Assembly: GCF_026241095.1 (NCBI RefSeq)
Contig: NZ_JAPFGB010000004.1
Location: 1 to 49,167, forward strand
Direction of reading: 5' to 3'
DNA: 49,167 bases
Source: Saccharopolyspora sp. NFXS83
Lineage (GTDB): Bacteria > Actinomycetota > Actinomycetes > Mycobacteriales > Pseudonocardiaceae
In this document: positions 1 through 49,167 of the stretch, in pieces
Position numbering within the stretch: the stretch's first letter is position 1
Layout of the letters: every line of letters starts with the position of its first letter
The notes under the pieces: model-generated
The model's database searches: none
Told to the model about the DNA's origin: nothing
What the model saw: the letters and a program-made list of their open reading frames with translations, nothing else
Made by a program: the position numbers and the translations under genes

Positions 1-11
1 TGCGATGTTTC

Positions 12-213
12 AAACTCTAGCAGGCCCGATTTTCGGCCGTTTCAGGGGGGTCAACCTCGCGGTCACCCGCACCCCGGAACAGCCAGCACCCCGGCTCTTT
101 TAGAGTTTGTCAATCCAAACCCTAACAGAACCGAATTTCGACCGCTCCAGGGGGGCCAACCTCACGGTCACCCACACCCCAACCAGTCAAAAACCGACCT
201 ACATTTAGAGTTT
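12..213. repeat. 105-bp-period direct repeat, two copies plus a decayed third
   Basis: A 50-bp core at 26-75 recurs at 131-180 with about 43 of 50 identities, exactly 105 bp apart. Both copies keep the same conserved centre with six G followed by (T/C)CAACCTC. The flanks keep the period: TTTAGAGTTT occurs at 99-108 and 204-213, and CAAACTCTAGCAG at 11-23 matches CAAACCCTAACAG at 116-128. The AAACTCTA at 12-19 is also the reverse complement of TAGAGTTT at 101-108. A weakly related third start is visible near 231-240. No gene is convincing in 1-416. The array lies downstream of tyrS and of a leftward promoter, so it may be a leader or promoter array of a transcription unit beyond the left edge; that is inference. 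Confidence 0.75.
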
Positions 214-317
214 TGCATTCGAGTCACCCACTCTACCAGGACTAACTGGGAGCTTGGTTCGTGACCCCGCCGCGCCCGGTCCGTTTGTTTTCGGCCCGTT
301 CCGCGCTGACTTGGAAT

Positions 318-346
318 AAGTTACGCGCCGACCGACTCAAAGTCAA
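318..346 (-). promoter_or_regulatory. Leftward sigma70-type promoter after tyrS
   Basis: On the minus strand TTGACT (341-346) is followed by 17 nt and TAACTT (318-323); an overlapping alternative is TTGAGT (335-340), 16 nt, TATTCC (313-318). It sits about 70 bp past the tyrS stop and points out of the window. The good -35 box and the repeat array just downstream resemble upstream regions of actinobacterial rRNA operons, but no rRNA sequence is inside the window. Confidence 0.45.
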
Positions 347-416
347 GTCAGCCTCCAGTAGGACCGGAAGGAGGTAAACCAGCAGGTCACCCGCCGTTTC
401 CGGCCCTACGAACAGG

Positions 417-1706
417 CTAGTACAGCACCTTGATCCCTGCAGTGTGACGCTTGCCACGTCGAATGACCGCCCAGCGGCCGTGCAACAGGTCCTCCTTCGA
501 CACGGACCACGTCTCATCTGCGATTTTGGTGTTGTTGACGTAGGCGCCACCCTCGTTGACGGTGCGCCTAGCGGCCCCGCGGCCCTGCGCGAGACCTGCT
601 TCGACGAGCAGGTCGACGATGGTCGGCTCGTCGGACAGGCGCACTTCGCCGGTGGGGACCTCGGCCATCACGGCGTCCAGCGTCGTCTGGTCCAGCTCGG
701 CGAAGTCGCCGCGGCCGAACAGGGCCTGGCTGGCGGCGATGACCTGATCGGTCTGCTCCTGCCCGTGGACCAGGGTCGTGAGCTCCTCGGCGAGCTTGCG
801 CTGGCCGGCGCGCTGCTGCGGGCGCTCGGCGGTGGTGCGTTCCAGCTCCTCGATCTCCTCGTGGCCGAGGAACGTGAACAGGCGCAGGTACTTGCCCACG
901 TCGGCGTCAGAGGAGTTCACGAAGTACTGGTACCAGGCGTAGGGCGAGGTCAGCTCGGGATCGAGCCACACGTTGCCGCCGCCGGTGGACTTGCCGAACT
1001 TGCGACCCTCCGCGTCGGTGACAAGGGGGAGGGTGAGGGCGTGGCCGGTGGCGTTCTCCTGGCGGCGCAGCAGGTCCACGCCGGCGACGATGTTGCCCCA
1101 CTGATCGGAGCCGCCGAGCTGCAACCGGGTGCCGTGCCTGCGGTAGAGCTGCACGAAGTCGTTGGCCTGCAACAGCATGTAGCTGAACTCGGTGTACGAC
1201 AGGCCGTCGCCCTCCAGGCGGCGCTTGACCGTCTCCCTGGACAGCATCGTGTTGATGGAGAAGTGCTTGCCGACTTCGCGGAGGAACTCGGTGACCGGGA
1301 GCTGCGCGGTCCAGTCCGCGTTGTCGGCCACCAGCGCGCCCGTCGAGGATTCCGGAGCGCCGTCGGGGACGAAGTCCACGAACTTCGCGAGCTGGTGCCC
1401 GATGCGCCCTGTCCACTCCCGCACGGTGTCGACGTCGTGCAGGTTCCGCTCTCCGGTGTCGCGCGGGTCGCCGATCAGACCGGTCGCGCCGCCGGAGAGC
1501 ACCACCGGGCGGTGGCCGGCGAGCTGGAAGCGCCGCAGCGTCAGCAGCGGGATCAGGTGCCCGGCGTGCAGGCTCGGCGCGGTCGGGTCGAAGCCCGCGT
1601 AGAGAGTGAGCGGGCCGGAATCCAGGTCTGAACGCAGCGCGTCTAGGTCGGTGGATTGCGCGATCAGGCCGCGCCAGGACAGCTCGTCAAGGATGTGCTC
1701 GCTCAC
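417..1706 (-). CDS. tyrS: Tyrosyl-tRNA synthetase
   Basis: Charges tRNA-Tyr with tyrosine in the cytoplasm; class Ic aminoacyl-tRNA synthetase. The 429-residue product has the HIGH-equivalent HAGH at residues 47-50, the KMSKS-equivalent KFGKS at 236-240, the tyrosine-pocket [12 protein letters not shown] stretch near residue 36 and a C-terminal S4-like RNA-binding domain from about residue 365. The open frame continues upstream, but I chose GTG at 1706 because the family begins with SEHILDEL-type sequence there and a longer start would add 38 unrelated residues overlapping mpg. An ATG at 1724 would add six residues and is a possible alternative; neither has a strong ribosome-binding site. It follows mpg by 32 bp and probably shares its transcript. 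Family assignment is secure. Confidence 0.97.
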
Positions 1707-1738
1707 GCGAACAGTCTGGCGCATCCCTGCAACCGGTT

Positions 1739-2362
1739 TTATGCCTGGTCCCGGCTCCGGCGGCGACCGCCTCTCCGGTACGGACTGACCGAGGGGGAAC
1801 CGTCGATCCAGGATCGCCACGGCAGATCGACGGCCGTGGCGACGCCGACCCGCGGGCCGGTCCGGACGTCGTCCTCGTCGACATCGGTGCCGGCGAACAA
1901 GCGGACCGGCGAGTCGGCGGCGGTGAGGTCGATGCCGTTGTCCTCACCGGTGATGCCCAGCACGCCTGCTAAGCGCGCCGGACCGCTGGCCAGCTGCGCG
2001 TCCTTGCGCACGGCGGGACGGCGCCGCCTGGCCAGCTCGGTCCCTTCGAGGACTTCGCCCCCGCGCAGCAGCACCGCGCCCGGGGTGCCGTCTTCGGTGC
2101 ACACCACGTTGATGCAGAAGTGCATGCCGTAGACGAAGTAGACGTAGAGGTGGCCCGCCGGACCGAACATCACGGCGTTGCGCTGGGTCATGCCGCGGTA
2201 GCAGTGCGAGGCGGGGTCGTCGCCGCCTCGGTAGGCCTCGACCTCGACGAGCTTGACCCGCACGTCGCCCTCCGGGTGGCTCGACCGCAGCTCGCAGCCG
2301 AGCAGGCGGCGGGCCACCCAGAGGGGGTCGTGTGCGAGGTCCTCGCGCTTGAGCTGGCTCAC
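1739..2362 (-). CDS. mpg: DNA-3-methyladenine glycosylase, AAG/MPG family
   Basis: Removes alkylated purines such as 3-methyladenine from DNA in base-excision repair. The 207-residue protein carries the family's VEVEAY stretch (the Glu is the expected catalytic base), then DPASHCYRG and the [12 protein letters not shown] segment that lines the DNA-intercalating pocket, and AVLLRGGE in the second half, in the usual order for AAG-type enzymes. Start is GTG at 2362; no good Shine-Dalgarno is visible, but it gives the usual N terminus. The C-terminal 20 residues are Arg/Ser-rich and not obviously part of the fold. It lies between argH (34 bp upstream) and tyrS, an argH-mpg-tyrS order also known in mycobacteria. 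Confidence 0.93.
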
Positions 2363-2396
2363 GGGCGGAACAGTACCGACCGACCGCGAGACGTCC

Positions 2397-5364
<2,968 letters not shown>

Positions 5365-6537
5365 TCAGCCGAGCAGGGCGGGCAGGTCGGTCAGCAACCG
5401 GCGGGCCTGGTCGGTGGTGAGCACCAGCGCCGGGCTGAGCCGGAGCACGTCCGGTTGCACGGCGTTGATGAGGTATCCGGCGTCCTGGGCCGCCGCGGCG
5501 GTGGCGGCGGCGACAGGTTCGGTGAGGCGGATCGCCAGCAGCAGTCCTTGGCCGCGCACTTCGGCGATCAGCGGGTGCCCGAGGTCGCGGAGGCCGTCGG
5601 CGATCAGTTCGCCGACCGCCTCGACGTGGTCGAGCAATCCGTCGGCCGCGATGGTGTCGAGGACGGCGAGCGAGGCTGCGCACGCGACGGGGTTACCGCC
5701 GAAGGTGGTGCCGTGCTGGCCGGGTTGCAGCAGTTCGCCCGCATCGCCGATGCCGATGCAGGCACCGAGGGAGAGACCGCCGCCGAGTCCCTTGGCGAGG
5801 GTGATGACGTCGGGTTCGATGCCGTCGCGCTGGAAGGCGAACCAGTGCCCGGTGCGGCCGATGCCGGTCTGCACCTCATCGATGACCAGCAGCGCGCCGT
5901 GCCTGCTGGTGATCTCGCGGGCGGCCCTCAGGTAGCCCTCGGGCGGGACGATGACGCCGTTCTCGCCTTGCACGGGTTCGAGCACGAGCGCCGCCGTGGA
6001 GTCGTCCACGACGGACTCGAGCGCGGCCACGTCGCCGTAGGCGACGTGCTCGACTCCGGCGGGCATCGGGGCGAACGGTTCCTGCTTCGCGGGCTGGCCG
6101 GTGAGCGCCAGCGCACCCATGGTCCGGCCGTGGAAGCCGCCTTCGGTGGCGACGATCTTGAGCCGCCCGGTCCGCCGGGCGATCTTGAACGCGGCCTCGT
6201 TGGCCTCGGCACCGGAGTTGCAGAACAGCACGCGTCCGCGCCCGGTGAACCCGGAGAGGTCGAGCAGCCGCTCGGCCAGCTTCAGGCCCGGGTCGTGGGC
6301 GTAGAAGTTGGAGACGTGCCCGAGGGTGCCGATCTGCTCGGTCACCGCCTCGACCACGGCCGGATGGGCGTGGCCGAGGGCGTTGACGGCGATGCCGCCG
6401 ACGAAGTCGAGGTAGGTCTTGCCGTCGGCGTCGGTGACCTCGCAGCCGGAGCCGCTGGTCAAGGTGAGCTTCGGGGTGCCGTAGTTGCCCATCATGGACG
6501 CCTGCCAGCGCTGCGCCCCGGTGGTGTTGGTGGTCAT
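5365..6537 (-). CDS. argD: Acetylornithine aminotransferase
   Basis: PLP enzyme that converts N-acetylglutamate semialdehyde to N-acetylornithine. The 390-residue product is the normal length for class III aminotransferases: [12 protein letters not shown] at 105-116, the aspartate of VIDEVQ at 220 that contacts PLP, and the Schiff-base Lys249 in [12 protein letters not shown] at 6537 is the supported start: it overlaps the argB stop as ATGA, and the longer open frame upstream only reads through argB. It lies between argB and argF in the arginine operon. Confidence 0.97.
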
Positions 6538-7445
6538 GCGTTCTCGTCTTCCTTCCCCGGCAGCACCATCGTTCCGACGCCGGCGCTGGTGAACACTTCG
6601 AGCAGCACCGAGTGCGCGAGCCTGCCGTCGATGACGTGCGCTCGCGGCACGCCGCCGCGCACGGCGCGCAGGCACGCCTCCATCTTCGGCACCATCCCGG
6701 AGGCCAGTCCGGGCAGCAGCTCTTCGAGCTGGTCGGCGTCGAGCCGGGACACCAGCGAGGAGCGGTCGGGCCAGTCGGTGTAGAGGCCTTCGACGTCGGT
6801 GAGCACGACGAGCTTCTCCGCGCCGAGCGCCACGGCGAGCGCTCCGGCGGCGGTGTCGGCGTTGACGTTGTGCACCACGCCGTCGGCGTCGGGCGCGACG
6901 GTGGACACGACGGGGATGCGCCCGGCGCTGATCAGGTCGAGCACCGCATCCGGGTTGACGGCGACGACGTCGCCGACGAGGCCGACGTCCACGGGTTCGC
7001 CGTCGACGGTCGCGGTGCGGCGCGCGGCGGTGAACAGCTGCGCGTCCTCACCGGACATGCCCACGGCGTGCGGGCCGTGCTTGTTGATGAGGCCGACGAG
7101 TTCGCGCCCGACCTGGCCGACGAGCACCATCCGCACCACGTCGAGCGTTTCGGGCGTGGTGACGCGCAGACCGCCTCGGAATTCGCCGGTCATGCCGAGC
7201 CGGTCGAGCATCGAGGTGATCTGCGGTCCGCCGCCGTGCACGATGACGGGGTGCAGGCCCGCGAGCCGCAGGAACACCATGTCCTGCGCGAACGCGGCTT
7301 TGAGCTCGTCGTCGACCATGGCGTTGCCGCCGTACTTGATGACGACGGTGGCGCCGTGGAAGCGCTCCAGCCAGGGCAGTGCTTCGACGAGCACGCTGGC
7401 CTTCTCGGCGGCGGTGGCGAGCCGGTCGGCCGGGGTCCGTGTCAT
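6534..7445 (-). CDS. argB: Acetylglutamate kinase
   Basis: Phosphorylates N-acetylglutamate, the usual arginine-sensitive step of the pathway. The 303-residue protein has the amino-acid-kinase fold signatures [10 protein letters not shown] (34-43) with the ATP-binding Lys, HGGGPQI (70-76), NVNADTAAG (193-201) and VLTDVEG (214-220). It carries an N-terminal extension of roughly 30 residues before [10 protein letters not shown]; such N-terminal helices are typical of arginine-inhibitable hexameric enzymes, so feedback inhibition is likely (inference). ATG at 7445 overlaps the argJ stop as ATGA and its own end overlaps argD the same way. Confidence 0.97.
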
Positions 7446-8599
7446 GAGGAGTACGCGCTGTTCTCTTCGACGTAGTCGTGCGACAGGTCGGTGGACAGGA
7501 TGGTGGCCTCCTGGTCGCCGAGGTGCAGGTCCACGACGATCCGGATGTCGCGGCCGGTGAGGTCGGCTTCGCCGCGGTCGCGGTTGGGCAGTCCGCCCGC
7601 GAACAGCGAGACGTCGTTGGTGATGATCTCGACGCGGTTCACGTCGATCTCTGCCTTGGCCCGGCCGAGCGCCATCGCGATCCGGCCCCAGTTGGGGTCG
7701 GAGCCGAACAGCGCGGTCTTGACCAGGTTGTCCTCGGCGATGATCCGCCCGATGTGGACCGCGTCGTCCTCGGTGCGCGCGCCGCGCACGGTGATGTCGA
7801 CGGCCTTGGTGGCGCCTTCGGCGTCTCCTTGGAGCTGGCGGACGAGGTCGGTGCTCACGGCGGTGAGGACGTCGGTCAGTTCTTCCGCGGTCGGTTCGAC
7901 GCCGGAGGCTCCCGAAGCCAGCACCAGGACGGTGTCGTTGGTGGAGGTGCCGCCGTCGACGTCGAGCCGGTCGAAGGTGATGCGGGTGGCGGCGCGCAGC
8001 GCGGCGTCGAGCGTCTCGGGCGCGACGACGGCGTCGGTGGTGAGGACGCTGAGCATGGTCGCCATGTTCGGGGCCAGCATGCCCGCGCCCTTGGCGAATC
8101 CGCCGATGCTCCAACCGCTGCCGGTGGCGAGGGCCTGCTTGGCCTTGCTGTCGGTGGTCAGCACCGCCGTCGCCGCGTCGGTTCCGGCGGCTTCGGTGCC
8201 GGCCAGCGCCGCCGCCGCTCTGTCCACTCCGGACACGACCGCGGGCATCGGGAGCCGTTCGCCGATCAGCCCCGTGGAGCACACAGCGACGTCGATCGCG
8301 CCGACGCCGAGGACTTCGGCGACCTTCTCGGCGGTGGCGTGGGTGTCCTGGAAGCCTTCCGGCCCGGTGCAGGCGTTCGCGCCGCCGGAGTTGAGCACCA
8401 CGGCGCGCAGGCTGCGTTCCTGCAGGACCTGCTGGGACCACAGCACCGGGGCCGCTTTGACCTTGTTGGTGGTGAAGACTCCGGCCGCGGTGTGCCGCGG
8501 GCCGTCGTTGACGATCAGGGCGAGGTCCTGGGCACCGCTCGCCTTGATCCCGGCGGGCACACCGGCCGCCCGGAATCCGGCGGGGGCTGTGACGCTCAT
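7442..8599 (-). CDS. argJ: Bifunctional ornithine acetyltransferase / N-acetylglutamate synthase
   Basis: Recycles the acetyl group from N-acetylornithine to glutamate and may also make N-acetylglutamate from acetyl-CoA. The 385-residue precursor is expected to cleave itself between Ala180 and Thr181 within [10 protein letters not shown], giving two subunits with Thr181 as nucleophile. [11 protein letters not shown] (69-79) and STGLIGE (108-114) are the oxyanion and substrate motifs. ATG at 8599 has GGAGGA 6 nt upstream. Whether it is mono- or bifunctional cannot be read from sequence alone. It is 40 bp from argC and overlaps argB by 4 bp. Confidence 0.97.
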
Positions 8600-8639
8600 G
8601 CGAGTTCCTCCGTGGTGTGGCCTGCGTTGATCGATGTGA

Positions 8640-10648
<2,009 letters not shown>

Positions 10649-10737
10649 GCTGTCGTCCTCCATGCTCACGGCTGTGGGTGAGCGTGTGCTTGTTGTTTCC
10701 CTTGGCTGACTGCCGCGGTTGAGGGCACGCGACTGGT

Positions 10738-11835
10738 TCAGGTGGCGGGTGCGGTGGTGAGCATCCAGTGGCTGAAGGCGGCGTAGCGTTCAGCGGACTC
10801 GGCGGCGCCGTTGGCGTTTTCGACCGCGTCGGAGTGCTCGTACACCTTCTCGAACCGGGCACGACGGGCGCTTTCGTAGCGGGCGAGGGCCTTGGCGGTG
10901 TCGGACTCGTCGGCGAGTTCAGCGCGCAGCACTCCGGCGTCCTCGATGCCGAGAGTGCCGCCCGCCGCGATGTGCGGGGACAGGCCGTGTGCGGCGTCGC
11001 CGATCAGAGCGACCCGGGCCGTGGTCCAGTGCGACAGCTCGGGGGCGCGCATGATCTGGTTCTCGAGGATCGACTCCTCCGGAGTGGCGGCGATCATCTC
11101 CAGCAGCTCGTCGTGCCAGTCGGGCCCGGCCACGTTGCGGGCCCGCCGCAGTGCCCGTTCTCGTTTGCCGCCAACGAGTTCGCCCGCGTCGAACTGGCCG
11201 ACCCACCACATGGTCTGGTCGTGGGCGACCCGGGTGTACCCACCTCGGGTCCGCTCGGGGCCGATCGTGACCATCGTGCCCTCCGGTCGCTCGTCGCCGG
11301 CGGGCAGCACCGCCCGCCAGGCGTAGTTGCCGATGTGCTCGACCGCCGCGCTGCCTGGCACCAAGGCGGCGCGCACGTCGGAGTACACCCCGTCCGCGCC
11401 GATCAGCAGGTCCGCCCGCAACGGCTCGGCGTCAGCGAGGTGCACCGCCACATGGGTGTCGTGTTCGGTGAAGCCGGTGACGTGTGCCCCCAGGCAGATC
11501 CGATCCCGGCCGACGGTGTCGGCGAGCAGGTTGTTCAGTTCCGGCCGCGGCACCATCAGGAACTGGTAGACGGCCGCGTCGTAGCCGGCCGCGCGGATCG
11601 GGCGTCCTGTCGGGTCGTAGAACCAGGCGTCGACGGGCGCGCCCGGGCCGCGCACGGCGTCCCCGATGCCGAGGGTGTCGAACTCCCGCAGCGCGTTGGG
11701 CCACAGACCGATGCCTGCCCCGGCGGCTCGCACCTCCGGCGCGTGTTCCAGCACGGTGACTTCGTGCCCGATCAGCCGCAACGAGGCCGCGGTTGTCAGT
11801 CCGACCAAACCCGCTCCGACGATCACCGTGTGCAT
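10738..11835 (-). CDS. FAD-dependent aromatic-type monooxygenase
   Basis: A 365-residue group A flavoprotein monooxygenase of the PHBH/UbiH kind. The FAD-binding GAGLVG is at residues 7-12, LIGADGVYSDVR carries the DG motif that contacts both FAD and NAD(P)H, and ALIGDAAHGLSP carries the GD motif that binds the ribityl chain. Such enzymes hydroxylate aromatic or polyketide substrates using NAD(P)H and oxygen; the substrate is not evident. ATG at 11835 has GAAGGGA upstream. It is divergent from a TetR-family gene across a palindromic operator overlapping its promoter, an arrangement often seen for resistance or catabolic monooxygenases. Confidence 0.9.
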   Translation of the reverse strand: MHTVIVGAGLVGLTTAASLRLIGHEVTVLEHAPEVRAAGAGIGLWPNALREFDTLGIGDAVRGPGAPVDAWFYDPTGRPIRAAGYDAAVYQFLMVPRPELNNLLADTVGRDRICLGAHVTGFTEHDTHVAVHLADAEPLRADLLIGADGVYSDVRAALVPGSAAVEHIGNYAWRAVLPAGDERPEGTMVTIGPERTRGGYTRVAHDQTMWWVGQFDAGELVGGKRERALRRARNVAGPDWHDELLEMIAATPEESILENQIMRAPELSHWTTARVALIGDAAHGLSPHIAAGGTLGIEDAGVLRAELADESDTAKALARYESARRARFEKVYEHSDAVENANGAAESAERYAAFSHWMLTTAPAT

Positions 11836-11865
11836 CGTTCGTTCCCTTCGTCCTTCATCCAGTCG

Positions 11866-11895
11866 AATATAACCCTAACGGTTAGGATTAAACAA
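11866..11895 (-). promoter_or_regulatory. Monooxygenase promoter with TetR-type operator
   Basis: On the minus strand TTGTTT (11890-11895), 18 nt, TATATT (11866-11871). The spacer holds the inverted repeat CCTAAC-G-GTTAGG (11874-11886), extendable with one mismatch to 11870-11890. This is a typical size and position for a TetR-family operator and lies midway between the divergent monooxygenase and TetR genes. Confidence 0.75.
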
Positions 11896-11928
11896 CAGTT
11901 AGTGTTTTGTGCCTGATAGCATCAGCGG

Positions 11929-12513
11929 ATGACCGCCCCGCCCGGACGCCGCGAGCGCAAGAAGGCCGCGACCCGCCAGAAGATCGCCGACGCCGCTCTG
12001 CGGCTCTTCCTGGAACGCGGATACGGCGCGGTGGGCATCCGGGACGTGGCCGCCGAGGCCGACGTGGCCGTCACCACGCTCTTCTCCCACTTCGCCTCGA
12101 AAGAGGCCTTGGTGTTCGAGCAGGACGAAGACTTCGAGCAACGGCTCACGCAGGCGGTCACCGGCCGGGCGGCGCACGAGCCGCTCATCCCCGCGCTGCG
12201 CCGCGAAATCCTGGCCCTGGTGCGGCATTGCACGGCGGAGGGCGCCGCCCCGATCTGGCGCATGGTCGACGAATCAGCTGCCCTGCGGGAGTACGAGGAG
12301 TCGATGAGGCTGCGCCACGCGGAGTCGCTGGCAACGGCCATCGCCGCCGACCTCGACCTGCCACCGGCCACGACGGCCTGCCGGACGATCGCGAAGTTCG
12401 CGATCGACGCCCATTCGCTGGCCCGTGAGGCGGCCGATCCGGAGGCCGCGGTGGACGAGATCTTCCGGATGATCGAGGCGGCCTGGGCCGTCACCCGGCC
12501 CTCTCGGCAATGA
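11929..12513 (+). CDS. TetR/AcrR-family transcriptional regulator
   Basis: A 194-residue one-component regulator. Residues about 14-60 form the HTH domain (KIADAALRLFLERGYGAVGIRDVAAEA... with the recognition helix VAVTTLFSHFASKEAL); the rest is a helical ligand-binding domain with no recognisable ligand signature. It most likely binds the palindrome at 11870-11890 and represses the divergent monooxygenase and perhaps its own gene until a small molecule binds. ATG at 11929 lacks a clear Shine-Dalgarno. Confidence 0.93.
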   Translation: MTAPPGRRERKKAATRQKIADAALRLFLERGYGAVGIRDVAAEADVAVTTLFSHFASKEALVFEQDEDFEQRLTQAVTGRAAHEPLIPALRREILALVRHCTAEGAAPIWRMVDESAALREYEESMRLRHAESLATAIAADLDLPPATTACRTIAKFAIDAHSLAREAADPEAAVDEIFRMIEAAWAVTRPSRQ

Positions 12514-12610
12514 GCGGGAGACCGCTCCTCCGGAAAAGGCGTCTGCCGCGGGTCAGCGAGTTCCGCTGGACCAAATCGGCTGAGAGCTGGCAGAGCTGGA
12601 CCAAGTCCGG

Positions 12611-12952
12611 TCAGAGCCACACCAGCCGGACGTCGCGAATCAGCGCGAACATCTCCAAAGTCGACTCGGCGGAGTCCGCGTTGCCGAGCATGCCGTGCGG
12701 GCTAGCGAACACCGCACCCGGATCGTCGCTGCCGGGAACGCGCTGGGCGGTGAAGTCCAGGCCCCACACGCACACCTCGGCGTCCACGACCTCGCCGTCC
12801 TCGTGGATCAGTTCGTAGAGCGCGAACGGGCGCGGGCACACGCCTTCGGCCAGCTCCCGCAACAACTCCGCCTCGCCATCGCCGTGCATCACCGCTCCGT
12901 TCGCCCGGGGTTCTGTACCGGTGAAGCTATTAGGAATGATTCTGATCGTCAT
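12611..12952 (-). CDS. Small hypothetical protein
   Basis: A 113-residue acidic soluble protein without membrane segments or signal peptide that I do not recognise. It has a C-terminal region ending in ALIRDVRLVWL and a central segment CPRPFALYELIHEDGEVV that could be beta-rich. ATG at 12952 lies only 37 bp from the start of the divergent XRE regulator, so the two share a tiny promoter region; no Shine-Dalgarno is visible, suggesting a short-leader mRNA. It converges with the TetR gene; the 97 bp between them hold a 23-bp imperfect direct repeat (12565-12587 and 12595-12617). Coding potential is supported by third-position G+C bias and by tight fit between neighbours. Confidence 0.6.
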   Translation of the reverse strand: MTIRIIPNSFTGTEPRANGAVMHGDGEAELLRELAEGVCPRPFALYELIHEDGEVVDAEVCVWGLDFTAQRVPGSDDPGAVFASPHGMLGNADSAESTLEMFALIRDVRLVWL

Positions 12953-12989
12953 TTACACGACCAGGTGATCCACAAATGCCGCCCGAGCT

Positions 12990-13865
12990 GTGACGATGAT
13001 CCGCATGCCGACGACCGCTGACCCGCGCATGCTCCGCATCCAGCTCGGAATCGAACTGCGTCGCCTACGAGAGGAAGCCGACCGCAGCACGTTCGAAGCG
13101 GCCGATGTGCTGGGCTGCAAGCAACCGAAGATGAGCAAGATCGAAGGCGGCAGCCAGGGCATCAAACCCGAGGAAGTGGTGCAGCTGCTGGACTTCTACG
13201 GCGCGCCCGCGAAGCAGCGACGGTACCTCGCTGATGTCGCCGAGCAAGCCGCCAAGCGCAACCGGCCGAAGAAGTACCACCGCGACGCCGTACCCGACTG
13301 GTTCCAGCGGTTCCTGGCGCTGGAGAGCGCGGCTACGGAGATCCGGCTGTACGAGATGGAGACCATCACCGGCCTGCTCCAGACGGCGGATTACGCGCGC
13401 TCGACGATCCAGGCTTGGGAACCTGCCGCTGATCCGCGCCTGATCGAACAGCAAGTCCGGACTCGCATGCAGCGCCAAGTCGTGCTCAAGAGCAAGAGTC
13501 GGTTGCGCTCGCTCGACGTCGTTCTCAGTGAGGCAGCACTGCGCCGCGTGCAAGGCAGTAGCGAGATCATGCAAGCTCAGCTGTCTCACTTGCTCGAACT
13601 GTCGGAGCGCCCGAGCGTGGCGATCCGGGTGCTGCCGTTCACCGCACCGAACCGGATCACTGTGCTGTCATCGTTCATCCTGCTTCACCTTGGCGCGCAA
13701 CAACTCTCGTCGGTGTACCTAGAAGACGTACTCGGTGCGACCTACCTTTGGGAGCCGGACGAGTACACCCGTTACAGCATGACGCTCGACCGATTGCAGG
13801 CAGCTGCACTTCCGATCGAAGAATCTCGGGACCTGATCGCTAAGGTGAGATCTGCACACATCTGA
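12990..13865 (+). CDS. XRE-type regulator with DUF5753 domain
   Basis: A 291-residue DNA-binding protein of the large actinobacterial family that pairs with DUF397 proteins (WhiJ-like in Streptomyces). The N-terminal XRE helix-turn-helix spans about residues 20-75 (LGIELRRLREEADRS, then LGCKQPKMSKIEGG as recognition helix). The rest is the DUF5753 domain, including MQRQVVLK-type and ISVLPF-like segments (here AIRVLPF) and a C-terminal LDRLQAAAL helix. In-frame starts are GTG 12990, ATG 12996 and ATG 13005; none has a strong Shine-Dalgarno and I give the longest. The DUF397 gene starts 18 bp downstream, as is usual for this pair. Confidence 0.9.
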   Translation: MTMIRMPTTADPRMLRIQLGIELRRLREEADRSTFEAADVLGCKQPKMSKIEGGSQGIKPEEVVQLLDFYGAPAKQRRYLADVAEQAAKRNRPKKYHRDAVPDWFQRFLALESAATEIRLYEMETITGLLQTADYARSTIQAWEPAADPRLIEQQVRTRMQRQVVLKSKSRLRSLDVVLSEAALRRVQGSSEIMQAQLSHLLELSERPSVAIRVLPFTAPNRITVLSSFILLHLGAQQLSSVYLEDVLGATYLWEPDEYTRYSMTLDRLQAAALPIEESRDLIAKVRSAHI

Positions 13866-13883
13866 GCGGTCAGAAGAGGCGGC

Positions 13884-14159
13884 ATGTCTTACCCAGACTT
13901 CTCCACAGCACTTTGGCGCAAGTCCAGCCGCAGCGGCTCCAATGGTGGTGCATGCATCGAGGTGGCGTTCGCCCCGTCTGATGCCGTGTGGCAGAAGTCC
14001 AGCCAAAGCAGCTCTAGTGGCGGCCAGTGCATCGAGGTCGCCGTGCAGCCCTCCATCGTCGGGTTACGCGACTCGAAGGACTGCGACGGCCCGATGCTCG
14101 CCGTCGGGCGCGGCACCTTCGAGTCGTTCCTGCGGGCGGTCAAATCCGGGCGCATGTGA
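13884..14159 (+). CDS. Tandem DUF397 protein
   Basis: A 91-residue protein made of two DUF397 units. The first begins WRKSSRSGSNGGACIEVA at residue 11; the second begins WQKSSQSSSSGGQCIEVA at residue 36, followed by the typical ending with VGLRDSKD and a final FLRAVK. The first unit is truncated after its core, so this looks like an internal duplication; the DNA of the two cores is also similar. DUF397 proteins are the usual small partners of XRE/DUF5753 regulators and some such pairs affect development or antibiotic production in Streptomyces. ATG at 13884 follows an AGAGGCGG sequence. Confidence 0.92.
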   Translation: MSYPDFSTALWRKSSRSGSNGGACIEVAFAPSDAVWQKSSQSSSSGGQCIEVAVQPSIVGLRDSKDCDGPMLAVGRGTFESFLRAVKSGRM

Positions 14160-14209
14160 CCCTTCGCGAGGATCGTCCGAAACGAGGACTGCCGGTCACT
14201 TCGCGCTGC

Positions 14210-14215
14210 TAGGGT
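14210..14215 (+). promoter_or_regulatory. -10 box for the WXG-like operon
   Basis: TAGGGT at 14210-14215, 24 bp before the GTG of the WXG100-like gene, which has its own GAGGAGGGGG ribosome-binding site at 14226-14235. No good -35 box is visible. Confidence 0.45.
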
Positions 14216-14239
14216 CCCTCCCCGCGAGGAGGGGGCACA

Positions 14240-14542
14240 GTGGGGTACGAGGTCGTGACCAGGGAGCTGGAGACGTCGGCGAAAGCCGCGCGGGCCGCTG
14301 CCGAACAAGCCAGGTCGGTGCGGCTCCAAGCCGCCACCGACAAGATCACCCAAGCGCTGCCCGGCTCGACCTCGGCGCCCGCCGCCGGACGAACCGGGAA
14401 CAGCTGGCGCGGCACGCTCGACACGTGGAACCGCGACACCGAGCACTACGCGGACTCGCTGGACAAGAGCGCCTCGGACTACGCCGCGCAAGAAGGCGAC
14501 GCCGCCGCCGAGCTCAACGCCTCCCAGGGCGGTGGCTCCTGA
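14240..14542 (+). CDS. WXG100-like small helical protein
   Basis: A 100-residue, almost entirely helical protein with a central helix-breaking loop and a W-R-G turn at residues 56-58, followed by an amphipathic second helix (TWNRDTEHYADSLDKSASDY). Size, two-helix hairpin and WXG turn fit the ESAT-6/WXG100 or EspC-like class of type VII secretion substrates. The loop (PGSTSAPAAG) is longer than in classic members. GTG at 14240 has a strong Shine-Dalgarno. Its TGA overlaps the ATG of the alpha/beta hydrolase (TGATG), so the two are translationally coupled and probably work together. Confidence 0.7.
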   Translation: MGYEVVTRELETSAKAARAAAEQARSVRLQAATDKITQALPGSTSAPAAGRTGNSWRGTLDTWNRDTEHYADSLDKSASDYAAQEGDAAAELNASQGGGS

Positions 14543-16233
14543 TGGTGAGCATCGGCGACCTCCGCCGCTGGAACCCCGACCTCCTCGACGACGCGATCGA
14601 CGACTTGAAGCGGGAGCAGGATCGGCTGGTCCGCTTGGACGACGAGCTGGCGAGTTCCGGCAGGCCGAAGGAGTGGCACGGCAAGGCCGCCGACTCCGCG
14701 ACCGCCGAGCACAGCGAGCTCGGCGAACGCATGCGGGAACTCGTCGTCGAGGTGTCCACGGTGCGCAGCGCGGCCATCCCCACCGTCGACGAGATCCGGG
14801 CGGTGCAGGACCAGCTCACCGAACTCGACGGCCTGGCGCGGGCGTACAACTTCCGCATCGGCGACGACGGGAAGGTGGAAGACCTCGGCACTCCCCCGGA
14901 CACCCCCGCCGACGAGGTCAGCAGCGTTGACGAGAACCGCTACCGCCGGATCCGTCCCGACCTGGTCGAACGCGTCCAGCAGATCCTGAAGCGGGCGGCG
15001 GACGCCGATGCCGAACTGGCCAAGGTCCTCGGCGACGCCGACAAGGACCTGATGGACACGCGCGGTGCCAAAAACCTCGCCGACGCCGCAGCTCTCGGTG
15101 ACGCGCGCGGTCTCGGCGAAACGATCGAACCGCCGCCTCCCGGTGACCCGGCGAAGAACGCCGACTGGTGGAAGTCCCTGCCCGCAGAGACGAAATCCGC
15201 ACTCGCCGCCGCTCCCCCGGCCTGGCTCGGCGGTATGGACGGCATTCCCGCGACCGTCCGCAACACCGCCAACGTCAACCGCATCGACGACGAACGCAGC
15301 ACGCTGCAAGCGGAGGCTGCGCGGTTGCAGGGCAAGGCGAACAAGCGGTACCCCGGCCCCGGTGGCGACGTGGTCCAGAGCAAGTACCAGCGCGAACTGG
15401 ATCAGGTCAACGCCAAGCTGACCTCGTTGGACAAGGTGGAGACGGTCCTGGAGCGAGGAGATCGGCAACTCCTGGTGCTCGACACCTCCGGCGAGCGCAC
15501 CAAGGCGGCCGTCGGTATCGGAGACGTCGACACCGCCGATCACGTCAGCGTGTTCACGCCGGGGATGGACAGCAGCGTCGAAGGCGGAAGCCTGGGCGAC
15601 TACGACCGGACCATGGACATGCTGGCCCAGGATGCGCAGTCGCAGTCCGACCAGTACGGCGACGGTGGTGAGGTCGCGACGGTGACCTGGCTCGGCTACG
15701 AAGCGCCTCAGTTGTCCGAAACCCTCGATCCGAATGATTCGGTGGCGAGCTCCGCGCCCGCCAAGCGCGGTGCCGAAGATCTAGCCGATTTCTACCGGGG
15801 CATCAACGAATCCCGGACCGACGACCCGAACCTGGTAGCGATGGGCCACTCTTACGGATCCACCACCACGGGATACGCGCTGCAAGAGGAGGGAACCGGA
15901 GTCGACGCTGCGCTCACCCTGGGGTCTCCCGGGGTGGGAACGCCGTCGGTCAACCAGATCAACGTGCCCGAAGACCGGTTCTACAACCTCGAATCGGGCG
16001 GAGACGCTGTCGCCGACTTCGGACGCTTCGGCGGTGATCCGTCGTGGAAACCGGGGATCGACGACCTGTCGACCGAGGACGCCGTCGCGCCGGACGGGCA
16101 ACGTCTCAAGGAGTCGAGCGGGCACGGCACAGGTGGGCCGACCGGCTACCTCACCAGAGGAAACACCAGCCAGTACAACGCCAGCGTCATCGCGGCCGGG
16201 ATTCCGGACCGCGCGGTGAACAGCTGGGGATGA
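14542..16233 (+). CDS. Alpha/beta hydrolase (DUF1023-type) with WXG-like N-terminal region
   Basis: A 563-residue protein. Residues 1-120 are helical and resemble the coiled N-terminal half of type VII-secreted proteins (LDDAIDDLKREQDRLVRLDDEL, W-H-G at about 48-50). The C-terminal third is a DUF1023-type alpha/beta hydrolase: FTPGMDSSVEGG, then the nucleophile elbow GHSYGS with Ser437, then LGSPGVG and a late His-containing GHGTGG. No signal peptide or membrane helix is present, consistent with export through a type VII route rather than Sec if it is exported at all. Coupled to the WXG-like gene upstream and followed directly by a lipoprotein gene. Substrate unknown; lipase/esterase activity is a family-level guess. 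Confidence 0.85.
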   Translation: MVSIGDLRRWNPDLLDDAIDDLKREQDRLVRLDDELASSGRPKEWHGKAADSATAEHSELGERMRELVVEVSTVRSAAIPTVDEIRAVQDQLTELDGLARAYNFRIGDDGKVEDLGTPPDTPADEVSSVDENRYRRIRPDLVERVQQILKRAADADAELAKVLGDADKDLMDTRGAKNLADAAALGDARGLGETIEPPPPGDPAKNADWWKSLPAETKSALAAAPPAWLGGMDGIPATVRNTANVNRIDDERSTLQAEAARLQGKANKRYPGPGGDVVQSKYQRELDQVNAKLTSLDKVETVLERGDRQLLVLDTSGERTKAAVGIGDVDTADHVSVFTPGMDSSVEGGSLGDYDRTMDMLAQDAQSQSDQYGDGGEVATVTWLGYEAPQLSETLDPNDSVASSAPAKRGAEDLADFYRGINESRTDDPNLVAMGHSYGSTTTGYALQEEGTGVDAALTLGSPGVGTPSVNQINVPEDRFYNLESGGDAVADFGRFGGDPSWKPGIDDLSTEDAVAPDGQRLKESSGHGTGGPTGYLTRGNTSQYNASVIAAGIPDRAVNSWG

Positions 16234-16256
16234 CCGACCGAGAGCGGGGACCGACC

Positions 16257-16805
16257 ATGAAGCGCTTCGCAATCCTGGCGGCGCTCACCCTGAGCCTCAC
16301 CGGATGCGGCGGCGGCGAGTTGGGGCCGGAGTACGGAGGAAGCATGGAAGAGCAGCGCGCCGAACTCATGAGCAGGCCCAGCATGGAGGAAGCCAGCGCT
16401 CGCTACCTGGAGATGCAAGACCGCATCCGCGATGAGCTCGGCGCGGCCTTCCCCTGGATCCAATGGGAACAGAGCCGCGAGCTCCATCGCGCCGGATGCT
16501 CCGATTTCGACGCCTTCACCGACACCGGCGAGAGCAAAACCCTCGGCGTCTGGCGCGCCGAAGGCAACATCCCCGACCCCGAGTGGCCCCGCGCCGAGCA
16601 GATCGTCGCCCAGGTCAGTGCCGAATACGGCTTCACACCACCGGAAACCGTCGTCAGCCGCCCTTCCGACCACCAAGTCGTCGGAAGCGACCGCTACGGC
16701 GCCGGTTACCGCTTCGGCACCGCCAAGCGCACCGTCCTCTCCGGCTCCACCGGCTGCCACCTCCCCCAGGCCGAGAAGGACAAGCTCGCCCAGCAGCCTC
16801 AGTAA
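16257..16805 (+). CDS. Predicted lipoprotein, LppA-like
   Basis: A 182-residue secreted lipoprotein: a short basic N terminus, hydrophobic h-region and lipobox SLTGC with the lipidated Cys at residue 17. The mature part has four further Cys (at least GCSDF and GCHLP visible) and a WPRAEQIVAQVSAEYGF segment like that of mycobacterial/actinobacterial LppA-type proteins of unknown function. An upstream in-frame ATG at 16230 overlaps the hydrolase stop as ATGA and would add nine residues; I prefer 16257 because it gives a normal signal peptide. Third gene of the WXG-hydrolase-lipoprotein operon. Confidence 0.8.
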   Translation: MKRFAILAALTLSLTGCGGGELGPEYGGSMEEQRAELMSRPSMEEASARYLEMQDRIRDELGAAFPWIQWEQSRELHRAGCSDFDAFTDTGESKTLGVWRAEGNIPDPEWPRAEQIVAQVSAEYGFTPPETVVSRPSDHQVVGSDRYGAGYRFGTAKRTVLSGSTGCHLPQAEKDKLAQQPQ

Positions 16806-16810
16806 AACGA

Positions 16811-16844
16811 GCAGGCGCCGCCGCGGTGGTGCGGCGACGCCTGC
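16811..16844. terminator. Bidirectional hairpin terminator
   Basis: GCAGGCGCCGCC at 16811-16822 pairs with a nearly complementary arm ending GACGCCTGC at 16844 (one mismatch and a short loop). It lies between the convergent lipoprotein gene and dadA, so it can serve both. Confidence 0.65.
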
Positions 16845-16879
16845 CCTTCGGGTTGGTCAGCGGAGCGGTTCGGGGGTGG

Positions 16880-18124
16880 TCAGCGGAGCGGGTTGAACGG
16901 GCGGAGCTGGTCGGGCTGCTTGCCGGTGACGATCTGCTCCGACAGCAGCTGCCCGGTGAGCGGCCCGAGGGTGAGGCCCCACATTCCGTGCCCACCCGCG
17001 ACGAACACGTCGGGCATGCCGGTGGCGCCGATCAGGGGCAGGCCGTCGGGGGTGACGGGACGGCCGCCGACCCAGTCGTCCCGGCGGTCCTCCCAGGACA
17101 CGCCGCGCAGCAGCGGCTTCGCGGAGCGTTCGATCGCGGCGATGCGCTCCGGGTAGAGCTTGGCGTCCGGGGAGCGGAACTCCATCGTCCCGGCCACGCG
17201 CAGTCCGCCCTGGTACGGGGTGCAGGCGACGCGCACGGCGGGCAGGTAGATGGGGCCGGGCACCGGTTCCTCGGTGGGGACGGTGAACGAATATCCGCGG
17301 CCCGCGCGCACGGCGGTGCGCACGCCCAGCGGCTTCGCGAGCGAGCTCAGCCACGCGCCGGTGGCGAGCACGACCGAATCGGCCGTCACGCGCTCGTCGC
17401 CGGAGCGCACGACCGTGCGGCCCTGCTCGCGCGTCACCTCGTCGACGGTGAAGCCGCTGCGGATGACGCCGCCGCGCGCCTCGACGGACCGCGCCAAGGA
17501 GCGGACGAATTCGCCGGGATCGACGTAGCGCTGGCCTTCGATGCGCAGCACCGCCTCGATGTGGGAGGACAGCTGCGGCACGCCCGCCTCGGCGACCGAG
17601 GAGTCCACGACCCGCACGTCCTGACCGGACTCGCGGATCAGGTCGAACTCGCGGCGCAGGTCGGCGACCTGCTCGGCCTTCTCGAACGCGGCGGTGATCG
17701 GGGCGGCCTTGGTCGGCGCCTCCACCCCACCGGCGGTGAGCGCGTCGAACGCGTCCAGGCACTCGTTGTTCATCGGCACGAACGGCTGCATCGACCGGCG
17801 CCACGACCGCATGTTGCAGTGCGCGGCGAACTTCGCCAGGAACGCCCACAGCTGCGGGTCCACGCGGGCGGGCACGTACAGCGGGGCGTTGCGGTCCAGC
17901 AGCGAGCGCAGGCCGTAGCGCAGCACGCTCGGCTCGGGCAGCGGGATGGAGAACGCGGGGGCCAGGTAGCCCGCGTTGCCCCAGGACGAACCGGCGGCCA
18001 CGCCGTCGCGGTCGACGACGGTGACCTGCACACCGTGCTCCTGCAGGAACCACGCCGTGGACAACCCGACGGCGCCCGCCCCGGCGACCACCACGTGCCG
18101 CGGGGTCTGGTCGTTGCCGGCCAT
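16880..18124 (-). CDS. dadA: D-amino-acid dehydrogenase (DadA-like FAD oxidoreductase)
   Basis: Flavoprotein that oxidatively deaminates D-amino acids, passing electrons to the respiratory chain. The 414-residue protein of the DAO family has the FAD-binding GAGAVG at 15-20, the DadA-type SSWGNAGYL region after the first beta strand, and the C-terminal FAD loop GGHGMWGLTLGP. ATG at 18124 is preceded by GAGGAGGG; an open frame extends further upstream but without a reason to use it. It lies directly downstream of a PucR-type regulator in the same direction. Exact substrate (D-alanine, D-proline or hydroxyproline) cannot be told from the sequence; D-amino-acid genes also occur at 31-36 kb. Confidence 0.85.
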   Translation of the reverse strand: MAGNDQTPRHVVVAGAGAVGLSTAWFLQEHGVQVTVVDRDGVAAGSSWGNAGYLAPAFSIPLPEPSVLRYGLRSLLDRNAPLYVPARVDPQLWAFLAKFAAHCNMRSWRRSMQPFVPMNNECLDAFDALTAGGVEAPTKAAPITAAFEKAEQVADLRREFDLIRESGQDVRVVDSSVAEAGVPQLSSHIEAVLRIEGQRYVDPGEFVRSLARSVEARGGVIRSGFTVDEVTREQGRTVVRSGDERVTADSVVLATGAWLSSLAKPLGVRTAVRAGRGYSFTVPTEEPVPGPIYLPAVRVACTPYQGGLRVAGTMEFRSPDAKLYPERIAAIERSAKPLLRGVSWEDRRDDWVGGRPVTPDGLPLIGATGMPDVFVAGGHGMWGLTLGPLTGQLLSEQIVTGKQPDQLRPFNPLR

Positions 18125-18179
18125 CTTCGCCCTCCTCAGATCGGTTGGGTCCGAGTGTGACGGCCAGTGACCGCTCGAC

Positions 18180-18200
18180 GATTGTCGGTTCGGCACAATC
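18180..18200. promoter_or_regulatory. Inverted repeat upstream of dadA
   Basis: GATTGT (18180-18185) and ACAATC (18195-18200) are separated by 9 bp; a further CGATTG half-site occurs in CCGACGATTGGCGG just after (about 18207-18220). Placed between the pucR-type gene and dadA, this is a candidate site for the PucR-type regulator. No clear -35/-10 pair was found. Confidence 0.4.
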
Positions 18201-18227
18201 TCGCCACCGACGATTGGCGGATCCGCA

Positions 18228-19700
18228 CTAGTCGATGAGCAGCGCGATGATGAGGGCGAGACGTTCGTCCGGATCGTCCAGGTCGAGGCGGGTCACCTCG
18301 GCCATCTTGCGCATCCGGTACCGCACGGTGTTCGCGTGCACGCCCAGCCGGTTCGCCGCCGCCCCCGGATCTCCTTGGCAGCGCAACCATTCCCGCAGCG
18401 TGGCGGCGTAGCGGGTGCCGTTCTCGGCGTCGTGGCGGCGCAGGTCCCACACCGGGCCGCGGGACGGGACGCGACCGCTGGAAGCCGCGTTGCGGACCCG
18501 GCGCAGCAGGATCTCGTGCCACGCCTGCTCGTAGCCGACGATCTCCCGACCGCCCTCCACGGCGAGGCACTCATCGGCTTCCTGCCTGCTCAGCGGCAGC
18601 TCCAACGGCTCGGCCACACCGCCCACCCCGGCCCGCAGCCGCACGTCGGCGGGCATGTTCCGCAGCAGACCCCGGAACCACCGCTCACCCGTTTCGCCAT
18701 CGGGCAGCACGGTGTAGACGGTGTTCGCGAACAGCGCGCTGCGCCCCGGCCGCGCCCAGCCGAAACCTGCGGTGGCGCGCTCGAACGCGATCAGCACGGC
18801 CGCGTCCTGCGCCTCCTCGGCCTGCATCGCGACCACCCGGAAACCGCTCCCGCGCAACCCGAGCCTGCTCAGCACCGCGGGCGCGTCGGCCTGCCCCTCC
18901 AGCAGGCCGATCACCAGGTCCGATTCGATCTGGCGCTCCAGGTCGGCGCTGGCCCGCGCCCGCAGCAGGTGCAGCGACGCCGTGCGAGCGCCCGCGCGCA
19001 ACGCCGCCGAGCGCTCCTCGTCCAGCGGCTCCGTCACCTCGACCCAGATCGACCCGAGTAGTTCCCGCCCCGCGCGGACCGCGATGAGCGCGCGGCCGTG
19101 GAACTCCTGCTCGGGCATCGGCTCGGCGAAGAACGGTTCACCGGAGGAGGCCAGGTGCGCGTACACGCCGCGCGCGGTGAGCTCGGCGCGGATGTCCGCG
19201 GGCACCCGCCTGCCCAGGATCGTGGCGAGCCGGGCGCGGTCGGCGGACTCCTGCCTGCTCGAGTACGCCAGCACGCCAGCATGCTGATCTTCGATCGTGA
19301 CGGGGCCGCCGACGGACGCCGCCAACGCGTCGGCCAGCGCGAACAGGTCGGTCGGCCCCCGCCCCGCCTCAGTCTCGCGACCTTCGAGCACCAGCCCGTA
19401 CACCACCGCCGCCAGCTGCCCCCAGGACACGTCGGGGTCGATCCGCACCACCGCGACACCGCGCTCGCGAGCCACGGCCAGCTCCTGCTCGTCCACTTCG
19501 CGCAGCAGCACGACCGCGGCCGGGGTCTCGGCGAGCACCGCTCCGATGGACTCGATGCCGACGGCCAGCAGCACCTCCTCGGCACCCGCGGGATCGTGCA
19601 GCGCGACACCGCGCAGCTCCACGTCCCGCCCGCGCGGCGCGATGCACAACCTCGCGCCGTAGCCGCCGAGGACGTTGATCAGCCGATCGAGTTTGACCAT
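18228..19700 (-). CDS. PucR-family transcriptional regulator
   Basis: A 490-residue regulator with an N-terminal PucR sensory domain (PVVLLREVDEQELAVARERG-like segment around residues 70-90), a GGDEF-like/GAF-like middle, and a C-terminal PucR helix-turn-helix (NRLGVHANTVRYRMRKM near residues 450-470). This family controls catabolic genes such as those for purines, proline or D-amino acids. ATG at 19700 begins the standard N terminus (MVKLDRLINVLGG). Being directly upstream of dadA in the same orientation, it likely activates dadA through the inverted repeat at 18180-18200. Confidence 0.9.
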   Translation of the reverse strand: MVKLDRLINVLGGYGARLCIAPRGRDVELRGVALHDPAGAEEVLLAVGIESIGAVLAETPAAVVLLREVDEQELAVARERGVAVVRIDPDVSWGQLAAVVYGLVLEGRETEAGRGPTDLFALADALAASVGGPVTIEDQHAGVLAYSSRQESADRARLATILGRRVPADIRAELTARGVYAHLASSGEPFFAEPMPEQEFHGRALIAVRAGRELLGSIWVEVTEPLDEERSAALRAGARTASLHLLRARASADLERQIESDLVIGLLEGQADAPAVLSRLGLRGSGFRVVAMQAEEAQDAAVLIAFERATAGFGWARPGRSALFANTVYTVLPDGETGERWFRGLLRNMPADVRLRAGVGGVAEPLELPLSRQEADECLAVEGGREIVGYEQAWHEILLRRVRNAASSGRVPSRGPVWDLRRHDAENGTRYAATLREWLRCQGDPGAAANRLGVHANTVRYRMRKMAEVTRLDLDDPDERLALIIALLID

Positions 19701-19817
19701 CAGCGAATCCCGGAGGCGGAGCGGAGGTGGCGTGGCACCCCGGCAGGTTCTCACGATCGCGGGTTCGCGGTGCCGGCCAGCACCGAAAAGGTCGAACGGG
19801 ACGAATACCGGAAGCGC

Positions 19818-19837
19818 TAGGGTGGTCGAACACCACC
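19818..19837 (+). promoter_or_regulatory. -10 box overlapped by a small inverted repeat
   Basis: TAGGGT (19818-19823) is the likely -10 of the P-loop kinase gene. It overlaps GGTGGT-CGAAC-ACCACC (19821-19837), a perfect 6-bp inverted repeat that could be an operator at the transcription start. Confidence 0.35.
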
Positions 19838-19865
19838 GCGCTCGATCTCCTCGGAAAGGTGCTCC

Positions 19866-20459
19866 ATGGGCTCCGCCTCATCACCTCGCACCGACCCGGC
19901 GAGCGCGCCCGCGCCGACGCCGGACGCGTTCGCCGCCGGGGTCGTGCTCATCACCGGCATCCAGGCCGCGGGCAAGTCGACCGTGGCGCAGCTGCTCGCG
20001 GAACGGCTGCCGAACTCGGTGCACCTGCGCGGCGATCTGTTCCGCCGCATGATCGTGAACGGTCGGCAGGACATGACACCGGACCCGACCGACGCGGCGA
20101 CCGGCCAGCTCCGGTTGCGCCACCGGCTCACCGCGCAGAGCTGCGAGCAGTACACCGCCGCCGGATTCACCGTGATCGCCCAGGACGTGGTGCTCGGCGA
20201 ACACCTCAGCGAGATCGCGCGGGAGATCCGCACCCGCCCGCTCTACGTCGTCGTGCTCGCGCCGCAGACCGCCGCCATCGCCGAGCGCGAAGCGGAGCGG
20301 GACAAGGCGGCCTACGACGAGTGGACCGTGCACGCCCTCGACGCGGTGCTGCGCGAAGACACCCCGCGACTCGGCCTCTGGCTCGACACCTCCGAGCAGA
20401 CCCCGGAGGAGACGGTCGAGGACATCCTCCGCCGCGCCCCCACCGAAGCCGCGGTGTGA
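19866..20459 (+). CDS. P-loop kinase / AAA-family small ATPase
   Basis: A 197-residue cytosolic protein with a Walker A GIQAAGKS at residues 31-38 near the start of the fold and a DVVLGEHL-type Walker B/aspartate segment, like chloramphenicol-phosphotransferase or adenylate-kinase-like phosphotransferases. It has the lid-like basic segment (EREAERDKAAYDEW) typical of small-molecule kinases. Residues 1-22 are a Ser/Pro-rich extension. Substrate unknown; it stands alone, divergent from the PucR-type gene and converging within 7 bp of the next gene. ATG at 19866 has GGAAAGG upstream. Confidence 0.8.
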   Translation: MGSASSPRTDPASAPAPTPDAFAAGVVLITGIQAAGKSTVAQLLAERLPNSVHLRGDLFRRMIVNGRQDMTPDPTDAATGQLRLRHRLTAQSCEQYTAAGFTVIAQDVVLGEHLSEIAREIRTRPLYVVVLAPQTAAIAEREAERDKAAYDEWTVHALDAVLREDTPRLGLWLDTSEQTPEETVEDILRRAPTEAAV

Positions 20460-20466
20460 CCGGACG

Positions 20467-20937
20467 TCAGCAGAAACCGCGGTGGACGCGCTGCGCGTCG
20501 GTGGACGCGGAGCGGGCGAAGTCGGTGAAGTCCATGTTCGCGATCTCCAGGTTCGTGTGCATCTCGCTGACCGCCTCCGGCACGAGGCGGAACTCGCGGC
20601 CGTAGGACATCTCCTCCTCGTAGTCGTCCTCGTCCTCGGCGTCCTCGCGGGTCAACGTCGACACCGCCAGCAACGGGTGCTCACCGCGCATCGTCTCGGC
20701 GTCGGCCAAGAAGACGACGGCGGGCTTGTTCTCCCCCTGCACCGCCGCCAGCACGTCGTCCGGGCCCGCGCCGATGAACGCGGGATCGTCGACGAACTGG
20801 TTGCTCGAATCGAATTCGCCGTCGCCCCAAGGGATGTCGAGCAGCCCCACGACCTCGGTCCACGCGGTGTCGTCGGAGAAATCCACGCGCACGACCAGCG
20901 CGTCGAACTCGTCCTGCTCGGATCGGTTGATCAACAT
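20467..20937 (-). CDS. DUF6924-like acidic protein
   Basis: A 156-residue acidic protein beginning MLINRSEQDEFDALVVRVDFSDDTAW, a pattern I associate with the DUF6924 family of actinobacteria (function unknown). A strongly acidic stretch (EDAEDEDDYEEEM) precedes the conserved end, which includes FRLVPEAVSEMHTNLEIANMDF. The open frame extends upstream to 21045, but ATG at 20937 starts the conserved region and the extension is low-complexity and overlaps the divergent gene's promoter. Confidence 0.75.
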   Translation of the reverse strand: MLINRSEQDEFDALVVRVDFSDDTAWTEVVGLLDIPWGDGEFDSSNQFVDDPAFIGAGPDDVLAAVQGENKPAVVFLADAETMRGEHPLLAVSTLTREDAEDEDDYEEEMSYGREFRLVPEAVSEMHTNLEIANMDFTDFARSASTDAQRVHRGFC

Positions 20938-21017
20938 GGCGCGAGTATGCACCGGCGCACCGACAATCCCGATCACGGCGGAGCCGGAAGCGTTCGCCCG
21001 GCGTTTCGGCGGCGCAC

Positions 21018-21023
21018 TAGGTT
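21018..21023 (+). promoter_or_regulatory. -10 box of a probably leaderless gene
   Basis: TAGGTT lies exactly 6 nt before the GTG at 21030, so transcription should start at the GTG itself. No Shine-Dalgarno precedes that GTG, which fits. The -35 region is weak. Confidence 0.5.
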
Positions 21024-21029
21024 GCCGGG

Positions 21030-21677
21030 GTGGAGCTGTTCTCACTCACCTGGACGGCGTTGCGCACGGCCGTCGCCGAACTCGCCGACGAGGACTTCGC
21101 GCGGCCCTCAGGCTGCACCGGCTGGCTCGTGCGGGACCTGGCGTGCCACCTGGTCATCGACGCGCAGGACGTCTTGATCACCCTCGCGGCACCCGTGGAC
21201 GAGGCAGCGACGCGGGATGCGGCGACCTATTGGGACGCCTCCGATTCGCCGCCGACCGGAGACGACCCGCTGGACGCGCTGACCGTCCGGCTAGCCGCCG
21301 CCTACCAGGAGCCGTGGCTGCTCCAGTTCCACCTGGACGACGTCGGCTCCGCCGCGGACCGCGCCGCCGCACTCGTCCCGCACGCCGCGTCAGCACCCGC
21401 GGCGGGGTGCTCACCACGGCCGACTACCTGTCCGCGTACGTCCTCGAGTGGACTCCACCTAGACCTGATCGCGCACCTGCCCGGTGCCGCGGACCCGCCC
21501 ACCGCGAGCCTCGCCGCCTCCCGCGCGCTGCTGGCGCGCATCGCCGGAGCCACGTTCCCCACGTCGTTCTCGCACCGCGACGCGCTGCTGATCGGTACCG
21601 GACGACGCGAACCGACCGACGCCGAACGAACCGCCGTGGGAGCCCTCGCCAGACGGGTACCGCTCATCCTCGGGTGA
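21030..21677 (+). CDS. DinB/maleylpyruvate-isomerase-N-like protein with internal compensated frameshift
   Basis: A 215-residue mycothiol-dependent-enzyme-like protein: N-terminal WTALRTAVAEL and GCTGWLVRDLACHLV are the DinB-type helices with the expected metal His. Between about 21384 and 21452 the current frame reads a Pro/Ser/Cys-rich string (APAAGCSPRPTTCPRTSSSG) unlike the family, while the frame one base earlier reads VLTTADYLSAYVLEW over 21386-21451, a family motif. At 21453 the annotated frame resumes with LHLDLIAHLPG, also a family motif. So a one-base loss near 21384-21385 and a compensating change near 21452 have scrambled about 22 residues. Sequencing error or real mutation cannot be separated here. 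Start GTG 21030. Confidence 0.75.
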   Translation: MELFSLTWTALRTAVAELADEDFARPSGCTGWLVRDLACHLVIDAQDVLITLAAPVDEAATRDAATYWDASDSPPTGDDPLDALTVRLAAAYQEPWLLQFHLDDVGSAADRAAALVPHAASAPAAGCSPRPTTCPRTSSSGLHLDLIAHLPGAADPPTASLAASRALLARIAGATFPTSFSHRDALLIGTGRREPTDAERTAVGALARRVPLILG

Positions 21678-21901
21678 CGCGGTGCTTTCTTGCCGCATCC
21701 CGATTCGTCGGTGGGACCGGACATCCGCACCGCCGTCGCCCCCGGAGGGCACCCGGGTCGTTCGGGAGAGGTCGTCTGATTCCGGGTCGTCTCGGTGGTA
21801 CGCGAGGTGGGCGCGAAGTCAAGCGTGACGGAACTGGCAAGCCGGCGCGAGCGTGCCGGAGGGCACCGACAACCCGATCTCGTCGGTGCGGGCGCGCCCG
21901 T

Positions 21902-23341
21902 TCAGCGGGTGTCGCTACTGAGCACCGTGGTCGCGGCGATCTTCCAGCTCTCGCCGTCGCGGACCAGGGTGTAGCGGGTCTTCTCCGCCACGGTGCGGCC
22001 GTCGTCGAAGTCGTAGGTGATCGTGGCCAGCGCCGTGTTCGGGCCCTCCGTGGACACCCCGGAGGCCTGCACGCCGCGCACCGGTTCCCAGAACTCGCTG
22101 AACGCCTCGTACCCGCCCGCGTGGTTCGTCTGGTAATCCGGCGTGAGCTGCTGCCAGGCGACGGACAGGTTCCCCGGCATCGCCGCGTAGTACTCCGACA
22201 CCACAGCGTCCGGGGTCTGCGGCTGCGCCGGTGCCTCCGAGGCCGATGGTTCCTCCGGTGCGGGCGCCACCGGGCTCGGCTCGGGCCGGGGCTGCAGAGG
22301 CTGCGAGGCCGCGGGTCCAGACGCCGTGGGATCACCGGTGAGGTTGCCCGTCAGCACAGCCGCGATGACGCCTGCACCGACGACGAGCAGCGCGCCGACG
22401 AGGATCAGCCCGTACCGGCCGCGGTTGCCCGACGGCTCCGGCACCGGTTCCGGCGGAGGTGGGGCCTCCGGTCGCGCGGGCTTCGCGGGAGCAGGCACCG
22501 GCACCGCGGTGAACGACTCCGGCAGTTCCTTCCCATCGCTGACCGCGGCCAGCGCGCGCTGCGCCTCGTGCATCGTCGGGCGCTGCGCCGGTTCGGTCGC
22601 CAGCATCCGCAGCAGCACCGGTGTGAGCGCCTCCGCGTGCTCCGGAACGTCGAAGTCACCCGCGGCGACCCGGTGCAGCAGCGCGATCGAGTTGTCCCCC
22701 AGGCCGAACGGCGGGCGTCCCTCCAGCGCGGCGTAGATCGTGGAGCCCAGCGAGAAGACGTCGGTGTGGAAATCCGCCTTGCCGCCTTGCGCGACCTCCG
22801 GGGCCAGGTAAGCGGGAGTTCCCGCGAGCACACCGGTCGTGCTCGCGTCACCGAGCGCGCGGGAGATCCCGAAATCGGTGATCTTGGTGATGTCGTCGGC
22901 GACGAGGATGTTGCCCGGCTTCACGTCCCGGTGCACGATCCCCGCGTCGTGCGCGGCGGCCAGTGCGGACGCCACGTCGGCGCCGAGCTTCGCGACCTCG
23001 GCGACCGGCATCGTGCCGCGGTCGGCGAGCACCGCCTCCATGCTCCGCGACTCCAGGAACTCCATGATCAAGCAGGGGCGGCCGTCCTCCTCGACCACGT
23101 CGTAAACGGCGATCGCGTGCCGGTGCATCAACCTCGCGGTGATCCGGCCTTCACGAATCGCGCGCCGCTTCGCCGTTTGCACGTCCGCGTCGTTGAGCGA
23201 CTGGCGCAAGTGCAGTTCCTTCACCGCGACCGTGCGGTTGAGGCGCTCGTCGGAGGCCTTCCAGACCACGCCCATCGCGCCACTGCCCAGCCTCGACTCC
23301 ACCCGGTACCGCCCGGCGACCAGTCGATCCTGAGCGCTCAT
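21902..23341 (-). CDS. Membrane-anchored Ser/Thr protein kinase
   Basis: A 479-residue PknB-type receptor kinase. The cytosolic kinase domain (about 11-270) has the P-loop LGSGAMG, ATP-binding Lys41 in VAVKEL, catalytic HRDVKPGN at 137-144, DFG at 156-158, the activation loop with Thr/Ser residues and APE at 180-182. A Pro-rich linker (280-305) leads to one transmembrane helix (about 311-331), a Pro/Ser-rich stalk and a small extracellular domain (about 385-479) with an NTF2-like look (AAMPGNLSVAWQQLTPDYQ, then SWKIAATTVL). PASTA repeats are absent. ATG at 23341 has GGAGGAG. Ligand and targets unknown; it is not next to cell-division genes. Confidence 0.95.
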   Translation of the reverse strand: MSAQDRLVAGRYRVESRLGSGAMGVVWKASDERLNRTVAVKELHLRQSLNDADVQTAKRRAIREGRITARLMHRHAIAVYDVVEEDGRPCLIMEFLESRSMEAVLADRGTMPVAEVAKLGADVASALAAAHDAGIVHRDVKPGNILVADDITKITDFGISRALGDASTTGVLAGTPAYLAPEVAQGGKADFHTDVFSLGSTIYAALEGRPPFGLGDNSIALLHRVAAGDFDVPEHAEALTPVLLRMLATEPAQRPTMHEAQRALAAVSDGKELPESFTAVPVPAPAKPARPEAPPPPEPVPEPSGNRGRYGLILVGALLVVGAGVIAAVLTGNLTGDPTASGPAASQPLQPRPEPSPVAPAPEEPSASEAPAQPQTPDAVVSEYYAAMPGNLSVAWQQLTPDYQTNHAGGYEAFSEFWEPVRGVQASGVSTEGPNTALATITYDFDDGRTVAEKTRYTLVRDGESWKIAATTVLSSDTR

Positions 23342-23471
23342 GACACGACTCCTCCACACATTCCACTGCGATCACGTCACGATCGACTTTGCCAGGTCCG
23401 GAGGCGCCCGCGGGCACAGGGGTGGGGAATGCGAATTCACTCGGACGACTACTCCGCATGGCCCGAACAAG

Positions 23472-23497
23472 CGATGCGTTCGGCCGAACGAGCATCG
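23472..23497. promoter_or_regulatory. Large palindrome in the kinase-pheT gap
   Basis: CGTTCGGCCGAACG (23477-23490) is a perfect 14-bp palindrome extended by CGATGC (23472-23477) and GCATCG (23492-23497), with a one- to two-base bulge. The 299-bp gap (23342-23640) otherwise holds only the kinase promoter region and the pheT terminator; I see no gene in it. Confidence 0.4.
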
Positions 23498-23580
23498 ATC
23501 AGCGAAGGAATTCGACGCGGAACGCCCCATTCGATCCCGCATTCGCACGATCGGCGGCCACCGCTCACCTCGGGAGTGCA

Positions 23581-23626
23581 AAAGAAAAAACCGGGGCGTT
23601 CTTCCACTCAGGAAGAACGCCCCGGT
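23581..23626 (-). terminator. Rho-independent terminator of pheT
   Basis: A perfect 16-bp stem (23590-23605 with 23611-23626) and 5-nt loop; read on the minus strand it is followed by TTTTTTCTTT, the U-tract. It begins 15 bp after the pheT stop. A classical U-rich terminator like this is uncommon in high-G+C actinobacteria. Confidence 0.93.
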
Positions 23627-23640
23627 CGGTCGTCGCGATG

Positions 23641-26133
23641 TCAGGCGCGCAGTGCCGCTCCGAAGCGGGATTCGGCGGCCTGCAGCGCGGAATCGCGGGC
23701 CTCGGTCGCCTCCTCCTGCTTGAGGGTGCGGTCCGCGGCGCGGAACCGGAGCGCCAGCGCCAGCGACTTCTTGCCGTCGGCGAGCTGCTCGCCGGAGTAG
23801 ACGTCGAACAGCCGCACGTCCTCCAGCAGCTCGCCGCCACCGGAACGCACCACCTCGACGAGCTCCGCCGCAGGCACGGCCTTGTCCACGACCAGCGCCA
23901 CGTCCAGCAGCACCGGCGGGTACGACGAGATCGACGGCGCCGGGCGGGACTCCTCCAGCGGCAGCGCGTCCAGGTCGATCTCCATCGCGCAGGCGCGCTT
24001 CGGCAGGCCCAGTTCCTCGACGACCTTCGGGTGCAGCTCACCCGCGTGGCCGACGACGACATCGCCGACCTTCAGCTCGGCGCAACGGCCCGGGTGCCAC
24101 GGCAGCAGATCGCCCGCGGTCACCGTCAGCTCCACCCCGGCGGCCCGAGCCACCGTGCGAGCCGCCTCGACGGCGTCGGCCCAGCCCGCGTCGCGGCCCG
24201 GCCCCCACCAGCCTTGGCGCTCGCGCTTGCCGGCCAACACCACCGCGGCGTGCGTCGGCTGCGCGGGCAGCGCGGCCTGCAGCGCGGCGATCTCCGCGTC
24301 CGTGGGCCGCTGCGCGACCCCGACCTCCGGCATCGCGGGCGGCTGCTCGGCGGGCAGCACGACCTGTCCGATGTGGAACAGCGCCAGGTCGCGCTGGCCG
24401 CGGGACACGTTGCGCTGCAACGAATCCAGCAGGCCGGGCAGCAGGGTGGTCGCCAGCTGCGACCGGTCCGACTCCAGCGCGTTGAACAGCGACAGCGCGC
24501 GGCGACGCGGATCTTCCTCGCCGATGCCGAGCTTGGCCAGCACCTCGTCGCTGGTGAACGGGAACGGCAGCACCTCGACGTGGCCGTCCGCGGCCAGCGC
24601 CCGCGACACGGCGCGGCGGCGGCGCTGCGCGGCCGTGAGGCCCCGGCCGGGAGGCGCGGCGGGCAGCACCGACGGAATCGTGTGGTAGCCCTCCAGGCGC
24701 AGCACCTCCTCCACGAGGTCCGCGGCCTGCTTCAGGTCCGGGCGCCACGTCGGCGGGTGCGCGGTGACCAGGCCCACGCCCTCGTCCGAGGTGCCGACCT
24801 CGATGCGGCAACCGATCTGCGACAACCGGCGCGCGGTGATCCCGCGCTCGTAGGACACGCCCGCGATCTTGTCCGGCAGGGCCAGCGGCATCGTCACCGG
24901 AGCCGGAGCCAACGGCGAACCGACGTCCGTGCGGCCCTGCGCGATGCGGCCCTCGCCGTAGCGCACCAGCAGCTTCGCCGCGAGCTCCGCCGCCACCGGC
25001 GCGACCGCCGGGTCCACCGTGCGCTCGAAGCGCTTGCCTGCCTCGCTGGGCAGCTTGTGCCTGCGGATGGTGCGCGCGATGCTCGCCGGATCCCAGTTCG
25101 CCGCCTCCAGCAGCACGTCGTGGGTCTCCGCGCCGATCTCGGTGCTCGCGCCGCCCATCACGCCCGCCAAGCTGACCGGGCCGGACTCGTCGCAGATCAC
25201 GACGTCGTCCGGGTCCAGCTCGCGCTGCACGTCGTCGAGGGTGGTGAGCTTCTCGCCCTCCGCTGCGCGGCGGACCACCACGTCACCGGTGAGCTTCGAG
25301 GCGTCCCACGCGTGCAGCGGCTGTCCCAGCTCCAGCATCACGTAGTTCGTGACGTCCACCGACAGCGAGATCGACCGGATGCCCGCCAGCGCCAGCCTGC
25401 GCCGCATCCACCACGGCGTCGGCGCCGTCGGGTCGACCCCGGTCACGCGGCGGAACACGAACCGCGAGCACGCCGACTCATCGTCGATGCGCACCGCGCG
25501 CGACGCCCGCTCGTCCTCCGGGACGTGCATCGCGGCCGGGTCGCCGAACGGCACTTCCAGGGCGTTGGACAGCTCGCGGGCCAGGCCGCGCACGGAGAAG
25601 CAGTAACCGCGGTCCGGCGTGATCGCCAGCTCGATGACCGAATCGTCCAGGCCGACCAGCTCGGTGGCGTCCGAACCCGGATCGGCCACACCCGCGGGCA
25701 GCACCAGGATGCCGTCGTGGTCCTCGCCGATGCCCAGCTCCTTGGCCGAGCAGATCATGCCCTCGCTGACGCGGCCGTAGGTCTTGCGCGAGGCGATCTC
25801 GAAACCACCGGGCAGCACCGTGCCGGGCAGCGCCACGACGACCAGGTTGCCCTCGGAGAAGTTCGTCGCCCCGCACACGATGCCCTGCGTGGGCCGCTCG
25901 CCGTCCTCGGCGTCGCCGACCTCCACCCGGCAGAACCGGATGGGCTTCTTGAACCCCGTCAGCTCTTCGATCTCGGCCACACGACCGACCACCAGCGGGC
26001 CGCTCACCTGCGACAGGTGGGCGACCTCCTCGACCTCCAGCCCGATCCGGACGAAGGCCTCCGCCAGCGTGTCGGCAGTGGTGTCCGCGGGCAGCTCCAG
26101 ATGCTCGGCCAGCCAGGAAACCGGAATCCGCAC
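23641..26133 (-). CDS. pheT: Phenylalanyl-tRNA synthetase beta subunit
   Basis: Large subunit of the tetrameric alpha2beta2 enzyme that charges tRNA-Phe. The 830-residue protein has the usual order: B1 domain with MRIPVSWLAEHL, an EMAP/OB-like tRNA-binding domain (about 40-150, with GVCGATNF-type GIVCGATNF), the B3/B4 editing domain (LPLHAWD-like QPLHAWDASKL; VMGGASTEI), the B5 domain, the catalytic-like core, and a C-terminal anticodon-binding ferredoxin-like domain (PPVLLDVALVVDKAVPA; then KSLALALRFRAADRTL). GTG at 26133 has AAGGA upstream. It lies 36 bp after pheS and is followed by a strong terminator. Confidence 0.98.
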   Translation of the reverse strand: MRIPVSWLAEHLELPADTTADTLAEAFVRIGLEVEEVAHLSQVSGPLVVGRVAEIEELTGFKKPIRFCRVEVGDAEDGERPTQGIVCGATNFSEGNLVVVALPGTVLPGGFEIASRKTYGRVSEGMICSAKELGIGEDHDGILVLPAGVADPGSDATELVGLDDSVIELAITPDRGYCFSVRGLARELSNALEVPFGDPAAMHVPEDERASRAVRIDDESACSRFVFRRVTGVDPTAPTPWWMRRRLALAGIRSISLSVDVTNYVMLELGQPLHAWDASKLTGDVVVRRAAEGEKLTTLDDVQRELDPDDVVICDESGPVSLAGVMGGASTEIGAETHDVLLEAANWDPASIARTIRRHKLPSEAGKRFERTVDPAVAPVAAELAAKLLVRYGEGRIAQGRTDVGSPLAPAPVTMPLALPDKIAGVSYERGITARRLSQIGCRIEVGTSDEGVGLVTAHPPTWRPDLKQAADLVEEVLRLEGYHTIPSVLPAAPPGRGLTAAQRRRRAVSRALAADGHVEVLPFPFTSDEVLAKLGIGEEDPRRRALSLFNALESDRSQLATTLLPGLLDSLQRNVSRGQRDLALFHIGQVVLPAEQPPAMPEVGVAQRPTDAEIAALQAALPAQPTHAAVVLAGKRERQGWWGPGRDAGWADAVEAARTVARAAGVELTVTAGDLLPWHPGRCAELKVGDVVVGHAGELHPKVVEELGLPKRACAMEIDLDALPLEESRPAPSISSYPPVLLDVALVVDKAVPAAELVEVVRSGGGELLEDVRLFDVYSGEQLADGKKSLALALRFRAADRTLKQEEATEARDSALQAAESRFGAALRA

Positions 26134-26169
26134 TTGCTCAGGTCCTTCTCTCTCGCAGCGGGACGGGGA

Positions 26170-27450
<1,281 letters not shown>

Positions 27451-27477
27451 TCACCGGTCCGAGGACGGCTGCGATGA

Positions 27478-28269
27478 CTATCCGTGATGGCGCTGGGCCC
27501 GTGCGGAGGCGTACAGGCAGACCGCGGCGGCGGTGGCCAGGTTCAGGCTCTCCGCCCCGCCGTAGATCGGCACCCGCAGCGTCGCGTCCAGTTCGGCGAG
27601 CACGTCCTCCGGCAGGCCGTGGGCTTCGCTGCCGAACACCCACGCCGTCGGACCGGCCAGTTCGCCGCGCACCGACGCCGAATCGAGGTCGTCGGAGGCG
27701 TAGCCGTCCGCGCCGACCAGCCGCAGGCCCGCCTCCCGGCAGGCTGCGAGCACTCCGAGCGCGTCCCGGTCCCGCGCCACCGGCAGGTGGAACAGGCTGC
27801 CCGTCGACGCGCGCACCGCCTTGCCGTTGTACGGGTCGACGGTGTCACCGGCGAACAGCACCGCACCCGCGCCCGCGGCGTCGGCGACCCGCACGACGGT
27901 GCCCGCGTTGCCCGGATCCGCCACGCCCAGCAGCACCGCCACCAGCGGCGGCCGGGATGCTAGCGCCTCGGCGGGCGTGGTGGCCGGCAGTTCGCACTGC
28001 GCCACCAGGCCCTGCGGGGTGACCGTCTCCGACAGCGAGGCCGCAGCCCGATCCGTCACGACGTGCACCGGAACGCCCACCTCGGCGAGCTTCGCGGCCT
28101 GCTCCTCGGTGGCGAACAGCGACCGCACCCGCACCCGGCCCGCGGTGTGCGCGGCCAGCGCCTCACCGACCGCCTGCGAACCCTCGGCGAGGAACTCGCC
28201 CGCGCGGTCCCGCCCGGCGCGGCGAGTGAGCTTGCGCGCAACAACGACCCGAGACGAACGCTCCGTCAA
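27478..28269 (-). CDS. SpoU/TrmH-family 2'-O-methyltransferase
   Basis: Methylates a ribose 2'-OH in rRNA or tRNA using AdoMet. The 263-residue SPOUT protein has an N-terminal RNA-substrate-binding domain (about 1-100, with VVVARKLTRRAGRDRAGEFLAEG) and the knotted catalytic domain with GVADPGNAGTVVR (motif 1), WVFGSEAHGLPED (motif 2) and VPIYGGAESLNLATAAAV (motif 3, the AdoMet knot). The start appears to be TTG at 28269; no ATG or GTG is available at the right place and no clear Shine-Dalgarno is seen, so the start is less certain. It follows rplT by 44 bp, its common actinobacterial position between rplT and pheS. Confidence 0.93.
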   Translation of the reverse strand: MTERSSRVVVARKLTRRAGRDRAGEFLAEGSQAVGEALAAHTAGRVRVRSLFATEEQAAKLAEVGVPVHVVTDRAAASLSETVTPQGLVAQCELPATTPAEALASRPPLVAVLLGVADPGNAGTVVRVADAAGAGAVLFAGDTVDPYNGKAVRASTGSLFHLPVARDRDALGVLAACREAGLRLVGADGYASDDLDSASVRGELAGPTAWVFGSEAHGLPEDVLAELDATLRVPIYGGAESLNLATAAAVCLYASARAQRHHG

Positions 28270-28313
28270 CGGAGGCGTCTCGGGTCGCTGAGGCTCGTGC
28301 GTGCCCTCGGTGA

Positions 28314-28682
28314 TCAGGCCGCACCTTCCGGCAGGTGCTGCTTGGCGACGTCCACCAGGGCGGTGAAGGCCTGCGGGTCGCGCACCGCGAGGTCCGCCAG
28401 GATCTTGCGGTCCACCTCGACCTCAGCGGCCTTCAGGCCCTGCACGAAGCGGTTGTAGCTCAGACCGTTCTGCCGGGTCGCCGCGTTGATGCGGGTGATC
28501 CACAGCTTCCGGAAGTCACCCTTGCGGGCACGCCGGTCGCGGTAGGCGTAGACGTTCGAGTGGAGCGTCTGCTCCTTGGCCTTGCGGTACAGCCGGGAGC
28601 GCTGACCGCGGTAACCGCTGGCCTGCTCGAGAATGCTGCGGCGCTTCTTCTGGGCGTTCACTGCCCGCTTGACGCGTGCCAC
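28314..28682 (-). CDS. rplT: 50S ribosomal protein L20
   Basis: Early assembly protein of the large subunit that binds 23S rRNA. The 122-residue protein begins [19 protein letters not shown] and has the family's [33 protein letters not shown] and GLSYNRF motifs in order. GTG at 28682 has ACAGGA upstream. Third gene of the infC-rpmI-rplT cluster. In other bacteria L20 can autoregulate this operon; here I see structured RNA upstream of rpmI (28996-29182) that could be a site. Confidence 0.98.
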
Positions 28683-28800
28683 GGGTCCGTCCTGTCGATC
28701 TCATCGGGGGCGGCGGGACCGCCCTGGGGGGCTGGGAGCGCTGGGGAGCACGTGCACCGGCGGGTCCGCCCGCGAGGGGGCGTCGCGCAGGTGCGGCGGC

Positions 28801-28995
28801 TCAGCGGCCCAGGAGCTTCTTGATGCGCTTGACGTCGTTCTTGGCGACCTCTTCGGTGCCCTCCAGGCGACGGGTCACCCGGCTGGACTTCTTCTCCAGG
28901 ATGTGGCGACGGCCCGCCTGCTCGCGACGCAGCTTGCCACTGCCGGTGACCCGGAAGCGCTTCGCGGTCCCGCTGTGGGTCTTGTTCTTCGGCAT
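28801..28995 (-). CDS. rpmI: 50S ribosomal protein L35
   Basis: A 64-residue basic protein of the large subunit: [20 protein letters not shown] followed by [18 protein letters not shown] and a Lys-rich C terminus ending IKKLLGR, standard for L35. ATG at 28995 has AAGGA 7 nt upstream. It lies between infC and rplT with intergenic gaps of 187 and 118 bp that hold hairpins but no other gene. Confidence 0.98.
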
Positions 28996-29182
28996 CTCTC
29001 AATCCTTCTCATACGGGGTCCGCCGCGGCTGGGAACTCCACGGCGGACCTGATCGGCCCGTTGCCCGACCGGGCTCTCCGACCGGTCGGCCTTGCACCCG
29101 ACCGGCGCCGGCGCCCGACCATCGCATCGTGGCGCCGCCCCCGGCGCAGTGGCCGGGCGGCTACCGATGCGTTCCGGTGGCC
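28996..29182 (-). promoter_or_regulatory. Structured infC-rpmI spacer, possible ribosomal-protein leader
   Basis: The 187-bp spacer is rich in hairpins: GGTCCGCCG (29017-29025) pairs with CGGCGGACC (29041-29049) around a 15-nt loop just upstream of the rpmI Shine-Dalgarno, and CCGACCGGTCGG (29078-29089) is a perfect 12-bp palindrome. It could be a partial terminator after infC, a promoter-bearing gap, or a site for L20 autoregulation. Confidence 0.4.
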
Positions 29183-29722
29183 TTACGCGGTCGCCTTCGG
29201 CTTCGTCTTGTTCGTCTTGTGCGGCGCCAGGACCATGATCATGTTACGGCCGTCCTGCTTCGGGTTGGCCTCGATGAACCCCAGTTCGGCGACGTCGTCG
29301 GCCAGCCGCTGCAACAGACGAAAGCCCAGCTCGGGACGCGACTGCTCACGACCGCGGAACATGATCGTCACCTTGACCTTGTGACCCTGACCGAGGAAGC
29401 GGGTGACGTGACCCTTCTTCGTCTCGTAGTCGTGCGGGTCGATCTTCGGCCGGAGCTTCTGCTCCTTGATGACGGTCTGCTGCTGGTTGCGGCGCGATTC
29501 GCGAGCCTTCTGCGCACTCTCGTACTTGAACTTGCCGTAGTCCATGAGCTTGCAGACCGGCGGGCGCGCCTGCGGGGCGACCTCGACAAGGTCCAGATCC
29601 GCTTCCTGCGCCAGGCGGAGCGCGTCCTCGATGCGGACGATGCCGACCTGTTCGCCGTTCGGTCCGACCAAGCGGACTTCGGGCACGCGGATGCGGTCGT
29701 TGATGCGCGTCTCCGTGCTGAT
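29183..29722 (-). CDS. infC: Translation initiation factor IF-3, starting at AUC
   Basis: Binds the 30S subunit and selects the correct start codon. The 179-residue product has the IF3-N domain ([19 protein letters not shown]..., about 1-75), the long linker helix ([31 protein letters not shown]) and the IF3-C domain (about 90-170). GTG at 29686 is a possible start but would remove the conserved N-terminal 12 residues. The frame extends to ATC at 29722, preceded by GAGGAGG (29727-29733) at 4 nt, followed by [11 protein letters not shown], the family's N terminus. IF3 genes commonly use non-AUG starts (AUU, AUC) for autoregulation, so I annotate AUC. Downstream of this in the cluster are rpmI and rplT. 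Confidence 0.95.
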
Positions 29723-30003
29723 GGGGCCTCCTCGGTTCGATGCTTCGGTCTTTCTGCAAGCCTCGGCGCGTGAAGCTCTGCCCCTGGACGTGCAGTAGTC
29801 CCACGCATTCCGGATTCCCGGAAGCGCGAGACCCTACTCCTACCGATCGAACCGGTACCGCAATACCGCTCATGCCACCGGCGCGGTGCGCCGATGTGAC
29901 CGGGACCCGGCGGCCTGAGAGTCGGCTGCACGGGTGGGAGCGGGGCTCCACTTTGCCGCCCCCGACTAAGCAGGGGCTGGTCGCTCATGTCAGGGTACCA
30001 GCC

Positions 30004-30420
30004 GTGAACGAACCGCAGTCGACCCCGCCCTCCGACGGCATCCCGGACGGATCGCAGGAGTTCAAGTCGAGCTTCGCCGCCGAGGCGGACACCGATCTCA
30101 ACGTCCGCGAGCTGGTGGATGTTCCCAGCGTCGAGGTGATCAGCCGCGCCGCGGTGATGCTGATGTCCTCCGCCGCGGAGAAGCTCGGCCTGGGCGACGA
30201 AGACCCGGACAACGCGCCTAGCCGGGACCTCGACGAGGCGCGGCGCCTGATCACCGCGCTCGCCGGCCTGGTCACGGCGTCGGTGGAGTACCTGGGGCTG
30301 CACGCCGCGCCGATCCGGGACGGGCTGCAGAGCCTGCAGCGCGCGTTCCGCGAAGCGAGCGCCGTGCCCGACGCACCGGGCCAAGGCCCCGGCGAGAAGT
30401 ACACCGGGCCGGTGCACTGA
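30004..30420 (+). CDS. DUF1844 protein
   Basis: A 138-residue soluble protein with the DUF1844 core VEVISRAAVMLMSSAAEKLGL (about residues 41-60) and DLDEARRLITALAGLVTASVEYLG after it. It is a conserved neighbour of infC in actinobacteria, function unknown. GTG at 30004 is the first in-frame start compatible with the conserved region; a nearby ATG at 29987 is out of frame with a quick stop. The 281-bp infC-DUF1844 gap (29723-30003) carries promoters in both directions by position, but no convincing -35/-10 pair and no gene. Confidence 0.9.
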   Translation: MNEPQSTPPSDGIPDGSQEFKSSFAAEADTDLNVRELVDVPSVEVISRAAVMLMSSAAEKLGLGDEDPDNAPSRDLDEARRLITALAGLVTASVEYLGLHAAPIRDGLQSLQRAFREASAVPDAPGQGPGEKYTGPVH

Positions 30421-30444
30421 CCCGGTCCCGCCGCTCGCGGTCGC

Positions 30445-30975
30445 TCAGTCGCCGCCGTAGTACGGGTGGGTGAGCCGGTCGCGTTCCTCGACGAGGCCGC
30501 GGACGCGTTCCTTGGTGTGACCGGTGACGGCGTCCCGGACCGCCTCACCGACCGCTTCCCGCGCGGAGAAGCGGACCGCGGTCTCGTCGTCGGCGTCGTG
30601 GTCCAGCCACAACGACACGAAGACCATCGTCTCCTGGTCGGCTTCCAGCAGGCCGTCGGCCACCGAGTCCAGCACGCCTTGCGCGACGCCGACCTGGCTC
30701 GCCCCGAAGACCAGCGCCGCGGTCCGCCCCGAGGCCGCGACCTCGTGCCCGACCAGCAACGTCGGCGGCTGCACCGCCGTGCAGGAATCGCGGTCCTCGC
30801 CGACCGAGACCAGGATCGGCGCGAGCCGCTCGGTCGGGACCGTGAGCGTGGTCAGCAGCCCGGCGGCGGTGGTGCCGCCACGGCGGGCGAGCACCACGAT
30901 CACCCGGCATCCGTTGGGTTTGCGTCCGCCCCAGCCTTGCGCGAGCCGGCCGTCGAGGTCGCCGAACGTGGTCAT
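30445..30975 (-). CDS. Divergent formaldehyde-activating-enzyme (Fae) homologue
   Basis: A 176-residue protein that matches the Fae family in length and along most of its C-terminal half: LVFGASQVGVAQGVLDSVADG (88-108) corresponds to Fae's MFGPAQxGVAxAVxDAVAxG, the FVSLWLDHDADDETAV stretch to its FIHWEA..DD region, and the end EERDRLTHPYYG to Fae's EQRKSATHPF. Fae condenses formaldehyde with tetrahydromethanopterin using a near-N-terminal His in an EVAHIDL motif; by alignment that position is Arg24 here (NGCRVIVV). So the fold is supported but formaldehyde activation is doubtful. ATG at 30975 has AAGGAGGG. It is downstream of ridA on the same strand, with a hairpin and possible promoter between. 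Confidence 0.75.
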   Translation of the reverse strand: MTTFGDLDGRLAQGWGGRKPNGCRVIVVLARRGGTTAAGLLTTLTVPTERLAPILVSVGEDRDSCTAVQPPTLLVGHEVAASGRTAALVFGASQVGVAQGVLDSVADGLLEADQETMVFVSLWLDHDADDETAVRFSAREAVGEAVRDAVTGHTKERVRGLVEERDRLTHPYYGGD

Positions 30976-31034
30976 GCACGCCCTCCTTGGCTGCCGCGCC
31001 GGGCGGGCCGGGCGGACCGGGGTGACTGATCGAC

Positions 31035-31077
31035 ACCTTCCGAGCACCGCACCCGCTTGTCAAGGTCGGGTGCGGTG
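31035..31077 (-). promoter_or_regulatory. Hairpin with TTGACA in its loop, upstream of the Fae-like gene
   Basis: CACCGCACCCG (31045-31055) and CGGGTGCGGTG (31067-31077) form a perfect 11-bp stem. The loop, read on the minus strand, contains TTGACA (31058-31063), and 17 nt further is GAAGGT (31035-31040). It could be the ridA terminator, the promoter of the Fae-like gene, or both. Confidence 0.45.
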
Positions 31078-31183
31078 AGCGGTCGACCGGCCGCGACCGG
31101 CCCACCGCGCACCGCACCGGACTTCAGCGCGACTGGTCCCCGGAACGGAGCAACCTGCGACGACGGGCACCGGCCGCCGGGCG

Positions 31184-31573
31184 TCAGTCGCCGAGGACCG
31201 CGAGCGCGTCGATCTCCACGAGCAGGCCCGCGGGCAGGCCGACGTAGACGGTGGTGCGGGCCGGGTAGGGCTCGCCGACCACGCGGGCGTAGGTCTCGTT
31301 CATCTCCGCGAACTGCGAGACGTCGGTGAGGTACACGCGCAGCATCAGCACGTCCTCCAGCCCGGCGCCTGCGGCTTCGAGCACGGCGATGACGTTGCGC
31401 AGCGCGCGCTCGGTCTGCTCGGGGACGCCGCCCGCGACGAGCTCACCGGTGGCGGGGTCGACCGGGGTCTGCCCGGAGACCTGCACGACGTTGCCCTTGC
31501 GCACGCCGGGCGAGAGCGGGATGTGCGGCGGCGGGGTCGGGGCGTCGCTGCTCGTGATGATGGTCCTGGGCAT
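31184..31573 (-). CDS. ridA: RidA-family imine deaminase
   Basis: Hydrolyses reactive enamine/imine intermediates released by PLP dehydratases and amino-acid oxidases. The 129-residue protein has the family features KGNVVQVSGQTPVDPATGELV and the active-site Arg106 in ARTTVYV, with Glu120. ATG at 31573 has GGAGGAACC upstream. It is divergent from the D-serine-dehydratase-like gene at 31723, whose product would generate exactly the imines RidA removes; that supports a joint D-amino-acid pathway. Confidence 0.92.
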   Translation of the reverse strand: MPRTIITSSDAPTPPPHIPLSPGVRKGNVVQVSGQTPVDPATGELVAGGVPEQTERALRNVIAVLEAAGAGLEDVLMLRVYLTDVSQFAEMNETYARVVGEPYPARTTVYVGLPAGLLVEIDALAVLGD

Positions 31574-31649
31574 GGTTCCTCCTGCGCTTCGGCGGTTTCT
31601 CGGTGCGGGTGGCCGGGCCTGGGCGGAGCTCGGGGCGACGCCGGAAGAT

Positions 31650-31661
31650 TCGTCTGGACCA
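31650..31661. promoter_or_regulatory. DasR-like (dre) operator match
   Basis: TCGTCTGGACCA matches the DasR consensus TGGTCTAGACCA at 10 of 12 positions; the following CT also fits the longer consensus. It lies in the ridA / 31723 divergent region, between the -10-like TATCAT (31680-31685) and the ridA start. GntR/HutC-family binding is a candidate; no regulator gene of that family is in the window. Confidence 0.35.
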
Positions 31662-31722
31662 CTGCACCGTCCGAGTGCTTATCATCTCCCGATCAGATCG
31701 CGCTCATCGCACTGGAGGCCCC

Positions 31723-33027
31723 TTGCCCCGCTCAGCACCCGGCATCGACCAGCACGCGGTGGCACTGCTGCGCCAAGAGGTCCTCGACTGGCGGTTCAAG
31801 GGCCTGCCCGCCGAAGCGTTCGGGCGCACGGTCGAGGAATTCCTCGGCTCCGGGCCGACGCTGTTCGGCTCCGGTTTCACCGGCCCGGTGCTGACGCTGG
31901 ACGAGGCCGCGCTCACCCACAACCTGACGACGATGGCGCGGTGGTGCGACGCGCACGGGGTGCTGCTCGCCCCGCACGGGAAGACGACGATGGCGCCGCG
32001 GCTGTTCGAGCGGCAGCTGGAGCACGGGGCGTGGGGCATCACCGCGGCGAACCTCCCGCAGCTGCGGGTGTACCGGGCGTTCGGCGTGCGGCAGGTGCTG
32101 CTGGCGAACCAGCTGCTCGACCCGGCCGGGCTGCGCTGGCTGGGCGCCGAGCTCGACGCGGACCCGGAGTTCTCGGTGAGCTGCTGGGCGGACTCGGTCG
32201 ACGGGGTGGCGCTGATGACGCGCGCCCACACCGGCCGACGCCCGCTGGACGTGCTGGTGGAGCTGGGCTGGGACGGCGCCCGGACCGGCGCGAGGTCGGT
32301 GGAGCAGGCGCTCGAAGTGGCGCGGGCGGTCGCGGCGAGCCCGAACCTCCGCTTGGCGGGCGTGGGCGGCTACGAGGGCGCGGCGGCGCACGGCACCGCG
32401 GACTCCGCGCTGTCCACTGTGGATGAATACATGGCCAGGATGCGTTCGCTGGTGGGCGAGATCGAGCGCGCGGAGCTGTTCGAGACCGACGAGATCATCG
32501 TCACCGGCGGCGGCAGCGCCTACTTCGACCAGGTCGCGGAGTCCTTCGCCGCGCCGTGGCCGACGCGCGCGCGGGTGCTGCCGGTGCTGCGCAGCGGCGC
32601 GTACGTCACCCACGACGACGGGCTGTACCGGCGCAACTCCCCCTTCGGCCGCCCGCACCGGCTGGCGGGCGAGGAATCGCCGTTCCGGCCCGCGATGCGG
32701 ATCTGGGCGCAGATCACCTCCCGCCCCGAGCCCGGTCTGGCGCTGGCGACGATGGGGCGCCGCGACGTGTCCTTCGACCAGGACCTCCCGGAGCCGCAGG
32801 TGTTCCGCGGCGCCGACGGGGTGACGCGGGAGCTCCCGCCCGGTTCGTGCCGGGTGACCTCGCTCGCCGATCAGCACGCGTTCCTCGCCGTCGAAGGCGA
32901 CGAACCGCGCATCGGCTCCTGGGTCGGGTTCGGCCTGTCGCACCCGTGCACGGTCTTCGACAAGTGGCCGCTGATCCCGGTGGTCGACGGGGAGAACGTG
33001 GTCGACCTGGTGCGCACCTACTTCTGA
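31723..33027 (+). CDS. D-serine dehydratase-like / amino-acid deaminase, fold type III PLP enzyme
   Basis: A 434-residue fold-III PLP enzyme of the alanine-racemase-N / D-threonine-aldolase / eukaryotic-type D-serine dehydratase family. The Schiff-base Lys87 lies in APHGKTTMAP after the PVLTLDEAALTHNLTTM start. The C-terminal domain has HPC (His407, Cys409) in GLSHPCTVFDKW, the zinc-binding pair of DSD-type D-serine dehydratases, so a zinc-dependent dehydratase/deaminase is likely. The start is TTG at 31723 with GGAGG 4 nt upstream; earlier in-frame codons give residues outside the family. First gene of a run with deacylase and permease, opposite ridA. Confidence 0.87.
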   Translation: MPRSAPGIDQHAVALLRQEVLDWRFKGLPAEAFGRTVEEFLGSGPTLFGSGFTGPVLTLDEAALTHNLTTMARWCDAHGVLLAPHGKTTMAPRLFERQLEHGAWGITAANLPQLRVYRAFGVRQVLLANQLLDPAGLRWLGAELDADPEFSVSCWADSVDGVALMTRAHTGRRPLDVLVELGWDGARTGARSVEQALEVARAVAASPNLRLAGVGGYEGAAAHGTADSALSTVDEYMARMRSLVGEIERAELFETDEIIVTGGGSAYFDQVAESFAAPWPTRARVLPVLRSGAYVTHDDGLYRRNSPFGRPHRLAGEESPFRPAMRIWAQITSRPEPGLALATMGRRDVSFDQDLPEPQVFRGADGVTRELPPGSCRVTSLADQHAFLAVEGDEPRIGSWVGFGLSHPCTVFDKWPLIPVVDGENVVDLVRTYF

Positions 33028-33060
33028 CCCGCAGGGCACGGGCGAGAACCGGAGGTCGGC

Positions 33061-34650
33061 ATGGACGGGGTGTTCCGCGCGGCGACGATCGTCGACGGTT
33101 CCGGGCAGGACCGCTACCGCGGCGACGTCGCGGTCCGCGGTGAGCGGATCGCCGAGATCGGCCCGCCGGGCACGCTCGACGGGCGGCGGGTGCTCGACGC
33201 CGAGGGCCTGGTGCTCGCACCGGGTTTCATCGACATGCACTCGCACTCCGACCTGCAGATCCTCGCCGAGCCGGACCACCTGGCGAAGGTCTCGCAGGGC
33301 GTGACGCTGGAGGTGCTGGGCCAGGACGGTCTGTCGTACGCGCCGGTCGACGACGCGACGCTGGCGGCGGTGCGGGCGCAGATCGCGGGCTGGAACGACG
33401 ACCCGCCCGGTTTCGACTGGAACTGGCGCGGCGTCGGCGAGTACCTCGCGCGGCTGGACACCGGGATCGCGGTCAACGCCGCGTACCTGGTGCCGCAGGG
33501 CACCCTGCGAATGCTGTGCGTCGGCCACGACGACCGGGACGCCACGGCCGCCGAGCTGGACCGGATGCGGCAGGTGCTCGCGGACTCGCTCGCCGAAGGC
33601 GCCGTCGGCATGTCGTCGGGGCTGACCTACACGCCGGGCATGTACGCCTCGGACGCGGAGCTGACCGAGCTGTGCCGGGTCGTGGCCGCGCACGGCGGCT
33701 TCTACAGCCCGCACCACCGCAGCTACGGTGCGGGGGCGCTCACGGCGTACGCGGAGATGATCGAGGTGAGCCGCACTTCCGGCTGCCCGCTGCACCTGGC
33801 GCACGCGACGATGAACTTCGAGGTGAACCGGGGCCGCGCGCCCGAGCTGCTGTCCCTCGTCGACGATGCGCTCGCCGCGGGCGCGGACATCACGATGGAC
33901 AGCTACCCGTACCTGCCGGGGGCGACCTCGCTGCACGCGCTGCTGCCGAGCTGGGCCGCCGAAGGCGGTGTCGAGGCGACGCTGGCGCGGCTGCGGAATC
34001 CGGCCGACCGGCTGCGGATCCGGCACACCATGGAGGTGGCGGGCTCCGACGGCTGCCACGGGGTGCCGATCGACTGGGCGACCATCGAGATCAACGGGGT
34101 GCGCGACGCCGAGCGCAACGGGCACCTGGTGGGGCGCAGCATCGCCGAATCCGCCCGGGCTTCCGGCGCGGAACCCGCCGAGGTGTTCTTCGACGTGCTG
34201 GTGTCCGAGCGGCTAGGCACCTCCTGCCTGATGCACGTCGGGCACGAGGAGAACGTGCGCGCGATCATGCGCCACCCCGCGCACACCGGCGGCAGCGACG
34301 GGCTGCTGGTCGGTGCCCGGCCGCACCCGCGCGCGTGGGGGACCTTCCCCCGCTACCTGGGGCACTACGTGCGGGAACTGGGCGTGCTGAGCCTGGAGGA
34401 ATGCGTCCGGCACCTCACCTCGCGGGCCGCGGACCGGTTGCGGCTGCCCGATCGCGGTCGCGTGCGGGAGGGCGCGGTCGCGGATCTGGTGCTGTTCGAC
34501 CCGGACGCCATCGCCGACACCGCCACCTTCGACGAGCCCCGCAGCACGGCCGCGGGGATGCATCAGGTGCTGGTCAACGGGGTGCCCGTCCTCGACTCCG
34601 GGCGGCGCACCGACGCGCTGCCCGGTCGTGCGGTACGCCGCACCTCCTGA
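33061..34650 (+). CDS. N-acyl-D-amino-acid deacylase, amidohydrolase superfamily
   Basis: A 529-residue amidohydrolase. It has the two-domain form with a composite urease-type beta-sandwich, VLAPGFIDMHSHSD (the HxH at residues 60 and 62), a conserved LHLAHA (one metal ligand), VGHEENVRAIM and GGSDGLL (Asp). The D-aminoacylase metal Cys usually in VGNCGFS is here in the VLGQDGLSYAP segment as Asp89, a variant. Releases D-amino acids from N-acyl-D-amino acids. ATG at 33061 has GGAGG 5 nt upstream. Second gene of the D-amino-acid operon; its product could feed the enzyme upstream and the permease downstream. Confidence 0.88.
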   Translation: MDGVFRAATIVDGSGQDRYRGDVAVRGERIAEIGPPGTLDGRRVLDAEGLVLAPGFIDMHSHSDLQILAEPDHLAKVSQGVTLEVLGQDGLSYAPVDDATLAAVRAQIAGWNDDPPGFDWNWRGVGEYLARLDTGIAVNAAYLVPQGTLRMLCVGHDDRDATAAELDRMRQVLADSLAEGAVGMSSGLTYTPGMYASDAELTELCRVVAAHGGFYSPHHRSYGAGALTAYAEMIEVSRTSGCPLHLAHATMNFEVNRGRAPELLSLVDDALAAGADITMDSYPYLPGATSLHALLPSWAAEGGVEATLARLRNPADRLRIRHTMEVAGSDGCHGVPIDWATIEINGVRDAERNGHLVGRSIAESARASGAEPAEVFFDVLVSERLGTSCLMHVGHEENVRAIMRHPAHTGGSDGLLVGARPHPRAWGTFPRYLGHYVRELGVLSLEECVRHLTSRAADRLRLPDRGRVREGAVADLVLFDPDAIADTATFDEPRSTAAGMHQVLVNGVPVLDSGRRTDALPGRAVRRTS

Positions 34651-34668
34651 CCCCCCAAGGAGTCCATT

Positions 34669-36060
34669 GTGGATGGTTTAGTGCACTGGTTGCAGCAGGA
34701 GACCTCAGGTCTGCTCACGTTGTGCGCGGTGGGCATCGCCGCATTGCTGCTGATGATCATCCGGTTCCGGGTGGAGCCGTTCATCGCACTGATCATCACC
34801 GGGTTGCTGCTGGCGCTCGCCGCCGGAGTGCCCGTCACCGACCTCGTCGGCTCCGCGCAGAAGAGCAGCGAATCGCTGCTGGAGAGCGGATTCGGCAGCA
34901 TCCTCGGCCACATCACCGCGATCGTCGGTCTCGGCGCCATCCTCGGCTCGATCCTGGAGGCCTCCGGCGGCGCGCAACTGCTGACCCGCAGGCTGCTCGC
35001 CGCCTTCGGAGAGAACCGGGCGCCGCTGGCGATGGGGTTGTCCGGGCTACTGTTCGGCATCCCGGTGTTCTTCGACATCGGCATCTTCGTGCTCGCGCCG
35101 CTGGTCTACACCGCCGCCCGGCAAGGCGGGCGCTCGATCCTGCTGTACTGCCTGCCGCTGGTCGCGGGCCTGTCGATGACGCACGCGTTCCTGCCGCCGC
35201 ACCCCGGGCCCGTGGTGGCCGCCGGGCTGCTGGGAGTGGATCTCGGCTGGATCATCCTGATGGGCCTGGCCTGCGGCATTCCCGCGTTCGTCGTGGCGGG
35301 CGTGCTGTTCCCGTCCTGGATCGGCAAGCGCATCCACGTGGACGTGCCGGACACCGCGCCGCCCGCCGAGCTCACCTCGGAGTCCGGCGAGGAGCCGAAG
35401 CTCGGCGTCGTCGCGCTCGTCATCGGGCTGCCGATGCTGCTGATCCTCGGCGGCACCTTCGCCAGCATCACGCTGCCCGCCGGCGCGGCGCTGGACGTGC
35501 TGACGTTCCTGGGCAATCCGGTGGTGGCGCTGACCATCGCGGTGCTGACCGCGTTCTGGCTGCTGGGCACCCGGCGCGGTCTCACCGGGCCGGACCTGGC
35601 CACGCTGACGGCGGCGGCGCTGCGACCGCTGGGCATGATCCTTCTGGTCGTCGGCGCGGGCGGGTTCTTCGGCAAGGTGCTCTCCGAGACCGGCGTGGGC
35701 GACGCGCTCGCCGGGTCGCTGCAGGCCTCCGGGCTGCCGCTGATCGTGTCGGCGTACGTGATCAGCTCCGGGCTGCGGATCGCGCAGGGCTCGGCGACGG
35801 TGGCGATCGTGACCACCGGCGGCATCGTGGCGCCGCTGCTGGCAGGCGCCGACTACTCGCAGCCCCGGCTGGCGCTGATCGCGGTGGCCATCGCCGCGGG
35901 TTCGATCATCGCCTCGCACGTCAACGACGGCGGGTTCTGGATCATCTCGCGGTACTTCGGGATCTCCGTCAAGGACATGATCAAGACCTGGACGGTGCTG
36001 GAGACGATCCTGTCGCTGACCGGCTTCGGCATGGCCGCCCTGCTGAGCCTGCTGGTGTAG
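34669..36060 (+). CDS. GntP/DsdX-family permease
   Basis: A 463-residue membrane protein with about 12 hydrophobic segments, first at about 16-32 and last near 445-462. GntP family members import gluconate, D-serine (DsdX) or related acids with protons. Features are FFDIGIFVLAPLVYTAARQ, HAFLPPHPGPVVAAG and SHVNDGGFWIISRYFG, all GntP signatures. The third gene in this operon; the neighbouring D-amino-acid enzymes favour a D-serine or N-acyl-D-amino-acid substrate over gluconate. GTG at 34669 follows AAGGAG by 7 nt. A perfect hairpin terminator follows at 36068. Confidence 0.88.
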   Translation: MDGLVHWLQQETSGLLTLCAVGIAALLLMIIRFRVEPFIALIITGLLLALAAGVPVTDLVGSAQKSSESLLESGFGSILGHITAIVGLGAILGSILEASGGAQLLTRRLLAAFGENRAPLAMGLSGLLFGIPVFFDIGIFVLAPLVYTAARQGGRSILLYCLPLVAGLSMTHAFLPPHPGPVVAAGLLGVDLGWIILMGLACGIPAFVVAGVLFPSWIGKRIHVDVPDTAPPAELTSESGEEPKLGVVALVIGLPMLLILGGTFASITLPAGAALDVLTFLGNPVVALTIAVLTAFWLLGTRRGLTGPDLATLTAAALRPLGMILLVVGAGGFFGKVLSETGVGDALAGSLQASGLPLIVSAYVISSGLRIAQGSATVAIVTTGGIVAPLLAGADYSQPRLALIAVAIAAGSIIASHVNDGGFWIISRYFGISVKDMIKTWTVLETILSLTGFGMAALLSLLV

Positions 36061-36067
36061 CGCGAGC

Positions 36068-36093
36068 GCCGGGGCCGGAATGCCGGCCCCGGC
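36068..36093 (+). terminator. Hairpin terminator of the D-amino-acid operon
   Basis: GCCGGGGCCGG (36068-36078) and CCGGCCCCGGC (36083-36093) form a perfect 11-bp stem with a 4-nt loop, 8 bp after the permease stop. No U-tract. The rest of the 155-bp gap to 36216 holds no gene. Confidence 0.75.
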
Positions 36094-36215
36094 ACTTCGT
36101 GTTGATCGCGGAGGGGGCGGGTATCCCGTGAGCGCGCCCGCTCCCCCGGACGCTTCCCGGCGGGAAGGGGCGGGCGCCCCTCGGCTTTCGGCGCACGACG
36201 ACAGGAAAAAGGATC

Positions 36216-37178
36216 ATGACCAACACGACCATGCGGGCCATCGGCCAGGACGAGCTCGGCGGACCGGAGGTGCTGCACGAGACGACCGTGCCGCGACCGT
36301 CCCCGCTGCCCACCGAGGTGCTGGTGCGCGTCGTGTCCGCCGGGGTCAACCCGGTGGACTGGAAGACCCGCGAAGGCGGCGGCATGGCAGGCGTGCTCGG
36401 CGAGCCGCCGTTCGTCCTCGGCTGGGACGTCTCCGGCTTCGTCGAGGAGACCGGATTCGGCGTGCACACCGCCGGGGACGAGGTCTACGGCATGCCGTGG
36501 TTCCCGCGCCAAGCGGGCGCCTACGCGGAGTACGTGACCGCGCCGGCCCGGCAGTTCGCCCGCAAGCCCGAGGCGCTGAACCACGACCAGGCGGCCGGGG
36601 TGCCGCTGGCGGCGCTGACCGCGTGGCAGAGCCTGGTGGACCTCGCCGGGATCTCCCGAGGGCAGCGGGTGCTGGTGCACGCGGCCTCCGGCGGGGTGGG
36701 GCACTTCGCGGTGCAGATCGCCAAGCACTTCGGCGCGCACGTGATCGGGACCGCCAGCGCGGGCAAGCACGACTGGGTGCGCGGGCTCGGCGCCGACGAG
36801 GTGATCGACTACCGGGAGACCCGCTTCGAGGAGGTCACCGGCGACATCGACGTGGTCCTCGACCTCGTCGGTGACGGCGTCGACGACACCAGCACCCACT
36901 CGCTCGACGTGCTCAAGCCGGACGGGCTGCTGATCGCGGTGCCCTCGGGCGTCGCCCCCGAACTGCTGGAGCGGGCCCTGCTCCACGGCGTGCGCGCCAC
37001 CGGATACCTGGTCGAGCCGGACGGGGCCGCGCTGCGCAGGATCGGCGAGCTCATCGACGACGGCACGATCTCCGTGGAGATCGACGAGGTGCTCCCGCTG
37101 GCGCAGGCGGCCGAAGCGCACCGCCGCGGTCAGAGCGGCGAGGTCCGCGGCAAGCAGGTGCTGCGCGTCGCCCCGTGA
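36216..37178 (+). CDS. NADP-dependent quinone-oxidoreductase-like MDR protein
   Basis: A 320-residue zinc-free MDR oxidoreductase similar in type to the one at 9755. Features: AGVNPVDWKTREGGG near residue 42, GWDVSGFVEETG, PLAALTAWQSL and the NADPH-binding VLVHAASGGVGHFAVQIAK. Zinc ligands of alcohol dehydrogenases are missing. ATG at 36216 follows AGGAAAAAGGATC. It stands between hairpin terminators (36068-36093 and 37185-37215), so it is probably a single-gene unit. Reduction of quinones or reactive enals is the family role; the physiological substrate is unknown. Confidence 0.9.
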   Translation: MTNTTMRAIGQDELGGPEVLHETTVPRPSPLPTEVLVRVVSAGVNPVDWKTREGGGMAGVLGEPPFVLGWDVSGFVEETGFGVHTAGDEVYGMPWFPRQAGAYAEYVTAPARQFARKPEALNHDQAAGVPLAALTAWQSLVDLAGISRGQRVLVHAASGGVGHFAVQIAKHFGAHVIGTASAGKHDWVRGLGADEVIDYRETRFEEVTGDIDVVLDLVGDGVDDTSTHSLDVLKPDGLLIAVPSGVAPELLERALLHGVRATGYLVEPDGAALRRIGELIDDGTISVEIDEVLPLAQAAEAHRRGQSGEVRGKQVLRVAP

Positions 37179-37184
37179 AACCGC

Positions 37185-37215
37185 CTCGGCCGGGCGGGCT
37201 TCCCGCCCGGCCGAG
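37185..37215 (+). terminator. Perfect hairpin terminator
   Basis: A perfect 14-bp stem (37185-37198 with 37202-37215) with a 3-nt loop, 6 bp after the stop of the 36216 oxidoreductase. Confidence 0.85.
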
Positions 37216-37241
37216 CTCGGGCGGACGAGATTGGGCCATTT

Positions 37242-37253
37242 TGGTCTGGTCCA
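37242..37253. promoter_or_regulatory. DasR-like (dre) operator match
   Basis: TGGTCTGGTCCA differs from the DasR consensus TGGTCTAGACCA at two positions and from the common variant TGGTCTAGTCCA at one. It lies 57 bp before the GTG of the Tat-exported lactonase-like gene, where a promoter would be. Confidence 0.45.
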
Positions 37254-37309
37254 TTGTCGAGCGCGGCGGCGAGACTGGCGGCCGACGTACCCGACGAAGG
37301 AGAACCACC

Positions 37310-38425
37310 GTGCCCGGTCCCGCCCAGAACCCGATGCGCCGCCGCCACTTCCTCGGCGTCCTAGCCGGAGCGAGCGCGCTGCCGCTGCTGTCCCCGCTGA
37401 CCGCGGCGGCCGGGCCTCGCGCGACGACGACGGCGTACGTGGGCAGCTTGACCTCCGCCGAACCCGCGGGCCTCGGGCTGGAGGTGGCCGGCTTCGACGC
37501 CGCGACCGGGAAGCTGACCTCCACGGCGGTCGTCGAAGGCGTGCCGGACGCGTCGTTCTTCGCCTTCTCCCCCGACGGCCGGGTCCTCTACACCACCAAC
37601 GAGCAGGAGCAGGGCAAGGTCACCGCGCTGAGCCTCGCCGACCCCGCCGCCCCCGCGGTGCTCGGCAGCACCGCGACCGGCGGTTCCGGCACGACGCACC
37701 TCACCGTGCACCCGGACGGCTACCTGCTGACGGCGAACTACACCGACGGCACCGTCTCGGCGCACCCCATCGCGCCCGACGGCAGCATCGGCGAGGCGAG
37801 CGACCTGGTGCGCCACGACGCCGCCGAACCGCACGCCCACCAAGTGCTCATCGCTCCCGGCGGAGATCTGGCGGTGGCCGTGGACCTCGGCGCGGACGCG
37901 GTGTTCGTGTACGCGCTGGAGAACGGCAAGCTCGTGCAGCGCCAGAAGCTCACCGTCCCCACCGGGACCGGGCCGCGCCACCTCGCGTGGCACCCGGACG
38001 GCGGGCGCGCCTACCTGCTCGCCGAGTACGCCTCGACGATCACCGTGCTCGACTGGGACGGCGCGGCCTTCACCGCCGGGCAGGTCCTCGGCACCCGCGA
38101 CGAAGGCGCGACCGGCGAGAACTTCCCCGCTGAGATCGCGGTCTCCGGCGACGGCGCGCACGTGTACGCCTCGAACCGGGGCGACGACACGATCGCCGTG
38201 TTCGCCGTGCGCGACGACGGCCTGGAACGGCTCGGCAGCACCCCGACCGGCGGGCAGTGGCCGCGGCACTTCGCGTTCGAGCCGGGCGAATCGGCGCTGC
38301 ACGTGGTGAACCAGCGCTCCGGCACGATCACCCGGCTGGCCCGCGACGCGGGCACCGGTCTGCTCGCGCCCGCCGAGGAATCCGGTGCGTTCGCCGGTGC
38401 GGTGGTGCTCGCCTTCGGGAGCTGA
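37310..38425 (+). CDS. Tat-exported seven-bladed propeller, 6-phosphogluconolactonase-like
   Basis: A 371-residue secreted protein. The N terminus is a twin-arginine signal (RRRHFLG at about 10-16, hydrophobic stretch, TAAA cleavage area near 31-34), after which TTAYVGSLT begins a YbhE/Pgl-type seven-bladed beta-propeller with repeated SPDGR/ HPDG / SGDGAHVYASNRGDDTIAVF blades and the HAHQV and GPRHLAWHPDG motifs of this family. GTG at 37310 has AAGGAG 6 nt upstream and is preferred over ATG 37334. The cytosolic homologue hydrolyses 6-phosphogluconolactone; because this one is exported its natural lactone or carbohydrate substrate is unclear. A DasR-like site lies upstream. Confidence 0.88.
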   Translation: MPGPAQNPMRRRHFLGVLAGASALPLLSPLTAAAGPRATTTAYVGSLTSAEPAGLGLEVAGFDAATGKLTSTAVVEGVPDASFFAFSPDGRVLYTTNEQEQGKVTALSLADPAAPAVLGSTATGGSGTTHLTVHPDGYLLTANYTDGTVSAHPIAPDGSIGEASDLVRHDAAEPHAHQVLIAPGGDLAVAVDLGADAVFVYALENGKLVQRQKLTVPTGTGPRHLAWHPDGGRAYLLAEYASTITVLDWDGAAFTAGQVLGTRDEGATGENFPAEIAVSGDGAHVYASNRGDDTIAVFAVRDDGLERLGSTPTGGQWPRHFAFEPGESALHVVNQRSGTITRLARDAGTGLLAPAEESGAFAGAVVLAFGS

Positions 38426-38578
38426 CAGCCCCCGGATCGGATCAGCGGCTCTGCCGAACGGACGAATTCCCGCGAGGACAACGGGAAGAACCCGCACCGG
38501 CGCGGCGACACCCTCCCCCCGGACAGGTGAAATCGCTACTCTGAGCGGTTCGTTTCGGGGGAATCGAGGGGGTTCCGG

Positions 38579-41197
38579 ATGCCGGAGAACACCATCCCGG
38601 TCAGACAACTGCGCGCGGTGATCGGGTCGCGTTGGCGACGCACCGGCCTGTTCTCGGCGGCCGGTGAGCAGCCGATCTTCCACCTGGTCCGGCAGGACCG
38701 GCCGGATGACCTGACCGCGCAACTCGGCGGGCACCTCGGCGGCGGGGTGCCGCACGTGCTGCTCAGCGCCGACCAGGCCCTGCCGGACAACGAGCTCCAC
38801 CGCTCGGTGCTGATGCGGGAACAGCTGCTGGACAAGGTCGCGCTCGGCCTGGGGCGGCACGATTCGCGGCGCTGGCAGGGGCGGATCCGCTTCCGCCGCT
38901 ACGCCTTGGCGAGCTACCTGCTGCAGCACAACGAGGAACCGCCCGAACCTGACGAGGTGCCGAACCGGCAGGCGCGCGAACTGCTCGGTACCTACGTGCG
39001 CGGGCGGCTCTTCGGGCTCAAGAGCCGCCGAGCCGAAACCGAAGGAGCCGGAGCGGGCGCACGTGTCGACGCGACCGTGCACCGCGTCGAACCGCTCGGG
39101 CTGCCCTGGTACCTGCTGCTGCCCGCGATGCTGCTGTCCTGGGCCCTGCCGCCCGCGATCCAACGCGGCGTGGTGCTGCGCAGACCCGCGCGCTGGTTCC
39201 TGCGCCAGCACTACCTGTCGCCGCGCGAATCCGCGGACTTCGCGAGCTTCGCGCAGCGGCTGCTGAGCAGGCCGTCGGTGCACGAGAACGCCAACCAGGT
39301 GCGCAAGTTCCTCGTGCACGCCCTGTTGGAAGACCTCGCCGACGCCTACGCGCGCAGGGTAGGGCGGTGGCGCTGGATGCGACGGGACAACTACCCGGTG
39401 CTGCTCCTGCAAGGCGTCACACCCGGCACCACCGGGGAGCTGCTGATCAGGCTCATCAACGACGTGCGCAACGAGACCGGAGCGCGCGATCCGCTGCTCG
39501 TCGTGGCCAGCGGCCCGGAAGAACTGCCGCACGGCACCGCGCCCGCCGATCCGATGACGGTGGAGGGCTGGCAGAAGCAGCTGCTGGAGGCCAGGCGGAA
39601 ACGCTCGCCCACGGCCTGGTACCTGCCGCTCCGAGTGGAGAACCCGCCGACGGACGTGGAACCGCTCCCCGCCTTCCCCCGCGGGCAGGCACCGATCCGC
39701 ACCAAGCGAGCGCGCGTCCTGCGGGTCATGCCCGCACTGCTCGCGGTGATCGTCGTGGCCGGGGCGGGCGGCTGGTACGTCAAGGAATGGGCGCAGCACT
39801 GCGGACAACTGCGGCCGTGGGCCGGCGGCGACCTGATCTGGGCGGACCCGGACGGATTCGGGGACAACAACGGTGAATGCGTCGGCGTTTCGGACGGATA
39901 CGTGTTCTCGCAGCCGGATGGCGAGGGGGACGAGACGCGCGAAGCCCTCGCGCAAGCACAGACCCGGATCCACGAGCTCAACGAGAAAGCCGACGAGCTG
40001 CACCGGAATCAGAAGGACCTGCCGTACGTCACGATCATCTACTTCAGCGTCCTGACGACCACCAACTCCGATTCGACCGCGCTCACCGCGGCCCTGGAGG
40101 AGTTGCGCGGTGTCGCCGACGCGCAGGAGGAATCGCGCATGGCCCGGCTGCCGCTGCGGGTGCTCATCGCCAACGGCGGCGAAGGAATGCGGCACGCCCC
40201 CGACGTGGCCGAGCGGATCAACTCGATCGCACGGGAAGCCGACAGCACGAATGCCGCGGCCCGCGGGGACGCCCGGCAGTCCGGCGCACCGCGCGAAGCG
40301 ACTTCACCGGTGGTTGGCGTGGTGGGCATGGGCGGAAGCAGGGAGATCACGAAGGAGGCCATCGCCGACCTGGGCGACGGCGGGCTGCCCACCATCGGGA
40401 TCACCACCTCGGCGGATTCGATGTGGCGGTCCAGCAAGCTGTACTTCCAAGTGGCACCGCCGAACAAGGACCAGGCGGCAGTGGTCGGCCGGTATGTCCA
40501 GGACCACCTCGACGTCCCCATCCGGAAAGTGACCATCTACAAGGAGGACGACGACGCCTACAGCGAGAACCTCGCCGACGACGTGCGCCGCGAACTAATC
40601 GGGCGCGGCATCGCCGAGATCAACGTGACCGACGACAACGCGTCGGTCGCGCGGTCGTGCGGCCGGGACACGGTGCTGTTCTTCGCGGGACGTTCCGAAC
40701 GGCTCAACGAGTTCCTGAGCAACCAGACCTGCGACCCCGGCGAACGACCGCAGTTGATCGCAGGTGACGACATCACGAAGTTCGTGCTCGACGACCAGAT
40801 GCCGGACCACACCGATCTCCGGCTGGACTACGTGTCGTTCAACAAGCTGCAGCACTCCGGCAGCACCAGCCAGGGAAGGTCCGCGCTGGCCCGCGACGCG
40901 ATGAAACTGCTCGGCCAGGCCGTGGACCAGTTCAAGTACAACGGGCTGCCGCTGAACGGGCTCACCGTGTGGAACGAGCTGTCGCACACCAAGAGCATGT
41001 TGACCGGCAGCACCGGCGCGATCGTCTACGACCGCAGCGACCAGGACCTGATGAACGACCAGGTCCCGGTGCACAAGGCGATCACCATCGAACGCATCGA
41101 AGGCGGCGCGCAGGAAAGCCGCACGTTGTTGGTGTGCGGCGACCACCAGGCCAACAAGGATCAACGCCCCGAGGGCTGCACCTGGCTCGGCGGCTGA
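38579..41197 (+). CDS. Membrane protein with cytosolic N-terminal region and extracellular type I periplasmic-binding domain
   Basis: An 872-residue protein in three parts. Residues 1-380 are mainly cytosolic and contain a possible buried or membrane-touching segment (about 176-192, LPWYLLLPAMLLSW) and an alpha/beta stretch VLLLQGVTPGTTGELL / PLLVVASGPEEL that looks like a degenerate NTPase or TIR/CHAT-like core without a Walker A Lys. A clear transmembrane helix is at about 381-401. The outer part (about 405-872) opens with DNNGECVGVSDG and is a leucine/branched-chain type I solute-binding domain (VGVVGMGGSREITKEAIADL, TIGITTSADS, then FFAGRSERLNEFL and YNGLPLNGLTVWNEL). Annotated relatives are usually called ABC transporter substrate-binding proteins, but no transporter genes are near. 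ATG 38579 follows GAGGGGG. It looks like a one-component surface receptor. Confidence 0.7.
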   Translation: MPENTIPVRQLRAVIGSRWRRTGLFSAAGEQPIFHLVRQDRPDDLTAQLGGHLGGGVPHVLLSADQALPDNELHRSVLMREQLLDKVALGLGRHDSRRWQGRIRFRRYALASYLLQHNEEPPEPDEVPNRQARELLGTYVRGRLFGLKSRRAETEGAGAGARVDATVHRVEPLGLPWYLLLPAMLLSWALPPAIQRGVVLRRPARWFLRQHYLSPRESADFASFAQRLLSRPSVHENANQVRKFLVHALLEDLADAYARRVGRWRWMRRDNYPVLLLQGVTPGTTGELLIRLINDVRNETGARDPLLVVASGPEELPHGTAPADPMTVEGWQKQLLEARRKRSPTAWYLPLRVENPPTDVEPLPAFPRGQAPIRTKRARVLRVMPALLAVIVVAGAGGWYVKEWAQHCGQLRPWAGGDLIWADPDGFGDNNGECVGVSDGYVFSQPDGEGDETREALAQAQTRIHELNEKADELHRNQKDLPYVTIIYFSVLTTTNSDSTALTAALEELRGVADAQEESRMARLPLRVLIANGGEGMRHAPDVAERINSIAREADSTNAAARGDARQSGAPREATSPVVGVVGMGGSREITKEAIADLGDGGLPTIGITTSADSMWRSSKLYFQVAPPNKDQAAVVGRYVQDHLDVPIRKVTIYKEDDDAYSENLADDVRRELIGRGIAEINVTDDNASVARSCGRDTVLFFAGRSERLNEFLSNQTCDPGERPQLIAGDDITKFVLDDQMPDHTDLRLDYVSFNKLQHSGSTSQGRSALARDAMKLLGQAVDQFKYNGLPLNGLTVWNELSHTKSMLTGSTGAIVYDRSDQDLMNDQVPVHKAITIERIEGGAQESRTLLVCGDHQANKDQRPEGCTWLGG

Positions 41198-41205
41198 TGC
41201 CCGAG

Positions 41206-41240
41206 CCCGTGCCACCCGGATCGGCACCGGGTGGCACGGG
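41206..41240. terminator. Perfect bidirectional terminator
   Basis: A perfect 14-bp stem (41206-41219 with 41227-41240), loop 7 nt, lying between the convergent receptor gene (ends 41197) and uvrA (ends 41246). Confidence 0.85.
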
Positions 41241-41245
41241 GCGGC

Positions 41246-44107
41246 TCAGTCTTCCGCGAGGATCGGGGCCAGGTAGCGGCCCGTGTAGCTCTCCTCGACC
41301 TCGGCGACCTGCTCAGGCGTGCCCTGGGCGACCAGCTCACCACCACCGGACCCGCCTTCGGGACCGAGGTCGAGCAGCCAGTCGGAGGTCTTGATGACGT
41401 CCAGGTTGTGCTCGATCACGATCACAGTGTTGCCCTTGTCGACGAGGCCGTTGACCACGCCGAGCAGCTTGCGGATGTCCTCGAAGTGCAGGCCCGTCGT
41501 CGGCTCGTCGAGGATGTAGACGGTCTGGCCGGTGGAGCGCTTCTGCAGTTCGCTGGCCAGCTTCACCCGCTGCGCCTCACCGCCGGACAGCGTCGGCGCC
41601 GGCTGGCCGAGCCGCACGTACCCGAGGCCGACGTCCACCAGGGTGCTCAGGTAGCGGTGGATCGCCTTGATCGGCTCGAAGAACTCCGCGGCCTCCTCGA
41701 TCGGCAGGTCCAGCACCTCGGCGATCGTCTTGCCCTTGTAGTGCACTTCCAGCGTCTCGCGGTTGTAGCGAGCGCCCTTGCACACCTCGCACGGCACGTA
41801 CACGTCCGGCAGGAAGTTCATCTCGATCTTGAGGGTGCCGTCGCCCGCGCACGCCTCGCACCGGCCGCCCTTGACGTTGAAGGAGAACCGGCCCGGCAGG
41901 TAACCGCGGACCTTCGCCTCCGTCGTCTCCGCGAACAGCTTGCGGATGCGGTCGAACACCCCGGTGTACGTCGCCGGGTTCGAGCGCGGGGTGCGGCCGA
42001 TCGGCGACTGGTCCACCTGCACCAGCTTGTCGACCTGGTCGACGCCCTTGATCCGGGTGTGCCTGCCGGGGACTTGGCGGGCGCCGTTGAGCTTGTTCGC
42101 CAGCACCGACGCCAAGATGTCGTTGACCAGCGTGGACTTCCCCGAACCGGAGACACCGGTGACCGAGACCATGCAGCCCAGCGGGAACGACACGTCGATC
42201 TTGCCGAGGTTGTGCTCCTTGGCGCCCACCACGGTCAGCTGCCGCTTCGGGTCCCGCTTGCGCCGGGTCTCCGGGATCGGGATCCGCTTGCGCCGGGCCA
42301 GGTAATCACCGGTCAGCGAATCCTCGTTGTCCAGCAACTCCTTGTACGGGCCGCTGTGCACGACCTTGCCGCCGTGCTCGCCCGCGCCCGGACCGATGTC
42401 GACGACCCAGTCGGCGCTGCGCACGGTGTCCTCGTCGTGCTCGACGACGATGAGCGTGTTGCCCAGGTCGCGCAGCCTGCTCAGGGTCTCCAGCAGCCGG
42501 TGGTTGTCCCGCTGGTGCAGGCCGATCGACGGCTCGTCGAGCACGTACAGCACGCCGACCAGGCCGGAGCCGATCTGGGTGGCCAGCCGGATGCGCTGCG
42601 CCTCACCACCGGAGAGGGTGCCCGCCGCGCGGTCCAGCGACAGGTAGTCCAAGCCAACGTCGAGCAGGAATCCCAGCCGGGCCTGCACTTCCTTGAGCAC
42701 CCGGCCCGCGATCATCTCCTCCCGGTGCCCCAGCACCAGGGCGTTGAGGAACGCCGCGCACTCGCGCACGCTCAGCGCGCTGACCTCGGCGATGGACAGC
42801 TCGCCGTGCTCGGCGTTCTCCATCGTGACCGCGAGGATCTCCGGCTTGAGCCGCGTCCCGTCGCACGACGGGCACGGCACGTCGCGCATGTAGCCCTCGT
42901 ACTTCTCGCGGGCGTAGTCCGACTCGGTCTGGTCGAGGCGCCGCTCCAAGAACGGGATGACGCCCTCGTAGGAGGCGTAGTAGGAGCGCTGGCGCCCGTA
43001 GCGGTTCTTGTACCGCACGTGCACCTGGTCGCTGGTGCCGTGCAGCACGGCCTTCTTGACCTTCGTCGGCAGCTTGTCCCACGGGGTGTCCATCCGGAAT
43101 CCGACCGATTCGGACAACGAGGTCAGCAGCCGGATGAAGTACTCGGCGGTGTGCCCGCCCGCCCACGGCGCGATGGCGCCCTCGCCCAGCGAGAGCTCCT
43201 CGTCGGGCACGACGAGTTCCGGGTCGACCTCCTTGCGGATGCCCAAGCCCGCGCAATCCGGGCAGGCGCCGTAGGGCGAGTTGAAGGAGAAGGAGCGCGG
43301 CTCCAGCTCGTCCACGCCCAGCGGGTGCCCGTTCGGGCAGGCCAGGTGCTCGGAGAACTTCCGCTCGCGCTCCGGGGAATCCTCGTCGACGTCGACGAAC
43401 TCCAGCAGCACCAGCCCGTCGGCGAGCCGCAGCGCGGTCTCCACCGAGTCGGTGAGCCGCTGCTTCGCGTTCGCCTTCACCGTGAGCCGGTCCACGACCA
43501 CGGCGATGTCGTGCTTCTCCTGCTTCTTCAGCGTCGGCGGCGACTCCAGCTGGTGCACCACGCCGTCCACCCGAGCGCGCGCGTAGCCCTGCGACTGCAG
43601 CTGCTCGAACAGGTCGACGTACTCGCCCTTGCGACCGCGGATCACCGGTGCCAGCACCTGGAACTTGGTGCGCTCCGGCATCGCCAGCACCTGGTCGACG
43701 ATCTGCTGCGGGGTCTGCTTGCTGATCGCCTCACCGCAGGTCGGGCAGTGCGGCTTGCCGGCGCGGGCGTAGAGCAGCCGCAGGTAGTCGTAGACCTCGG
43801 TGATGGTGCCCACCGTGGAGCGCGGGTTGCGGCTCGTCGACTTCTGATCGATGGACACCGCCGGGGACAGGCCCTCGATGAAGTCCACGTCGGGCTTGTC
43901 CATCTGGCCGAGGAACTGCCGCGCGTAAGCCGACAGCGACTCCACGTAGCGCCGTTGTCCTTCGGCGAAGATGGTGTCGAAGGCCAAGCTGGACTTGCCG
44001 GAGCCGGACAGGCCGGTGAACACGATCAGGCTGTCGCGCGGCAGGTCGATGTCGATCCCGCGCAGGTTGTGCTCGCGGGCGCCGCGGACGACGAGGCGGT
44101 CGGCCAC
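41246..44107 (-). CDS. uvrA: UvrABC excinuclease subunit A
   Basis: DNA-damage recognition ATPase of nucleotide-excision repair. The 953-residue protein has two ABC domains: Walker A GLSGSGKS at 32-39 and GVSGSGKST in the second half, ABC signatures LSGGEAQRI and LSGGEAQRV, the first zinc-binding CPTCGEA, the CPNGHP and CPDCAGLG pair of the second domain and the C-terminal zinc module CEACAGDG...CEVCKG. GTG at 44107 starts the family N terminus ([15 protein letters not shown]) with AAGGA 8 nt upstream; the open frame runs on but the extra 110 residues are unlike UvrA. I could not see a Mtb-type LexA box (TCGAAC-N4-GTTCGA) nearby. The 433-bp gap to 44541 holds no gene I can support. Confidence 0.98.
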
Positions 44108-44540
44108 TGTGATCCTTTCGGAAGTTCTCGCCGGTTCGCTGGACGCGCCCGCCGGCACCGGGCCGCGGCATCGCCCACCGCAACCCGTGGACGACCCGGC
44201 CGGGCTCCCCGTGACGGCGGCCCTGGCGGGGCAGGAGCCCCTGGTCGGTCGACCTGGCGCGGAGCCGAGGATGTCGGCGTTGCCGCGCTCGGCGGTGTTC
44301 GGACGTCGCGCGGCCATGCTATGCCGGACCCCCGACAGTGCCGCGTCGTCCCTCGTCACAGGCCGTATCAGGGTGCAACGCGCACACCGGTGCGTTATTC
44401 CGCAGCCATTAGCACGCCCTTGCGCGACCATACGCAAATTCCCCCGGATTGGGCACTGTCGGGGGACACACCTGTGCCCCTACTCTCGGGTACTCCCCTG
44501 CCACGTCCGGAGCACTTTCCTGCACACTTCAAGGAATCCG

Positions 44541-45311
44541 ATGGCTGACACCGTCCTCGGCGCCGGCGGCACCCCCGTGCCCACCGGAGCCCAGCACTCC
44601 ACCGAACAGGTCACCGCCGCCCTGTCCGCGATCGAAGCAGGCACGCACCGCCTGCTCGAGGTCGGCAAGGCGCTCGACGACGCGAGCGTGCGACGGCCCA
44701 GCCTGCTGCCGGGCTGGTCGCGGGCGCACGTGCTCACCCACCTGGCGCGCAACGCCGACGGGCTGCTGAACCTGCTGATCTGGGCGAGGACCGGCGCCGA
44801 GCACCCGATGTACGCCAGCCCCGCCGACCGGGACGCCGACATCCAGGAGGGCTCGGTGCGCGGGCACCGGCTGCTGCTGGAGGACCTCGTGGCCTCGCAC
44901 GGCCGCTTCGCGCACGCGGTGCGCACGCTGCCGGAATCCGCGTGGGACGCCGAGGTCGTCGGCCGCCAGCCGATGCCCGCGCGCGACGTGCTGCGCAAGC
45001 GGCTGCTGGAGGTGTGGGTGCACCTGGCCGACCTCGACCACGGTTTCGGCTTCGCCGACATCCCCGAACCGGACGTCGAGCAGCTGCTGGAGGACACCGT
45101 CCAAGCGTTCGGCGGCAGGCCCGACGTGCCCGCCATCACCGTCGTCGTGGACTTCCCCGACGGGCACCTGCGCACGTGGGAGCTGCGCGGGACCACCGCC
45201 CCGCCCGCCCAGGTGCGCGGGACGCCGGGCGCGATGCTCGGCTGGCTGCTCGGGCGGACCGGGAGCGAGGAGCTGGAGGGCGACGCGCCGGAGCTGCCGG
45301 TGTGGCTGTGA
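44541..45311 (+). CDS. Maleylpyruvate-isomerase family mycothiol-dependent enzyme
   Basis: A 256-residue DinB-like protein of the mycothiol-dependent maleylpyruvate isomerase family. The four-helix DinB-like domain has GWSRAHVLTHLARNADGL (metal His) and EVWVHLADLDHGF (the HxxD metal pair), followed by a C-terminal SCP2-like domain ending WLLGRTGSEELEG. Such enzymes isomerise or conjugate substrates with mycothiol; the actual substrate is unknown. ATG at 44541 has CAAGGAA upstream. A second member of the family, with a frameshift scar, is at 21030; nearby is the MBL hydrolase, which may act on mycothiol adducts (inference). Confidence 0.9.
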   Translation: MADTVLGAGGTPVPTGAQHSTEQVTAALSAIEAGTHRLLEVGKALDDASVRRPSLLPGWSRAHVLTHLARNADGLLNLLIWARTGAEHPMYASPADRDADIQEGSVRGHRLLLEDLVASHGRFAHAVRTLPESAWDAEVVGRQPMPARDVLRKRLLEVWVHLADLDHGFGFADIPEPDVEQLLEDTVQAFGGRPDVPAITVVVDFPDGHLRTWELRGTTAPPAQVRGTPGAMLGWLLGRTGSEELEGDAPELPVWL

Positions 45312-45331
45312 GCCAGGCCTCGCCGAAGCGA

Positions 45332-45337
45332 TAGGGT
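45332..45337 (+). promoter_or_regulatory. -10 box of a probably leaderless gene
   Basis: TAGGGT is followed by 7 nt and then the GTG at 45345. With no Shine-Dalgarno, the mRNA is predicted to start at or near the GTG. Confidence 0.5.
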
Positions 45338-45344
45338 TCCCGGC

Positions 45345-46022
45345 GTGGAGGCATACGAGCAGTACACCGGCCATGTCGAACCCGGCGGCGCCCCCGCCAA
45401 GCGGGTGCTGGACGCGCTGACCATCACGAAGGTGTCGGTCGGCCCGATGGACAACAACGCGTACCTGCTGACCTGCCGCGGCACCGGCGACGCGCTGCTG
45501 ATCGACGCCGCGAACGATTCGGAACGGCTCGCCGACCTGCTGGGCCACGACGACGACCGGCCCCGGCTGCGCAGCATCGTCACCACGCACCAGCACGGTG
45601 ATCACTGGCAGGCGCTGGGCGCGGTCGCCGGTCAGACCGGCTGCTACACGCTGGCGCACCCGGCGGACGCGCAGGCGCTGCCGGTGCCGCCGGACCGCCT
45701 GGTGAACCACGGCGACACCATCTCCGTCGGCGACGTCGAGCTGCAGGTGATCCACCTGCGCGGCCACACCCCCGGCTCCATCGCGCTCGTCTACCGGGAC
45801 CCGGCGGGCCACCCGCACCTGTTCACCGGCGACTCGCTGTTCCCCGGCGGGGTCGGCAAGACGAACTCGCCGGCGGACTTCACCTCGCTGGTCGACGACG
45901 TGGAGAACCGGATCTTCGCCGAACTCCCGGACGACACCTGGTTCTACCCGGGCCACGGCGACGACTCGACCCTCGGCGAGCAGCGCCCCCACCTCGCGGA
46001 GTGGCGCGAACGCGGCTGGTGA
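45345..46022 (+). CDS. MBL-fold hydrolase, glyoxalase-II/GloB-like
   Basis: A 225-residue metallo-beta-lactamase-fold hydrolase. The metal motif THQHGDH is at 81-87 (HxHxDH), followed by the downstream His in RGHTPGS, the Asp in FTGDSLFPGG and the last His in PGHGDD. These are the residues that bind two metal ions. The compact size fits thioesterases of the glyoxalase II class; in actinobacteria such enzymes may act on mycothiol thioesters, which would suit the gene upstream, but this is inference. GTG at 45345 is 33 bp after the preceding gene; a separate -10 box lies in between. Confidence 0.92.
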   Translation: MEAYEQYTGHVEPGGAPAKRVLDALTITKVSVGPMDNNAYLLTCRGTGDALLIDAANDSERLADLLGHDDDRPRLRSIVTTHQHGDHWQALGAVAGQTGCYTLAHPADAQALPVPPDRLVNHGDTISVGDVELQVIHLRGHTPGSIALVYRDPAGHPHLFTGDSLFPGGVGKTNSPADFTSLVDDVENRIFAELPDDTWFYPGHGDDSTLGEQRPHLAEWRERGW

Positions 46023-46034
46023 CCAGACACGTCG

Positions 46035-46068
46035 AAGCGGGCCGCCCGATCCTTCGGGCGGCCCGCTT
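46035..46068 (+). terminator. Perfect terminator after the MBL gene
   Basis: AAGCGGGCCGCCCG (46035-46048) and CGGGCGGCCCGCTT (46055-46068) form a perfect 14-bp stem with a 6-nt loop, 12 bp after the stop, followed by TTTCG. Confidence 0.9.
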
Positions 46069-46461
46069 TCGCGTGCAGAGGTACGGGTCGTCGAGGGCGG
46101 CTGCTGCCCGCTCGGTGCCTCCGCGCCGCGTGGGAACAGCACACGTCCGCAGCCGGGGACACCCACACCGCGGCGGTCCGCATCGCGAGCTCGTACCGCG
46201 TCGACATGGCGCCCCTCGCCCGAAGACTCACCGAGCTCGGCCTCGTGGCTCGACCGGACGCCGATCGAATCAGGGCCACCCGGACGAACAGGGCCGACAT
46301 CGTCCCCGGCCGTGCGCTTGACCGAGCGCGGATGTGCACCACTAGAACATCGGACTCAGTTAGCCCATTCAGGGAACGCTTCCCGGTAAGCGCCCTGCTG
46401 TCAGCGGGCAGTCCCTAGCCTGCCTTGCTGAAGATCAACGATCGGGCACCGAGGGGGCTTG
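46069..46461. other. Non-coding stretch with a possible helix-turn-helix remnant
   Basis: No full gene is supported in these 393 bp. A frame over about 46100-46260 reads AAVRIASSYRVDMAPLARRLTELGLVARP, similar in pattern to the end of a MarR- or HxlR-type winged helix, but it lacks a supported start and the rest of the domain and runs on into unrelated residues. It may be a decayed regulator gene, or chance. The Mrr-type gene's Shine-Dalgarno is at the right end. Confidence 0.4.
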
Positions 46462-48030
46462 GTGGCGCAGCAACGCTCCAACAACCAGCGCAGCGAGGCA
46501 TGGCAGCAGCGAGAGGCCGCTCGTATAGTGCGCGAACAGGAAAAACGCCGAAAAGAAGCCGAGCGGGAGCAGAAAGAAGCTCATATCCGGCGACAACAAG
46601 ACCTCGCCGCCGACAAGACCTCGACGGTGGAGCGCCAGCTCCGGGAGATCGAGAACGTGCTGGCCGATGCGTTGCGGCGTCCGGTACCCCGCCCTCGCTT
46701 CGAGGACATGAAACGCAGCACCACCATTCCCGCCCTGGACTTGGGCGTTGATTCGAAACCGCTCCCTCCGCCGCGGTGGGAACAATTCGCTCCCGCACCG
46801 CCCGGCGCGATCAGTCGGCTGCTGGGAGGACGATCCCGTTATGAACGGGAGAAGAAGGTGGCCGAGACAGGGTTCGACGCGGCCCAGGAACGCCACAGCG
46901 AGGACGAGATCGCCCGGCAACGACGAGTGACCGATGCTCGTCGCAGGCACCGAGCACAGCAGGAAGCGGCCGGAGCGCGCGCGACCGAGCACAACAAGAA
47001 GATCGACGAACTGCGCAAGAAATTTAGGCAGGGCGACAGGCACTCGGTGAGCAGCTACTACCAGCAAGTCATCGAGTCCATAGGAGATCTCAAAGATTTT
47101 CCCACAGCGCGCCGCGCAGGCTACGTTCCAGAATCGACACTGCTGGCGATCGAATGGCGACTCCCCCCTATCTCCGCAATACCCACGACAAAGGAATATC
47201 GATACGTCAAATCCAAGGATACCGTCGAGATCTCAAAAACTCGCGGCATAGCGGAGATCCGATCGATCTACCGAAACCTCGTCTCCCAAATCGCCCTTCG
47301 CGCCCTGCGCGCAGTCTTCGAAGCCGATAGCAGCGAGCTCGTCACGACCGTCGTGCTCAACGGCATCGTCGAGGAGATCGACCCCGCCACCGGACATCGG
47401 GTCCAACCGTGCCTCATCACGCTGCGCGCCACACGAGAGCACTTCAACCAAGTCAACCTGCGTGAAGTCGACCCGGTTCAATGCGTGAAGAAGCACTTCG
47501 CCGCGGACGTCTCCCCGCACCCCGAAGAAAGCGTCCCGGTCGCACCGCTGCTCAGCTTCAACATGGCCGACCCCAGGATCGTAGACCCCATCGATGTGAT
47601 GAGCGACATCGACCAGCGCCCCAATCTGCTCGATCTCTCACCAAAAGACTTCGAACATTTCATCCAGAACCTGTTCGCCCGCATGGGATTTGACACGAAA
47701 ATCTTCAAGGCTGACGGCGACGGCGGAGTCGACTGCGTCGCCTATGACCCCACACCCATTCGCGGCGGAAAGTACGTTATTCAGGTAAAACTGTACACCA
47801 AAACCGTTCCTCCTACAGCGGTTCGCGACCTGTACGGCGTCGTCCAGCACGAGGGCGCCACCAAAGGAATTCTCATCACCACCAGCGGGTTCGGGCCGTC
47901 CAGTTACGAATTTGCCAACGGGAAACCGATCCAGCTCTACGACGGACCGAACCTCCTCGCCCTCTGCCACGAGCACGATATTCCTGCTCGAATCCTTCGC
48001 ACCGGCAAAAACCGGAAAGATGGACCGTGA
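46462..48030 (+). CDS. Solitary Mrr-type restriction endonuclease-like protein
   Basis: A 522-residue protein with two basic coiled-coil stretches (about 10-60 and 125-190) and a C-terminal Mrr_cat nuclease domain (about 395-510). The PD-(D/E)xK site is visible as Asp424 in GGVDCVAYD and Gln441-x-Lys443 in IQVKLY, followed by the typical AVRDLYGVVQHEGATKGILITTSGF. Mrr enzymes cut methylated or damaged DNA. No methyltransferase or specificity subunit lies nearby. GTG at 46462 is preceded by GAGGGGG; a TTG at 46459 is possible but too close to the Shine-Dalgarno. The A+T content is clearly higher than in neighbouring genes, particularly from about 47030, which suggests horizontal acquisition. 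Confidence 0.85.
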   Translation: MAQQRSNNQRSEAWQQREAARIVREQEKRRKEAEREQKEAHIRRQQDLAADKTSTVERQLREIENVLADALRRPVPRPRFEDMKRSTTIPALDLGVDSKPLPPPRWEQFAPAPPGAISRLLGGRSRYEREKKVAETGFDAAQERHSEDEIARQRRVTDARRRHRAQQEAAGARATEHNKKIDELRKKFRQGDRHSVSSYYQQVIESIGDLKDFPTARRAGYVPESTLLAIEWRLPPISAIPTTKEYRYVKSKDTVEISKTRGIAEIRSIYRNLVSQIALRALRAVFEADSSELVTTVVLNGIVEEIDPATGHRVQPCLITLRATREHFNQVNLREVDPVQCVKKHFAADVSPHPEESVPVAPLLSFNMADPRIVDPIDVMSDIDQRPNLLDLSPKDFEHFIQNLFARMGFDTKIFKADGDGGVDCVAYDPTPIRGGKYVIQVKLYTKTVPPTAVRDLYGVVQHEGATKGILITTSGFGPSSYEFANGKPIQLYDGPNLLALCHEHDIPARILRTGKNRKDGP

Positions 48031-48123
48031 GCTTTCCGATCATGACGTGTCGCGGTGGCCTGCCGGGACGTCAGCCGCTCCGCTGTCCGAGGGGGCGCTC
48101 TGTCGGAAAGGGCCGGGTGATCC

Positions 48124-48129
48124 TAGGCT
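48124..48129 (+). promoter_or_regulatory. -10 box of a probably leaderless gene
   Basis: TAGGCT is followed by 6 nt and then the ATG at 48136, so transcription should begin at the ATG; no Shine-Dalgarno precedes it. A weak -35 match TGTCGG lies 17 nt upstream (48101-48106). Confidence 0.55.
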
Positions 48130-48135
48130 CGGCGG

Positions 48136-48756
48136 ATGGCCAGGTACTACGACGTGCACCCGGACAATCCGCAGCGCCGCACGCTCGGGCAGGCGGTCGA
48201 CATCATCCGGTCCGACGGGGTGATCGTCTATCCGACGGACTCCTGCTTCGCCCTGGGCACCGGGCTGGACAACAAGAACGGCGTGGAGCGGATCAAGACC
48301 ATCCGCAAGCTCGACGACCGGCACCACTTCACCCTGGTGTGCGAGAACTTCGCCCAGCTGGGCCAGTTCGTGCACATCGACAACTCGGTGTTCCGCGCGA
48401 TCAAGGCCAGCACGCCGGGCAGCTACACGTTCATCCTCCCGGCGACCAAGGAAGTGCCGCGCCGGTTGATGCACCCCAAGAAGAAGACCGTGGGCATCCG
48501 CATCCCCGAGCACGTCACCGCGCAGGCGCTGCTGGCGGAGCTGGGTGAGCCGCTGCTGTCGAGCACGCTGCTGCTGCCCGACGAGGAGGAGCCGCTGACG
48601 CAGGGCTGGGACATCAAGGAGCGGCTCGACCACGTGGTGGACGCGGTGCTGGACTCGGGCGACTGCGGCACCGAACCGACCACGGTCATCGACTTCTCCA
48701 GCGGTGAGGCCGAGATCGTGCGCCGCGGCGCGGGAGACACGAGCCGCTTCGAGTGA
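48136..48756 (+). CDS. YrdC/Sua5-fold protein (YciO-like)
   Basis: A 206-residue protein of the YrdC/YciO/Sua5 fold. The ATP/substrate-binding cleft is shown by IVYPTDSCFALG near residue 30, KTIRKLDDRHHFTLVCENF and PGSYTFILPATKEVPRRL, with GIRIPEHVTAQALLAELGEPL after it, and TTVIDFSSGEAEIVRRGAGD near the end. TsaC/Sua5 members make the threonylcarbamoyl-AMP used for t6A in tRNA; the short form without the Sua5 domain, with KKKTVGIRIPEH, is more like YciO, whose role is less certain. I leave the symbol blank for that reason. Confidence 0.88.
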   Translation: MARYYDVHPDNPQRRTLGQAVDIIRSDGVIVYPTDSCFALGTGLDNKNGVERIKTIRKLDDRHHFTLVCENFAQLGQFVHIDNSVFRAIKASTPGSYTFILPATKEVPRRLMHPKKKTVGIRIPEHVTAQALLAELGEPLLSSTLLLPDEEEPLTQGWDIKERLDHVVDAVLDSGDCGTEPTTVIDFSSGEAEIVRRGAGDTSRFE

Positions 48757-48771
48757 TCTCGGCGCGCACGT

Positions 48772-48806
48772 GTGCCGGGAAGGACCCCCACGTCCTTTCC
48801 CGGCAC
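48772..48806. terminator. Bidirectional hairpin terminator
   Basis: GTGCCGGGAAGGAC (48772-48785) pairs with GTCCTTTCCCGGCAC (48792-48806), with one bulged base and a 6-nt loop. It lies between the convergent yrdC-like gene and the Pro-rich gene. Confidence 0.8.
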
Positions 48807-48846
48807 CGCGCCACCGGGGAGCGTCACCTACCTCCCCGGATTCCCG

Positions 48847-49167
48847 TCAGCCGTTCGCGGGCACGCCCGGGGCGGGAGCCGGGATGCCGGGGGCGGGCAC
48901 GCCCGGAGCCGGGGACGGCACCGGAATGCCGGGGGCGGGGACGCCCGGAGCCGGGGACGGAGTCGGCACGCCATGGCCGGGCGCCGGGCCCCAGCAGGGC
49001 AGGGTCGGCAGCGCCGGGATGGTCTCGCCCGCCCCGGGCACGCCGGGCTGCGACGGGACGGTTCCCTCGGGGTCGCCGGACGGCACACCCGGCAACGGCG
49101 GCACCGAACCCTCCGGATCGCCCGAAGGCACACCCGGCAACGGCGGCACCGAACCCTCCGGATCGCC
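48847..49167 (-). CDS. Pro/Gly-rich repeat protein, C-terminal part (cut by window edge)
   Basis: The frame is open to the right edge, so the 5' part is missing. The visible 106 residues are almost entirely low complexity. One unit of 15 residues (PPLPGVPSGDPEGSV) repeats near the edge, with 45-bp spacing and 41 identical bases (49082-49122 and 49127-49167); nearer the stop a 14-residue unit (PSPAPGVPAPGIPV-like) repeats with a 42-bp spacing (from 48884 and 48926). Such tails occur in secreted or wall-associated actinobacterial proteins. No domain or signal peptide is visible here. The single Cys-Trp (PCWGP) interrupts the pattern. Confidence 0.65.
   Translation of the reverse strand, partial: GDPEGSVPPLPGVPSGDPEGSVPPLPGVPSGDPEGTVPSQPGVPGAGETIPALPTLPCWGPAPGHGVPTPSPAPGVPAPGIPVPSPAPGVPAPGIPAPAPGVPANG

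Follow-up and report, generated by a model that had tools for sequence, protein, structure and literature searches.

A genus-specific, remodeled relative of the formaldehyde-activating enzyme in Saccharopolyspora

The Fae-like gene and its surroundings

The window, i.e., the whole stretch of DNA analyzed here, comprises 49,167 nucleotides of Saccharopolyspora sp. NFXS83 (contig NZ_JAPFGB010000004.1, positions 1 to 49,167 of the forward strand). It harbors a gene for a relative of the formaldehyde-activating enzyme (Fae), flanked by a DUF1844 gene and a RidA-like gene, beyond which lie genes for a D-serine-dehydratase-like protein, an amidohydrolase that appears to be of the D-aminoacylase type, and a permease (Table 1). 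As judged from its sequence, the Fae-like product is a real Fae relative under constraint, a remodeled paralogue specific to the genus.

Table 1. Coordinates of the Fae-like gene and of neighboring features in the window
Feature	Position	Strand	Remarks
DUF1844 gene	30004..30420	+	PF08899, 33.1 bits; transcribed toward the Fae-like gene; marker of the infC junction
Fae-like gene, 176 aa	30445..30975	-	ATG at 30975; PF08714; R24/I26/R50/H77 in place of H/N or D/G/K of the family
RidA-Fae intergenic region, 208 bp	30976..31183	-	AAGGAGG site; conserved CTTGACA-N17-GAAGGT block at 31035-31064
RidA-like gene (Ribonuc_L-PSP)	31184..31573	-	PF01042, 108 bits; upstream of the Fae-like gene, same strand
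D-serine-dehydratase-like gene	31723..33027 (scripted start call)	+	PF14031 and PF01168, run on 31690-33027
Amidohydrolase gene	33061..34650	+	PF07969, 155 bits
GntP-family permease gene	34669..36060	+	PF02447, 430 bits

The gene order is constant in the six genomes of the genus: infC, DUF1844 and the Fae-like gene in convergent orientation, RidA, and then the divergent D-serine-dehydratase-like, amidohydrolase and GntP genes. The statement of the initial annotation that ridA and D-amino-acid genes sit beside the Fae-like gene was thus borne out. Of 100 family genomes, 83 have a DUF1844 match, and infC adjoins DUF1844 in all 30 best-scoring loci. In several of these 30, the infC-DUF1844 pair is followed by RidA, an arrangement whose counterpart in the window spans positions 29183 to 31573. 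At 27 DUF1844 loci of other genera, the best-scoring of 80 such matches, RidA adjoins DUF1844 in 11 cases and a D-serine-dehydratase-like gene does so in 3, the remaining 13 having neither, and no Fae gene was found within the 1.5-kb flanks of any of the 27. Conservation of the Fae-like gene with RidA was thus not seen beyond the genus. Because RidA and DUF1844 genes are adjacent without Fae in other genera, the neighborhood is weak evidence of the function of the Fae-like gene. A functional connection with RidA and with the metabolism of D-amino acids, which had been drawn from this proximity, found no support, in view of these counts and of the separate upstream block described below, and a RidA operon as the cause was rejected, as no Fae gene was found at the 27 loci. 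In the simplest reading of these gene orders, the Fae-like gene would have been inserted into an older DUF1844/RidA junction.

RidA and the Fae-like gene, which are on the same strand, are separated by 188 to 262 bp across the six genus genomes, and a CTTGACA-N17-GA(A/G)GGT block is conserved upstream of the Fae-like gene in all six. The TTGACA-like element reported in the initial annotation is therefore real, although a scan of the region for consensus promoters and terminators returned 0 sites at the scanner's own threshold. The strong ribosome-binding site reported with it was also found, the AAGGAGG sequence being located just upstream of the ATG. Two near-identical palindromes, GAACGG-A/T-CCGTTC, are present in the RidA-Fae region of two genomes (G001 and G002, loci L077 and L078) and are aligned to gaps in the other four; they are perhaps the operator of a regulator.

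Match to the Fae family and replaced active-site residues

Fae is a multimer that binds its pterin between subunits, and the His residue of its EVAHIDL motif is catalytic. The PF08714 profile matched the window protein with 64.6 bits (E value, 1.4e-17), above its gathering score of 27, which agrees with the assignment to the Fae family made in the initial annotation, and the Fae-like length and C-terminal motifs noted at the time are seen in the alignment. This local match links residues 27 to 172 of the protein to positions 17 to 158 of the profile, starting just past the altered His position. The score with TIGR03126, the NCBI equivalog model of Fae, is far below its cut-off (54.8 bits, compared with 118.05). 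On the same scale, the Fae proteins of H4MPT operons from Phyllobacterium and Azoarcus plasmids score 252 bits each, four higher-scoring actinobacterial Fae proteins score 137 to 165 bits, and three divergent Fae proteins that have the His residue (His-type) score 58 to 73 bits. A phmmer search of PDB sequences matched Fae (1y5y/1y60) with an E value of 2.4e-9 over residues 69 to 173 of the window protein, and an hhalign profile comparison of the six orthologues with six Fae proteins, two of them from H4MPT operons, gave 99.0% probability over 158 columns.

In the alignment, Arg24 stands in the place of the His of EVAHIDL, as the initial annotation had claimed. No gaps intervene when the paralogue of the same genome is used for comparison, since the first 80 positions of the two proteins align without any gap. 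More is altered than had been claimed, as four sites are affected. In an alignment of 61 homologues, these read R24-I26-R50-H77 in all six genus orthologues, while the 55 others have H, G and K at three of them in every case and N (52 sequences), D (2) or T (1) at the fourth, with near-identical pairs (G001/G002) included in the counts. These 55 sequences are 5 genus paralogues, 1 MAG sequence and 2 plasmid sequences, together with 23 homologues found in the family outside the genus, 9 found in the class and 15 found in the phylum; two weak partial matches (L141 and L142) and L138, which is the same gene as L046, were left out. The replacement is not kept by homologues across actinobacteria, a point that the initial annotation had raised; as 0 of the 55 carry it, a general active-site change in actinobacteria was rejected. 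The Asp of HIDL is itself variable outside the window type, being Asn (52) or Thr (1) in all 53 actinobacterial His-type Fae proteins and Asp in both Fae proteins of H4MPT operons. A column scan of a 30-row alignment (A1; 4 window-type and 26 other sequences), which retained columns at least 70% uniform elsewhere and letters present in no other row, yielded seven letters fixed in the window type only, R24, I26, T35, G39, R50, H77 and H126.

Distribution, relatives and selection

The genome under study (G000) contains two PF08714 genes. The second (C12), which the initial annotation had missed, codes for a His-bearing protein 59% identical to the window protein. The window type is present in all six genus genomes searched, with 75 to 98% identity in the other five, and is known from these six genomes, two of which are near-identical in this gene; no window-type gene occurs among the 55 other homologues. 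A second PF08714 copy, of 48 to 60% identity, was found in five of the six genomes; no paralogue was found in G005, where only the window type was detected. At larger scale, 29 of the 200 family genomes searched carry PF08714 genes, as do 10 of 394 in the class, and a search of 396 genomes of the phylum with the window protein gave matches in 19. The family matches split by score into a higher group (157 to 185 bits) and a divergent group (61 to 93 bits) that includes the window type. Matches on plasmids were all in proteobacterial records and less than 60% identical (19/19).

Mch was detected in none of the 200 family genomes, including that under study and the 29 that carry PF08714 genes, and Ftr in none of the six genus genomes. 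A mycothiol-dependent formaldehyde dehydrogenase scored above the model cut-off in all six genus genomes. The premise of the initial annotation, a host that lacks H4MPT and uses mycothiol, is in agreement with these results. According to a review (PMC8879981), Amycolatopsis methanolica and Rhodococcus erythropolis rely on a mycothiol-dependent formaldehyde dehydrogenase, and no H4MPT-dependent pathway was found in the former.

The divergent His-type relatives have a different genetic context. In 12 of their 13 loci in the family (L079-L090), a Zn-alcohol-dehydrogenase gene of one subfamily (61 to 90% identical to the L089 dehydrogenase) is located on the strand of Fae, one to four genes upstream, and in five of them (L083, L084, L086, L088, and L090) the two genes overlap or are at most 10 bases apart. 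Two of these dehydrogenases scored below the cut-offs of both the NDMA-dependent alcohol dehydrogenase model (361 to 365 bits, cut-off 440) and the mycothiol-dependent formaldehyde dehydrogenase model (262 to 302 bits, cut-off 512.9). The thirteenth locus is that of G000, where the dehydrogenase is cut to approximately 158 residues and fused in frame to an IclR regulator (L072:8489-9739). G000 is a draft assembly, and G003 has separate dehydrogenase and IclR genes; the dehydrogenase called in G004 matches the 367-residue G003 protein over just 313 residues. The 19 higher-scoring actinobacterial Fae loci (L053-L067, L069-L071, and L091; L068 gave no gene calls) have an enolase-superfamily gene adjoining Fae in 12 cases. 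An aldehyde dehydrogenase is encoded somewhere in the locus in 17 of the 19, and a 3-hydroxyisobutyrate-dehydrogenase-like protein in 18. Some of the higher-scoring loci also carry a glycine-betaine-type ABC transporter. At the four loci from other classes whose Fae proteins are nearest to the window protein (L143-L146; 37 to 47% identity), an enolase gene adjoins Fae in all four and a related dehydrogenase gene is present in three. As no Mch or Ftr markers were found and the loci are linked to dehydrogenases, the His-type parent branch appears to work outside H4MPT metabolism, and its role is probably the oxidation of some alcohol or aldehyde.

An alcohol-dehydrogenase operon of the kind seen in the His-type relatives was also considered for the window type and rejected, since the oxidoreductase encoded at 36216-37178 is only 25 to 26% identical to that of L089. 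Its gene is five genes away from the Fae-like gene, on the opposite strand, and is found in single-linkage cluster c4 in four of the six window-type loci.

In an IQ-TREE phylogeny of 30 of the 61 rows, the window type forms one clade (support, 100/100) nested within the divergent His-type clade. The root of this tree is uncertain, as the program warned of long branches that separate the H4MPT outgroup from the divergent clade. A possible sister of the window-type clade, composed of the Fae of G056 and the paralogues of G000, G003 and G004, is weakly supported (68/84). In G001, the second Fae copy clusters with that of genus g16 (98/92; loci L081 and L087), apart from the paralogues of G000, G003 and G004, and this placement suggests a transfer or an old duplication followed by loss.

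The window-type gene is kept under purifying selection and is not decaying. Its dN/dS ratios among G000, G003 and G004, which represent three species, are 0.060 to 0.082, against 0.165 to 0.274 for the His-type paralogue of these three (pairwise NG86 estimates, which are rough at high G+C). For the window type, the ratios rise to 0.14 to 0.19 against G005 and to 0.32 to 0.43 against the distant pair G001/G002; constraint thus looks weaker over longer distance, though dN/dS is still below 1. The window-type genes of the six genus genomes contain no stop codons.

Proposed role and comparison with known systems

We favor, with moderate confidence, the interpretation that the Fae-like gene of the window is a genus-specific paralogue of an H4MPT-free actinobacterial Fae branch, that Fae chemistry has been lost, and that the product is now a stand-alone binding or sensing protein. 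The window protein has probably become something other than a Fae enzyme, and it is probably a stand-alone binder of a small ligand. The Fae fold and oligomer would be kept, and the remodeled pocket, with its gain of two arginines and a histidine, would bind a small, probably anionic metabolite, such binding taking the place of formaldehyde-pterin condensation. The protein would be made from its own promoter and would bind or sense its ligand alone, without partnering the His-bearing paralogue. Given that no paralogue was found in G005 and that the paralogue operon of G000 has a truncated and fused dehydrogenase, the window gene is apparently independent of an intact paralogue system. The initial annotation had proposed a "repurposed carbonyl- or pterin-binding protein." That four sites of a constrained gene carry fixed replacements argues for the repurposing; as for the ligand, our preference would go to an anionic metabolite.

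The main rival to the anion-binding interpretation is a catalytic Lys/His swap, whereby the protein would still be an enzyme. The H24-to-R and K77-to-H changes together keep one cation and one His, with which the pocket could act on a new substrate by a similar aldehyde chemistry, and they occur jointly in all six orthologues and in none of the 55 other homologues, in a gene under purifying selection. However, the replacement of N/D by Ile and of the invariant Gly by Arg suggests wider remodeling, and we consider a swap of this kind unlikely. That the His/Lys swap gave rise, in a Fae branch outside C1-pterin metabolism, to a new stand-alone activity or sensor operating without methanopterin genes seems distinctly improbable. 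The protein may also have acquired a new catalytic activity that uses R24 and H77, instead of binding.

The initial annotation saw the protein as a partner of RidA and of the D-amino-acid genes that binds imine or aldehyde intermediates. The common strand with RidA and the identical neighbors in all six genus genomes would fit this proposal, but other genera have RidA-DUF1844 (11/27) or D-serine-dehydratase-DUF1844 (3/27) pairs without Fae (0/27), and the gene is set apart from RidA by a sizeable gap with its own conserved block, making such a partnership very doubtful. We give still less weight to co-assembly with the His-type paralogue, in which the protein would be a noncatalytic subunit or a regulator. 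The parent fold is multimeric and both copies coexist in five of the six genus genomes, but only the window type was found in G005, the G001 paralogue lies outside the sub-branch of the G000, G003 and G004 paralogues, and the paralogue operon is eroding in G000. Finally, the loss of residues that all other examined homologues keep might be that of a functionless duplicate in decay. This relic hypothesis was rejected, and retains hardly any credence, as the reading frames lack stops, the lowest dN/dS ratios (0.06 to 0.08) are below those of the His-type paralogue, and the upstream block is conserved.

None of the 29 family genomes with PF08714 genes possesses Mch, and one branch has replaced otherwise-kept residues under selection. 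The label "formaldehyde-activating enzyme" is therefore misleading for these genes. The natural replacement of the active site, with the window type and the His type in the same genome, offers a direct test of the role of this fold without methanopterin. In the titles and abstract openings covered by our literature survey, in which subscription papers were mostly not included, no actinobacterial Fae that lacks the active site is described.

Fae serves as a marker of formaldehyde metabolism in methylotrophs and is included among the marker genes of one publication (PMC3763247). Extra Fae homologues of unclear role are represented by Fae2 and Fae3 of Methyloversatilis universalis, and the corresponding study reports wild-type growth on methanol and methylamine for the fae2 and fae3 single and double deletion mutants (PMC5023235). 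M. universalis, in contrast, has the H4MPT pathway. Similarly, the Fae genes of the Phyllobacterium and Azoarcus plasmids sit among H4MPT genes, whereas Mch is missing from the genome under study and Ftr from the six genus genomes. Among the closest known relatives are the actinobacterial His-type divergent Fae proteins (C12 of G000; L079-L090), which are 47 to 62% identical to the window type and form one clade with it; they have the H-x-N, G and K residues and a linked Zn-alcohol dehydrogenase (a remnant in G000), and the window type has neither. With the methylotroph Fae (PF08714/TIGR03126; 1y5y, 1y60), the window type shares homology over nearly the full length, a similar length and the C-terminal motifs, but it has Arg for the His of HIDL, Ile for the Asp, Arg for the Gly and His for the Lys.
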